From the NCBI GenBank assembly GCA_938034975.1, contig CALHNI010000019.1, forward strand, positions 1 through 61,061: a stretch of 61,061 nt of DNA. Direction: 5' to 3'. The DNA is from Candidatus Goldiibacteriota bacterium (GTDB taxonomy: Bacteria; Oederibacteriota; PGYV01; DYJU01). The position numbers and the translations under genes are program-made. Below the pieces are notes generated by a model. The model was given only the letters and a program-made list of their open reading frames with translations, did not search any database and was not told the origin of the DNA. Positions 1 to 61,061 of the stretch are shown piece after piece (position 1 is the first letter of the stretch; every line of letters starts with the position of its first letter).

Positions 1-3000
1 ATGATAGAGACAGGACCGCAACCAGGGAGTGCAAACATAGCAGGAGGCAGTTCGCAGAACTTTACATGGACATTCTCTGCAAGTGGGACAGGACAGCTTA
101 TATTCAGTGGAAATGCAAGTGGTAATGATATAAATTCAGGACTTATAGTGGATTCTTTATATAGCACGAAAGTTGTAAATGTAGTTTCAACATCACCTGT
201 TCTTTATGTTGATGCGATATTGCCTTATGATGTAACAATAGGGCAGATATTCACAGTAATAATGAGGGTAGATAATGTCGGACTTGTAAATGCAACTGGT
301 GTAACACCGACATCAGATACATTTGAAATAAGCCCGGCAGGTGCAGCAGTAAAGATAACAGGACCAATTCCTGAAAGTGTTACGATATTAGCAGGCAGCA
401 CGCAGTATTTTACCTGGACATACTCAGCAACGAGTGCAGGAGTAATAATATTCAGCGGGCATGCAGCAGACAGGGATTTTGCAGTTCTTTCAGAAAATGT
501 AACCCAGGTAGCAGTGAATGCATGGACACCGCCTGATTTAAGCGGAAATATAATGACAATTATAACACCGCCATCTACTTATTCTGTTGGTCAGAAATTA
601 ACAGTTATAATGACGATAAGCAATACAGGCGGAACAAATGCTATAGATGTGAATCCATTACCATTGACAAGAATAGGAACAGGCAATGCTACATTGTTAA
701 GTGGTCCTGTACCGGTTAATATAACCATACCAGCAGGCAGTGCACGGCAATTTACGTGGACATACTCAGCAGCATCAGCAGGTAGTTTTGCGCTTTATGG
801 TTACGCACAAGGCAAAGATATAAGAACAGGACAAATGTATCAGAGTATAACTGCAACTTCTAACAGTATTAATATAGAGACAAAACCGGTATTGGTAAGC
901 AGTATAAGTATCCAGAAAACAACAATGAATTTAGGTCAGACAACCCAGGTTATCATGACAGTGACAAATACTGGTATGGCTGATGCCATAAATACAGCAC
1001 CTAATAATATTTTTATAACACCTTTAAGTTCAGGTGGTATGATAGCAATCTCAGGGCCTGTGCCTGCATCACAGACAGTTGCAGGAAATTCTGTTGCATA
1101 TTTTACATGGACATTTTCTGCAACAGGACAGGGGAATGTTGTTTTAAGCGGCAATGCAACAGGATATGACGAGAATAGTTTACTTGCGGTTAATTCTGCT
1201 ATGAGTGAAAGTAATTCTGTTTTAATACAGTTGCCGGCAAAACTTAATATTTCTTTAAAAGCAATACCTGAAACACCACCGGTTATAAAGACAGGACAAT
1301 TAATCACTGTAATTTTAACAGTTACTAATACAGGTGAATCAACAGCGACTTTTATATCGCCAACAGTTGATCCTGTTGTATTTGGAACTGGCAATGCTAC
1401 ATTGGTATCAGGTCCTGTGCCACTTTCCATTACAACGCTTTCAGGAGCATCAGCAGGAATTTTAACCTGGATTTACCAGTCAACTGGACAGGGTAATATT
1501 AATTTCACTGCATCTTTATATGGGTTTGATGCTAATACCGGAGAAAGGGTTGATTCTGATATAACTACATCAAATACGATACAGATAGCAGATTCTGCTT
1601 ATCTTTTAAATAACATTTCAGTTTCGCAAAGTATTGTATCTATTGGCCAAAATATCACAATTTATTTAACTGTCACAAATGGTGGCACAGCAGCAACAAC
1701 TACAAATGTGACACCTTATGCAAATATCAGTTATTATGATGGAGCAGCCCTGATATTGCAATCATCACCAACTCCAATACCTGCATTAGGTAGTCTGGCA
1801 TCTCATACATTTACATGGATATATACTGCCCAGTCATCAGGTTCTCTTAATTTTACTGCTTATGTCGGTTATGGAGATGTAGATGGTTCTAAATATTCAA
1901 ATCCTGCAATATCAGAGTCAATAAGGATACAAAAAGCAGCTGCATTAACAGCACAGATTTTTGGTCCATCATCAGTAAATTCAGGACAGATATTAACTGT
2001 TACTATGATAGTGACAAATACAGGAGATGCAACAGCAAATAGTGTAACTCCGCAACTTACAGTAAGTTCAACAGGCGGTACAGCATGGGCAAATGTTTTA
2101 TCTTTGCCATCAACAACGAATATTGCTGGTGGTTCTTCGCAAATGTTCCAGTGGACATTAAGTGCAGAAGGATTAGGAACAGTATGGTTCAGTGGTTATG
2201 CTACAGGGTTTGATGCAAATAGCGGACTTTTAATATCATCGCATGGAACCAATGTTATATACACAGAAATACAGATTCCGGCATCTTTAAGCATTACTTC
2301 ATTTATGGTATATCCGCCTACAGTTGCAGAACAACAGCAATTTGCAGTAGAATTAAATGTGTCAAATACAGGAAGCGGAACAGTAAACAATGTTACGCCT
2401 TCATTATTATATACAGGAACAGGGACAATTACGCTTATTTCAGGACCTGTGCCTGCTGTCCAGAATTTACAGCAAGGTCAGTCAGTAAGATTTACATGGA
2501 CTTATTCAGCTGCAGCACAGGGAACAGTTTCATTCAGTGCAGGCGCAAGCGGTATTGATGTAAATTCAGGACAGATAATTCATACAGGACCATCTTCAGA
2601 GCAGGTTTTAAATATAATACAGCAGCAGGCAATATTAACAGCAGAGATGACAATAACTCCGCAAACCGCAGGATTTAACCAGAGAATAACAGTTTACTTA
2701 TCAGTTACAAATACAGGTTTACATAATGCGCAGGGAGTATCACCTGTTGCAGGGCTGGTTGCATATACTGATAACGGTTGTATGAAAGCAATTACCATAT
2801 CTTCAGATGTTTTACCAGTAAATCTTGCAATAGGAGAGTCAAAGGTATTCAGATGGGTATTAGAAACAGACAGCACAGTTGGCACAGTTATATTCAGTGC
2901 AGTTGCAACAGGTAGTGATGCTATACTGCCTATAAATGTTACATCAAATCCGGCTGTATCAGTGCCTCTAGCAATACAAGCACCGCCTGTTTTAGTATCA

Positions 3001-6000
3001 CGCATTGATGCTTTGCCCAATACTGTGAATACAGCACAGAATATCACAATAATAATGACAGTTACAAATACAGGTGGTTCAACAGCAATAAATGTTAGGC
3101 CATTGCAGTTAATAAAAATGGGAACAGGCAGTGCAGTGCCTGCAAATCCAACACCAATGCCGGCAAGTGTAACTTTGCCAGCAGGTGCTTCTGCAACATT
3201 TACATGGGTAGTAATAGCAAGCACAACAGGTGATATAGCATGGCAGGGTAGAGCAGATGGTCAGGATATAAATACACTTGCAACTGTGTCATCATCATAT
3301 TCAGCAACAAACTGGGTATTAATACAGAGTCCGCCTGTATTACAGGTTTCAAATATTGTTGCACCGTCATCTGTGAGTATAAGGTTATCACCTTATGAAG
3401 GGCAGTTATTCACAGTAACTTTAACAGTAACCAATACAGGAGACACAACAGTTAATAATTTAATACCAGATCCTGTAGAATTAAATCAGGCGCCGGGTGC
3501 GCTTGCCGGTGTAATTACAACACCAACCCCTGTTAACCTTGCAGGTCATTCGTCAGCAACATTTACATGGACATTTACAGCACTTGGTACAGGCAATTTC
3601 AGTTTCTCAGGAAAAGTAAGAGGCATAGATGCAAACTCAGGGCAGACAATAAATTCGGCAATAGTAACTTCCGGGAATATTGCAGTTCAGTCATCTGCAA
3701 CTTTAATATCTTCTTTATATGTAAATCCGGAAATGAGATATATTGGAGAAGTATTTACCGTGTTATTGGTTGTTACAAATACAGGTCAGGCAACAGCAGT
3801 AAATGTGACACCTTATCATACAACTTTTGCAGCAAGTTCGCCTGCTCCGGATGTTTACCTAATATCAGGACCTAATCCGGTCACAATGTCAATATCAGGT
3901 GGAGCGACAAGGATATTCACATGGACCTATACAGCAGCAGGCACAGGAACAGCAGCATTCAGTGGTTATGCTTATGGGCAGGATGGAAATAATTCTGTCT
4001 GGGATTTTACAACGACAACAACAACAGCAAGTATTTCAATAAATGCAGCAGCAGCACTTTCTGCATCTATATCAGGTGTGCCTGCAGGTCCTGTTGTAAT
4101 AGGACAGCAGATAACAGTGATAATGACAATACAGAACACAGGACTTTCAAATGCGACAAACGTTGGTCCACAGAATTTAATTATGACTTCTACAGGTGCG
4201 CCGGTTACATTGATTTCAGGACCAAATCCTGCAACATATACAACAACTTTAACTCCAACAGCATCGGTTGATTATGTTTGGACTTATAGCGCAGCAGGTG
4301 CTGGTATAGTTTCATTCAGCAGAAAAGCAGTAGGTTATGATCCTGGTCGTGGTGTCCAGATAGATTCGCTCTATGCATTATCAAATCCAATAGTGATACA
4401 GACAAAAGGCACATTTACATCATCAATTTTTGCTGTGCCTTCCCAGTTAAATGAAGGGCAGATGATAACTGTTGTGATGAGTGTAACAAACACTGGCGGA
4501 ACCACATTAAATAATGTAACTATGACAGCTGCTTCTTATACTGTAACAGGTGGCGGCAGTGTTACATTAATTAACTGGTTGGAACCTGCATCGCCACTTA
4601 ATTTAACACCAGGGGCTAACGCATGCTTTACATGGACACTTTCTGCTGATGGAGCAGGAACATTTAATTTATCCGCAACAGTCACAGGAACTGATGCAAT
4701 TACATCAGATACAGTGTCAACAACAGTTAAGACAGGAAATGTTGTCATTTACAAGCCAGCAACACTTTATTCGTATATTACCACATTGCCATTGAATAGT
4801 TTATCAGAATCCCAGAAATTAACCGTGATAATGACTGTATCAAATACCGGTCAGGCGAATGCAAATAATGTGTCATATTCTATGTCTTATGAAGGAACCG
4901 GTAGCGTTGTTCCTGTAACAACACCTATAGCACCGGTTACAATTTCAGGAGGTAGTTCACGGACATTTACATGGACGTTCTCGGCAAATTCACAGGGTAT
5001 AGTTACATTCAGTGCAAGTGCAGTAAATGGAACAGATGCAATATCCGGTTTACCTGTTCCGTCAAATACATGGGACGAAGATGTATCCATAACAATTACA
5101 GAACCATTACCGAGTTTACAGGTATCGTTACAGGTGAATTCTTCAACTGTGCCTGTTCCGCTTAATGGGTATATTACAGTTATTTTAACAATTCAGAATG
5201 ATGGTATAAGAACAGCACGAGCAGTTACACCGACTGTAAATTATAATATGCCAAGTATAAACTTAATAAGTGGACCTGTTCCGGCATACGAAGACAGTAT
5301 TCCAGTAGGTGCTGCAAATGCAAAGAGGTTTACATGGATTTATAGTGCCGGCACAACGCCAGGAACATTATATTTTACAGCAAATGCAACCGGCTCTAAT
5401 GAAGGATCAAGCACACAGGTTACATCAAATGATGCTTATGGCAGTATTGTGATAGCGCCATCTGCGCCAATATTTAATATTTCTATAAATGCATTGCCAT
5501 CAGTTGTTCCTATAGGTGGTAATATCACAGTTATAATGAGTGTTACTAATTTAGGTCAGATAGATGCGACAAATGTTTATCCGCTTTCCATGTCAAATTC
5601 AGCATCAGCGGGTCCATCTGTTGCTGGAGCAGGGTATGCATCAGTTACGGTTCCTGCTGTTGCAGGATTTACTGTCAATGCAGGGGCTTCTGCTTCGTTT
5701 ACATGGGTATATATTGCCCAGACAGGAGGAGATATAACATTTAATGATACACTTGTATTTAGTTATGTAGATGCAAGCGGCACAGCAAGGAACAATATTA
5801 TTAATGGTCCTTCTGTTGCGTCAAATATTGTTTCAATACAGATGGGCACATCAACAACACCACATAATGATATGTATTTAAGTGTGAATAGTTTTAATCC
5901 AAACAAAGGAGAAAAAGTTTCTATCATATTTACTGTTCAGCAGTCAGCGGATAACGCAGAAGTTTTGATTTATAATATAGCAGGGCAGAGGATAAGGACT

Positions 6001-6162
6001 ATATATTTAGGTCGCGTTGAAGCAGGTATTTTATATACTCAACTTGCATCATGGGATGGCAGGGCAGATGATGGCAGGTTTGTAACAACAGGGATTTATT
6101 TTATAAAGTTACATGCAGGAAGTTTCTCAATGATTAAAAAAGTAGCAGTAATAAAGGAATAA
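1..6162 (+). CDS. Giant CARDB-repeat surface protein with C-terminal FlgD/T9SS-like domain (5' partial)
   Basis: The reading frame is open from the first base, so the ATG at position 1 is probably internal and the gene starts upstream of the window. The visible 2053 residues hold the end of one repeat and then 16 full repeats of about 115-120 residues. Each has the pattern GQ-x-TVIMTVTNTG, NVTP, SGPxP, a glycine-rich turn, FTWTYSA and FSGxAxGxD. This fits CARDB-type Ig-like beta-sandwich domains (established family type). The last ~90 residues (from about NPNKGEKVSI to the lysine-rich end) are FlgD-like/T9SS type-A-sorting-like, with YNIAGQRI, WDGRADDGR and GIYFIKL. It is probably a secreted, surface-attached filamentous adhesin or sheath protein; ligand unknown. 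The PorV-like gene follows 12 bases downstream with its own ribosome binding site. Confidence 0.85.
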   Translation: MIETGPQPGSANIAGGSSQNFTWTFSASGTGQLIFSGNASGNDINSGLIVDSLYSTKVVNVVSTSPVLYVDAILPYDVTIGQIFTVIMRVDNVGLVNATGVTPTSDTFEISPAGAAVKITGPIPESVTILAGSTQYFTWTYSATSAGVIIFSGHAADRDFAVLSENVTQVAVNAWTPPDLSGNIMTIITPPSTYSVGQKLTVIMTISNTGGTNAIDVNPLPLTRIGTGNATLLSGPVPVNITIPAGSARQFTWTYSAASAGSFALYGYAQGKDIRTGQMYQSITATSNSINIETKPVLVSSISIQKTTMNLGQTTQVIMTVTNTGMADAINTAPNNIFITPLSSGGMIAISGPVPASQTVAGNSVAYFTWTFSATGQGNVVLSGNATGYDENSLLAVNSAMSESNSVLIQLPAKLNISLKAIPETPPVIKTGQLITVILTVTNTGESTATFISPTVDPVVFGTGNATLVSGPVPLSITTLSGASAGILTWIYQSTGQGNINFTASLYGFDANTGERVDSDITTSNTIQIADSAYLLNNISVSQSIVSIGQNITIYLTVTNGGTAATTTNVTPYANISYYDGAALILQSSPTPIPALGSLASHTFTWIYTAQSSGSLNFTAYVGYGDVDGSKYSNPAISESIRIQKAAALTAQIFGPSSVNSGQILTVTMIVTNTGDATANSVTPQLTVSSTGGTAWANVLSLPSTTNIAGGSSQMFQWTLSAEGLGTVWFSGYATGFDANSGLLISSHGTNVIYTEIQIPASLSITSFMVYPPTVAEQQQFAVELNVSNTGSGTVNNVTPSLLYTGTGTITLISGPVPAVQNLQQGQSVRFTWTYSAAAQGTVSFSAGASGIDVNSGQIIHTGPSSEQVLNIIQQQAILTAEMTITPQTAGFNQRITVYLSVTNTGLHNAQGVSPVAGLVAYTDNGCMKAITISSDVLPVNLAIGESKVFRWVLETDSTVGTVIFSAVATGSDAILPINVTSNPAVSVPLAIQAPPVLVSRIDALPNTVNTAQNITIIMTVTNTGGSTAINVRPLQLIKMGTGSAVPANPTPMPASVTLPAGASATFTWVVIASTTGDIAWQGRADGQDINTLATVSSSYSATNWVLIQSPPVLQVSNIVAPSSVSIRLSPYEGQLFTVTLTVTNTGDTTVNNLIPDPVELNQAPGALAGVITTPTPVNLAGHSSATFTWTFTALGTGNFSFSGKVRGIDANSGQTINSAIVTSGNIAVQSSATLISSLYVNPEMRYIGEVFTVLLVVTNTGQATAVNVTPYHTTFAASSPAPDVYLISGPNPVTMSISGGATRIFTWTYTAAGTGTAAFSGYAYGQDGNNSVWDFTTTTTTASISINAAAALSASISGVPAGPVVIGQQITVIMTIQNTGLSNATNVGPQNLIMTSTGAPVTLISGPNPATYTTTLTPTASVDYVWTYSAAGAGIVSFSRKAVGYDPGRGVQIDSLYALSNPIVIQTKGTFTSSIFAVPSQLNEGQMITVVMSVTNTGGTTLNNVTMTAASYTVTGGGSVTLINWLEPASPLNLTPGANACFTWTLSADGAGTFNLSATVTGTDAITSDTVSTTVKTGNVVIYKPATLYSYITTLPLNSLSESQKLTVIMTVSNTGQANANNVSYSMSYEGTGSVVPVTTPIAPVTISGGSSRTFTWTFSANSQGIVTFSASAVNGTDAISGLPVPSNTWDEDVSITITEPLPSLQVSLQVNSSTVPVPLNGYITVILTIQNDGIRTARAVTPTVNYNMPSINLISGPVPAYEDSIPVGAANAKRFTWIYSAGTTPGTLYFTANATGSNEGSSTQVTSNDAYGSIVIAPSAPIFNISINALPSVVPIGGNITVIMSVTNLGQIDATNVYPLSMSNSASAGPSVAGAGYASVTVPAVAGFTVNAGASASFTWVYIAQTGGDITFNDTLVFSYVDASGTARNNIINGPSVASNIVSIQMGTSTTPHNDMYLSVNSFNPNKGEKVSIIFTVQQSADNAEVLIYNIAGQRIRTIYLGRVEAGILYTQLASWDGRADDGRFVTTGIYFIKLHAGSFSMIKKVAVIKE

Positions 6163-6174
6163 AAGAGGTAAAAG

Positions 6175-7740
6175 ATGAAAAAAAATAATTTATTCATCAT
6201 AGTTTATCTGGTTATTTCATCATATATTTTTGGTTTAGGTGGAGGAACTTCAAACGCTGATTTTTTAAAAATTGGTGCCGGTGCAAGGCCCGAGGCAATG
6301 GGAGAAGCATTTACAGGAGTTGCAGATGATGCAAATGCTGCTTTCTGGAATCCAGCTGGACTTGCAACTATGGACAAATGGAACCTAACCTTTATGCATC
6401 TTATCTGGTATCAGGATACTTATTATGAGTTTGCGTCAATTGCTATGCCGATTGATAATTTCACAAATATAGGTTTTAGTTTTAATTATTTAGGGGTTCC
6501 TGGATTTAACAGCACAATAGATATGTTTAATAATAAAATTACTAATGATGCACCGGCTTCGTATGACATGGCAATAACTGCAAGTTTAGCACGTAATTTT
6601 GGTAATTTATATACAAAGGATTTTACAATAGGAAATATTTCTGTTGGCGGGAATCTTACATTTATAAAAAGGGAACTTTTGGGTAAACAACTTTCAAGTT
6701 TCTTTCTTTTTGACTTGGGTATTCTTGCAAACATCACAGAAAGCATGACAACCGGATTAACCATACAGGATATTGGTTCATCAACAGGAGAAGATAACAC
6801 TCCATTATCAGCAAAATTTGGTGCAAGTTATAATTTTGTTTTATCAAAAGAATTCAGCATATTAGTTTGTGGAGATGTCAATAAACCTATTGATACGAAA
6901 AATCCTGATTATAAAGCATGGTTTACAAATTTAGGGGTTGAAATAAAATTTTTTGAGATGTTGTTTTTACGTGGTGGCTACAAAATAGGTAATAAAGATG
7001 AGAGTTTTTCAGTAGGTGGTGGGTTAGGGGTTTCTGATTTATTCAGTATTGATTATGCATTTTCACCGCATATTGAACTTGGTGATTCCCACAGGATATC
7101 AGCAAGTATAAAATTAGGAGAAAGTATACCAAGACCATCAATTGGTGCTCCGCGTCCGCCTCAAAAAATAGTAGCAGTTGCTGGCGACAGGATTGTATCC
7201 ATTGGCTGGGAACCAAACCCGGAAGCAAATATAACCGGTTATAATATTTATTACAAGGAGAAAAAAGCAGATAAATTTATTAAACTAAATAAAGAACCAA
7301 TAATGGAAGAATCAAAATATAAAGCGGTATTAAATAATGATATAGAATATGAGTTTGTTGTAACAGCAATAAACAACAGAAATTTAGAAAGTATATATTC
7401 AGAAAAGGTAACTGCAAAACCAACAAAATACGCAATTCAAAAACCAGCAAAAGTAACAGGTGTAATGGCGCGCATAGAAAACGGAAATATAATTATTATG
7501 TGGAATGAATCACAGGATAAAAATGTAATCGGATATAATTTATATTATAAAAAATCATCAGATGCAAAATATAAAAAGTTAAATAAATCTGTTTTAAAAG
7601 AAAACAAAGCAACTTTAGGCGGGCTTTTAGCAGGGGTGGAATATGTTTTCATTGTAACAGCAACAGGTAAAGACGGCACAGAAAGTGATTATTCTGAATC
7701 TGTGACAGCAAAATTAACAGGAGAAGAAGAATATTATTAA
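6175..7740 (+). CDS. PorV/PorQ-family (UPF0164-like) outer-membrane protein with two C-terminal fibronectin type III domains
   Basis: The 521-residue product starts with a signal peptide (MKKNNLFIIVYLVISSYIFG). The family signature follows: ADFLKIGAGARPEAMGEAF, then DDANAAFWNPAGLA. Residues ~25-310 resemble the FadL-like beta-barrel of PorV/PorQ proteins. In type IX secretion PorV carries substrates across the outer membrane and hands them to the attachment machinery (known for Bacteroidetes). After a proline-rich linker near residue 313 come two FnIII-like domains (about 325-410 and 420-510), each ending in a SxYSExVTAK motif. A GAGGT ribosome site precedes the ATG. Its position directly behind a protein with a sorting-like tail suggests that it exports or anchors that protein; this is inference. 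No other T9SS component is visible in the window. Confidence 0.8.
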   Translation: MKKNNLFIIVYLVISSYIFGLGGGTSNADFLKIGAGARPEAMGEAFTGVADDANAAFWNPAGLATMDKWNLTFMHLIWYQDTYYEFASIAMPIDNFTNIGFSFNYLGVPGFNSTIDMFNNKITNDAPASYDMAITASLARNFGNLYTKDFTIGNISVGGNLTFIKRELLGKQLSSFFLFDLGILANITESMTTGLTIQDIGSSTGEDNTPLSAKFGASYNFVLSKEFSILVCGDVNKPIDTKNPDYKAWFTNLGVEIKFFEMLFLRGGYKIGNKDESFSVGGGLGVSDLFSIDYAFSPHIELGDSHRISASIKLGESIPRPSIGAPRPPQKIVAVAGDRIVSIGWEPNPEANITGYNIYYKEKKADKFIKLNKEPIMEESKYKAVLNNDIEYEFVVTAINNRNLESIYSEKVTAKPTKYAIQKPAKVTGVMARIENGNIIIMWNESQDKNVIGYNLYYKKSSDAKYKKLNKSVLKENKATLGGLLAGVEYVFIVTATGKDGTESDYSESVTAKLTGEEEYY

Positions 7741-7776
7741 TATAAAAAAATAAATTTATTAACCAAGGAATATTTT

Positions 7777-10104
7777 ATGGAACAAAAAAATTCACCGCAG
7801 ATTTTTTTAGAAAAATCCATAAAAGATGATATTTTTTTGCGGTGGGTAGTTATTTTTACAGTGGGTTCTTTTTTAGTTGGGTATATATTTTTTAATAATA
7901 ATAAATTTTTACTTTTATCAATAATTTTAGTATTTTCAGCAGTTTTATTGAATATCATCATAAAAAAGAATTTTTCATTTTTTTTACAAAGACCAGTTTT
8001 ATATTCATATATTACCGGAATTTCAGATTTAACAATAGCTGCTTTTGCAATGTTTTTAACAGGTGGATTTAAAAGTCCGCTTTATTTGCTGTATTTTATA
8101 ATATTGCTTGATTGTTCTTTTGAGTACTGGAGCAGAAAGATTTTTTTGCATTTGATAGGGATTAGTTTTATATCTTATTTAATCATATTTATTTTTTCCG
8201 GTGAAGATAAATTTTTAATTGCAAATATAACAGAATTTTCGGTAAGATTAATTTTTTTAATATTTGCGAGTATAATATTTTATTTTATTTCCAAAGGATT
8301 TGGAGAGCAGTATAAGAAACTTCTTGAATTAAACGAAGAAAAAGAAAAATTATATCAGGAACTTGTAAATACCAATAAAAATTTAGAAGATAAAATAAAA
8401 AATGCAGTAGAAAAACTTGAAAATTCAAACATGTTGCTTGTTAAAAAAAATATAATCCTTCTTGCTGCTCATGAGATATATAAGAGTGCAAATGAAATAC
8501 AATCAAAAGAAACCCTCATGGATATTATACTTGGAACATTAATTCCATTACTAAAAGGAAATGGCGGGTTTATTTTAAGCAGAAGTGATGATTTAAAAAC
8601 AATAAAAATTGAAAATTTAAAATTATTTCCCGGGGTTTGGGATTTAGAATTAAATAAAGAATATGAAATAGATGAAATTTCAAGAATATTTGATGTTTTT
8701 AATACCAAAAAAGCAATGGTTTATGAGAATATAGGAGATACGCAGGACGATATTTTAAAAAAATTATTAAAGGAAGGGTCATGTATTGCTACCCCTTTAA
8801 TGAGGCGTGGAAAGGTGAAGAAAATATTGGTTATTTTTAATAAAAAAACAGGAATTTATACAAAAAGCGATATAGAGTTAATAGAAGTTTTGGGAGAACA
8901 AATAGGAATATTGCTTTATAGCAGAGAATTATATGAAGATACAAGAAAAAGAGCTGAAACACTTGAAAAATTAATTAATGTTACTTTAAATCTTGAGCAA
9001 TCACTTAATGAAAATGAAATACTAAAAATTGCTTTAAATGAAAGTATAGAAAAGGTATTTCCATCATCCACAGGAGTTATTATATTGCAGAATGAAAGCA
9101 ATATTTTGAAAATAAGAGTTCAAAATGGTTTTTCTCCGGATATTCTTGATAAAGAAATTGAGAGAGACAGTATATGCGGCTGGGTTTGTAAGAATAACAA
9201 GGCAATAAATATAAGAAATTTAAAAGAAACAGAAAATTTTAATCCTTCTTATGATTTAATTTACTTAAAGAAATATTCAATTGGAGCACCGATCCATATA
9301 AAAAATAATGTTATAGGAGCGATATTCATAACGCGTGAAAAGGAACATTTTGATAAAGAAGATATTTATTTTTTAAATATTTTAAGTAATTACCTGGGAA
9401 GCACACTTGAAAATGCAAAATTATATAATAATATAAGGCAGGATTATCTAAATACGATATATGCACTTGCAACAGCAGTTGATGCAAAGGACCATTATAC
9501 CCATGGACATTCAACAACTGTTATGAAATATTCAGTTAAAATAGCAGAGGCAATAGGTTTGTCGGAAGAAGAAATTGAAACAATAAAATATGCAGCACTT
9601 TTGCATGATATCGGAAAGATAGGAATAAGTGAAAATATACTGAATAAACCATCAAAATTAACAAAGGAAGAATATAACATTATTAAGATGCATCCACAGT
9701 TGGGTGCAAACATTGTTTCTAAAATTGACTCTTTAAAAAAATTAACATCTCTCATACTTTCGCATCATGAATGGATAAATGGTAGTGGTTATCCTTTGGG
9801 GTTAAGGGGTGATGAAATACCTTTAGGTGCAAAAATTATAAGTATTGCAGATGCTTATTCTACAATGACATCAAAAAGGCCATATCGTGAAATAATGGGG
9901 ATAGAATATGCCATAAATGAATTAAAAAAATATGCCGGCATTCAATTTGATAAAGAACTTGTTGATATTTTTATAAGAATAATAACAAAAGAACAGGAGC
10001 AGGAACAGGTTAAAGAAAAAATAAAAGATAAAAAAAGGATAAGAGTAAAACTTGATGATGAACAAAAAGAAGATTTGGATAAAGAAAATAAATTTTATTC
10101 GTAA
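7777..10104 (+). CDS. Membrane-bound GAF-GAF-HD-GYP signalling protein (probable cyclic-di-GMP phosphodiesterase)
   Basis: The 775-residue protein has about six membrane helices in the first ~175 residues, a coiled coil (about 180-225) and two GAF-like sensor domains (about 230-390 and 395-550). The C-terminal HD-GYP domain is intact: a histidine-rich HGHS segment, HDIGK at about 610 and HHEWINGSGYP at about 662. HD-GYP enzymes hydrolyse cyclic di-GMP to pGpG or GMP (known for the family), so the product probably lowers cyclic-di-GMP in response to a membrane or small-molecule cue. The tail is very rich in Lys and Glu. There is no GGDEF domain in this protein or elsewhere in the window. It is followed by 550 bases without a gene and is probably the last gene of its unit. 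Confidence 0.85.
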   Translation: MEQKNSPQIFLEKSIKDDIFLRWVVIFTVGSFLVGYIFFNNNKFLLLSIILVFSAVLLNIIIKKNFSFFLQRPVLYSYITGISDLTIAAFAMFLTGGFKSPLYLLYFIILLDCSFEYWSRKIFLHLIGISFISYLIIFIFSGEDKFLIANITEFSVRLIFLIFASIIFYFISKGFGEQYKKLLELNEEKEKLYQELVNTNKNLEDKIKNAVEKLENSNMLLVKKNIILLAAHEIYKSANEIQSKETLMDIILGTLIPLLKGNGGFILSRSDDLKTIKIENLKLFPGVWDLELNKEYEIDEISRIFDVFNTKKAMVYENIGDTQDDILKKLLKEGSCIATPLMRRGKVKKILVIFNKKTGIYTKSDIELIEVLGEQIGILLYSRELYEDTRKRAETLEKLINVTLNLEQSLNENEILKIALNESIEKVFPSSTGVIILQNESNILKIRVQNGFSPDILDKEIERDSICGWVCKNNKAINIRNLKETENFNPSYDLIYLKKYSIGAPIHIKNNVIGAIFITREKEHFDKEDIYFLNILSNYLGSTLENAKLYNNIRQDYLNTIYALATAVDAKDHYTHGHSTTVMKYSVKIAEAIGLSEEEIETIKYAALLHDIGKIGISENILNKPSKLTKEEYNIIKMHPQLGANIVSKIDSLKKLTSLILSHHEWINGSGYPLGLRGDEIPLGAKIISIADAYSTMTSKRPYREIMGIEYAINELKKYAGIQFDKELVDIFIRIITKEQEQEQVKEKIKDKKRIRVKLDDEQKEDLDKENKFYS

Positions 10105-10331
10105 AAAATTTTATTTAAAACAGGCATTAATTTATAATTTTTCTTTGGCTTAGGGAAGACAGATTTAGTGGCAGAAAAAGTTATTAAAAAAATGCAGGCG
10201 CAGGCTTTATGACTGCGTGAGTTTAAGAAATAAATGCAACCATGACAATTCGCGGGGTTTTAAAAAAAACGTAACCATTAAAAACTTTGCGAGTAAAAAA
10301 ATAATAGGCATAATTCATGAATTTATTCTGC

Positions 10332-10349
10332 GTAAAATAATTATTTTAC
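10332..10349. promoter_or_regulatory. Perfect 18-bp palindrome, possible operator
   Basis: GTAAAATAATTATTTTAC reads identically on both strands. It has no U-tract, and its all-A/T centre would make a poor RNA hairpin, so a dimeric protein-binding site is one possibility. In DNA this A+T-rich, chance is another. It lies about 250 bases before the hisG promoter. Confidence 0.25.
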
Positions 10350-10383
10350 CTGTATAATTTATGTATTACCAATGCTGTCTCAG

Positions 10384-10583
10384 TAAAAAACGCGTTAGAA
10401 AAAACGCGTTTTAACTATAATAAATTTTTATTTTTATAATACATTACTTTTATTCGCCAGTTTTTTTAATTTAAAATAAAGATCAAGTGTTGTTTTAAAT
10501 ATTTTATTTTTTTTTAATAATATATTATTTTTGTGTTTTTTCTCCTGAAAATCGCAATCTTTTAATAATATGATTTTCATGGC
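10384..10583 (-). repeat. Interspersed hairpin-bounded element, copy A (minus orientation)
   Basis: The copy runs from the ACGCGTT hairpin (stem AAAACGCGTT/AACGCGTTTT at 10387-10412), through the shared A+T-rich core (tataatacattacttttat, read here as the reverse complement of the other copies), to the GAAAATC/GATTTTC hairpin (10546-10579). It ends just before the hisG promoter. See copies B-G at 25921, 29696, 38864, 47407, 52265 and 54526. Confidence 0.75.
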
Positions 10584-10596
10584 TGTCAGATAAAAC

Positions 10597-10625
10597 TTGC
10601 TTAACGATTAGTTTTATGTTATCAT
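10597..10625 (+). promoter_or_regulatory. Sigma-70-type promoter for hisG operon
   Basis: TTGCTT (10597-10602), a 17-base spacer and TATCAT (10620-10625), followed by AAGGAG before the hisG ATG at 10655. Confidence 0.6.
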
Positions 10626-10654
10626 ACAAAAAATTTTATTTAAGGAGAATATAG

Positions 10655-11530
10655 ATGCTTTTAAAACTCGGTTTGCCCAAGGGTAGTTTACAGGAATCTA
10701 CATTTAATATATTTAAAAAAGCAGGTTTTAATATAAAGACAACTTCTAGAAGTTATTATCCTGAAATTGATGATAAAGAAATCTGTGTGACTTTAGTAAG
10801 AGCTCAGGAAATGGCAAGATATGTGTATGAAGGAGTTTTTGATGCAGGACTAACAGGAATGGATTGGGTTATTGAAAGCGGAGTTTCGGTAAAAATTGTG
10901 GATAAACTTATATATGGAAAACAGGGTTTAAGGCCTGTTCGCTGGGTACTGGCAGTTCCTGAAAATTCATCAATTAAAAATATAAGGGATTTGCATGGTA
11001 AAAAAATAGCAACTGAACTTGTTAATACCACAAAAAATTATCTTAAAAAAAACAAAATAAAAGCAGATGTTGAATTTTCTTGGGGAGCAACTGAGGCAAA
11101 ACCTCCATATCTTGCTGATGCAATTGTTGAATTAACAGAGACGGGCTCTTCTTTAAAAGCAAATAACTTAAAAATAATAGACACTGTTTTAGAATCAACA
11201 ACAGTTTTGATTGCAAATAAAAAATCCTGGGATGATAAATGGAAAAAAGAAAAAATAGAAAAAATTTTACTTTTATTAAAAGGTGCCTTAAATGCAGAAG
11301 AAAAAGTAGGGCTTAAATTAAATATTTCAGAGAAAAATCTTGATAAAATTTTAAAAATATTACCTGCTTTAAAAAGACCAACTGTTTCAAATTTGTTAGA
11401 TGGCAAAGAAAAATGGTTCGCCGTAGAAGTCATAATAGATGAAAAAAAAGTCAGAGAACTTATACCTGTTTTAAAGCAAAATGGTGCAGAAGATATAATT
11501 GAATATCCGTTAAATAAAGTAATTTATTAA
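10655..11530 (+). CDS. hisG: ATP phosphoribosyltransferase, long form
   Basis: HisG catalyses the first step of histidine synthesis, joining ATP and PRPP to give N1-(5-phosphoribosyl)-ATP. The 291-residue length and the C-terminal ACT-like part (about 215-291, with [19 protein letters not shown]) mark the long form, which carries its own histidine-feedback domain and needs no HisZ. The start [12 protein letters not shown] and the [10 protein letters not shown] and ELTETGSSL segments are typical of HisG. AAGGAG precedes the ATG, and a good promoter lies 30 bases upstream of it. No other his gene is in the window, so the pathway genes are scattered. It heads a co-directional run hisG-small protein-pgi-DUF1015-rarA-barrel with gaps of 0-15 bases or overlaps. 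Confidence 0.93.
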
Positions 11531-11531
11531 A

Positions 11532-11951
11532 ATGGAAAAAAATTTTAAAAAACATAAATTTTTTATATTTTTTTTTGTTTTGTTATTTTCGTATCTTTAT
11601 GCAGAAGAAAATCCTTCTGATTTTGGTTTTGATTATTATGATTCAATAACTACGACACCTGAATTTAAAGAAAGATTTTTTTATAAGCCTGTTAGTTTTC
11701 AACCCAATAATTTAGTAGATGATGTTAAAGTGAGCATAGTGCAATCCATTCCTTTTGCGTTTTTATATACCTTTGCTTATATATTTTTATCAGAGGCGGT
11801 TTTACAAGGGACGTGGCAACCTAAAATGAAAACTTTGGAAGAATACAAAGAAACCTATATAAAAACTTCAATAATTTTTTCTATTATCAATATATCCTTT
11901 AATTCATTTACATATTATAACAAAAAGGAGAGGAAAGATGAAAAAAAGTAA
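11532..11951 (+). CDS. Small exported or membrane protein of unknown function
   Basis: The 139-residue product is not recognised. It has a hydrophobic signal-like segment (about residues 10-24, ending LYAEE). A second hydrophobic stretch lies at about 75-95 (IPFAFLYTFAYIFLSEAVL) and a third at about 113-128. It begins one base after the hisG stop and overlaps the start of pgi by 14 bases, so it is likely translated as part of the operon. The pgi ribosome binding site lies inside its 3' end. It could be a small inner-membrane protein; no function can be assigned. Confidence 0.6.
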   Translation: MEKNFKKHKFFIFFFVLLFSYLYAEENPSDFGFDYYDSITTTPEFKERFFYKPVSFQPNNLVDDVKVSIVQSIPFAFLYTFAYIFLSEAVLQGTWQPKMKTLEEYKETYIKTSIIFSIINISFNSFTYYNKKERKDEKK

Positions 11952-13341
11952 AATTCGGGTAAATTTTAACAATATGATGAAGCATAGATTGGGTTCTTAT
12001 GGTATCTCGGAGATGGATATAAAAAATTTATCATCAAAGATCAATCTTGCTATAAAAAATTTAAAGCAGAAAAGAGAAGATGGTAAACTCGGCTTTATGT
12101 ATTTGCCTTATGATACAAAAACAAATGAAGATATAAAAAAAGTTTCCAGTATTGTAAAAGACAGATTTGAAAATCTGCTTGTTTTAGGTATAGGTGGCTC
12201 TGCACTTGGAACAATTGCCTTACACAAGGCATTAAAACACCCATTTTATAATTTATTACCAAAAGAAAAAAGAAAAACACCAAAACTTTTTGTAATTGAC
12301 AATGTAGACCCAGAAGTTGCCAATGGTATTTTTGATGTAATAGATATTAAAAAAACTCTTGTAAATGTTATTACAAAGTCCGGAGAAACAGCTGAAACAG
12401 TTGCGTTTATGAAAATTATATGGGATAAATTAATTAAACAGGTTGGAAAAAACAAGTTAAGAGATCACATTGTAATAACAACGGACAAAACCAAAGGTGC
12501 ATTAAGAAAAATTGTTAATGAAAACGGGTTTATTTCTTTCACAGTTCCTGAAAATGTTGGCGGCAGATTTTCTGTTTTATCACCTGTTGGTTTATTTCCG
12601 CTTGCATGCGTAGATGTTGACATAGATGAATTATTAAAAGGTGCGGAGTATATGGATAGTTTTGTTACAATAAATAATGTATGGAAAAATCCTGCGTTTA
12701 TGTCTGCATTATTACATTATATTGCGGATAAAAAGTTTGGAGCTAAAATAACAGTTATGATGCCATATTCAAATGCATTAAAAGATATTTCTGACTGGTT
12801 TGCCCAGCTCTGGGCAGAAAGTTTAGGAAAAAAATATTCAAATGATGGGAAAATAGTAAATGAAGGATTAACACCAGTAAAAGCATTGGGTGCAACAGAT
12901 CAACATTCGCAGGTTCAACTTTACAACGAAGGACCATACGATAAAGTTATTACTTTTATAAGGGTTGAAAATTTTAAAAAAGATGAAGTTATGCCGCATA
13001 ATTTTAAAGAAGAAGAAACTTTTTCTTATTTAAGTGGATATTCTATGGCTGATTTATTAAATATTGAACAAAGAGCAACAGAGGTTGCGTTAACTAAAAA
13101 CAAAAGGATGAATATGACAATTACTTTACCTGAAATTTCAGAATTCACATTAGGGCAGTTAATATATATGCTGGAAGTTGAAACTGCATTTATGGGAGAA
13201 CTTTATAATATAAATGCATTTGACCAGCCAGGCGTTGAGGCAGGCAAAATTGCAACTTATGCACTAATGGGTAGAAAAGGATATAAGGAAAAATTAAAAG
13301 ATTTTAATTTAGGTAAAGAAATAAAAAGGTATATAATTTAA
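11938..13341 (+). CDS. pgi: Glucose-6-phosphate isomerase
   Basis: The enzyme interconverts glucose 6-phosphate and fructose 6-phosphate in glycolysis and gluconeogenesis, in the cytoplasm. The 467-residue protein carries the phosphosugar (SIS) motifs GIGGSALG and TKSGETAET. It also has the family signatures ENVGGRFSVLSPVG (catalytic Glu), GATDQHSQVQLY (catalytic His) and DQPGVEAGK (catalytic Lys). Its length fits the compact bacterial/archaeal-type PGI. AAGGAG sits eight bases before the ATG, which supports this start despite the 14-base overlap with the preceding gene. The next gene starts immediately after its stop. Confidence 0.93.
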   Translation: MKKSKIRVNFNNMMKHRLGSYGISEMDIKNLSSKINLAIKNLKQKREDGKLGFMYLPYDTKTNEDIKKVSSIVKDRFENLLVLGIGGSALGTIALHKALKHPFYNLLPKEKRKTPKLFVIDNVDPEVANGIFDVIDIKKTLVNVITKSGETAETVAFMKIIWDKLIKQVGKNKLRDHIVITTDKTKGALRKIVNENGFISFTVPENVGGRFSVLSPVGLFPLACVDVDIDELLKGAEYMDSFVTINNVWKNPAFMSALLHYIADKKFGAKITVMMPYSNALKDISDWFAQLWAESLGKKYSNDGKIVNEGLTPVKALGATDQHSQVQLYNEGPYDKVITFIRVENFKKDEVMPHNFKEEETFSYLSGYSMADLLNIEQRATEVALTKNKRMNMTITLPEISEFTLGQLIYMLEVETAFMGELYNINAFDQPGVEAGKIATYALMGRKGYKEKLKDFNLGKEIKRYII

Positions 13342-14634
13342 ATGGCAATAATAAAACCATTAAGACCAATTATTTATAATAAAGAGAAAGTTGATATTTC
13401 AAAAGTAATAATGCCGCCTTATGATATTATTAAAGATGCTGATATCGGGAAATATTATAAAAAAGATAAATATAATATCATTCGTATTGACAAAGGTATT
13501 GAACATAAAGGTGATAATGAAAAAAACAATAAATATATACGTGCAAAAGATTTTTTTGAAAAATGGTTAAAAAAAAAGATTTTATACAGAGTAGAAAAAG
13601 AAAGTTTATATATATATGCCCAGGAATATATTTTACCTGATAAAACGAAAAAGGAAATGCTTGGCTTTTTTGCGCAGGTTAAATTAGAAGAATTTGAAAA
13701 GAAAATAATATTACCCCATGAAAAAACCCATACAGCGGCTAAAGTTGACAGATTGAATTTGATGAAACAGGTTAAAGCCAATACAAGTCCAATTTTAGCA
13801 TTATATTTTGATAAAGGGAAAAAAATAGATTCAATTTTAAGATATTATATAAGTATAGAAAAACCATTATTTGACTTTTTTGATGAAAATCATATTCGTT
13901 ATAGATTGTGGGAATTTTCCTACGAAGAACCTGTTAATAAGATTATAAATAAGTTTAAGGAAAAACAACTTTTTATTGCTGATGGGCACCACAGATATGA
14001 GACAGCAATAAATTTCAGAAACGAAATGAGAAAAATTTTAAAAACAGATAAAGAACAGCCGTTTGATTATATTTTAATGTGTCTTATAAGTATAGAACAT
14101 TCAGGGGTTTCAATACTACCAACACACAGAGTTTTTAAGGATTTTGATTATGATGGTCTGCCTTTAAATGAAGAACTAAACAGGTTTTTTGAAGTAAAAG
14201 AAGTTAAAGATGTTACTGCTTTAAAAATAAAAATGCTTCGTCATCCAAATAATAAAAGCATAGGAGTGGTTTTTAAAAATAAGTACTATCAATTGAATTT
14301 AAAAGAAGCGGAATATAAAAAATTTCTTTTAAAAGAGCCATGTATACCTGAATATTATCTTCTTAATGCATGCATTTTGCATAATTTACTTTTTAAACAG
14401 ATACTTGGCTTGAATGAAGATGAGTTGTTAAAAAATATTTCATATACCCAGGATATTGATGAAGCAGTAAATGCTGTTTTAAAAAATAATTCCAAATGTG
14501 CATTTATTTTAAAACCAACCACAGTTGATGAAGTCAGGATAATTTCTGAAAATAATCTGATTATGCCGCAGAAAAGCACATATTTTTTACCGAAACTTGC
14601 AACTGGTTTACTTATAAATCCTTTGTTTGAGTAA
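13342..14634 (+). CDS. DUF1015 family protein (SerK-like free serine kinase family)
   Basis: The 430-residue protein shows the DUF1015 landmarks: IKPLRPIIYN and MPPYDII near the start, PHEKTHTAAKVDRLNLM, and FIADGHHRYETAINFR at about residue 215. Characterised members (SbnI, archaeal SerK) phosphorylate free serine using ADP or ATP. The DGHHRYETA motif is the most conserved part of the family. The start abuts the pgi stop without a gap, so the genes are probably translationally coupled. A role in serine or sugar-phosphate metabolism is inferred from the family; it is not shown here. Confidence 0.85.
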   Translation: MAIIKPLRPIIYNKEKVDISKVIMPPYDIIKDADIGKYYKKDKYNIIRIDKGIEHKGDNEKNNKYIRAKDFFEKWLKKKILYRVEKESLYIYAQEYILPDKTKKEMLGFFAQVKLEEFEKKIILPHEKTHTAAKVDRLNLMKQVKANTSPILALYFDKGKKIDSILRYYISIEKPLFDFFDENHIRYRLWEFSYEEPVNKIINKFKEKQLFIADGHHRYETAINFRNEMRKILKTDKEQPFDYILMCLISIEHSGVSILPTHRVFKDFDYDGLPLNEELNRFFEVKEVKDVTALKIKMLRHPNNKSIGVVFKNKYYQLNLKEAEYKKFLLKEPCIPEYYLLNACILHNLLFKQILGLNEDELLKNISYTQDIDEAVNAVLKNNSKCAFILKPTTVDEVRIISENNLIMPQKSTYFLPKLATGLLINPLFE

Positions 14635-14648
14635 ATAGTATAGTTGAT

Positions 14649-15953
14649 ATGAATAATTTATTTGAAAAAGGGAATGAGGATAAAAAAGAAGAGCCACTAG
14701 CATTCAGGATGAGACCAAAAACGCTAGATGATTTTGTTGGGCAGGAAAAAATTGTTGGAGAAAATGGTTTTTTAAGGGAATTAATTAAAAAAGGAAAAAT
14801 TCCTTCTTTGATATTCTGGGGACCACCTGGTTGTGGTAAAACAACGCTTGCAATGATAATTGCAAATTATATAAAAGCTGATTTTGTTTCTTTATCAGCA
14901 GTTTCAAGTGGTTTAAAAGAAGTAAAAGAAGTTGTAGACAGGGCAAAGTACAATAAAAAAACAGACAGGCAGACAGTTCTTTTCATTGATGAAATTCATA
15001 GATTTAATAAAGCACAGCAGGATGCTTTTTTACCTTATGTAGAAGATGGCACATTGATTTTAATAGGTGCCACTACTGAAAACCCGTCTTTTGAAGTTAA
15101 TTCTGCTTTACTTTCGCGGACCAAAGTGATTCAATTGAAGCCGTTAAATTGTGATGATTTAAAAAAAATTATTACAAGAGCAATACAGGATAAAGAGAAA
15201 GGGCTTGGCACAAAAAAAATAATAATAAAAGAAGATGTGTTTCCGGTATTAGAAAATATATCCAATGGTGATGCGAGGGTTGCCTTGAATATTTTAGAGA
15301 TGATAGATGTTATAAAACAAAAAAACGAATATGAAATAACAAAAGAAGATATAAAATATATAATAGAAAAAAAGAGTTTTTTATATGATAAATCAGGTGA
15401 AGAACATTATAATTTGATTTCAGCATTACATAAAAGTTTAAGAGACAGTGATCCTGATGCTGCACTTTACTGGATGGTAAGGATGTTACAAGCAGGTGAA
15501 GATCCATTATATATATCAAGACGGATCATTCGTTTTGCAAGTGAAGATATTGGTAACGCAGATCCAAATGCAATTTTAATTGCGCTTGCTGCAAAGGAGT
15601 CATTTGAGTTTTTAGGACATCCAGAAGGCGAACTTGCGCTTGCCCAGGCAGTTATCTATCTTGCCTGTGCTCCTAAAAGTAATGCAGTTTATGAAGCGTA
15701 TAATAAAGTGGTAGATGATGTTAAAAATACAAAAGATGAACCAGTGCCATTGCATATAAGAAATGCGCCTACCCAACTGATGAAAGAATTAGGTTACGGA
15801 AAAGGATATAAATATGCGCATGATTATGAAGGTAATTTTGTAAAGCAAGAACATATGCCTGAAAAATTAAAAGGTAAAAAATATTATCTCCCGACAGATA
15901 ATGGTTTTGAAAAAGAAATAAGCGAAAGGTTAAAAAGATGGCGAAAAGAATAA
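14649..15953 (+). CDS. rarA: Replication-associated recombination protein A (RarA/MgsA), AAA+ ATPase
   Basis: RarA is a clamp-loader-like AAA+ ATPase that acts at stalled replication forks. The 434-residue protein opens with EPLAFRMRPKTLDDFVGQE. It has Walker A GPPGCGKTT (K64), Walker B LFIDEIH (D114, E115), the sensor GATTENPSFEVN and arginine finger LLSRTKV. The C-terminal tetramerisation part includes RFASEDIGNADPNA, HPEGELALAQA and YLPTDNG. Length and motifs match the family throughout. The ribosome site is weak. The following gene overlaps its 3' end by 16 bases. Confidence 0.93.
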   Translation: MNNLFEKGNEDKKEEPLAFRMRPKTLDDFVGQEKIVGENGFLRELIKKGKIPSLIFWGPPGCGKTTLAMIIANYIKADFVSLSAVSSGLKEVKEVVDRAKYNKKTDRQTVLFIDEIHRFNKAQQDAFLPYVEDGTLILIGATTENPSFEVNSALLSRTKVIQLKPLNCDDLKKIITRAIQDKEKGLGTKKIIIKEDVFPVLENISNGDARVALNILEMIDVIKQKNEYEITKEDIKYIIEKKSFLYDKSGEEHYNLISALHKSLRDSDPDAALYWMVRMLQAGEDPLYISRRIIRFASEDIGNADPNAILIALAAKESFEFLGHPEGELALAQAVIYLACAPKSNAVYEAYNKVVDDVKNTKDEPVPLHIRNAPTQLMKELGYGKGYKYAHDYEGNFVKQEHMPEKLKGKKYYLPTDNGFEKEISERLKRWRKE

Positions 15954-17014
15954 TTTTATTATTGATAAATTTATTTTTTTTAAACATTCTTATATTATCA
16001 GCAGAAAGTCAGGATAATGATGAAATCTTTGAATTAAAGGTAAAAGAATTATCTTTTACTTTGATTCCAACTTTTAAATTAATTGTGCCTGAGGCAAGTG
16101 TTGTATTGGGGCTTAACCAAAAAATAGGGGAAACTGAATTTTTTGCGCAATCAGAATATAATTATTTATATGGAAAAATTAATTACCTGCTGCAATACAC
16201 TGTAAATTTATTTCTGCCTGTTTTTATTAATTTATATGATAATGTGAGTTTTGAAAAAATTTATGAAAACAAAAAATATTTACAGAGAAACAAAGGTTAT
16301 GGGGTAGGTTTACAAACACCGCAATTTTTTGATTTTTTTAAGTTAAAACAGGAAATAAAAAGTGAAAATTATTATTTTGCATCAATAGAAGAAAAACTAA
16401 ATGTAAACCAGGGAAACATTCTTCTTTATGATACATTTGTTGAATTTTTATTTGAACATGAAATAAAAAAAGAAGTTTTGAGGGATTTTTATACAGGAAT
16501 AAATTTTGAAAAAGCAATTCCTTCTGATTTTACAAATTATAATTTTTTATTTTTGAATATTGTTATGGATAAAATATTTTATTTTGAAAATAAAAAAACA
16601 ATTGATTTTTATATGGAATATGGTTATCTTTTAACAAGTGATAATCTGCCAATTTGGAAAATTTATACTTTAGGTGGTTATGAAAGGTTGATGGGTTTTG
16701 CTTATGATGAATTTCAGGGTTATTATAAAGTTTTTCTGAAATTAAAAGGCAAATTACCAATATGGGATAAAATAAATTTTAATTTGTTGTTTTTAAAATT
16801 GGTTTCAATAGATGGATTTTTGGTTTTTAATTTGGGACAGGTTGGTAATGTATATGAAATTCAGGATTTTTCAGATTATAAAACAAGTATTGGCTGCGGA
16901 ATGGATTTAAATTTTCTCTTTAAAAATAAAATTAAAATTTCAATTACCTTAGCTTTGGCTCAGGCAATAAAGTCAGGGCGTTTTCCTGTTTTTTATTTTG
17001 TATATCAATTATGA
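15938..17014 (+). CDS. Probable outer-membrane beta-barrel protein, Omp85-like C-terminus
   Basis: The 358-residue product starts with a signal peptide (AKRIILLLINLFFLNILILSAES). The rest is rich in alternating hydrophobic/polar strands and aromatics, as in beta-barrels. The segment LGGYERLMGFAYDEFQGYY, followed by LKLKGKLPIW, resembles the L6 region of Omp85/BamA barrels (GG..LRGF...G), but the conserved RGF arginine is not clear. No POTRA domain is visible. It starts inside the rarA 3' end and is the last gene of the hisG unit. Family assignment is tentative; an unrelated barrel is equally possible. Confidence 0.5.
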   Translation: MAKRIILLLINLFFLNILILSAESQDNDEIFELKVKELSFTLIPTFKLIVPEASVVLGLNQKIGETEFFAQSEYNYLYGKINYLLQYTVNLFLPVFINLYDNVSFEKIYENKKYLQRNKGYGVGLQTPQFFDFFKLKQEIKSENYYFASIEEKLNVNQGNILLYDTFVEFLFEHEIKKEVLRDFYTGINFEKAIPSDFTNYNFLFLNIVMDKIFYFENKKTIDFYMEYGYLLTSDNLPIWKIYTLGGYERLMGFAYDEFQGYYKVFLKLKGKLPIWDKINFNLLFLKLVSIDGFLVFNLGQVGNVYEIQDFSDYKTSIGCGMDLNFLFKNKIKISITLALAQAIKSGRFPVFYFVYQL

Positions 17015-17074
17015 ATTTTACTAAAATATAATAAAGAAAACCTGAAAAAATCCGATAAAAAAAATGTATTTATA

Positions 17075-17102
17075 TTGAAAAATTTTTTTATTTTGTTATT
17101 AT
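17075..17102 (+). promoter_or_regulatory. Sigma-70-type promoter
   Basis: TTGAAA (17075-17080), a 16-base spacer and TATTAT (17097-17102), 33 bases before the small gene at 17135. Confidence 0.5.
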
Positions 17103-17134
17103 ACACTTACAAACTGTAAAAAGGAGTTTTTTAA

Positions 17135-17473
17135 ATGAGTTTGATTTTGGCAAAATATATTTTCTCAGGACCTGTATCTTTGCAGGAATTTAAAAGCACT
17201 GATATAGAAGGTCTGTATGGAATATTTTATTTAAAGTATCCTGAAAAAAAAGTTGCTGATTATGGAGTTTTATATTTTGGAAAAACAGAAGAAATTAAAG
17301 AAGATGCTGGTTTCCCAAAATCACATAAAAAATTTGAATGCTGGGTTAGCAGGGGAAAAGGTTTTGAAAATCTTTATATTGGTTTTTGTGCAACGCCAGG
17401 TATTTTACCTGAACAAAAAGAAGCTATTTTAAGGTTTTTAATTCATAGATATAACACAATATGCAATAAATAA
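17135..17473 (+). CDS. Small protein with a GIY-YIG-like fold pattern
   Basis: The 112-residue protein is not firmly recognised. Its layout resembles a single GIY-YIG domain: EGLYGIFYL at about 29-37 (GIY-like), GVLYFGKTEE at about 48-57 (YIG-like), then KSHKKFECW and NLYIGF, and a late EQKEAILRFLIHRYNTICN with the Glu-Tyr-Asn arrangement of family members. The usual arginine of the nuclease centre is not obvious, so activity is uncertain. AAAGGAG precedes the ATG. It has its own promoter and a likely terminator behind it, so it is probably monocistronic. Confidence 0.55.
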   Translation: MSLILAKYIFSGPVSLQEFKSTDIEGLYGIFYLKYPEKKVADYGVLYFGKTEEIKEDAGFPKSHKKFECWVSRGKGFENLYIGFCATPGILPEQKEAILRFLIHRYNTICNK

Positions 17474-17479
17474 AAATTC

Positions 17480-17511
17480 ATGGGTTTTTGCCCATTTTTA
17501 TATATTTTTTA
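17480..17511 (+). terminator. Probable intrinsic terminator
   Basis: Short stem ATGGG/CCCAT with loop TTTTTG, followed by a T-rich tract, seven bases behind the stop codon at 17473. Confidence 0.5.
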
Positions 17512-17551
17512 AAAAGGGGTAAAGTTTTATCCCCCAAAAAAGGAGAACAAA

Positions 17552-18229
17552 GTGAAAAAAAATATATTTTTTGTTTTAATAATTTGTTTTGCTGTTATTT
17601 TTTTTAGTTGTAATTTGAATAAAAGCAGTCAGGTTATAGCAAAAGTTGCAGGAAAAGAAATAACGATGCAGGATTTACAGGATGAAATAGATGGATTACC
17701 GGCTCAATACAGAATATATGCACAAAATCCGGATATGAAAAGAAAAATACTTGATAATCTGATTATGGTGGAAATATTGATGAAAGAAGCAGAAAAACAG
17801 GGCGTTCTGTCAAACAGTGAGACTCAGGCTAAAATAAAAGAAGAAGAATTGAATATGAGAAAAGATATGGAAGCCCAAATAATAAATTTAAAAAAACGAC
17901 TTGAAAAAGTATCAGAAAATGCCAAAAGGGACGTTGTAATAACATCTTTACTGAATAACAAGGATTTTAAGGATATTAATGTGAGTGAAGAAGAAATTAG
18001 TAAATTTTATAAGCAGTATTCTGCAAATGTAAAAATGCAAAATCCGGATGCAAAGGTGGAGAGTCTGGTCAATATTAAAGAAGATATAAGAAAATCAATT
18101 GCCCGGGATAAATGGTTAAATGATTTAAAAGCAAAAGCGGATATTACAATTAATGAGAATGCATTTATGGGCCTGCCTGCGCCATCGTCCCAGATTAAAA
18201 TTTTACCGGAAGAAAAAAAGGTAAAATGA
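17552..18229 (+). CDS. SurA N-terminal-domain lipoprotein (no PPIase domain)
   Basis: The start is GTG with AAGGAG upstream. The 225-residue product has a lipoprotein signal with lipobox FFSC (Cys20). It then shows the SurA_N/PpiC chaperone pattern: VIAKVAGKEITMQDLQDEI and KRKILDNLIMVEILMKEAEKQGV. A helical tail follows, with no parvulin domain. This chaperone-only form probably binds unfolded outer-membrane proteins at the inner face of an envelope membrane (inference from family). It is first of three adjacent SurA/PpiC-type genes, followed after six bases by the second. Confidence 0.8.
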   Translation: MKKNIFFVLIICFAVIFFSCNLNKSSQVIAKVAGKEITMQDLQDEIDGLPAQYRIYAQNPDMKRKILDNLIMVEILMKEAEKQGVLSNSETQAKIKEEELNMRKDMEAQIINLKKRLEKVSENAKRDVVITSLLNNKDFKDINVSEEEISKFYKQYSANVKMQNPDAKVESLVNIKEDIRKSIARDKWLNDLKAKADITINENAFMGLPAPSSQIKILPEEKKVK

Positions 18230-18235
18230 AAAAAA

Positions 18236-19168
18236 ATGTATCTACGGTTTTTGTTATTTTTAAATGTTATCGCTTTTTTTATTTCCTGTAATAATTGTTT
18301 ATTAAGTAATAAAGAAAATATAGTTGCCCGGGTAAATGGAGAATGTGTTTCCCGGGAATATTATCTTTTGAAAGTTAAACTTTATGATATTAATATAAAT
18401 GACTATCAACAGGCGTATGACTTTTTAAATTTTATTATAAATAACATTTTATTGCTTCAACAAGGAAAAAAAAATAAGATAAAAATAACAAAAGAAGAGT
18501 TAAAAGATGAGATAAAAAAATTTGTTCCTGGATATTCCGAAAAGGAAATAAGGAAAATAATAAAAAAGTCAAAAATCAGATATTCTGACTGGTTTAGTGA
18601 TTTAAAGGAAAAAATCCTGATAAGAAAAGAAATAAATTATTTAGCTGAAAAAAATATAAAAATAAAAGACGATGAGTTAAAAGATTATTTCTGGTCAAAC
18701 ATAGTAAATTATAGAAAACTTAAAAAAGTAAAGGCAAGGCAGATTGTAGTTGCGGATAAGGAAAAAGCAGACGAAATAATTATAAAATTGAACAATGGTG
18801 CAAGTTTTGAAGAATTAGCCAGGAAATTTTCAATAACTTCTGAAAGTGAAAAAGGCGGGGATCTCGGTTATTTCAGTGAAAAGGATATGCCTGCATTTAT
18901 TACCAATGCTGTTTTTTCTTTAAAAAAGGGTCAAATAAGCAATGTTGTTCAATCAAAATATGGTTTTCATATATTCAAATGCGAAGACATTTTAGAAGCT
19001 GAAACTCCTGCGTTTGAAGATGTAAAACAGGAAGTATATAATGACTTTTTTGAAGAGAAAAAAAACAGTTTTTTTAATATAATGATGGAAAATCTGAGAA
19101 AAAGTGCTAAAATAACTATATATAATGAAAATTTAAAAAAAATAGTTGATTTAAAGGAGGAAAGATAA
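18236..19168 (+). CDS. Parvulin-type (PpiC) peptidyl-prolyl isomerase lipoprotein, PrsA/SurA-like
   Basis: The 310-residue protein has a signal peptide with lipobox FISC (Cys18). An N-terminal SurA-like chaperone part (IVARVNGECVSREYYLLKVKL) leads to one parvulin domain at about 160-255. Parvulin hallmarks are ARQIVV, NGASFEELARKFS, SEKGGDLGYFSE and KYGFHIFKCED. It likely catalyses proline isomerisation and assists folding of exported proteins while anchored to a membrane. The start ATG lies six bases after the previous stop, with AAGGT as ribosome site. Confidence 0.85.
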   Translation: MYLRFLLFLNVIAFFISCNNCLLSNKENIVARVNGECVSREYYLLKVKLYDININDYQQAYDFLNFIINNILLLQQGKKNKIKITKEELKDEIKKFVPGYSEKEIRKIIKKSKIRYSDWFSDLKEKILIRKEINYLAEKNIKIKDDELKDYFWSNIVNYRKLKKVKARQIVVADKEKADEIIIKLNNGASFEELARKFSITSESEKGGDLGYFSEKDMPAFITNAVFSLKKGQISNVVQSKYGFHIFKCEDILEAETPAFEDVKQEVYNDFFEEKKNSFFNIMMENLRKSAKITIYNENLKKIVDLKEER

Positions 19169-19169
19169 A

Positions 19170-20132
19170 GTGAAAATTAAATTAGTTTTTTTATTGTCAA
19201 TGTTCTTTTTAAATTCCTTTTTTATTATTGCTTTTGTAGAAGATAAAATTTTAGTTAAGGTAAACGATGAAATAATTCTTAAAAGTGAAGTTGAAGAAAC
19301 AGTTGATTTACTCGCAACCCAGTTAAAAATATCAGGGAAAAAAGTTGATATAAAAGAGCTGGAAAAAAACGTGTTAAATGAAATGATAGAGCAAAAATTA
19401 ATAATTACAATGGCTAAGGATGAAAAAATAGAAATAAGTGAAGGAGCAGTTAGTGACAGGGTAAATGAGTTTATTAATTCACTCCGTTCAAGATTTTCAG
19501 ATGAAGAGGAATTTAATAATGCGCTTTTAAAAGAAGGAATTTCTTATCCTGATTTCAGGATAAAATTAGAAGCACAGGTTAAAGATAAACTTTTATATGA
19601 TAAAGTAAGACAAAAAAAACAACAGGAATTTATTTCAAAAACTGCTGTAACTGATGATGAAATAAAAAAATATTACTTTGAAAATAAAGATGATTTTAAA
19701 ATAAACGATGAAGTAAATATTTCGCAGATATACTTTGATAAAACCAAAGATGAAAAAGGAGATTTTAAAACAAAAGCCAATAGTGTTGCAGAAAAATTGA
19801 AATCAGGAGAAGATTTTAACAATCTGTTAAAAGAAATAAGAAAAGAAGATGGTATTGATGGCGGAATTTTGGGCTGGGTTGATACAACCCAGATGAATAA
19901 AAAAATCAGAGATGCTTTATCCAAAGCGCAAAAGAATAAAATAATAGGACCTGTTGAAACCGAGGATGGTTATCATATAATTAAAGTAAATGACATAAAA
20001 AAAGGAAAATACCAGGAATTATCAGATATTAAAGAAAAAGTCAGGATTAAAATTATAGAAGGAAAGATAGAAAAAATGTGGAAAGAGTGGATTGATAAGG
20101 TAAAAAAACAGGCGTATATAGAAAAAATGTAG
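19170..20132 (+). CDS. surA: SurA-like periplasmic chaperone / peptidyl-prolyl isomerase
   Basis: The start is GTG with AAAGGAGG upstream. The 320-residue product has a non-lipoprotein signal peptide (to about residue 22). The SurA N-domain follows: KILVKVNDEIILKSEVEE, then NEMIEQKLIITMAKDEKIEIS. One parvulin domain lies at about 180-280 (NISQIYFDK, GIDGGILGWVD, EDGYHIIKVND). SurA escorts outer-membrane proteins to the BAM machinery. It ends the three-gene chaperone run. The short gap (32 bases) to argC suggests read-through into arginine genes. Confidence 0.85.
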   Translation: MKIKLVFLLSMFFLNSFFIIAFVEDKILVKVNDEIILKSEVEETVDLLATQLKISGKKVDIKELEKNVLNEMIEQKLIITMAKDEKIEISEGAVSDRVNEFINSLRSRFSDEEEFNNALLKEGISYPDFRIKLEAQVKDKLLYDKVRQKKQQEFISKTAVTDDEIKKYYFENKDDFKINDEVNISQIYFDKTKDEKGDFKTKANSVAEKLKSGEDFNNLLKEIRKEDGIDGGILGWVDTTQMNKKIRDALSKAQKNKIIGPVETEDGYHIIKVNDIKKGKYQELSDIKEKVRIKIIEGKIEKMWKEWIDKVKKQAYIEKM

Positions 20133-20164
20133 TATTTATCTTATTGAAGGAGGAAAATTTTTAA

Positions 20165-21175
20165 ATGTTAAAAGCAGGCATTTTAGGGGCGTCAGGATTA
20201 ACCGGAAAAGAACTTATTAAAATTTTACTAAAACACAGTGAAGCTGAAATAATTTTTACAACATCCAGGCGGTTTGCGGGTAAAAAAGTATCTGAGGTTT
20301 TCCCTGAGTTTAAAGGCTTGCTGAATTTAAAATTTATCACACCTTTTAAGAGTTTGAAAATTGATAACATAGATGTTGTTTTCCTTTGTTTACCGCATAC
20401 AGAAGCAATGAATTATGTCCAAAAATTTATTGATAGAAATATCAAAGTTATTGATTTGAGTGCTGATTTCAGAATAAAAAACCATGGGACTTATAAATTA
20501 TGGTACAAAAAAGACCATAAATTTAAAAATCTTTTAAAAGAGTCTGTTTATGGGTTGCCTGAGATTTTCAGGCAGGAGATAAAGAATTCCAAATTAATTG
20601 CAAATCCAGGTTGTTATGCAACATCCATATTACTTGGCATATGTCCTTTATTAAAAGAAACAGAAATTACAGATATAATAATTGATGCAAAAACAGGAAT
20701 TTCCGGTGCTGGCATAGTTCCAACATTTGAAAATCAATATATAAATATAAATGAAAATATAATACCATATAATATTGGCAGAAGGCACAGACATATCGGA
20801 GAAATAGAAGATGTAATTTTAAATAAATATAATAAAAAGATAAGTGTAATTTTTACTCCGCAGATAATTTCACTTGACAGGGGTATTTTAAGTGTAATTT
20901 ATATTAAATTAAAAAAATGGCAAAATATTGAAAAAATAAAAAAAATATACTTTGATTTTTATAAAGAAGAACCATTTATAAGAATAGTGGATAGTATTAA
21001 TTTACACCAGGTACAGTTTACAAATTTTTGTGATATTGCCATAGATGGTATAAAAGAGAAAAATACAGTTATTATTATAACAGCAATTGATAATCTTTTA
21101 AAAGGAGCATCAGGTCAGGCAGTTCAGAATATGAATATTTTATTTGGCTTTAATGAAAAGCAGGGGTTAATTTAA
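20165..21175 (+). CDS. argC: N-acetyl-gamma-glutamyl-phosphate reductase
   Basis: ArgC reduces N-acetylglutamyl phosphate to the semialdehyde with NADPH in arginine synthesis. The 336-residue protein has the Rossmann start AGILGASGLTGKELIKIL, the active-site motif ANPGCYATS (C150), and the HRHIGEIE segment with catalytic His. The end DNLLKGASGQAVQNMN is typical. AAGGAGG lies just before the ATG. argJ follows after two bases. argB and argD are not in the window. Confidence 0.95.
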   Translation: MLKAGILGASGLTGKELIKILLKHSEAEIIFTTSRRFAGKKVSEVFPEFKGLLNLKFITPFKSLKIDNIDVVFLCLPHTEAMNYVQKFIDRNIKVIDLSADFRIKNHGTYKLWYKKDHKFKNLLKESVYGLPEIFRQEIKNSKLIANPGCYATSILLGICPLLKETEITDIIIDAKTGISGAGIVPTFENQYININENIIPYNIGRRHRHIGEIEDVILNKYNKKISVIFTPQIISLDRGILSVIYIKLKKWQNIEKIKKIYFDFYKEEPFIRIVDSINLHQVQFTNFCDIAIDGIKEKNTVIIITAIDNLLKGASGQAVQNMNILFGFNEKQGLI

Positions 21176-21177
21176 AA

Positions 21178-22362
21178 ATGGAAGAAATTTACAGATTGCC
21201 ACGAGGCTTTTTATCATCTGGTATTGCAGGCGGTATAAAAAAAAACAAAAAATTGGATATGGGTTTAATATTGTCTAAAAGCCCATGTATATGCTCTGCT
21301 TTTTTTACAAAAAACAGGTTAAAAAGCGCACATATTCTTTATGATAAAAAAATAATAAATAATGAAATCTTTGCTGTTTTTGCCAACAGTGGAAATGCAA
21401 ATGCTTTAAATGGTGATACAGGCATTTTGGATTTAAAAAGAATAATAAAAAAATTATCACTGGAACTTGATTTGCCTGAAAATTCAATACTTGCTGCTTC
21501 AACAGGAAAAATTGCAAAAAAAATGCCGGTTGATAAAATAATAAAAAATATTCCTATTCTTTTAAAGAAGTTATCATATAAAGATAAAAATTTTCCTGAG
21601 GCAATTTTAACAACAGATTTAAAAACAAAAATAGTTTCTGAAAAAATTAAAATTGATAATAAATACTGTATTATAACAGGGGTTGCAAAGGGTTCTGGTA
21701 TGATTTCGCCTGATATGGCTACAATGCTGGCTTTTATTTTAACTGATATTAAAATAAACCGTGAACTTTTAGATAAAGCTTCCAGAAAAGCAGTTGAAAA
21801 TTCATTTAATAAAATAACAGTTGACGGTGATATGAGTCCGAATGATACTGTTATTTTTTTGGCAAATGGAGAAGCAAAAAATGAACTAATATGTAAAGAG
21901 GATACAAATTATTTTAGATTTAAAAAAGTTTTAACAAATATATGTTATAAACTTTCTGAAAAAATTGTGGAAGATGGTGAAGGTGTAACCAAAGTTATAA
22001 AAATTTTGGTTAAAAATGCAACAACAAAAAAACAGGCAGAAAAAATAGCTAGACAGATAGCAAATTCCTTACTTGTTAAAACAGCATTTTTTGGTGAATC
22101 ATTAAATCCGGGCAGAATTATTTCAGCGGCTGGCGCAACATTGGAAGATATAAATATAAAAAAAATAAAACTTAAATTAAATAATTTTATAATAATTTCC
22201 AATGGGCAAATGGTGCTTTCAAATACAAAGAAAGTTCAAAAAAGTTTAAAAAATAAATATATCAATCTTGAATTGGATTTACAAAACGGGAAATTTTCAG
22301 AAACTATTTTAACTTCGGATCTGTCATATAACTATATCAAGATAAATGCAGATTATAGTTAG
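21178..22362 (+). CDS. argJ: Glutamate N-acetyltransferase / ArgJ
   Basis: ArgJ moves the acetyl group from N-acetylornithine to glutamate (and in bifunctional forms also uses acetyl-CoA), making the arginine pathway cyclic. The 394-residue protein shows PRGFLSSGIAGGIK at the start and NSGNANALNGDTG. The self-cleavage site AKGSGMISPDMATML has T182 as the expected nucleophile at the new beta-chain N-terminus. Later landmarks are DGDMSPNDTVIFLANG and EDGEGVTK. It starts two bases after argC. Whether it is mono- or bifunctional cannot be read from the sequence. Confidence 0.94.
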   Translation: MEEIYRLPRGFLSSGIAGGIKKNKKLDMGLILSKSPCICSAFFTKNRLKSAHILYDKKIINNEIFAVFANSGNANALNGDTGILDLKRIIKKLSLELDLPENSILAASTGKIAKKMPVDKIIKNIPILLKKLSYKDKNFPEAILTTDLKTKIVSEKIKIDNKYCIITGVAKGSGMISPDMATMLAFILTDIKINRELLDKASRKAVENSFNKITVDGDMSPNDTVIFLANGEAKNELICKEDTNYFRFKKVLTNICYKLSEKIVEDGEGVTKVIKILVKNATTKKQAEKIARQIANSLLVKTAFFGESLNPGRIISAAGATLEDINIKKIKLKLNNFIIISNGQMVLSNTKKVQKSLKNKYINLELDLQNGKFSETILTSDLSYNYIKINADYS

Positions 22363-22387
22363 TAAATCTGTTAAGACAGGGTAAAAT

Positions 22388-23974
22388 ATGGGAAAAATAA
22401 AGGTTTTTTTTATTTTTTATGTTTTAATATTTACAAATTCCTATTCCATTTTTAATTCATTTTTAGATTGCAGAGTTGCAACTGTAACTCAATCAGGAAA
22501 TCCGCAGACACAAAAATACAAAGGGAGGTTTGTCATAGGAACTGCAGCAGGCCAGAATTTATTATATGGTTATCCTGATGGAATATGGAGTTCTTATACA
22601 ACCATAAAAATAGATACAGATAGTGTAATAGCAATTTTTGGAGATGATAATGGCATTTTTATACAGGACCCAACAGAAGATTATGATGCTTTTGGTAATA
22701 GCACTAATATTTGTATATGGAAAATAAATAATATAGAAATTACCCAGCAACTTACCATAGTTGATAATCCAAGGACAGGTAAAAATAAAGATACCATAGA
22801 AATAAAATATAAAATAAAAAACACAAGAGCAACAAATGTAAGTGTTGGTTTGAGAATAATGCTTGATACCCAGCTTGGGATTAATGATAATTCACCAATG
22901 CTAGTAGAAGGCATTGGTAAAATAACAACTGAAAAAGAATGGAATGGCGTCCAGGTTCCTGATGCCTGGCTTACTTTAAATGATTATTTTAATCCCCAGA
23001 TAAAAGCAGAGGGTAATTTGAAAAGTGCTTTAGCAACTGTCCCTGATAAACTAATAATCGGGCAATGGAATTTTTTAAATGCAAATGCCTGGGATTATAC
23101 AGTAAATCCTTTATATGAGATTACTGATACAGCGGCGGGTATGTTCTGGAATCCTGCTAATTTTTTGCCAAATGAAGAGAAAACATATATAATGTATTAT
23201 GGAATACCTGATGTGTCCGGAGCTGAATTAGGATTAACCAAAACTGTTGATGTTGAACTGGCAAATTATGGGGAGATACTTTCATATAATTTAATTTATT
23301 TCAATACTGGTGATGCTGATATAAGTAATTTGATTATATGGGACACTTTACCCTGGAATACAACTTTTGTTGATGCTTCTTCTGGATATAATATGAACAA
23401 CAATACCATATACTGGAATTTGGGAGCAATAACCAATACTTATACATCGTATAGTGTGTGGTTTAGAGCAGTGATAAATCCAGTTCAGGGAACATTTGTT
23501 ACGAATTCAGCAGCAGGGAGTTATACTGATGCATATTGGAATGATATGGAAGTTAGATATTCAAATACAGTAAGAACAGATATTTATACAGCAACCCCCA
23601 CAGTTACTCAAACCATAACACAAACACATACAATAACTCCGACTCATAGCATAACACCTACTTTAACACCAACCCCGCCACCGCTTATTTTAAAATTAAT
23701 AGGGACTTATCCAAACCCGGCAAATCTTAAAACCAATATTTTATTTAATCTTACCAGGGATGCAGATATATTTGTAACTTTATTTACAGTATCCGGCGAA
23801 GAAGTAAAAAAAATAAGCAATCATTTTAATGAAGGTAATAATGCTATAGAGTGGGATTTAAAAAATAAATCTGGACAAAAAGTAGCATCCGGGGTTTTTA
23901 TATTTAAAATAGAAGCAAAAACAGAAAGAAATGAATATGCAAAAGAATATGGTAAAATTACAGTTGTGAAGTAA
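22388..23974 (+). CDS. Secreted protein with DUF11-like domain, Pro/Thr linker and FlgD/T9SS-like tail
   Basis: The 528-residue product has a signal peptide (to about residue 20). A ~270-residue N-terminal part of unrecognised family follows. A DUF11-like 'conserved repeat' domain lies at about 285-395 (LSYNLIYFNTGDADISNLIIWDTLP is split over it). Next comes a linker of alternating Thr/Pro/Ile (about 400-432), then a ~90-residue C-terminal domain with YPNPANLKTNILFNL, FTVSGEEVKKI and GVFIFKI. That tail matches those of the proteins at 1-6162 and 49588-51252. A cell-surface role is inferred. It lies 25 bases after argJ, which is functionally unrelated. Confidence 0.75.
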   Translation: MGKIKVFFIFYVLIFTNSYSIFNSFLDCRVATVTQSGNPQTQKYKGRFVIGTAAGQNLLYGYPDGIWSSYTTIKIDTDSVIAIFGDDNGIFIQDPTEDYDAFGNSTNICIWKINNIEITQQLTIVDNPRTGKNKDTIEIKYKIKNTRATNVSVGLRIMLDTQLGINDNSPMLVEGIGKITTEKEWNGVQVPDAWLTLNDYFNPQIKAEGNLKSALATVPDKLIIGQWNFLNANAWDYTVNPLYEITDTAAGMFWNPANFLPNEEKTYIMYYGIPDVSGAELGLTKTVDVELANYGEILSYNLIYFNTGDADISNLIIWDTLPWNTTFVDASSGYNMNNNTIYWNLGAITNTYTSYSVWFRAVINPVQGTFVTNSAAGSYTDAYWNDMEVRYSNTVRTDIYTATPTVTQTITQTHTITPTHSITPTLTPTPPPLILKLIGTYPNPANLKTNILFNLTRDADIFVTLFTVSGEEVKKISNHFNEGNNAIEWDLKNKSGQKVASGVFIFKIEAKTERNEYAKEYGKITVVK

Positions 23975-24087
23975 ATATTACCTGGCAAATGCAATTAGTT
24001 TTGTTTTTAAAGTTGGGTATTTTGTTTAGTAAGTTTCAGACGTTAAGAGAAAAGGTAAAATTAAAAAACATGTAGTGATAAATCAGG

Positions 24088-24285
24088 ATGTTGGGAAATA
24101 ATAAAATAAAAAATAAAAACAAAACCATGGAAAACCGTAGGGGGTTCAAAATATTGAGCCTCTACTGGCAGCGGAATTATTTTGAACATATAATTCGTAA
24201 TGAAGTACCAATAAATCAGATATGTGAGTATATTAAGAATAATTCTGTAAATAGGAAAAGGATAATAAAAATATTGAAAATGTAA
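24088..24285 (+). pseudogene. Remnant of a RayT-like (REP-associated, IS200/Y1) transposase
   Basis: The stretch LSLYWQRNYFEHIIRNE, followed by ICEYIKNN, matches the C-terminal signature of REP-associated tyrosine transposases (usually WQRNYYEHIIRNE...IREYIxNNP). The N-terminal half, with the HUH motif and catalytic Tyr, is missing; the upstream residues (Lys/Asn-rich) look like noise. The frame runs to TAA at 24283-24285. I read it as a decayed 3' fragment. The link matters because RayT enzymes are known to act on REP-like palindromes, and this window carries many palindromic intergenic elements. Confidence 0.65.
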
Positions 24286-24297
24286 TAGATTTTATAG

Positions 24298-24435
24298 AGG
24301 ATATATATAAAAATTAAAAGAAATTTAAAATATTATATTAAAAAAGATGCCGCTGGGTTGCGGCAGGATGAGATTGCCAAATTATATGGCAAAGAAAAAA
24401 GCAATGTGTTTTTTGTATATTATAAATTTGGATAA
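24298..24435 (+). pseudogene. Fragment resembling a RhuM-type DNA-binding protein
   Basis: This frame reads RNLKYYIKKDAAGLRQ and DEIAKLYGKEKSNV before stopping at TAA (24433-24435). LRQDEIAKLYGKxKSNV is the start of the helix-turn-helix seen in RhuM/virulence-type proteins, which normally continues with a second recognition helix. Here the sequence degenerates at that point. No start codon or ribosome site is evident. Assignment rests on about 20 residues. Confidence 0.35.
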
Positions 24436-24647
24436 ATCAGTTGATTTTTAAAGTTTAAATTAGGTTCTTGTTATTGGCTATAGAACCAAATCACAAGAGC
24501 TAATAAAATTTTTAAGTTATTAGTAAAAACCTATCTATTAAAAAAAAAGTATTATTAGTAAAAATAAATAATTACTATATTGCCATAAAAAAAATTCTTA
24601 GATAATCTGTTTTAATAATTTATATGTTAAATTAAAGGTAAATTTTA

Positions 24648-24676
24648 TTGATATTTTATCCTGTACCTGATAAAAT
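24648..24676 (+). promoter_or_regulatory. Sigma-70-type promoter for the MORN_2 repeat gene
   Basis: TTGATA (24648-24653), a 17-base spacer and TAAAAT (24671-24676), 27 bases before the ATG at 24704. Confidence 0.6.
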
Positions 24677-24703
24677 AAAAAAAACTTAAAAAAAAGGCAG
24701 AAA

Positions 24704-25882
24704 ATGACAGACATAACTTGTATTAAACAGGGAAACACAGACCTTTTTTTTAGAGGTGGCGAGCAAATTGCAGAATGGATATATAATGAGGATGGCACAA
24801 TTTCTAAATCGGGTGAAATGATAGAAGGCGAGATTTTAACAATATTTATTGATGAAAATAAAGTAGAACAACAAACCACAATCATATTTGAAAATAATGA
24901 AATAGTAACAGGGATTGTAAGACATTATTATAAAAGTGGAGCTTTAAAACAGGAAGTTTCTTATAAAAACGGAAATGCTGATGGACCATTCAGGGTTTTT
25001 TATGAAAGCGGAAAATTAAAATCTGAAGGCATATATAAAAATGGTGTTTTACAATGGGCTACAAAAAGTTATTACGAAAACGGTAAATTAAAATCAGAGC
25101 AGGTAATTGAAGATGGGGAACAAATTTACAGGACTTACTATGAAAATGGAAATGTTGAGGTGGAAGAAACATATAAAAATAATGCACGAAATGGTCCTTA
25201 TAAAATTTATTATGAAAACGGTAAAATAAAAGTTCAGGGAACTTATGTAAATGAAAAAAAAGAAGGAACTTACAAAGTTTTTTATGAAAATGGTTTTGTA
25301 AAAGTAGAAGGTATTTATGTAAATGACAAAAGTGAGGGTTTATTTACTTTATATTATCCTAATGGTAAAGTTATGGCAGAAGAAAATTATGTTGAAGGGA
25401 AAAGAGAGGGACCTTATAAGAATTATTATGAAAATGGGAACGTGCGTATAGAAGGTTTTTTTCTAAATGGCAAAGAGCATGGTCCGCATAAAATTTATTA
25501 TGAAAACGGGGTTGTAAAACTTGAAGTTGCTTATAAAGAAGGAAAAGAAGAAGGCCCCTATAGAATTTATTACAGGACAGGCGAATTAAAAATAGAAGGA
25601 TTTTATAAAAACGGAAAAGAAGATGGACCTTATAAACTTTATTATCCGTCAGGCGTGGTTAAAGTTACAGGCTCATATAAAGATGGTAAAGAAGATGGTA
25701 TTTTTATTATGTATAATGAAGCAGGAGTTAAAAAAGTAGAAGAGAAATTTAAAGAAGGTAAGCAGGATGGAATTTACAGGAGTTTTTATGATAATGGTGT
25801 TGTGCAATGTGAAAAAGTTTTTAAAGATGGCAATGAAATATCAAGCAAAGAATATGATGAAACAGGAAAAGAAATTGGATAA
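24704..25882 (+). CDS. MORN_2 (YwqK-like) repeat protein
   Basis: The 392-residue protein contains about 13 tandem repeats of 23-24 residues from residue ~70 to the end, consensus PYKIYYENGKVKVEGxYKNGKEDG. These are MORN_2/YwqK-type repeats, forming an elongated beta-sheet. Members occur as antitoxin-like or surface/peripheral proteins; no enzymatic domain is present. The first ~70 residues are non-repetitive and lack a signal peptide, so cytoplasmic location is likely. It is a single-gene unit with its own promoter, and copy B of the hairpin element follows. Function cannot be assigned. Confidence 0.8.
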   Translation: MTDITCIKQGNTDLFFRGGEQIAEWIYNEDGTISKSGEMIEGEILTIFIDENKVEQQTTIIFENNEIVTGIVRHYYKSGALKQEVSYKNGNADGPFRVFYESGKLKSEGIYKNGVLQWATKSYYENGKLKSEQVIEDGEQIYRTYYENGNVEVEETYKNNARNGPYKIYYENGKIKVQGTYVNEKKEGTYKVFYENGFVKVEGIYVNDKSEGLFTLYYPNGKVMAEENYVEGKREGPYKNYYENGNVRIEGFFLNGKEHGPHKIYYENGVVKLEVAYKEGKEEGPYRIYYRTGELKIEGFYKNGKEDGPYKLYYPSGVVKVTGSYKDGKEDGIFIMYNEAGVKKVEEKFKEGKQDGIYRSFYDNGVVQCEKVFKDGNEISSKEYDETGKEIG

Positions 25883-25920
25883 AATAATTTTTGTTATGTA
25901 ATATAAATAAGATTTTTGAA

Positions 25921-26059
25921 ATAAAACTTGTGTTTTATTTTAAATAAAAAACAGATGAATAAAAGTAATGCGCTATAAAAATAAAAATTTAATAAATAAA
26001 AAGTATAAAAATATTTTGTTCTCCCCTAAAAACGCATTTTTTAATGCGTTTTTAAGGGA
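25921..26059 (+). repeat. Interspersed hairpin-bounded element, copy B (plus orientation, left hairpin missing)
   Basis: It contains the shared core (acttgtgttttattttaaat, then gatgaataaaagtaatgcgc) and a strong right hairpin at 26022-26059: 17-base arms TCCCCTAAAAACGCATT / AATGCGTTTTTAAGGGA, one mismatch. It ends 12 bases before the -35 box of the next gene. Confidence 0.75.
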
Positions 26060-26070
26060 ATTTTTGGCAA

Positions 26071-26099
26071 TTGACAATATCATATAATGAGTGTATATT
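26071..26099 (+). promoter_or_regulatory. Sigma-70-type promoter for the cyclic-nucleotide cluster
   Basis: TTGACA (26071-26076, consensus), a 17-base spacer and TATATT (26094-26099), 35 bases before the ATG at 26134. Confidence 0.7.
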
Positions 26100-26133
26100 A
26101 TCATTATGGATATTAAATTTTAAGGAGGATACC

Positions 26134-26772
26134 ATGATAACCGAAGATGATATTATAGAAAGATATGGTAAAAAGTATTCAGCAGGGCAATATATTTTTA
26201 AAGAAGGTGAGCATGGTGAAGAAATGTTTATTATTCATAAAGGCAAAGTGAGAATAACCAAAAAAACTGATGAGGGAGAAAAGACGCTTGCTATTTTATC
26301 AGATGGAGATTTTTTTGGCGAAATGGCAGTTATAGATAAGGGACCACGTTCAGCATCAGCAATTGCAGAAGATGAAACAATTTGTATTGTTTTAGATGAA
26401 GAACTTTTTGAACAACAGATGCAAAGAAATGCAAAAATTGTAAAGAAAATTTTAAAAAATATGAGTGCGAGATTAAGAGCAACTAATGAGCAGTTACAAC
26501 TTCTTACTGCCAAAGATTACAATATGAGGGTTGTAAATGCACTTTTACTGCATGTTAATAAAAGTGGAGATAATTCTAAGATATCTATTCAGGACTTACT
26601 TAAACAAACAGGTATGGAAGATAATAAGTCAAAGTTTGATGAAATTATACAGAATATGCAAAGGGCAAAAGTAGTAAGTTTAAATGGTGACACAATAACT
26701 GTGAGCAGTGCGGATAATATCGCAAAATACAAGCAATACCTTGAAATGAAAAAAGAATTTGGTGAAGTTTAG
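26134..26772 (+). CDS. Cyclic-nucleotide-binding (Crp/Fnr-like) protein
   Basis: The start at 26134 is chosen for AAGGAGG at 26122-26128; a longer frame would begin inside the promoter. Of 212 residues, about 15-120 form a cNMP-binding domain (AGQYIFKEGEHGEEMFIIHKG is split across it). Its phosphate-binding cassette GEMAVIDKGPRSASA keeps the ligand-contacting Glu (E63) and Arg (R72), so it should bind cAMP or a relative. The C-terminal ~90 residues (NALLLHVNKSG, DLLKQTGMEDNKSKFDEII, KKEFG) may be an atypical winged helix rather than the standard Crp HTH. It leads an operon with a CHASE2/cyclase-like protein and a cNMP phosphodiesterase, pointing to a local cNMP circuit. Confidence 0.85.
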   Translation: MITEDDIIERYGKKYSAGQYIFKEGEHGEEMFIIHKGKVRITKKTDEGEKTLAILSDGDFFGEMAVIDKGPRSASAIAEDETICIVLDEELFEQQMQRNAKIVKKILKNMSARLRATNEQLQLLTAKDYNMRVVNALLLHVNKSGDNSKISIQDLLKQTGMEDNKSKFDEIIQNMQRAKVVSLNGDTITVSSADNIAKYKQYLEMKKEFGEV

Positions 26773-28462
26773 TAAAAAAGTGAAAAAAAATACGATTGTT
26801 ATTTTTTTTCTTATTTTATCTTTTTTTATATATTTATCCTTTTTGTTCAAAATAAATCCAAAAATTTATTTTTTTTTAAATAAATTTTTCCCTTCTGAAT
26901 TCAGCAGTGAAAAAATATTAATGATTGAAAGTGAATTTGAATTAAAAACATTCAATAACCTTTTAGATAAACTTAAAACAGCAGAAAATTCAGTTATATT
27001 ACTTTTGCCGCAAATTTTTAATATAAAGGTCGGGGATTATCTTGAAAATATTAACATAGAAGAAATAAAAAAAAATAAAGATTATTATAATGCTTTTATT
27101 TATAAAATAGCAGAAATGCCTAATTTAATACCAGTTATTTTTTTATATAATGAAAAAGATAAAAAAAGCACAGTTGATTTAAGCAAGTATTTTTATTTTG
27201 AAAAATCAGATCAAAAATTCAACTTAACAAAATACAATTATATAAAAATAATAAGTAAAAAATTATGGTATTCAATAAGTGATGTTGCATTTTATGAAGA
27301 GTTTGATGAATATCCTTTTGAAATTTCTTTACTTTATGATTATAATAATAAAATACTTCTCAATGCTGCGTTAGAATCTATTCGTCGATATTATAAGATT
27401 CCCAAAACACAGGTAAAATATGAAAATAAAAATTTAATTATTGGTAATATAGTTAGTTTACCGATGGATAAAGATGGTAAAATGTTTTTAAAAGAATATA
27501 AAAAATATAAAAAAATATATACTGCTGAAGAAATTTTAAATATAGAAAAAAATGAATTAAATGACAAAATTATAATTATAAAAAGTAGTAACAATACTAT
27601 TCAAACAATGCAGAGTTTGGCCGTGGCAATAGATTCATTGCTAAACAAAAAATTCATTAAATATAATAAAAAAATAGAATATATATTGGCTGTGGTTTTG
27701 GCGATTATTTTATTTTTTACATTCGGAGAAATTAAATTTTTATTTGGCTTAATATTGAATCTGTTTTTTATATTTGTAGAACTTATCATTGCAGCGTATT
27801 TGACAAAATATAATATTTATTTTGATTATATGTTATTTATAAGTGTTTTATTTTCTTTGTTTTTTTCTGTTTATTTAATTAAAATTTTAAGCAATTGGCA
27901 TATATATAAATCAAGGAAGAATCTTATGATTAAATATGCTCCACCAGAAAAAATCAAACAAATTATTAATCAAAATATTGATATTAAAATAAAAAATGCA
28001 TGGTTGAAAACCAGATGTTTTTATATTGTTTTTAACAGTAATTATTTTAGTAATCCGGAAAAACTAAAAATAACTTTTGAAAAAATCAAAGCAATAATAT
28101 ATAATAATATATACAATTGTTTAATCAAAATCAATAGTTTTAATGAATTTTTAGTGGTCTTTTTAGAAGAAATGGATTTAAAAAAAGAAATAGATTTGCT
28201 TTTTGAAATTAGAAAAAGTATAGAGGAAACAAATTATAATATCATTATCAATAATACCGAAATTTATTTTTTGGAATACAATAATAATTTCTTTTTCATT
28301 GATAAAAGGTATGATATAAAAATACAGGCAGATAAAATAGAAAAAAGAGGTTATATTCTGATACATGGGGATGATATACAAAAATATATAAATTTAATTA
28401 AATTCCAAAAGGTGCAAACATACGATAAAGATACTTTTTTTAATGCGATATCAGACAGGTAA
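26759..28462 (+). CDS. CHASE2-domain membrane protein with a degenerate class III cyclase-like C-terminus
   Basis: The 567-residue protein has a membrane helix at about 12-30. An extracytoplasmic region (about 35-300) has CHASE2 features: ALESIRRYYKIP, NLIIGNIVSLPMDKDGKMF, then a tail-end KIIIIKSS. Three closely spaced helices (about 307-376) and a C-terminal domain (about 390-560) follow. The order matches CHASE2-adenylate cyclases: YAPPEKIKQII corresponds to the pre-cyclase helix, KINSFNEFLVVF to KxxGDxxxAxF, and KRYDIKIQADKIEK to the dYTviGxxVNxAaRLe block. Metal-binding Asp positions are replaced (FNSNYF, SFNEF), so catalysis is unlikely. The start is uncertain: TTG 26759, GTG 26762 or GTG 26780. 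It overlaps the preceding gene by 14 bases. Confidence 0.65.
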   Translation: MVKFSKKVKKNTIVIFFLILSFFIYLSFLFKINPKIYFFLNKFFPSEFSSEKILMIESEFELKTFNNLLDKLKTAENSVILLLPQIFNIKVGDYLENINIEEIKKNKDYYNAFIYKIAEMPNLIPVIFLYNEKDKKSTVDLSKYFYFEKSDQKFNLTKYNYIKIISKKLWYSISDVAFYEEFDEYPFEISLLYDYNNKILLNAALESIRRYYKIPKTQVKYENKNLIIGNIVSLPMDKDGKMFLKEYKKYKKIYTAEEILNIEKNELNDKIIIIKSSNNTIQTMQSLAVAIDSLLNKKFIKYNKKIEYILAVVLAIILFFTFGEIKFLFGLILNLFFIFVELIIAAYLTKYNIYFDYMLFISVLFSLFFSVYLIKILSNWHIYKSRKNLMIKYAPPEKIKQIINQNIDIKIKNAWLKTRCFYIVFNSNYFSNPEKLKITFEKIKAIIYNNIYNCLIKINSFNEFLVVFLEEMDLKKEIDLLFEIRKSIEETNYNIIINNTEIYFLEYNNNFFFIDKRYDIKIQADKIEKRGYILIHGDDIQKYINLIKFQKVQTYDKDTFFNAISDR

Positions 28463-28476
28463 AGGAGGAAAATAAT

Positions 28477-29250
28477 ATGAAAATAAAAGTTTTGGGATGT
28501 TATGGAGGGGAGTTGCCCGGATTTAATGTCAGTGGTTATCTACTTGATGGTAAATTTTTAATTGATGCCGGGACAATTGGAACAAAAATTAATATTACGG
28601 AACAGAGAAAAATAAAAAATATTTTAATTTCCCATCCACACCTTGATCATATTGGGAGTTTGCCATTTTTTGGTGTTAATATTGTAAGTAATAAATCAGA
28701 AGCAGTTAAAATTATTGGAACGCATTTTACTATTGATACAATAAGTAAAAATTTAATGAATGGTCATATCTGGCCTGATTTTACAAAAATAAAAAATGCA
28801 GCAGGGAATAATGTTTTTGAATATTTTAAGATTGAACATAATAAATGGTATGATATAGATGGTTATAAAATCATGGCAGTAAAAGTAAATCATTCAATCC
28901 CGGCAGATGGTTTTATTATAGGGAAAAATAATAATTATTTTGTTTATACGGGTGATACAAAAGAAACAATGGAAATATGGGAAAAAGCAAAGGAACTTGG
29001 AAAAAAATTAAAAACAGTGATAATAGAAGTTGCTTTCCCTGATGAATTAAGACAACTTGCAGAAAATAGTTATCATCTGGTGCCGGCAACATTGGTAAGC
29101 GAGATTGGTAAACTCGGCGATTTAAAGCCAAAAATATTTGTAATACATATGAAACCTGAATATTTAACAATTATAAAAAAGCAGTTAAAGAAAATAAAAA
29201 AATATAAAATATATCTGATGCAGGAAGGAAAAATTTTTAAAATAACTTAA
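28477..29250 (+). CDS. Metallo-beta-lactamase-fold hydrolase, class II 3',5'-cyclic-nucleotide phosphodiesterase-like
   Basis: The 257-residue protein has GYLLDGKFLIDAGT, then ISHPHLDHIGSLP (H53, H55, D57, H58 as metal ligands). Later ligands lie in VNHSIPADGF and VYTGDTKET. The HxHLDHxxSLP form and the overall length match class II cNMP phosphodiesterases (PDE1/CpdP type) better than lactamases or glyoxalases. It should hydrolyse cAMP or a related cyclic nucleotide in the cytoplasm. AAAGGAGG precedes the ATG. Position behind a cNMP-binding protein and a cyclase-like protein supports this reading. Alternative: another MBL phosphodiesterase such as an RNase Z relative. Confidence 0.75.
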   Translation: MKIKVLGCYGGELPGFNVSGYLLDGKFLIDAGTIGTKINITEQRKIKNILISHPHLDHIGSLPFFGVNIVSNKSEAVKIIGTHFTIDTISKNLMNGHIWPDFTKIKNAAGNNVFEYFKIEHNKWYDIDGYKIMAVKVNHSIPADGFIIGKNNNYFVYTGDTKETMEIWEKAKELGKKLKTVIIEVAFPDELRQLAENSYHLVPATLVSEIGKLGDLKPKIFVIHMKPEYLTIIKKQLKKIKKYKIYLMQEGKIFKIT

Positions 29251-29709
29251 ATGTTTTATTTAAGAAACGTAAAGATAGATGATATAAAAGAAATCATTGA
29301 GATAGAAAAAGAGTCATTTAAAAATCCATGGAGTGAAAAAGCATTTTCATGTGAAGTTTCAAAAAATAAAAGCGGCCAAAATATATTTCTTGTTGCTGTT
29401 TTAAAAGAAACAAACAAAATTATTGGTTATATTATTGGTGATAAGATCGTTGATTTTGCAGCGATATTAAATATTGCAGTGGATAAAAATTTTAGAAAAA
29501 AAGGTGTTGGTTTTGCACTTTTAAAGCAATTTGAAAAAGAAGTTTTAAAATCAGATTTAAGTTCAATGACTCTTGAAGTAAGGGAAAGCAATATTAACGC
29601 TATTAATTTATATAAAAAAGCAGGTTTTGTAATTAAAGGTAAAAGAGAAAAATATTACGAAAATAAGGAAGATGCACTTTTAATGTGGAAAATCGTAAAA
29701 ACGCTTTAG
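29251..29709 (+). CDS. rimI: Ribosomal-protein-alanine N-acetyltransferase RimI-like (GNAT)
   Basis: The 152-residue GNAT protein has RNVKIDDIKEIIEIEKESFKNPWSEKAF at its start region, the acetyl-CoA loop NFRKKGVGFALL (RxxGxG/A) and EVRESNINAINLYKKAGF, all typical of RimI, which acetylates the N-terminus of ribosomal protein S18. The ATG abuts the previous stop, so it belongs to the cyclic-nucleotide operon. Its stop codon (29707-29709) lies within a hairpin of repeat copy C. A link between acetylation and cNMP signalling is known in mycobacteria for a fused protein, but here it is only suggested by position. Confidence 0.85.
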   Translation: MFYLRNVKIDDIKEIIEIEKESFKNPWSEKAFSCEVSKNKSGQNIFLVAVLKETNKIIGYIIGDKIVDFAAILNIAVDKNFRKKGVGFALLKQFEKEVLKSDLSSMTLEVRESNINAINLYKKAGFVIKGKREKYYENKEDALLMWKIVKTL

Positions 29710-29860
29710 AATACGTGTTTTTAAGAGAAAATAAGATATTTTTATTTTCTTTTATTTGTTTTTTTAATTGAAAATAAAAGTGTTATTTTAAAATTTAAGT
29801 TGTTTAATAATATTTTGGTTGTATTTTTTTTAGTCTGAAAATCGCGATTTCCTACTTAAG
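29696..29860 (-). repeat. Interspersed hairpin-bounded element, copy C (minus orientation, degenerate)
   Basis: It starts with the hairpin TAAAAACGC/GTGTTTTTA (29696-29723), which contains the rimI stop codon. It continues through a diverged core and ends in the CTGAAAATCGC arm (29835-29845) with a poorly matched partner. It lies between the rimI unit and the ECF sigma promoter. Confidence 0.5.
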
Positions 29861-29899
29861 ATTTGCGGGTTGAAATATTTAAAATGATAAATTGTTGAC

Positions 29900-29922
29900 A
29901 ACATTTTTAAACAAAAAACGTC
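29900..29922 (+). promoter_or_regulatory. Candidate ECF-sigma promoter (AAC-N16-CGTC)
   Basis: AAC (29900-29902), exactly 16 bases, then CGTC (29919-29922), 20 bases before the sigma gene ATG. This is the layout of many ECF promoters (AAC in the -35, CGT in the -10) and would let the sigma factor activate itself. The overlapping TTGACA has no -10 at a normal distance, which favours the ECF reading. Confidence 0.5.
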
Positions 29923-29942
29923 TAATATAAAAAGGAACCTCA

Positions 29943-30515
29943 ATGGTAATGGAAAAAGGCGATAAAGAAATTATACAGGATATTAAAAATGGTAATGAAC
30001 ATGCAATTGATGAACTTATAAAAAAATACCAAAAAAAGGTATATAATTTGATATTTGGTATGACTTTTAATTATGATATTGCATGGGATGTGTCGCAGGA
30101 AGTATTCATTAAGGTTATTAAAAATATTAAAAATTTCAGAGGTGAAAGTTCTTTCTGGACATTTCTTTACAGAATAACAATGAATGCTTATTATGATTAC
30201 TACAGGAAATATAAATTAAGAGAAAAAGTATCATATTTTTCGGAAATGGATGATGAAGATACAAAAAGAACTTTTGAAGTAAAAGACCTTATTAATTTGG
30301 AAGAAGAATTTGAAGTTAAAGAATTCAAAGAAACAGTTAAAATTGCTTTAAAGGAATTAACTGATATGCAAAGGCAGGTGTTTATTTTAAAGAATATTAA
30401 TAATTTAAAAATAAAAGAAATAGCGGATTTACTTAAAATTTCCGAGGGAACAGTAAAATCACATTTAAATAGAGCAATGGAAAAATTGAAAGAAACATTA
30501 GGAGCTAAAACATGA
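29943..30515 (+). CDS. ECF-type RNA polymerase sigma factor (RpoE-like)
   Basis: The 190-residue protein has sigma region 2 at about 15-85 (ELIKKYQKKVYNLIFG, WDVSQEVFIKVIKNI, SSFWTFLYRITMNAYYDYYRK split across it) and region 4 at about 130-185 (LTDMQRQVFILKN, LKIKEIADLLKISEGTVKSHL). There is no region 1 or 3, as expected for ECF factors. AAGGA precedes the ATG. The next gene, a zinc-finger anti-sigma candidate, overlaps its stop by four bases (ATGA), a classic sigma/anti-sigma arrangement. An ECF-like promoter motif lies upstream of it and again at 42572. Confidence 0.92.
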   Translation: MVMEKGDKEIIQDIKNGNEHAIDELIKKYQKKVYNLIFGMTFNYDIAWDVSQEVFIKVIKNIKNFRGESSFWTFLYRITMNAYYDYYRKYKLREKVSYFSEMDDEDTKRTFEVKDLINLEEEFEVKEFKETVKIALKELTDMQRQVFILKNINNLKIKEIADLLKISEGTVKSHLNRAMEKLKETLGAKT

Positions 30516-30985
30516 GTATTGATTGTAAATTTATAGAAGAAAAATTGATAGAGTATGTTTATGATGAGATTACAGATAATTATACCATTGAAGAGATTAA
30601 ACAACATTTAAAGATATGTTTCAAATGCCGCGAAAAATATGAAGCATATATAAAAATAAAAGAAAATATAAAAAAAATAGATATTAATTTCCCAGAAGAG
30701 GTTTGGGATTTACACAGACAGGAGATAAAAAAGAAACTTTACGAGAGAAAAACTGCGATAGCAGTTATAAAGGAAACAATTTTTAATTTGTTTAATATTA
30801 AAAAAATTGTATTTGCATTTTTGATTATTTTATTTGCTTTTGTCGGAATTCAATTTGTAAAAACAAATCAGGAAAATGAAAAATATAAAAAAATTATAGA
30901 AAATATAGATATACTGGAAAACATTTCAGTTATAGAACAACTGGATTTTTATACAAAAATAAAAGAAGGTGATTTTAATTTATGA
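30512..30985 (+). CDS. Zinc-finger (ZAS-type) anti-sigma factor, membrane-anchored
   Basis: The 157-residue protein has an N-terminal anti-sigma zinc finger motif HLKICFKCREKYEAY (HxxxCxxC, about residues 31-38). One membrane helix follows at about 105-122 (IVFAFLIILFAFVGIQFV), with a short extracytoplasmic tail. Such proteins hold the cognate ECF sigma factor at the membrane until a signal removes them. The ATGA overlap with the sigma gene indicates translational coupling. It overlaps the next gene by four bases as well. Confidence 0.85.
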   Translation: MSIDCKFIEEKLIEYVYDEITDNYTIEEIKQHLKICFKCREKYEAYIKIKENIKKIDINFPEEVWDLHRQEIKKKLYERKTAIAVIKETIFNLFNIKKIVFAFLIILFAFVGIQFVKTNQENEKYKKIIENIDILENISVIEQLDFYTKIKEGDFNL

Positions 30986-31404
30986 AAAAAATTTTTTTAT
31001 TTTTAATTTTTTTTAATGTCATCTTGGTAATGTGTTTATTTTCAAAGGATTCAGTAATAAATACTTCAGAAGAAATATTATTATCATTTGAAGAAAAAGA
31101 AAAAATAAAAGAATTATTTCCGGAATGGGATAAATATTCCCGTGAAGAAAAAGAAAAAATCATAAGGAATCATAAAAAATTTAAAAACATGTCTGACAAA
31201 GAAAAAGAAAAATTAATAGCAGCATATAAAGAATGGGAAAAATTATCACCACAGATGAAAGAAAAAATAAGAAAAAATTATGAAAAATGGAAAAAATTAA
31301 GTTCTGAAGAAAAAGAAAAAATAAAAGAAAATTATAAAAAATATAAAAATTTACATCCAACTAAAAAGTCAAAAGTAAGAGAAAAAATAAAAAAAAGAAA
31401 ATAA
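30982..31404 (+). CDS. Exported DUF3106-like repeat protein
   Basis: The 140-residue product has a signal peptide (MKKIFLFLIFFNVILVMCLFS). About five repeats of ~17-19 residues follow, of the form KxWxKLSxEEKEKIxxNY, as in the DUF3106 family. It is highly charged (Lys/Glu), probably all-helical and periplasmic. Its place as third gene of the sigma/anti-sigma operon suggests that it helps sense envelope stress, like other small helical periplasmic partners of ECF systems; this is inference. It overlaps the anti-sigma gene by four bases. Confidence 0.75.
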   Translation: MKKIFLFLIFFNVILVMCLFSKDSVINTSEEILLSFEEKEKIKELFPEWDKYSREEKEKIIRNHKKFKNMSDKEKEKLIAAYKEWEKLSPQMKEKIRKNYEKWKKLSSEEKEKIKENYKKYKNLHPTKKSKVREKIKKRK

Positions 31405-31551
31405 AAAAAATCCTTAAAACCTGAAAATTTATCTTTGCGGTTTGCAACCCTTAAAACTATGTTATTTTTATAAAAATTATAAATATGCATTTTTTTCTTT
31501 GTAAAAATACTGTTTTCTATAATTATTCCCTGTGATAAAATATCAGGTAAA

Positions 31552-33582
31552 ATGGAAATAAATAAATATGTGAAAAAAGTATCAGAGATTATGTTGTTGT
31601 TTGTTATATTTTTTTTGCCACTTGTATTTTGCGGGATGGCAGCGGATCCATTCTGGATTACAGAAAAATTTTTCCTAAAGTTTGCATTTTCAATATTGTT
31701 TATATTTTTTTGCATATATTTTTTATTATTAAAAGAAATCCCTGGAATCAAAACACCGTTGAATTTGATTTTCTTATCATTTGTATTAATAAACATTGCC
31801 GGGATAATAAAAATTTCCAATATTTATTACTATTTGGATAAATTTATAACAAATATTTATTATATTATGTTTTTTTTTGTGGTAACTTTTTTTCTTTATG
31901 AGCAAAAAAATAACATTTATAAAATTATATTATCTATATTATTATCCTCATTTTTTATGGTTGCTTATGGAATTATACAGGCAACTGGTTTTGATATTAT
32001 ATTATGGCAAAGTAATTTTGCAGGAAGGGCTGCTTCTACTTTAGGGAACCCTAATTTTCTTGCGGGGCATATTGCTCTTGTTTTACCACTTATTTATTCT
32101 ATTGTATTTATTCAATATGAAAGAAAAAAAGCAATTTGGTTTTTTTTAATAGCACTTGTCTTAACCTATGGTCTGTTGATAACACAAACCAGAGGAGCAT
32201 ATCTGGCATTTTTGTTATCAATGATTTTTATGGTCATATTGATTTTAATTTATAAAAAAGATATTTTTATTGAAAATAAAAAAATTTTCATTTTCGGGTT
32301 AACTTTGATTATCTTTTTACTGGCAGCATATTTTTTATTTAACAAAAATGCAACAGAAAGGATTAAAAAAATTTTATTAGCCCAGGATGAGGCTGCACAG
32401 ATAAGGCTATCATTATGGAAAAATTCAATAAATGTTTTTAAGGATAATTTATTATTAGGGACAGGGGCAGGGAATTTTCCGATAAAATATTCTTATTATC
32501 AGGCAAGTTCATTGACACCAGATTATTTTAAAAAAAGTGATTTTTACCGTTCATCTCATTCCCATAATGATTATATTCAGTTTGCAGCAGAATATGGATT
32601 TCTGGGGGCTTGTATAATATTCTGCCTTATATTTGTTTTATTTAAAACAAGTTTTAGTTATTTGAATTCAGAAAAAAATTATAAAATTTTTGTCATTGGC
32701 ATTATTTCAGGTATTTTGGGATTGCTCATTCATGCAGTTTTTAATTTCCCTTTTCTCATCATACCAACAGCGGCATATTTTTATTGTTTTACCGCAATGT
32801 TGATGTATGCCTGTGAAAAATCATCAGTAGAACTCATCACTTGTAACAGTAAAATAAAATATCCTGTAATTTTATTTGTCCTACTATTTATTTTAATAAT
32901 GATATTTTCATTTAATTCATTTTTATCCAATATTTATTTGAGAAAGGCAAAAGAAAATGAATATTTTAATAAAATGAATGATGCTATTTATTATGCTGAA
33001 ATGGCTGTTAAAATTGATTCCAATTATGAAGAAAATTATATGACCCTTGCTGTATTATATGAAAAAACAGGCAATATTAAAAAGAGTTGTGAATGTTATA
33101 AAAAAATATACAGTTTAAATAGCGGTTATTGGGAAGCAAATTTAAATCTTTTTGATTGCTATGCAACAGAAGATCTTAAAGATAAAATGCTTGAAATAGG
33201 AGAAAATCTTTATAGACTTTCTCCTTATTCAAAAAAAGCAATCAGGTCATTAGGACTTGGTTTTTATATAAATGGGCAATATAAAAATGCAATAGAAATT
33301 TTTTCAAAAGGTCTTGGTTTGTATAATGACGATTATGAATTTTTAACATTTTTGGGAGTTTCATATGCAGCAAATGGTGAATTTGAAAATGCAATTGCAA
33401 ATTTTAAAAAAGCAATAAATATAAATCCTTATTTCAAAGATGCATATTTTAATATGGCAGTTACATACTATTCTTTTAAAAAATATAAAGAGGCCAAAGA
33501 TTTAATAGAAAATATGAAAAAATCAGGTTTTTATGATGAAAAAACAGAGAATTTATTAAAGGCGATTCAAAATGAAAAATAA
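31552..33582 (+). CDS. O-antigen ligase / Wzy_C-family membrane protein fused to TPR repeats
   Basis: The 676-residue protein has about 11-12 membrane helices in the first ~460 residues. The Wzy_C-type segment includes ASTLGNPNFLAGHIALVLP, LLITQTRGAYLAFLLS, LLGTGAGNFP and HSHNDYIQFAAEYG. The C-terminal ~190 residues are TPR-like repeats (SNYEENYMTLAVLYEKTG, YKNAIEIFSKGL, FENAIANFKKAININP). Family members join or polymerise glycans, either lipid A-O-antigen ligation or protein O-glycosylation. The 147-base gap from the sigma operon holds only a weak -10-like TAAAAT (31536-31541), so it may be partly co-transcribed. It overlaps the next gene by 11 bases. Confidence 0.85.
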   Translation: MEINKYVKKVSEIMLLFVIFFLPLVFCGMAADPFWITEKFFLKFAFSILFIFFCIYFLLLKEIPGIKTPLNLIFLSFVLINIAGIIKISNIYYYLDKFITNIYYIMFFFVVTFFLYEQKNNIYKIILSILLSSFFMVAYGIIQATGFDIILWQSNFAGRAASTLGNPNFLAGHIALVLPLIYSIVFIQYERKKAIWFFLIALVLTYGLLITQTRGAYLAFLLSMIFMVILILIYKKDIFIENKKIFIFGLTLIIFLLAAYFLFNKNATERIKKILLAQDEAAQIRLSLWKNSINVFKDNLLLGTGAGNFPIKYSYYQASSLTPDYFKKSDFYRSSHSHNDYIQFAAEYGFLGACIIFCLIFVLFKTSFSYLNSEKNYKIFVIGIISGILGLLIHAVFNFPFLIIPTAAYFYCFTAMLMYACEKSSVELITCNSKIKYPVILFVLLFILIMIFSFNSFLSNIYLRKAKENEYFNKMNDAIYYAEMAVKIDSNYEENYMTLAVLYEKTGNIKKSCECYKKIYSLNSGYWEANLNLFDCYATEDLKDKMLEIGENLYRLSPYSKKAIRSLGLGFYINGQYKNAIEIFSKGLGLYNDDYEFLTFLGVSYAANGEFENAIANFKKAININPYFKDAYFNMAVTYYSFKKYKEAKDLIENMKKSGFYDEKTENLLKAIQNEK

Positions 33583-35677
33583 AATAATTTTTTTGTTTTT
33601 AATATTAATATTTTTTATTTATTTAAAAACCATGAATCCTGTTTTTCATGCTGATGATTCGCCGGAAACAATAGCATGTTCTTTTACCCTTGGAATACAA
33701 CATCCGCCAGGTTATCCGCTGGCTACTTTGTCTGGTAAAATTTTTTCTTTAATACCTGTTGGCAATATTGGTTTTAGAATAAATTTACAGGCAGTATTTT
33801 TTGCTGTATTAACATTGGTATTATTATATTTCATATTTTTTAATCTGTGTTCTTTAAATGATAAAAAATACTTCAATTATTATATTGCAGTTATAACAAT
33901 ATTAACTTTTGCATTTTCGTTTACTTTCTGGAGCCAGGCATTATCTGCCAAAGGTGGTATTTATACTTTAAATTCATTTTTAATATCTTTGCTTATCTTG
34001 ATTTTATTTTTATGGCAGAAAAACAAAAATATTAAATATCTTTATCTTTTTATTTTTATATATGGATTATCCCTAGGTAATCACTGGGAAAGTATGGCGG
34101 TTGTTACTCCGGCATTTTTAATTTTTATTATCCTGAATTTTAAAGAATCCAAGATAAAGTTAAATTCAAAAAATATAACAATATCATTTGTTTTTTTTAT
34201 TTTGGGAATTTTTATTTATTATTATTTAATAATAAGGGCAAGAAACGGAACTTTTCTAAACTGGGGAGACCCTGTTGATTTAAAACAATTATTTTGGGTT
34301 ATAACACGTGCTGAATATACTTCGCTTGAAAAAGCAAGGGATATAAATGTTATACTAAAGCAAATCTTTAGAATTTTAAATCATATAATTTTTGAATTTA
34401 CAATTTTTGGATTTTTGTTAATGTTTGCCGGAAGTTATTATTTAATAAAAAATAACAAAAAATCCCATTTTGTTTTATTAATTACAATAATTTTATTTAT
34501 TTTATTAAGTTTATCTTTTTATTTAAATCTAAAAGATGAAATGTTATGGATACTTGATGTTTTTTTAATACCTGCTTATGTTGCCATGGTGATTTTAATA
34601 TATGCAGGAATTTTATTCCTGGCTAAAAATAAAGTTTTTAAATATTTTTTTATTTTATTACTATTTTTGCCTTTATTTAATTTTTTTTCCAATTATAAAA
34701 AAGCAGATCAGAGCAGATATTTTTATGCTTATGATTTTGGTTTAAATATAATTAAATCAATTGATAATCCGGATAGTATTGCAATGCTTGAGGGTGATTT
34801 TGCTGTAATGCCGATTATGTATTTTAAATATGTGGAAAGAAAAGTTTATTTTTGTCCGATAACTACTATTTTTCTTTATGTTCCATGGAGTTTGAAAAAT
34901 ATAAAAAATGAATGTCCTGAAATCAAATTTACTTCAAAGCCAGAGGATTCTTTAAGTTCTAAAATACAAAATATTATATCTTTGAATTTTAGGGAAAAAC
35001 AGATTTATTCTTCAATTTTCAGGGATGTTATGAAGGATTTTGCCCCTGGTATTCATAAATTTTTAGTTTGCAACGGGATGATTATGAAACTGGATATAAA
35101 TAAATATGAGACATTAAAAAATGGATTTAAAAATATGAAAATTTTATCTTATAGGAATCTGTTGGATGATAAATTATTTCTTGATTCGTCAACCAAATTT
35201 TGTCTTAACAATTATACAAGCGCATATTTGGAACTTGCAAATGGCTTTAAGGAATTTAATCTGGATAATCTTGCTCTTGATATATTTAAAAAAGCAGTTA
35301 TACTTGCAAATGAAAATTTAAAGGCAGAAAGCAAAACACATTTGGGAATACAATACGCTAAAATTGGTAATTATGAAAAAGCGATAGAATCATATAAAGA
35401 AGCAATTAAAATAAAACCCGGCTTGATAGAAGCATATTCCAATTTGTCAGGCGTTTATAATACACTAAAAAATTATGATGAAGGAATAAAATATGCCAAA
35501 GAGGCAATAAAAATAAAACCTGATTTTTCAGAAGCATACAATAACCTTGCAGTTGCATATTATTATAAAGGAGAAAAGCAGGAAGCATTGAAAAATATGG
35601 AAATTGCTGTTAAACTAAATCCACAAAATGAACTGGCAAAACAAAATCTTGAAATATTAAGAAAGGAACTGAAATGA
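33572..35677 (+). CDS. DUF2723-family membrane protein (mannosyltransferase-like) with C-terminal TPR repeats
   Basis: The 701-residue protein opens with a helix and the DUF2723 signature PVFHADDSPETIACSFTLGI, then QHPPGYPLATL. The Asp pair in the first loop is the expected catalytic/metal region of GT-C-fold enzymes. About 10-11 membrane helices extend to ~residue 385. A soluble part follows, then three or four TPRs at the end (AKIGNYEKAIESYKEAIKIKPG, LKNYDEGIKYAKEAIKIKPD, YKGEKQEALKNMEIAVKLNP). It probably transfers sugar from a lipid carrier to proteins or glycans at the outer face of the inner membrane. TPRs recur in four genes of this operon. Confidence 0.85.
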   Translation: MKNKIIFLFLILIFFIYLKTMNPVFHADDSPETIACSFTLGIQHPPGYPLATLSGKIFSLIPVGNIGFRINLQAVFFAVLTLVLLYFIFFNLCSLNDKKYFNYYIAVITILTFAFSFTFWSQALSAKGGIYTLNSFLISLLILILFLWQKNKNIKYLYLFIFIYGLSLGNHWESMAVVTPAFLIFIILNFKESKIKLNSKNITISFVFFILGIFIYYYLIIRARNGTFLNWGDPVDLKQLFWVITRAEYTSLEKARDINVILKQIFRILNHIIFEFTIFGFLLMFAGSYYLIKNNKKSHFVLLITIILFILLSLSFYLNLKDEMLWILDVFLIPAYVAMVILIYAGILFLAKNKVFKYFFILLLFLPLFNFFSNYKKADQSRYFYAYDFGLNIIKSIDNPDSIAMLEGDFAVMPIMYFKYVERKVYFCPITTIFLYVPWSLKNIKNECPEIKFTSKPEDSLSSKIQNIISLNFREKQIYSSIFRDVMKDFAPGIHKFLVCNGMIMKLDINKYETLKNGFKNMKILSYRNLLDDKLFLDSSTKFCLNNYTSAYLELANGFKEFNLDNLALDIFKKAVILANENLKAESKTHLGIQYAKIGNYEKAIESYKEAIKIKPGLIEAYSNLSGVYNTLKNYDEGIKYAKEAIKIKPDFSEAYNNLAVAYYYKGEKQEALKNMEIAVKLNPQNELAKQNLEILRKELK

Positions 35678-36831
35678 AAGTTCTTGTCTTATCTTCTGTG
35701 TTTCCTTATCCACCTTCAGATGGAGACAGATTAAGAATTTATAATTTTATAAAAGAAATAAGTAAAAAAAATAAAATATATTTGATAAGTTTTATCAAAA
35801 AGGGCGAAGAGGAATTTATTAAAGAAATAAATAAATATTGCAAAGCGGTATATACTGTTTATATTTCCCGAAATGAGATTATTTTAAAAACCATATTTGC
35901 TTTTTTAACAGGTAAAGCAATGAATGTTTTTTCTTATTATAAAAAAGAAATGCAAATTTTAATAAATGATTTTTTAAAAAATAATAGTATTGATGCCATT
36001 TTTGCATACAGAATACGGATGGCACAATATGTTGAGAATGTAAAAATTCCAAAAATTGTGGATTTTGTTGATTCTCTCGCTTTTTATATGAAGGAAAAAA
36101 TGCAATACGAAAAAAATTTATTTACATATTTTTATTTGTTATTTGATAATAAAAGAGTTTTATTATATGAAAAGAAAATGATTGAAAAGTTTGATTATGC
36201 TTTAGTTAATTATGAAGGTGATAAAAATTTTTTAAATGGCAAAAATGTTTTTGTTTTATCCAATGGTGTTTATTATGATGAAAAAAAAAGTTATTTTAAA
36301 AAGCCTGAAATTGTAAAAAAAATAGGATTTTTTGGTGATATGAATTATTCTCCCAATAAAGATGGAATTTATTTTTTTTATAAAATGGTATGGAAAAAAA
36401 TAGAGAAATCTGATAAAAATTTACAGTTGATAATTGCAGGAAAATCAAGTGAAAGATTAAATATAAAAGGTAATAATATTATTAAAACAGGCTATTTGAA
36501 AAATTTAGATGCCGAAATAAAAACATGGGATTTATGTGTTGTTCCTGTAAGATATGGTGCAGGCAGGCAGAATAAAATATTAAAAGCCTGGTTAAATAAA
36601 GTGCCTGTTGTTGCAACTTCTTTTGCAGTAAAAGGAATATATGGAAGAGATTTTTTTAATATTTTAATTGCTGATACTCCGGATGAATTTATAGACAGAA
36701 TAAACATACTTTTAAATGATAATAGTATCAGAAAAAAAATTATAAAAAATGGATATTTAACTTTAAAGAAACATTTTAACTGGAAAAAAACAGGTGCTTT
36801 GTTAAATAAATTATTGTGGAGATTAAAATGA
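35674..36831 (+). CDS. Glycosyltransferase family 4
   Basis: The 385-residue GT-B enzyme begins VLVLSSVFPYPPSDGDRLRIYNF, with a donor-binding C-terminal half (GFFGDMNYSPNKDGIYFF, LIIAGKSSERL, GYLKNLDAEIKTWDLCVVPVRYGAGRQNKILKAW split across it). The late Glu of many GT4 enzymes is replaced here by the RYGAGRQNKILKAW block, as in the subgroup related to exosortase/PEP-CTERM loci. It overlaps the DUF2723 gene by four bases (ATGA) and is probably cytoplasmic, building a surface glycan. Donor and acceptor are unknown. Confidence 0.85.
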   Translation: MKVLVLSSVFPYPPSDGDRLRIYNFIKEISKKNKIYLISFIKKGEEEFIKEINKYCKAVYTVYISRNEIILKTIFAFLTGKAMNVFSYYKKEMQILINDFLKNNSIDAIFAYRIRMAQYVENVKIPKIVDFVDSLAFYMKEKMQYEKNLFTYFYLLFDNKRVLLYEKKMIEKFDYALVNYEGDKNFLNGKNVFVLSNGVYYDEKKSYFKKPEIVKKIGFFGDMNYSPNKDGIYFFYKMVWKKIEKSDKNLQLIIAGKSSERLNIKGNNIIKTGYLKNLDAEIKTWDLCVVPVRYGAGRQNKILKAWLNKVPVVATSFAVKGIYGRDFFNILIADTPDEFIDRINILLNDNSIRKKIIKNGYLTLKKHFNWKKTGALLNKLLWRLK

Positions 36832-37883
36832 AAAGATTATTTGTGTATTTGTTATTAGTTTTTTGGATATTTTTTATATCCTGCAAAACCATGAAAAGAC
36901 AAATTACTGTTAAAGTTCCTGAAACAAAGGAAGAGCAGGTGTCTTTGGAAAAAGAAGCAGAGAATTTATATAATAGCGGAAATTATGTTGAATCAGTTGA
37001 AACATTAAAGGCATTGCTAGCAAAAGACCCAAAAAATCCAGTATACTGGAATCAATTAGGCAGTGTTTATGCCCAGATGAATGAATATGAATATGCAATT
37101 TTTTCTTTTAAAAAAGCAATAAAATATAATCCTAAAAATACAAAAGCCATGTATAATTTAAGTGTTGTTTATACTGAAAAAGGGGATATTGATGAAGCTT
37201 TAAAGGTTATAAAAAATGCTATAAAGGTTGATCCTAAAAATCCGTTAATTCAGGCAAGTTTGGGAAATATATTGATTGATAAAGAAAAATACGATAAGGC
37301 GAAAACAGTTTATAAAAGAATAGTTGAGGCAAAACCGGATTTTGATATAGGGCATTTTAACCTTGGTGTTATTAATTTTAAGGAGAGAAATTTAGATGAA
37401 GCAGAGAAAAATTATAAAGAAGTATTAAGGATAAATCCTGCTGATGCCGAAGCAAAAGAAAATTTAGCCGCAATTTATATAATTAAAAATGAATATGAAA
37501 AAGCAGTTGATTATTTAAAAGAAGTGATAGAAGCCAACCCTGAAGATGATACTACTTTAGAAAATGCATATTTTAATTTAGGGATTGCCTATGTGAGAAT
37601 GAAAAAATATAAAGATGCACTGGATTGTTTTGAAACAGCTATAAAAATAGAGCCGTGGGACATGGCTGCTTATGTAAATGCTGCTTTAGTAGCAGAGACA
37701 TTGGGATATAAGGATAAAGCAATAAAATACTGGAAAAAATATGACAGATTATTACCTATAAATAAAAGAAAAGATGAGATAAAAAAGAGATTGGAAAAGA
37801 TGGGTGTAAAAATAGAATTAGAAGCAACGCCAGCGCCTGTTTCTATAACTTTCTCTGTAAAAGATGAAAAAGGAGAAAAATGA
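36828..37883 (+). CDS. TPR-repeat lipoprotein
   Basis: The ATG at 36828 is chosen because it forms the ATGA overlap with the preceding stop, has GGAG ten bases upstream, and gives a proper lipoprotein signal with lipobox FISC. An in-frame ATG four codons earlier is less likely. About seven TPR units follow (residues ~40-310), for example EYEYAIFSFKKAIKYNPKN, NLDEAEKNYKEVLRINPAD and KYKDALDCFETAIKIEPWD. The tail is short and Pro/Lys-rich. It probably serves as a membrane-tethered scaffold for the glycan machinery encoded by the neighbours (inference). Confidence 0.85.
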   Translation: MKRLFVYLLLVFWIFFISCKTMKRQITVKVPETKEEQVSLEKEAENLYNSGNYVESVETLKALLAKDPKNPVYWNQLGSVYAQMNEYEYAIFSFKKAIKYNPKNTKAMYNLSVVYTEKGDIDEALKVIKNAIKVDPKNPLIQASLGNILIDKEKYDKAKTVYKRIVEAKPDFDIGHFNLGVINFKERNLDEAEKNYKEVLRINPADAEAKENLAAIYIIKNEYEKAVDYLKEVIEANPEDDTTLENAYFNLGIAYVRMKKYKDALDCFETAIKIEPWDMAAYVNAALVAETLGYKDKAIKYWKKYDRLLPINKRKDEIKKRLEKMGVKIELEATPAPVSITFSVKDEKGEK

Positions 37884-38761
37884 AAAAAATAGTTTGTTTA
37901 CTATGTTTTTTTTATGCAATAAATATATCAGCCGTTGATGACCTTGATTTATTAACAAAAGCTAAAAATTTAATTGAAGAAGAAAAATTTAAAGAAGCAC
38001 TGGTTTTTTTAAAAGAAGCAGAAATCAAAATGCCGAAAAATAAACTGTTAAACATCTATATTGATATGGGCATTTGTTACAGACGACTTAACAACTATGA
38101 TAATGCAATCTACTATTATAAACAGGCATTAAAACTTTCTCCTAAAATGCCGGATATATATTACAATATCGGACTGGTTTATTATTATAAAAATTTATAT
38201 AAAGAAGCGATTGATTATTTTAATAAGGCGATTAAATTATCTCCTCATTATACAGAAGCATACGGAGCTATGGCTATGGCTTATCGTGATTATGGTTTTG
38301 TTGATATGGCGATTAAAATAATTAAAAAAGCATTAAATATAAATCCTGATTATGCAGGTGGATATAATATACTTGGAAATTGTTTTGAAGATAAAAAGAT
38401 GCATAGTCGTGCCATAGAGATGTATAAAAGGGCGATAATTCTAAGACCTGATTATGTTTCTGCTTTTTATAATTTGGGTGTGGTTTATGATGAGATTGGA
38501 AATTATTCAGATGCAATAGATGCATATAAACAGGCGCTTTCTTTGCAGAAAGATGATCCTGATATCTATTATAATTTAGGAATTACTTTGATGAAATCGG
38601 GAAACTATTATGAAGCCCAGGATGTTTTTAAAAAAACAATACGGCTTGATGATGGAAATATCAAGGCATATGATAACCTGATAATTTGTCTGAGAAATTC
38701 AAAATTAGAAGGGGAAGCACGAAAATGGGAAAAAATAAAATTTGATAAATTCGGGAAATGA
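37880..38761 (+). CDS. Exported TPR-repeat protein
   Basis: The 293-residue protein has a signal peptide (MKKIVCLLCFFYAINISA). Six to seven TPR units fill the rest (LNNYDNAIYYYKQALKLSPK, LYKEAIDYFNKAIKLSPH, MHSRAIEMYKRAIILRPD, NYSDAIDAYKQALSLQKDD). It overlaps the previous TPR gene by four bases and ends the operon. It is probably a periplasmic adaptor; the substrate is unknown. Copy D of the hairpin element follows. Confidence 0.85.
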   Translation: MKKIVCLLCFFYAINISAVDDLDLLTKAKNLIEEEKFKEALVFLKEAEIKMPKNKLLNIYIDMGICYRRLNNYDNAIYYYKQALKLSPKMPDIYYNIGLVYYYKNLYKEAIDYFNKAIKLSPHYTEAYGAMAMAYRDYGFVDMAIKIIKKALNINPDYAGGYNILGNCFEDKKMHSRAIEMYKRAIILRPDYVSAFYNLGVVYDEIGNYSDAIDAYKQALSLQKDDPDIYYNLGITLMKSGNYYEAQDVFKKTIRLDDGNIKAYDNLIICLRNSKLEGEARKWEKIKFDKFGK

Positions 38762-38863
38762 TAATGAATGAAAAAGATTTTATATTTTAAATGATTGTGT
38801 GTGTATAAAACAGATTAATTGCTTTTTACATGATATATTAATAAGCAAAAACAGAAGGTTTAA

Positions 38864-39067
38864 CCTGAAAATCGCATTATTAGAAGATTGTGATTTTCAG
38901 GAAAAAAAAATAATATATTATTTAAAAAAATAAGATATTTAAAACAATAAAATATTTAAAACAACACTTGGGTTTTATTTTAAATAAAAAAAAGTAATGC
39001 ATTATAAAAATAATATAAAAATTTGTTTTTCCGTAAAAAAACGCGTTTTCTAACGCATTTTTTACGG
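38864..39067 (+). repeat. Interspersed hairpin-bounded element, copy D (plus orientation, most complete single unit)
   Basis: Left hairpin at 38864-38901: arms CCTGAAAATCGCA / TGTGATTTTCAGG, one G-U-type mismatch. The core includes acaacacttgggttttattt and aaaaagtaatgcattataaa. Right hairpin at 39031-39067: CCGTAAAAAAACGCGTT / AACGCATTTTTTACGG. This copy defines the unit: hairpin 1, A+T-rich core, hairpin 2, about 204 bases. Confidence 0.8.
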
Positions 39068-39080
39068 TTTAAGAATTTTA

Positions 39081-39109
39081 TAGACAATAAAGATAAAAAA
39101 ATATATAGT
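39081..39109 (+). promoter_or_regulatory. Sigma-70-type promoter
   Basis: TAGACA (39081-39086), a 17-base spacer and TATAGT (39104-39109), 55 bases before the ATG at 39165. Confidence 0.55.
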
Positions 39110-39164
39110 AATAATAGTTGAGTTTTTTATATGATTAATATTAAACAATTTTAAGGAGGAGTTG

Positions 39165-40193
39165 ATGGAATATTTTATAATAGGTATTTCTTCTTTTATT
39201 CTTGGGTTGATTTTTATTCCGTTGGCAATTAAAATTGCTTTTAAATTTAAAATACTTGATTTTCCATCAACAAAATTAAAAAAACATGATAGACCTGTTC
39301 CTTATCTTGGTGGGGTTGCTATTTACCTTGCATTTTTATTACCTGTTTTATTCATAAAATTTTTTTTGCATCAAACAATTCATGGCATAATTGGTATAAT
39401 AGCAGGAGGTTTTATCATTGTTATTTTAGGACTTTTTGATGACATAAAAAATCTGAATCCATATATAAAATTATTTGTTCAATTTTTAGTTGCCCTGATA
39501 ATAATTAAAGTAAACATGAATATTAAATTTATGGAAAATAACATATTAAATTACATATTAACAATTCTATGGGTGGTTGGTATTACAAATGCTATGAACT
39601 TGATTGATATTATGGATGGGTTATGTTCTGGGGTAGCGGCGGTTGCTTCTTTGGCGTTTTTTATAATAGCGATGCTCGCAAATAGAGTAAATGATATGAT
39701 ACCTGCAATTGCACTTTTTGGAGCAGTTCTTGCTTTTCTTTTTTATAATAAACCACCGGCAAAAATATATCTGGGGGATGCTGGTTCATTATTTTTGGGG
39801 TTTATGATGGCAGCACTTGCTTTAAATGAAAGTTATTCGCGTAATAATTATATTGCTGTTTTAAGCCCTATTTTAATTTTAGGAGTTCCAATATTTGATA
39901 CATTTCTTGTAATTTTTTTAAGAATCAGAAAAGGACTTTTGCCGATTTATGGTTCTGATGATCATACTGCGCAGCGGCTTGTTATGTTAGGTTTTACAAA
40001 ACCACAGGCAACTTTATTTTTAATAATTTTAACGGCTTTTTTATCAATCGTTGCAATTATAAGTACATTTTTAAATATTTCAGGCGCTCTTGTTTTATAT
40101 CTTTCAATTTCTTTTATGGCTTTAATGTTTGCAATGCTTATAATGTCAATTGATATGACTAATTTTCATAAAGTTTATAAAAATAGAAAATGA
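39165..40193 (+). CDS. MraY/WecA-family polyprenyl-phosphate sugar-1-phosphate transferase
   Basis: The start at 39165 has AAGGAGGA five bases upstream; a TTG one codon earlier is less likely. The 342-residue protein has about ten membrane helices and the family motifs KKHDRPVPYLGGVAIY, LGLFDDIKNL (DD), NLIDIMDGLCSG (NxxNxxDG-type), KIYLGDAGSLFLGF and GSDDHTAQRLV (basic/His loop). It lacks the MraY-specific hallmarks and fits the WecA/TagO branch, which starts O-antigen, enterobacterial common antigen or teichoic-type glycans by loading HexNAc-1-P on undecaprenyl phosphate. The following FAD protein and glycosyltransferase are in the same operon (ATGA overlap). Confidence 0.88.
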   Translation: MEYFIIGISSFILGLIFIPLAIKIAFKFKILDFPSTKLKKHDRPVPYLGGVAIYLAFLLPVLFIKFFLHQTIHGIIGIIAGGFIIVILGLFDDIKNLNPYIKLFVQFLVALIIIKVNMNIKFMENNILNYILTILWVVGITNAMNLIDIMDGLCSGVAAVASLAFFIIAMLANRVNDMIPAIALFGAVLAFLFYNKPPAKIYLGDAGSLFLGFMMAALALNESYSRNNYIAVLSPILILGVPIFDTFLVIFLRIRKGLLPIYGSDDHTAQRLVMLGFTKPQATLFLIILTAFLSIVAIISTFLNISGALVLYLSISFMALMFAMLIMSIDMTNFHKVYKNRK

Positions 40194-41449
40194 AAACAAT
40201 AATAATTGGCGCTGGTTTTGCAGGTTTATCTGCTTCCTTAAATCTTAAAAAAGATTTTATTGTTTTAGAAAAAGATAAAAGACCAGGCGGATTTTGTAAA
40301 ACAGAAATAATAAATGGTTTTACATTTGATTATACAGGACATCTTTTACATTTAAAAAATCAAGATACTGAAACATTTATCCGGGAAAACATTAAAACGA
40401 AATTATTTAAAATCCAAAGAAAATCATATATTTATAGTTATAATGTTTATACAGGATATCCATATCAAATGAATAATTATGGTTTGCCAGGAAAAGTTAT
40501 TGAAGAAAACCTGATTGGATATATTCGCAGAGCAAAAAATAAGAAAGTAAAAAACTTTAAGGATTGGATACTTTGTGAATTTGGGAGTGGCATAGCAAAA
40601 AATTTTATGTTTCCATATAATGAAAAATTATGGAAATTTCCGCTTGAAAAGTTAACACTTAAATGGATGGGAAGGTTTATCCCATCTACAACCCTTGATA
40701 ATATTTTACAGGGTTTAAAAGAAAAAAAAGTATCAGATGTTGGATACAATGCTTATTTTTATTATCCTGAAAAAGGAGGTATTGAATCGTTAATTAAAGA
40801 TTTTTTTAAAAAAGTAAAGTCAAAAGTAATTTTAAATGCGAAAGTAAAAAAAGTTGATATAAAGAAAAAGATTGTTTATTATAACAACAAACAGGAAAAA
40901 TATGATAATTTGATTGTTACCATGTCTTTAAAAGAATTTTTAAAAATTATAAATGATAAAATAGGTATCTATTATAATAGACTAAAAGCAACTTCGGTTT
41001 ATGCATTGAATATAGGGTTTAAACAAAGAGAAAAAATTGATAAAAATTGGGTTTATATACCTGAAAAAAAGTATATATTTTATAGAATCGGTTTCCCGCA
41101 TACTTTTTCTTCATTTAATGCACCCAGAGGTTATAATTCTATATATGCAGAAGTTTCTTTTAATAAAAAAATACCTGATAAAATAAACGATAAAATAATT
41201 AATGATTTAATAAAAATGGGAATATTGTTAAATAAAAAGGATATAATTGTTTTATATCCAATGGTTTTAAAAGATGCATATGTGATTTATGATAAAGAAA
41301 GAGAAAAAATTTTACCTGAGATAATAAACGAATTAGAAAATAATAATATTTATCTTGCAGGCAGATGGGGAAAATGGGAATATTCAAGCATGGAAGATGC
41401 CATAAAAGAAGGCATTGAAATAGCAAAACTTATAAATAAAAAAGGATAA
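40190..41449 (+). CDS. FAD-dependent amine-oxidase-like oxidoreductase (UDP-galactopyranose-mutase/protoporphyrinogen-oxidase-like)
   Basis: The 419-residue protein has the dinucleotide-binding start TIIIGAGFAGLSASLNL and EKDKRPGGFCKTEIINGF, then DYTGHLLHL. The C-terminus AGRWGKWEYSSMEDAIKEG is typical of this group, where it contacts FAD. Such proteins often sit in surface polysaccharide loci, next to glycosyltransferases, as here. Exact reaction (sugar mutase, dehydrogenase or desaturase) is not readable. It overlaps the WecA-like gene by four bases and the next gene begins one base after its stop. Confidence 0.8.
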   Translation: MKTIIIGAGFAGLSASLNLKKDFIVLEKDKRPGGFCKTEIINGFTFDYTGHLLHLKNQDTETFIRENIKTKLFKIQRKSYIYSYNVYTGYPYQMNNYGLPGKVIEENLIGYIRRAKNKKVKNFKDWILCEFGSGIAKNFMFPYNEKLWKFPLEKLTLKWMGRFIPSTTLDNILQGLKEKKVSDVGYNAYFYYPEKGGIESLIKDFFKKVKSKVILNAKVKKVDIKKKIVYYNNKQEKYDNLIVTMSLKEFLKIINDKIGIYYNRLKATSVYALNIGFKQREKIDKNWVYIPEKKYIFYRIGFPHTFSSFNAPRGYNSIYAEVSFNKKIPDKINDKIINDLIKMGILLNKKDIIVLYPMVLKDAYVIYDKEREKILPEIINELENNNIYLAGRWGKWEYSSMEDAIKEGIEIAKLINKKG

Positions 41450-41450
41450 A

Positions 41451-42572
41451 ATGAAAAAAAATATTGCCATAGTTATAACACGTCTTGATTTGGGTGGGGC
41501 TCAGAAAATTGCTCTTTATCTTGCTGATAAACTTAATAAAAAAAAATTTAATGTCCACTTTATCACAGGAGAAAACGGTTATCTTGACTATGAGGCTAAA
41601 AAAATAAAAGGCATAAAACTTGTTTTTTTAAAAAGTTTAAAACATCCAATAAGCATCATAAATGATATAATTGCTTTGTTTAAATTGAAAAAATATTTTA
41701 TACAAAATAAAATAGATATAGTTCATACCCATTCTTCAAAAGCAGGTATAATTGGCAGATTTGCTGCAAAAATGGCAGGAGTTAAACTAATCATACATAC
41801 AATACATGGCTTTCCTTTTCATAAATATCAAAATCCAATAAATTTTTTTGTTTATTTAATACTTGAAAGAATTGCAGCAAAATGTTCTCATAAACTTGTA
41901 GCGGTTGGTGAAGATGTTGTTAAACATGGCCTTGAAAATAAAGTCGGAAGAAAAGAACAGTATTTAATAATAAGAGCCGGGATTGATATAAATTTGTTTA
42001 AAAATGCGAAAGTTAACAGGAAACAGTATTTATCAAAATATGGGCTAGACACTAAATTTTTTACAGTTGGTATGATAGGAAATTTAAAGAAACAAAAAAA
42101 TCCTTTTGAGTTTATAAAAATTGCCATGGAAGTTTTAAAAAGGGAAAAAAATATTCAATTTGTTTTTGCGGGAGACGGCTATTTAAAATCAAGAATAGAA
42201 AAATTTCTTAAAAAAAATAAATTAAATGAAAATATTAAATTTATCGGTTGGATAAAAGATGCGGAAAAATTTTTAAAAGCAATTGATGTTTTTATTTTAA
42301 CTTCGTTATGGGAGGGGTTACCCTGCACTTTGGTTCAGGCTCTTTTTTCAGGTAAACCATGTATTGCTACAAACATAAACGGTAATAAGGAAATTATGAA
42401 TAAGGTTAACCCGGATTTTTTATATGAACCAGGGAATTATAATGATGCAGCAGAAAAGATAATTTTATTAAAAGAAAAAAGAAAAATTAAATTTAATTTT
42501 CCCTTAAAAATTTTAAAAGAATTTGATTTAAAATTTATGTTAAGGGAATATGAAAAACTTTATTATATGTAA
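41451..42572 (+). CDS. Glycosyltransferase family 4
   Basis: The 373-residue GT-B enzyme has the N-terminal IVITRLDLGGAQKIALYLAD, DIVHTHSSKAGIIGRFAAK, and HTIHGFPFHKY. The C-terminal donor domain has GMIGNLKKQKNPFEFIKIA, FVFAGDGYLKSRIEKFL and IDVFILTSLWEGLPCTLVQAL (ExxGLPxxxxEA-like, with the second Glu replaced by Gln). It is likely the second or third enzyme in building the glycan initiated by the WecA-like protein. It ends the operon; the ECF-like motif at 42572 overlaps its stop codon. Confidence 0.88.
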   Translation: MKKNIAIVITRLDLGGAQKIALYLADKLNKKKFNVHFITGENGYLDYEAKKIKGIKLVFLKSLKHPISIINDIIALFKLKKYFIQNKIDIVHTHSSKAGIIGRFAAKMAGVKLIIHTIHGFPFHKYQNPINFFVYLILERIAAKCSHKLVAVGEDVVKHGLENKVGRKEQYLIIRAGIDINLFKNAKVNRKQYLSKYGLDTKFFTVGMIGNLKKQKNPFEFIKIAMEVLKREKNIQFVFAGDGYLKSRIEKFLKKNKLNENIKFIGWIKDAEKFLKAIDVFILTSLWEGLPCTLVQALFSGKPCIATNINGNKEIMNKVNPDFLYEPGNYNDAAEKIILLKEKRKIKFNFPLKILKEFDLKFMLREYEKLYYM

Positions 42573-42594
42573 ACTGAAAATAAAATATAACGTC
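42572..42594 (+). promoter_or_regulatory. Candidate ECF-sigma promoter (AAC-N16-CGTC), second site
   Basis: AAC (42572-42574), 16 bases, CGTC (42591-42594), 100 bases before the outer-membrane protein gene at 42695. It has the same spacing as the site in front of the sigma gene. CGTC is rare in this DNA, but by composition about one chance match per strand per window is plausible. Confidence 0.35.
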
Positions 42595-42694
42595 AAATTA
42601 TAGTAAAATGATAAGAAAGGAGGTGTTTTTTTACTTTTATTTTGGTTGAATTTATGATACAATTTATTTATTAAATTTAAAAGGAGGAAAAATA

Positions 42695-43231
42695 ATGAAA
42701 AAAAGTTTAATTTTAATAATGAGTTTTTTAATTGTTCTTTCTAATCTGATTTTTGCAGGGAAAATAACTGAAAAGGTTGAAAAACTTATTGAGACAAACC
42801 AGACAAGATATGAAAGGACATATTATCCCAGGGATTTAAGGCCCAATTTGGTGATGTTAAGTATTGGATTTCCTTATATGGCAGGGGTTAGCTATTCATA
42901 TAATATAAATGAAATGTTTGCAGTTGGTGCTGGTGCTGGTTCATATTTCCCCGGAGCAGCATTTGGTCTTAATTTTACATTTTATCCTTTTGGAACAACC
43001 GTAAGTCCTTTTGGTGGTGCAGGTGTTACCTATATAATTCCTGGTCTTGTTGCTGTTAATTTGGATGCGGGTATTGATATAGCCTTAGAAAATGGTATGG
43101 TTTTTAATTTGGGAGGAGTTTATATAATTTCTTTTACAAATACTGATAATGCAATTGGTACTTTATGGGGCGTTCCTAAAAATAAGTTAAATGACCTTGG
43201 AATAAAAGGTGGTATAGGTTTCAGATTTTAA
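42695..43231 (+). CDS. Small outer-membrane beta-barrel-like protein
   Basis: The 178-residue protein has a signal peptide (to about residue 22, NLIFAG). A short charged segment follows, then a Gly/aromatic-rich region with alternating strands (LVMLSIGFPYMAGVSYSY, MFAVGAGAGSYFPGAAFGL, TVSPFGGAGVTY) ending GIGFRF, with a terminal Phe as in barrel proteins. It could be an eight-stranded barrel or an outer-membrane-associated protein. AAGGAGG precedes the ATG. Upstream lies a possible ECF promoter (42572), so it may belong to the envelope-stress regulon. The family is not recognised. Confidence 0.65.
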   Translation: MKKSLILIMSFLIVLSNLIFAGKITEKVEKLIETNQTRYERTYYPRDLRPNLVMLSIGFPYMAGVSYSYNINEMFAVGAGAGSYFPGAAFGLNFTFYPFGTTVSPFGGAGVTYIIPGLVAVNLDAGIDIALENGMVFNLGGVYIISFTNTDNAIGTLWGVPKNKLNDLGIKGGIGFRF

Positions 43232-43237
43232 TAAAAT

Positions 43238-43493
43238 AAATTAATGATAATGTGAAAAGTTCTATGAAAAGAAAGAAGGGAGAGCTTAAAATATATACTA
43301 AAAGTATTGAAAATAATATACATTTCCCCCTCTTTAATAAAGAGGGGTTAGGGGAAATTTTAAAAGAGAGCGAGAAGAAGATAATGGATGTAAATCCCCC
43401 TTTGATAAAGGGGGAACAAAAGGCAACCAAAGTATATGAATAAAAGGATTTTTAAGTGAAGAGCGTTAAAACTTTTCACAATACTAAATTAAT
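43238..43493. mobile_element. MITE-like element, copy 1, with 8-bp target duplication
   Basis: The element is 43246-43485 (240 bases), flanked by identical 8-mers AAATTAAT at 43238-43245 and 43486-43493. Ends are inverted repeats, TGTGAAAAGTT at the left and AACTTTTCACA at the right, 13 of 16 terminal bases matching. Inside are small palindromes of the CCCCCTTTGATAAAGGGGG kind. It encodes nothing. End sequence and 8-bp duplication recall the IS256 family, which is a suggestion only. It lies between the barrel gene and lpoB. Confidence 0.85.
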
Positions 43494-43508
43494 TAAAAGG
43501 AGGAAAAA

Positions 43509-44111
43509 ATGAAAAAGATTTTTGTCATGCTTTTATCACTCATTGCTTTTGTTATGTTTCTTTCCTGCAGTTCCACAACTATAAAAAGAGTTGATACATC
43601 AACAGTTATGGATCTTTCCGGAAACTGGAATGATGTTGATGCTCAGATGGTGGCAGAACAGATGGTTAATGAAATGTTAAGCAGACCATGGTTGAAAAAA
43701 TACTTGAAAAACAAAGGCAGGGAACCGAGAATAATAGTAGGTGAGATAAGAAATAAAACTGATGAACATATTGATGTAGAGGTTTTTAGAAAAGATATAG
43801 AAAAAGAATTAACAAATTCCGGTGAGGTTCAGTTTGTTGCTTCAAAAGCAGAAAGAGAAGAAATAAGAGAAGAAAGAGCTGATATGCAGGAATATTCATC
43901 CGAAGAAACAAGAAAAAAATTCAAAAAAGAAATTGCGGCAGATTATATGTTAAAAGGAGTAATTACTTCTATCATAGATCAGAAAGAAGGAACCAAGGTA
44001 AAATATTATCAGGTAGATCTTGAACTTTTTAATACCGAAACAAATGCAAAAGAGTGGGTTGGACAGAAAAAAATAAAGAAAGTAATTGAAAAATCTAAAT
44101 TTGGATTTTAA
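43509..44111 (+). CDS. lpoB: LpoB-family penicillin-binding-protein activator lipoprotein
   Basis: The 200-residue protein has a lipoprotein signal with lipobox FLSC (Cys20). LpoB features follow: DLSGNWNDVDAQMVAEQMV, RPWL, REPRIIVGEIRNKTDEHID and EIAADYMLKGVITSI. LpoB in E. coli stimulates the transpeptidase/glycosyltransferase PBP1B across the periplasm. In many other phyla it is found with COG3014-like lipoproteins, as here (next gene, 16 bases away). The AAGGAGG site lies a few bases after the MITE's right target duplication, so the insertion just spares the translation start. Confidence 0.88.
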   Translation: MKKIFVMLLSLIAFVMFLSCSSTTIKRVDTSTVMDLSGNWNDVDAQMVAEQMVNEMLSRPWLKKYLKNKGREPRIIVGEIRNKTDEHIDVEVFRKDIEKELTNSGEVQFVASKAEREEIREERADMQEYSSEETRKKFKKEIAADYMLKGVITSIIDQKEGTKVKYYQVDLELFNTETNAKEWVGQKKIKKVIEKSKFGF

Positions 44112-44127
44112 AAAAAATTATTTATAA

Positions 44128-45444
44128 ATGCAAAATAAAAATATAATAATAACGGCACTGACTATATTTATCATATATGGTTGTGCCGTTATGAATTTTT
44201 ATAAAAAAATTGACACATTTATTTTATCAGGCGAATATAGTGCAGCAGACGGTATAATTGAAGCGGAAAAAGATCAATACAAAGGGGAGCATGAGTTACT
44301 TTATTACTTTGATAAAGGCGCTATTCTTCAAATGCTTGGAGATTATAAAGGGAGTATTAATTTTTTAAATCAGGCAGAAGAAAAGATTGATTCTCTTTTT
44401 ACAAAAAGTATAACAAAAGAATTAAGTTCCTTTTTTTCAAATGATATGAATTTGCCTTACGAAGGGGAAGATTTTGAAAAAGTGATGGTTCATATTTTAA
44501 AAGCATTGAATTTTATGTATTTGGGTGATTTTTCAGGCGCATTAGTTGAAGCAAGAAAAGTAAATAATTTAATGAACCTTTTATCAGACAGATACGAAGG
44601 GAAAAATATTTATAAAGAAGATGCTTTTGCAAGATATTTATCAGCTTTTTCTTATGAAGCAAAAGGCGAAATAAATGATGCCTATATTGCTTATAAAAAA
44701 TGTTATAAGATTTATGAAGATTATCAAAAGTTATATGGAACAGAAATTCCTACTATATTAAAACAGGATATTTTAAGGACAGCAGAAGCGATGAAATTTT
44801 ATGATGAACTGGAAGAATTTAAAAAAATTTTTGGGAATATAAGTTATATAAAATACAAAGATTTAAAAGAAAAAGGTGAGGCTTTAATAATTATTTATGA
44901 TGGTCTTGCACCATATAAAATTTCCAAAATGTCATCTGTAACTGTTTATGAAAATGAAGCAGAAAAGAAAAACCCAGCAATTATAAGCGTTGCTTTTCCG
45001 TATTTTGTAGAAAGAGGATATGCTTTACAAAATGCGCAGGTCTTAATTGATAATTTTATTTATAATAGTTATGTCGCAGAAGATATAACCAGGATTGCCA
45101 TAAAAACACTTGATGATAAAAATGGTTTGATTGCTGCTAAAACAATTGCAAGGGCAGCAGCAAAATATTTTGCAGGAAAAAAAATCAGGGAAGCAGCAAA
45201 GGATAATTTACTTGTTAATTTTGTTACAAATGTTTATGCAACTGCTTCAGAGCAGGCAGATATAAGAAGCTGGAGAACATTGCCTGCAAGATTTCATATT
45301 ATACGTATACCACTTGATATTGGAAAATATGAATTAAAATTAAAAATGGTTTTAAGTAATGGAAATACTATTGAGAATCCACTCAAAATAAATATTTCAA
45401 AAGCAAACCAAAAAAAAGTCCTGCCGGTTTTTAAGTTTAATTAA
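44128..45444 (+). CDS. COG3014-like lipoprotein
   Basis: The 438-residue protein has a signal with lipobox IYGC (Cys19). A helical, TPR-like N-terminal half follows (GEYSAADGIIEAEKDQYK, LLYYFDKGAILQMLGDYKGSI) with the characteristic YEGEDFEKVMVHILKALNFMYLGDFSGALVEARKVN (split across lines). The C-terminal ~200 residues are mixed and end with a beta-rich part. This family is regularly adjacent to LpoB and is thought to belong to the same envelope module; biochemical function is unknown. There is only a weak ribosome site, so coupling to lpoB is likely. Confidence 0.8.
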   Translation: MQNKNIIITALTIFIIYGCAVMNFYKKIDTFILSGEYSAADGIIEAEKDQYKGEHELLYYFDKGAILQMLGDYKGSINFLNQAEEKIDSLFTKSITKELSSFFSNDMNLPYEGEDFEKVMVHILKALNFMYLGDFSGALVEARKVNNLMNLLSDRYEGKNIYKEDAFARYLSAFSYEAKGEINDAYIAYKKCYKIYEDYQKLYGTEIPTILKQDILRTAEAMKFYDELEEFKKIFGNISYIKYKDLKEKGEALIIIYDGLAPYKISKMSSVTVYENEAEKKNPAIISVAFPYFVERGYALQNAQVLIDNFIYNSYVAEDITRIAIKTLDDKNGLIAAKTIARAAAKYFAGKKIREAAKDNLLVNFVTNVYATASEQADIRSWRTLPARFHIIRIPLDIGKYELKLKMVLSNGNTIENPLKINISKANQKKVLPVFKFN

Positions 45445-45530
45445 TAAAAAGATTTTTAAGGGATAAATTTATAAAAAAATTATAATAAAATAATTTTTCG
45501 TAAAAATTTCTAAAATAATATAAATTTAAA

Positions 45531-45607
45531 TGGCGTGCCTGGAGGGATTCGAACCCCCGACCAATGGATTAGAAATCCATTGCTCTATCCAGCTGAGCTA
45601 CAGGCAC
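45531..45607 (-). tRNA. tRNA-Arg (anticodon TCT)
   Basis: On the minus strand a full cloverleaf is present: acceptor GTGCCTG/CAGGCAC, D stem GCTC/GAGC, anticodon stem ATGGA/TCCAT with loop TTTCTAA (anticodon TCT), T arm GGGGG-TTCGAAT-CCCTC, discriminator G and an encoded CCA. It is 77 bases. It reads AGA/AGG arginine codons, the common ones in A+T-rich genomes. It follows tRNA-Pro in the same minus-strand unit. Confidence 0.95.
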
Positions 45608-45620
45608 ACCTTTTTAATAT

Positions 45621-45696
45621 TGGTCGGGGCGGCCAGATTTGAACTGGCGACCCCCTGCGCCCAAGGCAGGTGCGCTAGCCACTGCGCTACGCCCCG
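45621..45696 (-). tRNA. tRNA-Pro (anticodon TGG)
   Basis: The minus-strand cloverleaf has acceptor CGGGGCG/CGCCCCG, D stem GCGC/GCGC, anticodon stem CCTGC/GCAGG with loop CTTGGGC (anticodon TGG), T arm GCCAG-TTCAAAT-CTGGC, discriminator A and encoded CCA. It is 76 bases and is the first tRNA of the two-gene minus-strand unit. Confidence 0.95.
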
Positions 45697-45740
45697 ATAT
45701 TTTAAAAAAATTTTCAAAGAGTAAATTAATTTGATGCATA

Positions 45741-45769
45741 ATTTTATAATAAATACCAAAAAAAGTCAA
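45741..45769 (-). promoter_or_regulatory. Minus-strand promoter for tRNA-Pro/tRNA-Arg
   Basis: Read on the minus strand: TTGACT (45769-45764), a 17-base spacer, TAAAAT (45746-45741), 45 bases before tRNA-Pro. Its -35 box is half of the palindrome AGTCAAAAAT/ATTTTTGACT shared with the opposing promoter. Confidence 0.6.
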
Positions 45770-45783
45770 AAATTTTTTTATTT

Positions 45784-45813
45784 TTGACTAAATTTGTTTT
45801 ATTATGATATACT
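45784..45813 (+). promoter_or_regulatory. Plus-strand promoter, divergent from the tRNA promoter
   Basis: TTGACT (45784-45789), an 18-base spacer and TATACT (45808-45813), 23 bases before the ATG of the aldo/keto reductase pseudogene at 45836. Confidence 0.55.
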
Positions 45814-45835
45814 TATAAAAAATACAGGAGAAAAA

Positions 45836-46188
45836 ATGAAATACAGAAAGTTGGGTAAAATTGACTGGGAAATATCAGCACTTGGCTTTTGTGCAATGCT
45901 TTTACTAATGCTTAAAAATGCTAAAAGTGAAAAGTATGTTAATGAAAAAAAAACAATAAAAATGTTAAGATATGCCATGGATAATGGAATTAATTATATT
46001 GATTCAGCATATATATACCACGGTGGTTTAAGTGAAGTGATTATTGGGAAAGCATTAAAAGAGTTAAATAAGAAGAAAAATCAGATAAATGTCAAGGTTT
46101 TAAAACCTGCGAAAAAAAATGTCCGCAAAAAATTAAAATAAGTGAATGGAAGCCTGTGATTCATAATACATTGATTAATAATAAATAA
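45836..46188 (+). pseudogene. Aldo/keto reductase pseudogene with large internal deletion and frameshift
   Basis: The N-terminal ~80 residues are a good aldo/keto reductase start (MKYRKLGKIDWEISALGF, LRYAMDNGINYIDSAYIYHGG, SEVIIGKALKEL), with AGGAG before the ATG at 45836. The frame then runs into unrelated residues and stops at 46139-46141. In a second frame, 46081-46188 encodes the C-terminus of the iron-sulphur AKR subgroup: KCQGFKTCEKKCPQKIKISE, then WKPVIHNTL. About 230 residues of the barrel between the two ends are absent. The gene kept its promoter and both ends, so decay looks recent. Confidence 0.8.
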
Positions 46189-46200
46189 GGAGGGATAAAA

Positions 46201-46503
46201 ATGGCAAAGTATTCAAAGGATCTTTTGGAAGAGATTTTAAAATTTGTAAATGAACATGGTGCAAATTACAGGGATTGGTATGTTGGTATTTCCAAAGAAC
46301 CGGAAAAAGATTTATTTAAAAAACATAATGTTCAGAAAAATGGCGATTTATGGATGTATGACATTGCAACTGATTTAAATAATGCAAAACAGGTTGAAGA
46401 AAGATTGGTTATGATGGGTTTTGACGGGGCTTCAATGCCATCTGACCCCAAAGCAGTTGCTGTTTATATTTACAGAAAAAAAGGACATACAAAAGAATGG
46501 TAA
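46201..46503 (+). CDS. Small conserved-looking protein of unknown function
   Basis: The 100-residue product begins MAKYSKDLLEEILKFVNEHG. It has a pattern RDWYVGISKEPEKDLFKKHNV, then YDIATDLNNAKQVEERLVMMGFDGA and VAVYIYRKKGHT. The WYVGI...H...A..xE..L arrangement resembles small uncharacterised proteins with a GIY-YIG-like core, but no firm family can be named. AAGGAGG precedes the ATG and overlaps the end of the AKR remnant. It overlaps the GH16 gene by seven bases (ATGGTAA), so the two are co-translated. Confidence 0.6.
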   Translation: MAKYSKDLLEEILKFVNEHGANYRDWYVGISKEPEKDLFKKHNVQKNGDLWMYDIATDLNNAKQVEERLVMMGFDGASMPSDPKAVAVYIYRKKGHTKEW

Positions 46504-47339
46504 AGATAATAAAAAAAACAATAATATTTTTTATACTCTTTTTAATTTTTTCTTATGGATGTAAAACAACTAAAAACCTGGATTATTCGGAATATTTGGT
46601 AACCCCTACTCCAACTGAAATAGTAAAAGCCGGGTGGACACTTTATTGGCATGATGAATTTAATAAGGATGTTTTAAATACTGAATACTGGACACCCGAA
46701 GATATTAAATGGCCCTACAGTGGCGAAGAAGAATATTATACTTCGCGCCGGGAAAATTTGAATTTTGAAAATGGAAATCTTGTTATAATTGCATTAAAAG
46801 AAGAATATAATGGTGCGCATTATACTTCCGCGCGAATTCATACAGAAGGAAAAATTAAATCAGTATATGGATATGTGGAAGCACGTATAAAATGTCCTTA
46901 TGGGCAGGGGATGTGGCCTGCCTTTTGGTTATTTATGCCAAATACAATTTATCCTTCTTATTACGGTGAAATAGATATAATGGAAATGATCGGTGGTGGG
47001 GCAGGAAGAGATAACAGGGTTTATGGAACCTGTCATTATGGAGACGGAACATCTATTATAAGCCGAGGTGGTAATACTGAAATAGCATGGCCAAAAAAAT
47101 TATCGGATGATTATCATATTTATGCAATTGAATGGACTTCATCATCAATTAAATGGTATTTTGATGATATTGAATATTTTTCAGTTGATATAACCCCTGC
47201 CAATCAGGAAGAGTTAAGATCAGAGCAATATGTTATTTTAAATCTTGCTGTAGGCGGGACATGGCCGGGTTCGCCTGATACAACAACTGTCTGGCCTCAG
47301 AAGATGTATGTGGACTGGGTAAGATGGTGGAAAAAATAA
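46497..47339 (+). CDS. Glycoside hydrolase family 16 lipoprotein (laminarinase/beta-1,3-glucanase-like)
   Basis: The 280-residue protein has a lipoprotein signal with lipobox SYGC (Cys22). The GH16 jelly-roll follows: LYWHDEFNKDVLNTEYW, GQGMWPAFWLFMPN, and the catalytic motif GEIDIMEMIG with E158 and E163 as nucleophile and acid/base and D160 between them. Later landmarks are HIYAIEWTSSSIKWYFDD and LNLAVGGTWPG. Family members cleave beta-1,3- or 1,3;1,4-glucans, agarose or carrageenan; the active-site form fits a beta-glucanase. Being a lipoprotein, it probably acts in the periplasm or on the cell surface. Copy E of the hairpin element follows. Confidence 0.9.
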   Translation: MVKIIKKTIIFFILFLIFSYGCKTTKNLDYSEYLVTPTPTEIVKAGWTLYWHDEFNKDVLNTEYWTPEDIKWPYSGEEEYYTSRRENLNFENGNLVIIALKEEYNGAHYTSARIHTEGKIKSVYGYVEARIKCPYGQGMWPAFWLFMPNTIYPSYYGEIDIMEMIGGGAGRDNRVYGTCHYGDGTSIISRGGNTEIAWPKKLSDDYHIYAIEWTSSSIKWYFDDIEYFSVDITPANQEELRSEQYVILNLAVGGTWPGSPDTTTVWPQKMYVDWVRWWKK

Positions 47340-47406
47340 AATAAATGTAAAATATAAATGAAAAATTTTACTTGAAAATTCAATAAAATAACATAAACTA
47401 TAATAA

Positions 47407-47535
47407 CCTGAAAATCGCATTAAAAGATTGCGTTTTTTCAGGAGAAAAAACACAAAAATAAAAAATTATTAAAAAAAAATATTTAAAACAACACTAGATC
47501 TTTATTTTAAATTTATTAAAGTTTAGAAAAGTAAT
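47407..47535 (+). repeat. Interspersed hairpin-bounded element, copy E (plus orientation, right hairpin missing)
   Basis: Left hairpin at 47407-47442 (CCTGAAAATCGCA / TGCGTTTTTTCAGG), then gagaaaaaacacaaaaata and acaacactagatctttattt of the shared core. It stops just before tRNA-Lys, so the right hairpin is absent. Confidence 0.7.
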
Positions 47536-47541
47536 TATTAT

Positions 47542-47617
47542 GGGTGATTAGCTCAGATGGTAGAGCAACTGACTCTTAATCAGTGGGCCCGGGGTTCGAG
47601 TCCCCGATCACCCACCA
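47542..47617 (+). tRNA. tRNA-Lys (anticodon CTT)
   Basis: The cloverleaf has acceptor GGGTGAT/ATCACCC, D stem GCTC/GAGC, anticodon stem ACTGA/TCAGT with loop CTCTTAA (anticodon CTT), T arm CGGGG-TTCGAGT-CCCCG, discriminator A and encoded CCA. It is the first of three plus-strand tRNAs. Confidence 0.95.
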
Positions 47618-47654
47618 GATTATAATTCTGGGAATTTGATGCGAAAGATTACAA

Positions 47655-47730
47655 GCGCCTGTAGCTCAGTGGATTAGAGCATTGGCCTCCGGAGCCATGT
47701 GCGGGGGTTCGATTCCCTCCAGGCGCACCA
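47655..47730 (+). tRNA. tRNA-Arg (anticodon CCG)
   Basis: The cloverleaf has acceptor GCGCCTG/CAGGCGC, D stem GCTC/GAGC, anticodon loop CTCCGGA (anticodon CCG), T arm GGGGG-TTCGATT-CCCTC, discriminator A and encoded CCA. It reads the rare CGG codon. Confidence 0.93.
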
Positions 47731-47769
47731 GGTTTTAAATTAAATCTGGTAATTTAATTATGTTGTCTT

Positions 47770-47846
47770 GGTGGGCGTAGCTCAGAGGTTAGAGCATCAG
47801 GTTGTGGCCCTGGGGGCCGCGGGTTCAACTCCCGTCGCCCACCCCA
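47770..47846 (+). tRNA. tRNA-His (anticodon GTG)
   Basis: The cloverleaf has acceptor GTGGGCG/CGCCCAC, anticodon stem TCAGG/CCTGG with loop TTGTGGC (anticodon GTG), T arm GCGGG-TTCAACT-CCCGT, discriminator C and encoded CCA. The extra 5' G at 47770 facing C73 is the hallmark G-1 of histidine tRNAs. Confidence 0.94.
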
Positions 47847-47865
47847 TTTTTATTATAAATAATTT

Positions 47866-47894
47866 TTTACAATTCTGTTTTTCATTTTTTTAAT
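47866..47894 (+). promoter_or_regulatory. Weak sigma-70-like promoter
   Basis: TTTACA (47866-47871), a 17-base spacer and TTTAAT (47889-47894), 43 bases before the ATG at 47937. Such A+T-rich matches are easy to find, so this is tentative. Confidence 0.35.
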
Positions 47895-47936
47895 AGTTTT
47901 AAAAAAAATATATAAGGAGGAATGGAATAAAAAAAT

Positions 47937-49025
47937 ATGTTATTAAAGCATAAAATTTTTTATTTTATATTTGGGGCAATTTTATCACTGACATTATTAT
48001 ATGCAGAAGATAATATTGAAAAATATAAATTTTCATTTTATGTTTTATTAAAAGGTAAAATAATTAAAAATATTCCAAGATATGATTTTGGATACAGAAT
48101 TGAAAAAACCTATCCATTAAGAGTAAAAGAATTTTTATTAACTTCAAAATATTATAATATAAATAATCCCGCTTTAAAAAATACTGCTGAAAATGAAATT
48201 TTGTCTAATATAAATCCTGAATATAGAAGAAAAAATGCATATTATGTAACAGCAGAAATTTTTAATTTTATTAAAAATAAAATTTTTGACGAAAATCCAA
48301 GAGAAGAATTTAAATTAAATCACCATGAACTTTTCAAATACCCATCCGAGGTAATTAAAGAAGGAAAAGGAAATTTAATTGAAAAATGCAGGTTGGCAGT
48401 TGCGCTTTGCAGATATTTAATAATACCAGCACGAATTTCATACTGGAATAATCACTATGTTGTTGAATATTATTTACAGCCATTAAAAGGGAAAGGGCAT
48501 TGGTTTATTATGGATTTTGAAAGAGAAGAAATTGATATAAAAGATGAACGCATAAAATCTGTTGAATGGTTTCCAATTGATAAAGATGAACAGTTAAATG
48601 AGCAATGGAATGATGAGGAGATTTTTTTAAAAAGAAACGGAGTAAAAGAAATAGTATTCGGTGGAGATAATAATTTAGCAAAAGAAAATTTTGAAAAGTT
48701 TAAAAGAGATGAAGTGATTCAAATAGAAGATAATTTCAAAGATAAATTTTATTTAGTCAGAAAAACAGATTATGAAATATGGTTCAAAAGAGAAAGTGAA
48801 AATAAAAAAGCAAAAGTTACATTTATGCTTCCTTTTAATAACAGATATAACTTTAAAAATGAAAATAGCGATGATGATTTAAAAACAATTGATTATTTTG
48901 TAAAAAGTGAATCAGCTGATTTAAAAGTAAAATATAAAAGAACTCATACGCGTATAAATCCACCACAAACAGGCATAATTTACACTTTGCCAGTAGAATT
49001 TGTAATTTTAAATACTGGTAAATAA
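47937..49025 (+). CDS. Exported transglutaminase-like (papain-fold) protein
   Basis: The 362-residue protein has a signal peptide (to about residue 23, LLYAED). A core at about 140-200 has the transglutaminase-like catalytic order: Cys in EKCRLAVALCRYLIIPAR (C151), His in WNNHYVVEYYL (H173) and Asp in HWFIMDFE (D193). Such exported proteins are mostly proteases or cross-linkers of unknown substrate. The N-terminal part (PLRVKEFLLTSKYYN, YVTAEIFNFIKNKI) looks like the usual pre-domain. The C-terminal ~130 residues are strand-rich and unassigned. AAGGAGG lies upstream of the ATG. Confidence 0.78.
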   Translation: MLLKHKIFYFIFGAILSLTLLYAEDNIEKYKFSFYVLLKGKIIKNIPRYDFGYRIEKTYPLRVKEFLLTSKYYNINNPALKNTAENEILSNINPEYRRKNAYYVTAEIFNFIKNKIFDENPREEFKLNHHELFKYPSEVIKEGKGNLIEKCRLAVALCRYLIIPARISYWNNHYVVEYYLQPLKGKGHWFIMDFEREEIDIKDERIKSVEWFPIDKDEQLNEQWNDEEIFLKRNGVKEIVFGGDNNLAKENFEKFKRDEVIQIEDNFKDKFYLVRKTDYEIWFKRESENKKAKVTFMLPFNNRYNFKNENSDDDLKTIDYFVKSESADLKVKYKRTHTRINPPQTGIIYTLPVEFVILNTGK

Positions 49026-49083
49026 TAAAAAAGCAGATTATACACTTATTTGTTTTATTTCCCATACCTGAATTTAAAACAAC

Positions 49084-49112
49084 TTGACTTTAAAAAAATA
49101 CTTATATATAAT
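49084..49112 (+). promoter_or_regulatory. Near-consensus sigma-70 promoter
   Basis: TTGACT (49084-49089), a 17-base spacer and TATAAT (49107-49112), the best promoter match in the window. The predicted transcript start (about 49119) lies a few bases before the MITE copy 2 insertion, so the gene at 49588 would be read through the whole element. Confidence 0.75.
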
Positions 49113-49125
49113 TATAAAAATGAAA

Positions 49126-49564
49126 CTTTATATGATAATGTGAAAAGTTCTATAAAAAGAAAGAAGTCAGAGATTAAAATATATAGTAAAAGTGTTGAAA
49201 ATAATATACATTTCCCCTTCTTTTAAAAAGAGGGGGCAGAGGCGATTTAAAAATAATGTCAAATCCTCTTTAATCCCATTTTTACAAAGGGGTAGAAAAA
49301 AAAGAGGAGGAAAATCGCTCTTAGTCTCCCTTTGGCAAAGGGGTAGGAAAAAAATAAGAATAAGAAAAAAAGTTCCCCTCTTTAAAAAAGAGGGGTGAGG
49401 GGAGATTTTAAATTAAAAGAGAGCGAGAAAAAGAGAATGGATGTATGTAAATCCGCCTAAATCCCCCTTTGATAAAGGGGGAACAAAAGGCAACCAAAGT
49501 ATATGAATAAATAAAAGGATTTGTAAGTGAAGAGCGTTAAAACTTTTCACAATACTCTTTATAT
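49126..49564. mobile_element. MITE-like element, copy 2, with 8-bp target duplication and internal expansion
   Basis: The element is 49134-49556 (423 bases), flanked by identical CTTTATAT at 49126-49133 and 49557-49564. Ends match copy 1 (TGTGAAAAGTT ... AACTTTTCACA), as do about 90 bases at the left and 130 at the right. The middle is longer because of extra units of the palindromic tttggcaaaggggtag/cctctttaaaaaagaggg kind. It has no coding capacity; open frames across it are short and repetitive. Confidence 0.85.
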
Positions 49565-49587
49565 TTATATAAGGAGGAGGAAAAAAA

Positions 49588-51252
49588 ATGAAAAAACTAT
49601 TTTATCTTGCTATTTTAACTTTACTATTAACTATTAATTTTTTTGCAGGGACATTATCTGATATTAAAACTTTGGAATCAGGTTCATATCCGCGTGGTAT
49701 TGCAATTGCTGATATTAATTCTGACGGGAAAAATGATATTTTAGTTGCAAATTTTGGAGAGGATACATTGATTGGGCAGGAAAATGATATAATTCCTACT
49801 TCTTCTATATCAATTTTTAAAGGAATTAACCTGACAAAAGAAAATTTATATGCTGGCAATTCACCTCGTGGACTTGCCATAGGTGATATAAATGGTGATA
49901 AAATCACCGATTTTGTTGTTTCTAATTATGCTGATGGCACCATTTCTATTTTTATTCAGACAGGAAAAACAATTGAATTAACTGATACAATTAACGTTGG
50001 CAGACATCCTGTTGGTGTTGCGATTGATGATGGACTTATTGCTGTTGCTGTTTATTCAGATAGCAAATTAGTTATTTTAAGAGATAATTTAAAAGAAAAA
50101 ACTGAAATATCGCTTCCTGGTAATCCAACTGATGTTATAATTGGAAAAATAAATAACCAAAGATTTATAATAAGCGCAAATTATTCTAGCGGAAATATAA
50201 GTGTTATTGCTGAAGAAAAAAATGGTTTTTCCAAAATAAAAGATATAAATGTTGGTGGTGGAGTATGTAAAGTTGAAATTGCTGATGTGACTGGTGATAA
50301 AGTAAATGATATTATAACTTCTAATTTTTATGACAATACTGTATCTGTTATAGAATTTAAAAATAATGATTTTACTGAACCTGTAAATTATAAACTTTCA
50401 GGGCAAAGACCCAATGGAATGGCAATAGGTGATGTAAATGGTGATGGATTAATTGATGTTGTAACTGCAAACAGAGATAGTGATACAATTGATATACTAT
50501 TACAAAAACAAGGAAAATTAATACTGACAAAATCAATTTTAGTTACAAATGATGAAAACAAAACATACGGACCTGTTGAAATTGCAATTGGTGATGTTAA
50601 TGGAGATGGGAAAAATGACATAGTATTTACCCATATGCGCTCTAATTCGTTGAAAATTGTTTATTATGAAAAACCAGCAGCACCAAAAGTTTCTTCTATT
50701 ACGCATCCTGATGAAAATCTTTGGTATGCTGATAATTCTCCTGTTTTAAAAATACAAGCAAAGGAAGATTTAAGTGGTATTTCAGGATTTTATTATGTTG
50801 CAACCAAAGACAATGTATTTGATTTAAGCAAAGCAACTTTTATAACTGAAAATGAGGTAAAATTAACAAATTTGGAGAGCGGAACATATTATTTTATTGC
50901 AGTTGCCAAAGATAACAACGGCGTATTATCAGATAAAGCGGTTTTTAAAATAAATATTACAGAAGAGATGAATGAAAATAACACATATAATTTCCCGAAT
51001 CCGTGTAGTGATTCTACAACAATAAGATTCCCGCTTACAGAAAAAACAGAAGTTAAAATAATTATTTATGATATAAATGGTAAAACAGTGTGGTCAAAGA
51101 CATTAAACGAAGCAGAAGTAATAACAGGGGTAAATTATGTTGTATGGAATCTAACCAATGACGCAGGGTTAGCCATTTCAAATGGTACATATATTTGTAA
51201 AGTTATAACAAAAGATAAGGTTGTAACAAAGAAAATAGCAGTTGTTAAATAA
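49588..51252 (+). CDS. Secreted FG-GAP/VCBS-like beta-propeller protein with FlgD/T9SS-like C-terminus
   Basis: The 554-residue product has a signal peptide (to about residue 21, NFFAG). About six to seven blades follow (residues ~25-365), with calcium-binding-type loops such as DINSDGKND, DINGDKITD, DVTGDKVND, DVNGDGLID and DVNGDGKND. An Ig-like section (about 370-465) leads to the C-terminal sorting-like domain (NFPNPCSDSTTIRFPL, IYDINGKTVW, ISNGTYICKV, TKKIAVVK). That tail matches the ones at 1-6162 and 22388-23974. Propellers of this type bind proteins or glycans at cell surfaces. A PorV-like gene follows five bases downstream. Confidence 0.85.
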   Translation: MKKLFYLAILTLLLTINFFAGTLSDIKTLESGSYPRGIAIADINSDGKNDILVANFGEDTLIGQENDIIPTSSISIFKGINLTKENLYAGNSPRGLAIGDINGDKITDFVVSNYADGTISIFIQTGKTIELTDTINVGRHPVGVAIDDGLIAVAVYSDSKLVILRDNLKEKTEISLPGNPTDVIIGKINNQRFIISANYSSGNISVIAEEKNGFSKIKDINVGGGVCKVEIADVTGDKVNDIITSNFYDNTVSVIEFKNNDFTEPVNYKLSGQRPNGMAIGDVNGDGLIDVVTANRDSDTIDILLQKQGKLILTKSILVTNDENKTYGPVEIAIGDVNGDGKNDIVFTHMRSNSLKIVYYEKPAAPKVSSITHPDENLWYADNSPVLKIQAKEDLSGISGFYYVATKDNVFDLSKATFITENEVKLTNLESGTYYFIAVAKDNNGVLSDKAVFKINITEEMNENNTYNFPNPCSDSTTIRFPLTEKTEVKIIIYDINGKTVWSKTLNEAEVITGVNYVVWNLTNDAGLAISNGTYICKVITKDKVVTKKIAVVK

Positions 51253-51257
51253 AAAAT

Positions 51258-52190
51258 TTGAAAAAATTTTTTTTAATATCAATAATTTTTTTTCTTTTAT
51301 CAATAAAGTTAGTTGCAATAACAGGAGTTGCAGGAGGGGCTGCTCCTTTTTTACGCTCTGGGATTGGTGCTCGGGCGCTTTCATTATCTGGTGCATTTAC
51401 TGCCTATACCGATGATTCCACGGTTACTTACTGGAATCCTGCTGCGTCTTCTTACATTGGGAAAATTGCAGTATCAAGTATGTTTTCCTGGCTTACCGAA
51501 GATAGAAAGTATAATTTTTTTAATGTTCTTTTTCCTTCTGATTTTGGAACATTTGCAATTAATTTTATAAATTTTTCAATAGGAGAAATAGAAGCAAGAC
51601 AATCTGACACCCAGGAACATACAATAATAGAAGATGTTGAAAATGCATATTTTTTAACATACGGAAAAGAACTGGTAAGGAATTTAAGCGGGACCAGTGT
51701 TGCATTAGGAGCTAATTTTAAAATAATCCAGACATCAATTGCTAAATATAATTCTACTGGATTTAGTTTTGATATTGGTGTTATTATAAATCCTTTTGAT
51801 TTTTTTTCTTTTGGCATTATTTTTCAGGATTTTTTAGGAAGTATAAAATGGTCAACAGGAACTTCTGAAAAAATACCATTTGATATGAAAATAGGAGTTT
51901 TATTGAAAATATCTGATGAATTATTAAAAATATCATTGGATACTGAAAAAGTGGAATATGAAGGTTTAATAATAAAAAGCGGGTTAGAACTTGGATTTTT
52001 TAAAATGATTTTTATACGAGGCGGTATATCATATGATATAAAAAGTTATGAATTTAATTACACATTTGGGGCAGGAATAAAATATAAAATTAACAATGTT
52101 ATATTTCAGGTTGATTATGCTTTTAAAAAAGAAGAATTTTTTACTGTTTTTCAGCCACAGCATAAATTATCTGTAAATATATATTTATAA
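51258..52190 (+). CDS. PorV/PorQ-family (UPF0164-like) outer-membrane protein
   Basis: The start is TTG at 51258; no other start gives the signal peptide (KKFFLISIIFFLLSIKLVAI). The 310-residue product has the family signature APFLRSGIGARALSLSGAF, then DDSTVTYWNPAA. Barrel-like strands follow (FSFGIIFQDFLGSI, FFKMIFIRGGISYDI) and it ends QHKLSVNIYL. It lacks the FnIII domains of its relative at 6175-7740. Placed directly behind a secreted protein with a sorting-like tail, it forms the second such pair in the window and may export or anchor that partner (inference). There is no clear ribosome site, so translation is probably coupled to the upstream gene. Confidence 0.78.
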   Translation: MKKFFLISIIFFLLSIKLVAITGVAGGAAPFLRSGIGARALSLSGAFTAYTDDSTVTYWNPAASSYIGKIAVSSMFSWLTEDRKYNFFNVLFPSDFGTFAINFINFSIGEIEARQSDTQEHTIIEDVENAYFLTYGKELVRNLSGTSVALGANFKIIQTSIAKYNSTGFSFDIGVIINPFDFFSFGIIFQDFLGSIKWSTGTSEKIPFDMKIGVLLKISDELLKISLDTEKVEYEGLIIKSGLELGFFKMIFIRGGISYDIKSYEFNYTFGAGIKYKINNVIFQVDYAFKKEEFFTVFQPQHKLSVNIYL

Positions 52191-52264
52191 ATTTTTTGTT
52201 TTATTTTATCTTTAAAAAAAAATAAAAATCATTTAATATAAAAATGCAGGGTCAGTTACTTTTC

Positions 52265-52386
52265 TGAAAATCGTATTTAAAAGATTGCGATTTTCATTAG
52301 AAAAAACACAAGAATAATATATCATTTTAAATTTTAAAAAACAGGTGAATAAAAGTAATGCATTATTAAAATAAAAATTTATTAAG
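52265..52386 (+). repeat. Interspersed hairpin-bounded element, copy F (plus orientation, right hairpin missing)
   Basis: Left hairpin at 52265-52296 (TGAAAATCGTA / TGCGATTTTCA), then the core aaaaacaggtgaataaaagt and aatgcattattaaaataaaa. The promoter of the nifU-like gene begins 15 bases further on. Confidence 0.75.
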
Positions 52387-52400
52387 TATTTTTTTCAGAG

Positions 52401-52429
52401 TTGACTTATTTATTTTTCCCTGATAATAT
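52401..52429 (+). promoter_or_regulatory. Sigma-70-type promoter for the NifU-like gene
   Basis: TTGACT (52401-52406), a 17-base spacer and TAATAT (52424-52429), 32 bases before the ATG at 52461. Confidence 0.65.
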
Positions 52430-52460
52430 TATTTTTAAATTAAAGTTTAAAGGAGTTAAA

Positions 52461-52685
52461 ATGAAAGAAAAAGTAAAAGCAGCAATTGAAGATTTAAGAA
52501 AATATTTACAGATGGATGGAGGAGATGTTGAACTGGTTGATGTTGATGAAAAAACAGGAGAAGTAAAAGTAAGATTAAAAGGGGCATGTGGTGGATGTCC
52601 AATGGCTATGATTACATTATCCCAGGGGATTGAAGCACGTTTAAAAGAGCAGATTCCAGAGGTTAAAAAAGTTACAGCAGTTTAA
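52461..52685 (+). CDS. NifU C-terminal-domain (Nfu-type) iron-sulphur scaffold protein
   Basis: The start at 52461 has AAAGGAG upstream; longer frames begin inside the promoter. The 74-residue protein consists of one NifU-C domain: KVKAAIEDLRKYLQMDGGDVELVDV, then LKGACGGCPMAMITLSQGIE with the CxxC pair that binds a 4Fe-4S or 2Fe-2S cluster. Stand-alone Nfu domains deliver clusters to target proteins. The radical SAM enzyme two genes downstream, in the same run, is a possible client (inference). Confidence 0.92.
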   Translation: MKEKVKAAIEDLRKYLQMDGGDVELVDVDEKTGEVKVRLKGACGGCPMAMITLSQGIEARLKEQIPEVKKVTAV

Positions 52686-52705
52686 AAAATTTTTTTAAGA
52701 TTAAA

Positions 52706-53368
52706 ATGCAGGATATAAAAACGACTTGTAAAAAAAACATTTTATTAACTTTTTTATTTGGAATTGTTTTTGGTTATCTTGAAGCCGCGGTTGTTATTTA
52801 TTTAAGAGAACTTTATTATCCTGAGGGTTTTTCATTTCCAATAAAACTTTTTACGGGTAAGATAATTTTAGTGGAATATATAAGGGAAATTGTTACATTG
52901 CTTATGATTTTTTTTGTGTCTTTGCTTGCAGGTAAAACCAAATTAGAAAAATTTGCTTATTTTATGTTTATATTTGGGATATGGGATATTTTTTATTATG
53001 TTTTTTTAAAAATTTTTTTAAACTGGCCAAAAAGTTTTTTAGAATACGATCTTTTATTTTTAATACCAGTTGCTTGGGTGGGTCCTGTATTAGCACCTAT
53101 TATTGTTTCCTTATTATTAATAATTGCTGCACTTTTTATAATTTATTTTGAAAATAAAAACTATAAAATTTGCCAAAATAAATTTTTATGGTTTCTTGAA
53201 ATTTTAGGTGGTATTATCGTTTTCATATCCTTTATTTTACCTGCACAGGATGTATTGAACCAAAAATACCCTGAGCATTTTTATTGGTTGCTTTTTATTG
53301 CAGGAGTTATTATTGGAGTTTTACCTTTTTGGTATGCTATTAAAAAAACATTAAAAAACAAAAATTAA
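52706..53368 (+). CDS. Integral membrane protein of unknown function
   Basis: The 220-residue product has six predicted membrane helices (about 12-32, 57-74, 80-103, 116-146, 160-178 and 192-212). Motifs include FGYLEAAVVIYLRELYYPEGF, FAYFMFIFGIWDIFYYVFLK and LIPVAWVGPVLAPI. The conserved-looking Glu, Arg and Asp within or near helices (LEAAVVIYLRE, WDIFYY) hint at a transporter or enzyme, but I cannot name a family. It is followed without a gap by the AmrS-like gene, whose product also has a membrane helix, so the two may work together. Confidence 0.7.
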   Translation: MQDIKTTCKKNILLTFLFGIVFGYLEAAVVIYLRELYYPEGFSFPIKLFTGKIILVEYIREIVTLLMIFFVSLLAGKTKLEKFAYFMFIFGIWDIFYYVFLKIFLNWPKSFLEYDLLFLIPVAWVGPVLAPIIVSLLLIIAALFIIYFENKNYKICQNKFLWFLEILGGIIVFISFILPAQDVLNQKYPEHFYWLLFIAGVIIGVLPFWYAIKKTLKNKN

Positions 53369-54493
53369 ATGAAAAATAATCTTTTATTACCTATAACCTT
53401 TCTTGTTTTAAATATATTACTAGCAATAATTTTTATAACTACTTTGCCTGCGTATTTTAATGAAAAAATTTTTATTTCTAAAAATCCTGCGATAAAAGAG
53501 GCGTTATTTTATGAAAAAAAAGATCATGGGGTAAAATGTAATTTGTGTCCCCGCAATTGTTTTTTACCAGAAGGATTTCGTGGCAAATGCAGAGTAAGGA
53601 TAAACACAGGTGGAAAACTTTACACAATGGTCTATGGCAGAGCAGAAGCAGTGCATGTTGATCCTGTTGAAAAAAAGCCAGTTTATCATTTAAAACCAGG
53701 AACTGAGGCATTCTCCATAGCGACAAAAGGTTGTAATTTAAGATGTAATTTTTGTCAAAACTGGCAATTATCACAAAGTAACCCCGAAAATAAAAATACT
53801 GTTTTTTTATCTCCAAAAGAAATTATTCAACTTGTAAAGCAAACTGGTTCAGAATCAATTGCCTATACATATTCTGAACCAATTGTTTTTTATGAATATG
53901 TTTATGAAACAGCAAAGTTAGCAAAAGAAAGTGGTATATATAATATTTTAGTATCTGCGGGGTATATAAATGAAAAACCACTTGAAAAAATTTTACCATA
54001 TCTTGATGTGATAAAAATTGATTTAAAAGGATTTAACAAGGAATTTTATAAAAAATTTGTTGGTTGTGAATTGGAGGATATTTTAAAAACATTAAAAATA
54101 TTAAAAAAACATGATAAATTAACTGAAATTGTAAATTTAATAATACCCGGATTAAATGATGATATGGAAGAGATAAAACAGATGTGTAAATGGATTTATG
54201 AAAACTTAGGACCAGATACACCTTTGTTTTTTTCCAGATTTTTCCCTAATTACTTACTTACAAACCTGCCTGCAACTGATTTTGAAACATTAAAGAGAGC
54301 ATATGATATTGCAAGAAAACAAGGTCTTGATTATGTTTATATAGGTAATGTTCCTGGAACCCAATATGAACACACATATTGTCCGAAATGCGGTAAATTA
54401 CTGGTTGAAAGATATGGGTATACTGTTTTACAGAATAATATAGTAAATGGAAATTGTAAATTCTGTGGCAATAAAATACCTGGAATATGGTGA
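53369..54493 (+). CDS. amrS: AmrS-like radical SAM protein (AmmeMemoRadiSam family) with N-terminal membrane anchor and C-terminal zinc-ribbon-like tail
   Basis: The 374-residue protein starts with a membrane helix (about 5-28). A Cys-rich segment KCNLCPRNCFLPEGFRGKC follows, then the radical SAM motif C122xxxC126xxC129 in KGCNLRCNFCQNW. The signatures YGRAEAVHVDPVEKKP and SIAYTYSEP are typical of AmrS, a PflA-like enzyme. A C-terminal four-Cys ribbon (YCPKCGKLL ... NCKFCGNKIPGIW) is extra. The usual partners AmrA and AmrB are not in the window. The substrate is unknown. The start abuts the stop of the membrane protein gene. Confidence 0.85.
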   Translation: MKNNLLLPITFLVLNILLAIIFITTLPAYFNEKIFISKNPAIKEALFYEKKDHGVKCNLCPRNCFLPEGFRGKCRVRINTGGKLYTMVYGRAEAVHVDPVEKKPVYHLKPGTEAFSIATKGCNLRCNFCQNWQLSQSNPENKNTVFLSPKEIIQLVKQTGSESIAYTYSEPIVFYEYVYETAKLAKESGIYNILVSAGYINEKPLEKILPYLDVIKIDLKGFNKEFYKKFVGCELEDILKTLKILKKHDKLTEIVNLIIPGLNDDMEEIKQMCKWIYENLGPDTPLFFSRFFPNYLLTNLPATDFETLKRAYDIARKQGLDYVYIGNVPGTQYEHTYCPKCGKLLVERYGYTVLQNNIVNGNCKFCGNKIPGIW

Positions 54494-54920
54494 TATAAAA
54501 TTAAAATGAATTTTTATTTATATAACCTGAAAAACGCATTAGCGTTTTTCAGTGGAAAAAAGGAAATATAAAAAAGGTTTATAAACAAATATAATTTTTA
54601 AAAGAGAACTTTTTTTTAAATTAAAAAACAGGTGAATAAAAGTAATGCACTTTAAAAAAAAATTATTAAACAAAAAAGACAAAAATATTTCATATTTCCG
54701 TAAAAAAGCATTTTCTAATGCGTTTTTACGGTATAACATATTACTTTTATTCACTTTTATTAATTTAAAATAAAACATAAGTGCTATTTTAATAATATTT
54801 TTTCTGATTTTTACTGAAAATTGTAATTTTATATTATAGCAATTTTCAGGCATCCTATTTAACTTTATTTTTTTATTCAATTTTGCTATATTGTTTTATA
54901 TTTTAAATAAAGGAGAAAAT
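54494..54920. other. 427-base intergenic region
   Basis: It is filled mostly by copy G of the hairpin element (54526-54850), a large inverted repeat. Between it and the ATPase gene there is only a weak promoter-like TTTATT-17-TATATT (54864-54892) and AAGGAG before the ATG at 54921. Confidence 0.6.
54526..54850. repeat. Interspersed hairpin-bounded element, copy G: two arms in inverted orientation around a central hairpin
   Basis: Left hairpin at 54527-54552 (CTGAAAAACGC / GCGTTTTTCAG, perfect 11-bp stem, loop ATTA). A plus-oriented arm follows (aacaggtgaataaaagtaat), then the central hairpin at 54698-54731 (CCGTAAAAAAGCATT / AATGCGTTTTTACGG). A minus-oriented arm (acatattacttttattcact) leads to the right hairpin at 54814-54849 (CTGAAAATTGTA / GCAATTTTCAG). 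The whole is a ~325-base imperfect palindrome, suggesting that the complete unit is symmetrical and that the other copies are halves. Confidence 0.8.
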
Positions 54921-57677
54921 ATGCAAATAAAAAACAAAGAACCGGAAACAAAAAAACAAAACTGGCATTCATTAAAAAAAGAAGATGTTTTTAAAGAATT
55001 GGCAACTAATGAACATGGGCTATCTGCATCAGAAGTAAAAATACGTCAGGAAAAATACGGAAAAAATATGCTACCTGCAAAAGAGCCGCCTTCAATAATA
55101 ATTATTTTTTTTAAACAATTTTTAAGCCCATTGATTTATGTATTACTTGCTGCCGGAATTGTTTCTTTATTAATCGGCGATACAAAAGATGCGTTTTTTA
55201 TTTTTTTAGTTTTACTTATAAATGCAGTTATCGGTACTTATCAGGAATACAGGGCAGAAAAAAGCGCTGCAGCACTGCAAAATATAATAAAAGTCAGGGC
55301 AACTGTTTTAAGAGATAATGAAAAAATTGAAATTGATTCTACAGAACTTGTTCCAGGTGATATTGTCTTTTTAGAATCTGGTTTTAAAGTGCCTGCGGAT
55401 ATGCGAATAATTGAGGCTAATTCACTGGAAGTTGATGAGTCATTTTTAACCGGAGAGTCAGTTGCCGTATTAAAAAAAGATGTAGTATTAGATGAAAACA
55501 CAGCAACTGCAGATAAAATAAATATGCTTTTTGCAGGTGCAACAGTTACAAAAGGCCGCGGGACAGGTATTGTTGTACAAACCGGTATTAATACAGAGGT
55601 AGGGAAAATAGCAAAAACAGTAACAGAAGAGGTGGATACAAAAACTCCTCTTATTATAAGAATGGAGAAATTCAGTAAACAGATAAGTATAGTCATAATT
55701 GTCTGTTGTCTTATTGTTTTTTCAGTTCTTGTTGGAAAAGGAAATCCAATCAAAGATGTTTTTTTTCTTGTTGTGGCACTTGCGGTTTCTGCAATACCTG
55801 AGGGACTTCCCGTTGCATTGACTGTGGCTCTTTCTGTTGCAACGCAGAGAATGCTTAAAAGAAATGTAATAGTAAGAAAACTTACAGCTGTTGAGAGTCT
55901 GGGAAGTTGCACATATATTGCAAGTGACAAAACAGGAACATTAACTGTTAACCAGCAGACAGTAAAGGAAATATTATTACCATGGGGAGAAGTTTTAAAT
56001 GTTTCTGGACAGGGTTATAATGACGAAGGAGAAATTACAGATATATATGGTAAAAAAATAAATGTTTTAAAAAATTCTTTATTATATAAATTAATTTTAT
56101 CCGGTATTTTAACTAACGAAGCAGCATTACATAAAACATCTGATAAATGGACATATTTTGGTGATGCAATGGATATTGCTCTTCTTTCCTTGGGGTATAA
56201 AGCTGGTTTTGATCCTGAAAAAGAAAGAGCAAAATATGCAACAATATATGAAATACCATATGAGTCAGAGAAAAAATATTCAGCGAAATTTTATAAATTA
56301 AATGAAAAAAATAATGTAGCAGTGAAAGGAGCTACTGAGGTTGTTTTGTCATTTTGTTCAAAAACATACAATGAAAAAGGCGAAATAGTGGAAATTAAAA
56401 AAGAGCAAATTGAAAAACAGGCGATGGATATGTCTTCAAGAGGTTACAGAGTGCTGGCAGTTGCTGGAGGAGAAATAGAAAAATCAAATGAAGAAGGACT
56501 AAAAAATCTGATTTTTTATGGTTTAATAGGTTTTATTGATCCTTTAAGACCCGAAGTCATAGAAGCAATAAATAAATGCAAAACTGCAGGAATAACAGTT
56601 TCCATGGTTACAGGAGATCATCCTGCAACTGCATTTGCAATAGCAAAACAACTTGGTATATGTAATTCAATGGATGAAGTCATATCAGGGAATAAATTGG
56701 AAGAACTAAAAGATCCTTCTAATAAGGAATTTGTTGATACAGTTGAAAAGTCAAGAGTTTTTGCCCGAGTATCACCTGTGCAAAAATTACAGATTGTGGA
56801 TGCTTTAATACGTGCAGGACACTTTGTTGCAGTAACAGGAGATGGGGTAAATGATGCACCAGCTATGAAAAAGGCAAATATAGGTATTGCAATGGGAAGT
56901 GGCACAGATGTTGCCAAAGATACTTCTTCCATGATTGTTGCTGATGATAATTTTGCTTCAATTGTAGCAGGTGTGGAAGAAGGCAGATTTGCATATGATA
57001 ATGTTCGTAAAGTTATTTATCTATTGATTTCAACAGGGGCGGCTGAAATTGTATTATTTCTGCTTTCTATGATCCTGACTGCTAAATTTTTTGCAGAAGG
57101 AAGCATAGAACCACCACTGATTGCAATACAACTTTTATGGTTAAATTTAGTTACAAATGGTGTCCAGGCAGCTGCGCTGGCGTTTGAAGGTGGTGAAGAA
57201 GGAGCAATGAAAAAACCACCCAGGAGTCCCAAAGAAAATATTTTTAATAATTTGATGATAAAAGAAGTAATTTTATCCGGTGCTGTTATGGCTTTTGCTG
57301 CTTTTGGAATATGGTATTATCTTCTTTCTGTAGGAATGGATGCATTCAGTGCAAGAAATATTACTTTACTTGCCATGGTTTTGATGGAAAATGTTCATGT
57401 TTTTAACTGCCGGTCCGAAACAGTTTCTGCATTTAAAGTAAAAATAAGTAAAAATTATTTTCTGGTTTTAAGTGTTATAATTGCCCAGGGAATACATATA
57501 ATAAGTATGCAAATTCCATTTATGCAGAGTTTATTAAGAATTCAGCCAGTTTCAGTTAAAGAATGGATTATTGTTGCCGTTTTATCACTAATATTGCTAT
57601 TTACAATGGAATTATTTAAGATGATTAATAATATCGTTGAAAAAAAAGGAGGAAAAAATGGCAAAAAAATTAAATAA
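54921..57677 (+). CDS. P2-type cation-transporting P-type ATPase
   Basis: The start at 54921 has AAGGAG upstream. The 918-residue protein has the N-terminal cation-ATPase domain (WHSLKKEDVFKELATNEHGLS is its start), TGES (T177-S180, actuator), PEGLP in helix M4, phosphorylation site DKTGTLT (D336), KGATEVVL (nucleotide domain), MVTGDHPAT and TGDGVNDAP (D641, D645), and about ten membrane helices. PEGLP places it with P2A/P2-type Ca2+ or Na+/K+ pumps. In M6 the motif is NLVTNGVQAAALAFE; the Asp of SERCA's NLVTDG is Asn, so the transported ion is uncertain. It overlaps the next gene by 20 bases. Confidence 0.9.
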   Translation: MQIKNKEPETKKQNWHSLKKEDVFKELATNEHGLSASEVKIRQEKYGKNMLPAKEPPSIIIIFFKQFLSPLIYVLLAAGIVSLLIGDTKDAFFIFLVLLINAVIGTYQEYRAEKSAAALQNIIKVRATVLRDNEKIEIDSTELVPGDIVFLESGFKVPADMRIIEANSLEVDESFLTGESVAVLKKDVVLDENTATADKINMLFAGATVTKGRGTGIVVQTGINTEVGKIAKTVTEEVDTKTPLIIRMEKFSKQISIVIIVCCLIVFSVLVGKGNPIKDVFFLVVALAVSAIPEGLPVALTVALSVATQRMLKRNVIVRKLTAVESLGSCTYIASDKTGTLTVNQQTVKEILLPWGEVLNVSGQGYNDEGEITDIYGKKINVLKNSLLYKLILSGILTNEAALHKTSDKWTYFGDAMDIALLSLGYKAGFDPEKERAKYATIYEIPYESEKKYSAKFYKLNEKNNVAVKGATEVVLSFCSKTYNEKGEIVEIKKEQIEKQAMDMSSRGYRVLAVAGGEIEKSNEEGLKNLIFYGLIGFIDPLRPEVIEAINKCKTAGITVSMVTGDHPATAFAIAKQLGICNSMDEVISGNKLEELKDPSNKEFVDTVEKSRVFARVSPVQKLQIVDALIRAGHFVAVTGDGVNDAPAMKKANIGIAMGSGTDVAKDTSSMIVADDNFASIVAGVEEGRFAYDNVRKVIYLLISTGAAEIVLFLLSMILTAKFFAEGSIEPPLIAIQLLWLNLVTNGVQAAALAFEGGEEGAMKKPPRSPKENIFNNLMIKEVILSGAVMAFAAFGIWYYLLSVGMDAFSARNITLLAMVLMENVHVFNCRSETVSAFKVKISKNYFLVLSVIIAQGIHIISMQIPFMQSLLRIQPVSVKEWIIVAVLSLILLFTMELFKMINNIVEKKGGKNGKKIK

Positions 57678-58134
57678 CGAACAGGAATTTTTAAATTATT
57701 TTAATGAACTTGCTGAAAAATGTTGTTTAACAGAAGCAGATTCAATTATAATTTATCACAATCAGCGTAAAACAGTATCAAAATTATTAAAACAGGTAGC
57801 AGAAAAATATGATATGGGTTTAATTGAAGTAGATCTTTCATCACTTCCGGATGAAAAAATAGGAACATCCATTTTTGAAAATAAAGTTCCTGAATGGCTT
57901 ACCCCGGTTTTTAACAATAAAGAAAAGAAAAGTTATATCATATATATGAGAGAATTTGCCTTAGCATCGGATAAGGTTAAAGTAGGTGTGATGAATTTAC
58001 TTCTTAAAAAGCAGATAGAAGGATTTCCATTTCCAAATAGCACATTAATTGTTTTAGGTGTTTTGGATCTTGATGGTGTGACATCGGCTTTAACAAATGT
58101 AAAAAGTGTTGTTTTTTACAGACAAATTGATTGA
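57658..58134 (+). CDS. Degenerate MoxR-like AAA+ protein lacking Walker motifs
   Basis: The start at 57658 has AAGGAGG upstream. The 158-residue protein follows the outline of a MoxR-type AAA+ core: DSIIIYHNQRKTVSKLLKQVA sits where Walker A should be, IEVDLSSLPDEKIGTSIFENKVPEWLTP matches the substrate-loop region (DLS..L..EDI.G), and YIIYMREFALASDKVKVGVMNLLLKKQIEGFPFPNSTLIVLG matches Walker B to sensor I (each split here). GxxGxGKT and the DE pair are both gone, so it cannot bind or hydrolyse ATP in the normal way. It probably has a structural or regulatory role for the neighbouring P-type ATPase or DUF1646 transporter. The assignment is by pattern, not a search. Confidence 0.5.
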   Translation: MAKKLNNEQEFLNYFNELAEKCCLTEADSIIIYHNQRKTVSKLLKQVAEKYDMGLIEVDLSSLPDEKIGTSIFENKVPEWLTPVFNNKEKKSYIIYMREFALASDKVKVGVMNLLLKKQIEGFPFPNSTLIVLGVLDLDGVTSALTNVKSVVFYRQID

Positions 58135-58145
58135 GGTGATTTTTT

Positions 58146-59183
58146 ATGGTAATTGCTGAACTTATTTTAATACTTCTTGCTGTTTTTATTTTGCCTTTTC
58201 TTATTAAAAAGGTGGAAGAAGAATTAGAAATTTTTCTTTTTATAATGGGAGTTTTATCAGTAACTATTACCAAACAATGGTCTTTGCATCTTATAGAAGA
58301 AGCTTTAATAGAACCAGTAAAAATCACTTTGGCTGTTTTAATAGCAGGCTTTATATTTAATAAATTTCAGCAGGAAATAGCCCATAGAATAAAAAAACTT
58401 GTTGCTTTTATGGGTCTTCCTTTATTTGTTTTTATATTTGTTTTTGTTGTAGGGTTATTATCCAGCGTTATCACTGCAATTATTGCGGCTCTTGTTCTTG
58501 TAGAAGTTGTTTCCCATCTGAAACTGGATAGAAAAACAGAAATAAAACTAGTAGTGCTTACCTGTTTTTCAATAGGTTTTGGCGCTGCTTTAACACCTAT
58601 TGGCGAGCCGCTTGCAACAATTGCAATTTCAAAATTAAAAGGAGAGCCTTATAATGCCGGATTTTTTTTCCTGCTTGAACACTTGGGATTTTATATCATT
58701 CCTGCTCTTGTTGTATTTGGAATTATAGCCATATTCTGGATAGCAAAAAATGCAAAAGAAGCAACTGGCCTTAAAGAAGAAAAGAAAGAAGATGCAAGAA
58801 GCATACTTATAAGAGGTGGAAAGGTTTATTTATTTGTTATGGCTCTTGTGTTTTTAGGAAGCGGGTTTAAAATTATAATAGATATGTATATTTCAAAAAT
58901 ACCATTTTTTGCATTATACTGGATAAACATGGTTTCTGCAGTTTTTGATAATGCAACACTTGTTGCAGCTGAAATAGGACCGTCTATGAATATAAAGCAG
59001 ATAGAAGGTGCGTTATTAGGACTTATAATATCAGGCGGAATGTTAATACCTGGTAATATTCCAAACATAATTGCTGCATCAAAATTAAAAATAAAAAGTA
59101 AAGAATGGGCAAAGATAGGCGTTCCGTTAGGACTTGTGTTTCTTATTATATATTTTGTTTTTTTGATTTTATTACAAAAATAA
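58146..59183 (+). CDS. DUF1646-family membrane transporter (ion-transporter/NhaD-like superfamily)
   Basis: The 345-residue protein has about ten to eleven membrane helices. Family features include LEIFLFIMGVLSVTITKQWS, SSVITAIIAALVLVEVVS, FGAALTPIGEPLATIAISKLKG and SAVFDNATLVAAEIGPSM. The last two resemble the paired, half-symmetric TPxGxP and FDNAT/NxT segments of NhaD/ArsB-type ion transporters. GAGGTGA overlaps the previous stop. It stands in one operon with a P2-type ATPase, which suggests shared handling of a cation. The substrate is unknown. The next gene begins immediately after the stop. Confidence 0.85.
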   Translation: MVIAELILILLAVFILPFLIKKVEEELEIFLFIMGVLSVTITKQWSLHLIEEALIEPVKITLAVLIAGFIFNKFQQEIAHRIKKLVAFMGLPLFVFIFVFVVGLLSSVITAIIAALVLVEVVSHLKLDRKTEIKLVVLTCFSIGFGAALTPIGEPLATIAISKLKGEPYNAGFFFLLEHLGFYIIPALVVFGIIAIFWIAKNAKEATGLKEEKKEDARSILIRGGKVYLFVMALVFLGSGFKIIIDMYISKIPFFALYWINMVSAVFDNATLVAAEIGPSMNIKQIEGALLGLIISGGMLIPGNIPNIIAASKLKIKSKEWAKIGVPLGLVFLIIYFVFLILLQK

Positions 59184-60083
59184 ATGAATAAAATACCTGT
59201 AATTCTTAGTACTGATATAGGTACTGATATTGATGATACGTGGGCGCTTGCTTTTCTTTTAAAATGCCCGGAACTTACCCCTGTTATGATTTTAACAACA
59301 ACAGGAAATACTTTATACAGGGCAAAACTTGTTGCAAAATTTTTAGAAAAGGCAGGCAGAACTGATATACCCATAGGTATTGGCATACCTTTTTCAGACA
59401 AACAAAAATTTCAGGAAAAATGGATTAAAGATTATTCTTTAAAAAAATATCCGGGTAAAATATATAAAAATGGTATACAAGCAATGATAAATTTTATAAT
59501 GTCATCTCATGAAAAAATTACAGTAATATCAATTGCCCCTCTTCCAGACATTGCAAAGGCAATTACAATAAAACCGGAAATAATTAATAAAATACGTTTT
59601 GTGGGAATGCATGGCAGTATTTACAGAGGATACGATGGTAAAAAACAACCTGACGCAGAAGCAAATGTAAAATATCATAATAAAGATTGCATAAAAGTTT
59701 TTTCAAAATTAAAAGATATTACCATAACTCCACTTGATACCTGCGGTATAGTCAGATTGGATGGAAAATTATATAAAAAAGTTTTAAAAAGCAACGACTC
59801 TTTGATAAAAGCAATTATAGAAAATTATCATATCTGGTATAATAATGTTTCCTGGGAAGTAAATTGTAATCCTTATATAAATACATCGGTTCTATTTGAT
59901 ACTGTTGCAGTATATCTTGCATTTTCAGAGAAGTTTTTAAAGATTAAAAATATAAAAATAAAAATAACAGAAAATGGTTTTATTTTGCCGGATAAAAATG
60001 GAGTCCTGGTAAGGGCTGCCTTAAACTGGGAAAATTTAAAAAAGTTTAAGAGTTTTTTGGTAGAGAGATTAATAAAAAAATAG
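59184..60083 (+). CDS. Nucleoside hydrolase (IunH-like)
   Basis: The 299-residue protein has the N-terminal Asp cluster STDIGTDIDDTWAL (D11, D15, D17, D18). The usual first Asp of DTDxGxDxDD is Ser here. ISIAPLPDIAKAI stands for the family GPLTNlA motif, and GMHGSIYRGYDGKKQPDAEANVKYHN contains the conserved NxxxD/E-type region. Family enzymes hydrolyse the N-glycosidic bond of ribonucleosides to base plus ribose. The altered residues leave room for a changed substrate. The start abuts the DUF1646 stop and a LacI-type regulator follows 19 bases downstream. Confidence 0.8.
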   Translation: MNKIPVILSTDIGTDIDDTWALAFLLKCPELTPVMILTTTGNTLYRAKLVAKFLEKAGRTDIPIGIGIPFSDKQKFQEKWIKDYSLKKYPGKIYKNGIQAMINFIMSSHEKITVISIAPLPDIAKAITIKPEIINKIRFVGMHGSIYRGYDGKKQPDAEANVKYHNKDCIKVFSKLKDITITPLDTCGIVRLDGKLYKKVLKSNDSLIKAIIENYHIWYNNVSWEVNCNPYINTSVLFDTVAVYLAFSEKFLKIKNIKIKITENGFILPDKNGVLVRAALNWENLKKFKSFLVERLIKK

Positions 60084-60102
60084 AATATATAAAAAGGAAA
60101 AA

Positions 60103-61061
60103 ATGAAAAAAATAACAATACATGATATTGCAAAGATAGCAAAATTAAATGCATCAACGATTTCAAGGGTTTTAAATAACGACCTGCGTATAAGTAAAAA
60201 AACAAAAGACAAAGTATTAAAATTGGTCAAAAAATATAATTTTAAACCAAACTCAGCTGCGCGAATTCTTGCGGGCGGTAAAACAAATATACTCGCAGTG
60301 ATTTCGCCTTCTCTTTTTTCTCATTTTGCAGTTAATGTGTTGCAAGGCATAGAACAAAAATTAATAGAAACAAACTATGATTTTCAGATATTTACAACCA
60401 GTAAATTTACAATAAAAATTGGTGAAGATATAAAACATGTTTCAGAAATATTTAAAAGGATTTTACTGGAAAGAAAAGCAGATGGAATAATAGCAATAAG
60501 TATAAATATTTATAATGATAAAGTAGTTAGATTATTAAAAAGAAACAAATTTCCATTGGTTTTTGTAGAAGGAAAAGAAAATTATGGACATAGAGTTCTG
60601 GTTGATAATACTTCTGGAACTTATGAAGCAACAAAGTATTTAATAAGCAAAGGAAGGAAAAAAATAGGGTTTTCAGTAGGTCATATAAAGTTAATAGAAA
60701 GTCAGATGGACAGATTTAAAGGATATAAAAAGGCGTTGAATGAAGCGGAAATAGAGTATGATAGAAATTTATTTTATCAGGTTAAAAGTCATACCGCACC
60801 TGATGAGCCGGGAAATATTTTAGAGCATATGATAAAGAATAAAGTTGATGCAATATTATGTGCATCTGGCGACTGGCATGCTGCAGGTATAATGAAAGAA
60901 GCAAAAATAAAAGAGATAAAAATACCTGATGATATTGCATTAATCGGATATGATAATCTTGATTTTACGGAACATATTGGTTTAACAACAATAAAACAAC
61001 CACTTATAGATATGGGTAAAAAAGCATTTGAATTGTTTTTTGAAGCAGTAAATAATAATAA
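60103..61061 (+). CDS. LacI-family transcriptional regulator (3' partial)
   Basis: The frame is open to the end of the window (319 codons seen; usual length 330-345). AAAAGGA precedes the ATG. The N-terminal helix-turn-helix reads ITIHDIAKIAKLNASTISRV, then LNN and the hinge region KPNSAARILAGGKTN. The sugar-binding PBP-like core follows with ADGIIAI, FVEGKENYGHRVLVDNTSGTYEATKYLI, KIGFSVGH, AILCASGDWHAAGI and PDDIALIGYDNLDFTEHIGLTTI (split). It is probably a repressor or activator responding to a sugar or nucleoside. Adjacency to the nucleoside hydrolase suggests a nucleoside or ribose signal (inference). Confidence 0.92.
   Translation, partial: MKKITIHDIAKIAKLNASTISRVLNNDLRISKKTKDKVLKLVKKYNFKPNSAARILAGGKTNILAVISPSLFSHFAVNVLQGIEQKLIETNYDFQIFTTSKFTIKIGEDIKHVSEIFKRILLERKADGIIAISINIYNDKVVRLLKRNKFPLVFVEGKENYGHRVLVDNTSGTYEATKYLISKGRKKIGFSVGHIKLIESQMDRFKGYKKALNEAEIEYDRNLFYQVKSHTAPDEPGNILEHMIKNKVDAILCASGDWHAAGIMKEAKIKEIKIPDDIALIGYDNLDFTEHIGLTTIKQPLIDMGKKAFELFFEAVNNN

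Follow-up and report, generated by a model that had tools for sequence, protein, structure and literature searches.

The genes P1, P2, P3 and P4 (RimI) form an operon at 26071-29709 on the forward strand of the window, i.e., of the whole stretch of DNA that was analysed (61,061 nt, contig CALHNI010000019.1 of assembly GCA_938034975.1, Candidatus Goldiibacteriota bacterium). The genes and features at the locus are the following:

26071..26099, + strand: putative promoter TTGACA-N17-TATATT (11 of 12 positions match; weak)
26134..26772, + strand: P1, predicted Crp-type cyclic-nucleotide (cNMP) receptor, 212 aa (PF00027, 1e-26)
26317..26355, + strand: P1 phosphate-binding cassette GEMAVIDKGPRSA with E63 and R72 (G62, E63, M64, R72, S73 and A74 invariant, n=19 homologues)
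26759..28462, + strand: P2, predicted membrane protein with a CHASE2-like sensor and a class III cyclase-fold domain lacking the catalytic residues (hhalign, AlphaFold, Foldseek, motif scan)
26840..27658, + strand: P2 extracytoplasmic CHASE2-like region, approximately residues 28-300, after the N-terminal membrane helix (PF05226, hhalign)
27668..27892, + strand: three predicted P2 membrane helices, approximately residues 304-378 (model helices 304-324, 327-350 and 357-390)
27944..28459, + strand: P2 cyclase-homology domain, residues 396-567, predicted to be catalytically degenerate (class III secondary-structure order and fold matches, motifs absent)
28477..29250, + strand: P3, class II cNMP phosphodiesterase-like protein of the metallo-beta-lactamase fold (PF02112, 1.7e-17)
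28633..28650, + strand: HPHLDH metal-binding motif, P3 residues 53-58 (H53, H55, D57 and H58 invariant, n=14 homologues)
29251..29709, + strand: P4, predicted RimI ribosomal S18 alanine N-acetyltransferase (TIGR01575, 125.3 bits, cut-off 86.4)

The four ORFs lie on one strand with spacings of -14, +14 and 0 nt, in agreement with the initial annotation, which had described four packed genes with overlaps or gaps of 0-14 bases. The neighbourhood survey that it had called for finds the block P1-P2-P3-RimI uninterrupted in 11 of the 14 genomes of the same Goldiibacteriota order, and because the block is kept in these 11 genomes the grouping exceeds chance. In genome G005 (89% complete) the P2 gene sits at the edge of a contig, its upstream neighbour being a TPR gene rather than P1, and a search of that genome found neither P1 nor P3. 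The block is absent from G001 and G006; this is not counted as co-loss because RimI and a close sigma-factor relative are also missing there, and the absence may reflect an assembly gap. The consensus-like promoter noted earlier is present as a sequence and ranks in the top three promoter-like matches of the region, but the region holds 35 such matches against 33.6 in shuffled sequences, i.e., no excess, so that the promoter evidence is weak. The ORF start at 26071 falls within the promoter-like site, and translation of P1 likely starts at ATG 26134, which is preceded by AAGGAGG.

Second-messenger pathways are usually described in terms of a writer, a reader and an eraser. P1, the "receiver" of the initial annotation, is a predicted cNMP receptor: its domain matches PF00027 with the cassette Glu and Arg in place, and these two proposed ligand residues are indeed invariant among the 19 homologues. 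Profile matches to Crp/GlxR proteins in PDB reach 1e-34 and the Foldseek match 2.8e-16, and P1 identity is 69-76% within the order and about 50% within the phylum. Like the Crp/GlxR-type cAMP receptor proteins, P1 has the fold, the phosphate-binding cassette, the dimerisation helix and a winged-helix-like C-terminal domain; unlike them, it ends in a conserved LEMKxxFGE tail after the wing, and the residues that contact DNA in the CRP recognition helix are not conserved (by approximate comparison with the CRP sequence). The HTH_Crp_2 profile matches 10 of the 19 P1 relatives but not P1 itself, in which a winged-helix fold is nevertheless predicted. P1 is a predicted Crp-fold receptor with a seemingly altered output domain.

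P3 was previously described as a class-II-type phosphodiesterase with H53xHLDH58, and this assignment is borne out by PF02112 (64 bits against a cut-off of 23.7), which also matches 14/14 homologues, by the invariant motif and by the further metal ligands H139, D160 and H224, invariant in the same 14 proteins. The best PDB profile match is yeast PDE1 (4ojv, 1.8e-13), with which P3 has in common PF02112, HxHLDH, the full metal-ligand set and the IWPD[FL]T motif; P3 differs in being shorter (257 aa vs a chain of 369 aa) and in lying in a bacterial operon, and its activity is predicted. P3 is therefore probably the eraser. It is rather improbable that P3 is instead an RNase Z- or Apyc1-type enzyme of the metallo-beta-lactamase fold and no 3',5'-cNMP phosphodiesterase, which would make the eraser label wrong: ribonuclease Z models are listed first in NCBIfam, yet far under their cut-offs (58.8 of 293 bits), and Sinorhizobium SpdA, a predicted eraser from a comparable locus, acts on 2',3'-cAMP (PMC4222275), whereas the PF02112 matches, the relation to yeast PDE1 and the linkage of P3 with a cNMP receptor in two phyla speak against it. 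RNase Z in particular was dismissed on the cut-offs and the PDE1 match.

The initial annotation of P2 as a CHASE2 membrane sensor stands, on profile-profile comparison and fold rather than on Pfam. PF05226 (CHASE2) scores 20.2 bits on P2 (residues 171-284, 5e-4), below the cut-off of 26.3, and matches one of 12 P2 family members at E<0.05; by hhalign the N-terminal half matches CHASE2 cyclases at 95% (E 3e-8), and the full profile matches CHASE2-class III cyclases at 98.2% (E 3.7e-14) with most of the length aligned. A profile of the P2 family alignment (A1) also finds the CHASE2 cyclase of the same genome (5.9e-10). By these comparisons the sensor half of P2 is homologous to bona fide CHASE2 proteins. 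A PDB sequence search with P2 found nothing, even at E values as high as 1.

The C-terminus of P2, earlier called "cyclase-like", has the class III fold in the model, but every catalytic motif is missing. The AlphaFold model (pLDDT 80) shows the class III secondary-structure order in this domain, and the 50 PDB matches listed by Foldseek are all class III cyclases or proteins with that domain, the best E being 1.7e-7 and the target-normalised TM reaching 0.69 among the matches listed. A GGDEF-type domain had been considered for this region and was rejected, as no GGDEF protein is among the listed fold matches. The assignment draws on the alignment of the whole protein and on a model for which 12 sequences were used; profile comparison of the isolated domain gives a weak match (6%, E 0.006), and the global-mode alignment of that domain is uninformative. 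FxDIxG, KxxGD and GDxxNxxxR, which are all found in 12/12 CHASE2 cyclases compared, are absent from P2 and all 10 of its full-length relatives in the motif scan, so that the two metal-binding Asp motifs and the transition-state Asn/Arg are gone. P2 therefore shares with CHASE2-class III adenylate/guanylate cyclases (PF05226 + PF00211) the membrane layout, the CHASE2 homology and the cyclase fold, and differs in lacking the catalytic motifs and in scoring under the Pfam cut-offs.

P2 is fast-diverging, the copies in the order being 25-39% identical to the window protein, as might be expected of a decaying cyclase pseudogene among chance neighbours. Such decay is hardly credible: the reading frame is open in all members with dN/dS of 0.036-0.154, and both the low dN/dS and the unbroken P1-P2-P3 order of 11 genomes contradict it. 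With dN/dS at 0.04-0.15, P2 is, as judged from sequence, a maintained pseudoenzyme under purifying selection and no cyclase in the catalytic sense. Could it have retained or regained activity with non-canonical residues, giving a complete writer-reader-eraser set? In alignment A1, several relatives do have an Asp or Glu close to the position of the second metal-binding Asp, and an intact cyclase occupies the P2 position in Nitrospirota, but P2 retains none of FxDIxG (the first metal-Asp loop), KxxGD and the Asn/Arg pair, and the P2 family shows no conserved replacement set, which makes an active P2 very unlikely. As P2 is without any catalytic motif, the module would have no writer of its own.

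In one class of the Nitrospirota, P1, an intact CHASE2 cyclase and a class II phosphodiesterase follow one another on 9/9 contigs long enough to tell (full order at L154, L157, L159, L240, L242-L244, L246 and L247), and the cyclase adjoins P3 in 13/13 loci. This operon resembles that of the window in gene order, receptor family and phosphodiesterase family and differs in its intact cyclase (FSDIRGF, KFVGDA, GDNVNLGAR) and in having no RimI; in view of the intact Nitrospirota order, the window version can be regarded as a "writer-less" form. No report of the Nitrospirota module was found in the literature searched. In other Goldiibacteriota families, a search for a cyclase on the upstream side of P1 met an rpsA-like S1 gene or uvrA/PorV instead.

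RimI directly follows P3 in 11/11 order genomes, and its family, proposed earlier as RimI-type acetyltransferase, is upheld by the equivalog score. Its suggested role as possible effector was rejected as the leading idea: the match is to an S18 acetyltransferase equivalog, and RimI is part neither of the Nitrospirota module nor of the P1-P3 loci in other Goldiibacteriota families. RimI is probably a housekeeping neighbour. From the proposed order of receiver, sensor, eraser and effector there remain P1 as receiver, P2 as membrane sensor and P3 as probable eraser, with no support for a RimI effector and no writer within the operon. Of the three outcomes that the initial annotation had named as refuting, two, a 28477 protein unlike class II phosphodiesterases and a neighbourhood not kept in relatives, did not occur.

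Class III cyclases function as dimers, and P2 might thus be a regulatory subunit that joins or poisons the dimer of a true CHASE2 cyclase encoded elsewhere, the cue altering cNMP synthesis and P1 and P3 reading and erasing the product. An intact CHASE2 cyclase was recovered in nine order genomes including the same genome (there on contig C20), and by profile score P2 is nearest to that copy (36.4 bits vs 18-24 for the Nitrospirota cyclases). The two proteins are, however, only distantly alike and encoded at different loci, gene order links P2 to P1 and P3 instead, and the dimer-interface residues of the catalytic site are missing from P2; we regard a regulatory subunit as possible though unlikely.

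The initial annotation knew of no described system with this set; the Nitrospirota have it with an intact cyclase, and an analogous locus has been published. The closest described system is the cyaD1-clr-spdA locus of Sinorhizobium meliloti with CyaD1/CyaD2/CyaK (PMC4222275, PMC13001267), in which a CHASE2 class III cyclase, a Crp-type receptor and a phosphodiesterase likewise occur together. CyaD1 is an active cyclase, whereas P2 lacks the catalytic motifs; Clr binds DNA as an activator (PMC4222275, PMC13001267); and SpdA belongs to the class III metallophosphoesterases, its substrate being 2',3'-cNMP (PMC4222275), whereas P3 is class II-like. A precedent for protein contact is the class III cyclase CyaC of Sinorhizobium, which interacts directly with the Crp-like receptor Clr; active-site mutants of CyaC still scored positive with Clr in a two-hybrid test, and in vitro the contact depended on ATP and an active-site mutant no longer made it (PMC10463352).

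The explanation that we favour, at about an even chance, is that the operon is a cNMP signalling module without its own writer, in which P2 acts by protein contact and the nucleotide is made in trans. The genome carries three intact class III cyclases outside the operon, which would supply cAMP or cGMP. P2 would sense an extracytoplasmic cue via its CHASE2 domain; the cue would cross the membrane to a pseudocyclase dimer working by contact, not catalysis; and P2, as membrane scaffold or allosteric switch on P1 and/or P3, would determine the site and timing at which the nucleotide signal is read or erased. Most likely, an outside signal reaches the receptor, the phosphodiesterase or a partner cyclase through protein contact with P2. 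Points that weigh against a pseudocyclase module are the solitary P2 gene of G005, the faintness of the isolated C-terminal domain, the lack of a solved structure matching P2 by sequence, and the ATP-dependent, mutation-sensitive contact of CyaC with Clr. More tentatively, and at somewhat less than an even chance, P2 may found a bacterial family of pseudocyclases, CHASE2 receptors whose cyclase domain is now a signal-controlled docking site or switch for the co-encoded receptor and phosphodiesterase, related to the intact writer-reader-eraser operon of the Nitrospirota.

The analysis delineates a small cNMP module of three genes in phyla that have received little study, one operon in two states, with a live cyclase in one phylum and a maintained dead cyclase in the other. 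CHASE2-cyclase signalling without nucleotide synthesis therefore becomes testable by comparing the middle genes of the two versions, and a second-messenger module, it would appear, can lose its "writer" yet keep its sensor.

The putative cyclic-nucleotide module lies on contig 19 of a 1.93 Mb assembly (completeness 84%) and comprises four consecutive ORFs with spacings of -14, +14 and 0 nt:

26134-26772, + strand, Crp-type cNMP receptor (P1)
26759-28462, + strand, CHASE2-like sensor with a predicted cyclase-fold domain (P2)
28477-29250, + strand, class II phosphodiesterase-like protein (P3)
29251-29709, + strand, RimI (P4)

The likely start of P1 is the ATG at 26134, preceded by AAGGAGG; the ORF start at 26071 is within the promoter-like site. 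Immediately 5' of the operon, 24704-25882 encodes a 392-aa protein consisting mostly of MORN_2 repeats (12 stretches). In the neighborhood check that the initial annotation suggested, the arrangement is kept in relatives, nearly all of them metagenome-assembled genomes: P1-P2-P3-RimI is contiguous in 11 of the 14 genomes of the window genome's Goldiibacteriota order. In genome G005, P2 sits at the edge of a contig and has no P1 upstream, and the whole block is missing from G001 and G006, possibly as a result of assembly gaps.

P1 matches PF00027 (1e-26), and its phosphate-binding cassette keeps E63 and R72 in every one of 19 homologues, which agrees at the sequence level with its assignment as a cNMP-binding-type protein retaining the ligand Glu and Arg. 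Its profile matches the Crp/GlxR structures 4cyd and 4byy over nearly the full length (2.6e-34), and the predicted structure also resembles Crp (Foldseek 3h3u, 2.8e-16). Identity to P1 is 69-76% within the order; in the phylum at large it is mostly 44-55%. Compared with E. coli CRP, the winged-helix-like end of P1 lacks the DNA-contact residues, and behind it comes a conserved LEMKxxFGE tail not found in CRP; HTH_Crp_2 (Pfam) matches 10 of 19 relatives but not P1 of the window. Elsewhere, a Deltaproteobacteria-titled record (L172, 4956-6541) carries two P1-like receptor genes side by side, and spirochaete loci (L185, L186, L188, L189, L191, L194) encode proteins of ~390-470 aa with high P1-profile scores, perhaps two-domain receptors.

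P3 is the probable eraser (phosphodiesterase). The predicted relationship to class II phosphodiesterases is supported by PF02112 (64 bits, cut-off 23.7), which is matched by all 14 P3 homologues, and by the best solved relative, yeast cyclic-nucleotide phosphodiesterase 1 (1.8e-13), with which P3 has an IWPD motif in common; seven metal-ligand positions are invariant. RNase Z models scored far below their cut-offs.

An equivalog model identifies P4 as RimI, and its gene directly follows P3 in 11/11 block-holding genomes of the order. It is most likely a housekeeping neighbor, because neither the Nitrospirota module described below nor the P1-P3 loci in other Goldiibacteriota families include it. 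In most block-holding genomes the genes after RimI are one for an ECF sigma factor and two small ones. In the window, 29943-31404 encodes an ECF sigma factor, a membrane protein that is probably a zinc-finger anti-sigma factor, and a charged protein rich in repeats; their place behind RimI is kept across the order.

Pfam finds no cyclase domain in P2, and its CHASE2 match stays below threshold. A profile of 12 relatives picks out the genome's own CHASE2 cyclase (5.9e-10) and aligns with CHASE2 cyclases over most of its length (98.2%, E 3.7e-14); on its own, the sensor half gives 95% (E 3e-8) and the cyclase half a weak 6% (E 0.006). A template-free AlphaFold model (mean pLDDT 80) supports a class III cyclase fold in the second half: each of the 50 listed PDB matches is a class III adenylyl/guanylyl cyclase or a protein with such a domain (best E 1.7e-7), with target-normalized TM mostly 0.5-0.69 against single catalytic domains. 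Three catalytic motifs, FxDIxG (metal loop), KxxGD (metal) and GDxxNxxxR (transition state), are present in 12/12 CHASE2 cyclases and in 0/11 full-length P2 proteins, the window's included. The description of P2 as a CHASE2 protein with a cyclase-like C-terminus holds for homology and fold, but the catalytic motifs are missing; judged from sequence, P2 is a sensor with a dead cyclase domain, a pseudocyclase. It is maintained, since dN/dS is 0.036-0.154 between close pairs.

P2 is confined to the order (0/31 other genomes of the phylum). In other families, P1 and P3 occur together without P2 behind an S1 protein gene (L056, L057, L061, L069), or P1 lies behind uvrA or PorV-like genes and P3 is missing. 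Families f12 and f15 (L064, L066, L067, L070, L073) keep P1 as a single gene, with no P3, between uvrA/PorV-like and polyprenyl synthetase/NADH dehydrogenase genes. In one Nitrospirota class, P3 is found in 13/14 genomes and adjoins an intact CHASE2 cyclase in 13/13; the order P1-cyclase-P3 occurs in 9/9 contigs that are long enough, and the cyclase has all three catalytic motifs in every case. At three Nitrospirota loci PF05226 and PF00211 score well above cut-off. The module exists in one form as reader (receptor), CHASE2 writer (cyclase) and eraser; in the window genome's order the pseudocyclase occupies the writer's place. Neither the Nitrospirota module nor a CHASE2 pseudocyclase was found described in the open-access literature subset searched. 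The nearest published arrangement, the Sinorhizobium cyaD1 locus, likewise joins a CHASE2 cyclase, a Crp-type receptor (Clr) and a phosphodiesterase, SpdA (PMC4222275; PMC13001267). SpdA turned out to be a 2',3'-cNMP phosphodiesterase (PMC4222275), so caution is due in naming a P3 substrate from context.

Three intact class III cyclases are encoded elsewhere in the window genome, therefore nucleotide can be supplied in trans. A second receptor-cyclase pair (G000 contig C6, ~83771-86007, L212; L215) consists of an intact class III cyclase, membrane-anchored and ~350 aa long, and a further Crp-like cNMP-binding gene within 2 kb; a HAD-like gene separates the two. Cyclase and receptor matches are equally close in nine other genomes of the order. 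One way for P2 to relay an extracytoplasmic cue would be to contact the CHASE2 cyclase encoded in trans, the protein closest to it by profile score, a reading we consider rather unlikely. A precedent for cyclase-receptor contact is the Sinorhizobium class III cyclase CyaC, which has been described as contacting Clr directly; active-site mutants retain the two-hybrid signal, although co-sedimentation required ATP and a mutant abolished it (PMC10463352). We give an even chance to contact with P1 and/or P3, by which P2 would pass the extracytoplasmic cue directly to the reader, the eraser or both.
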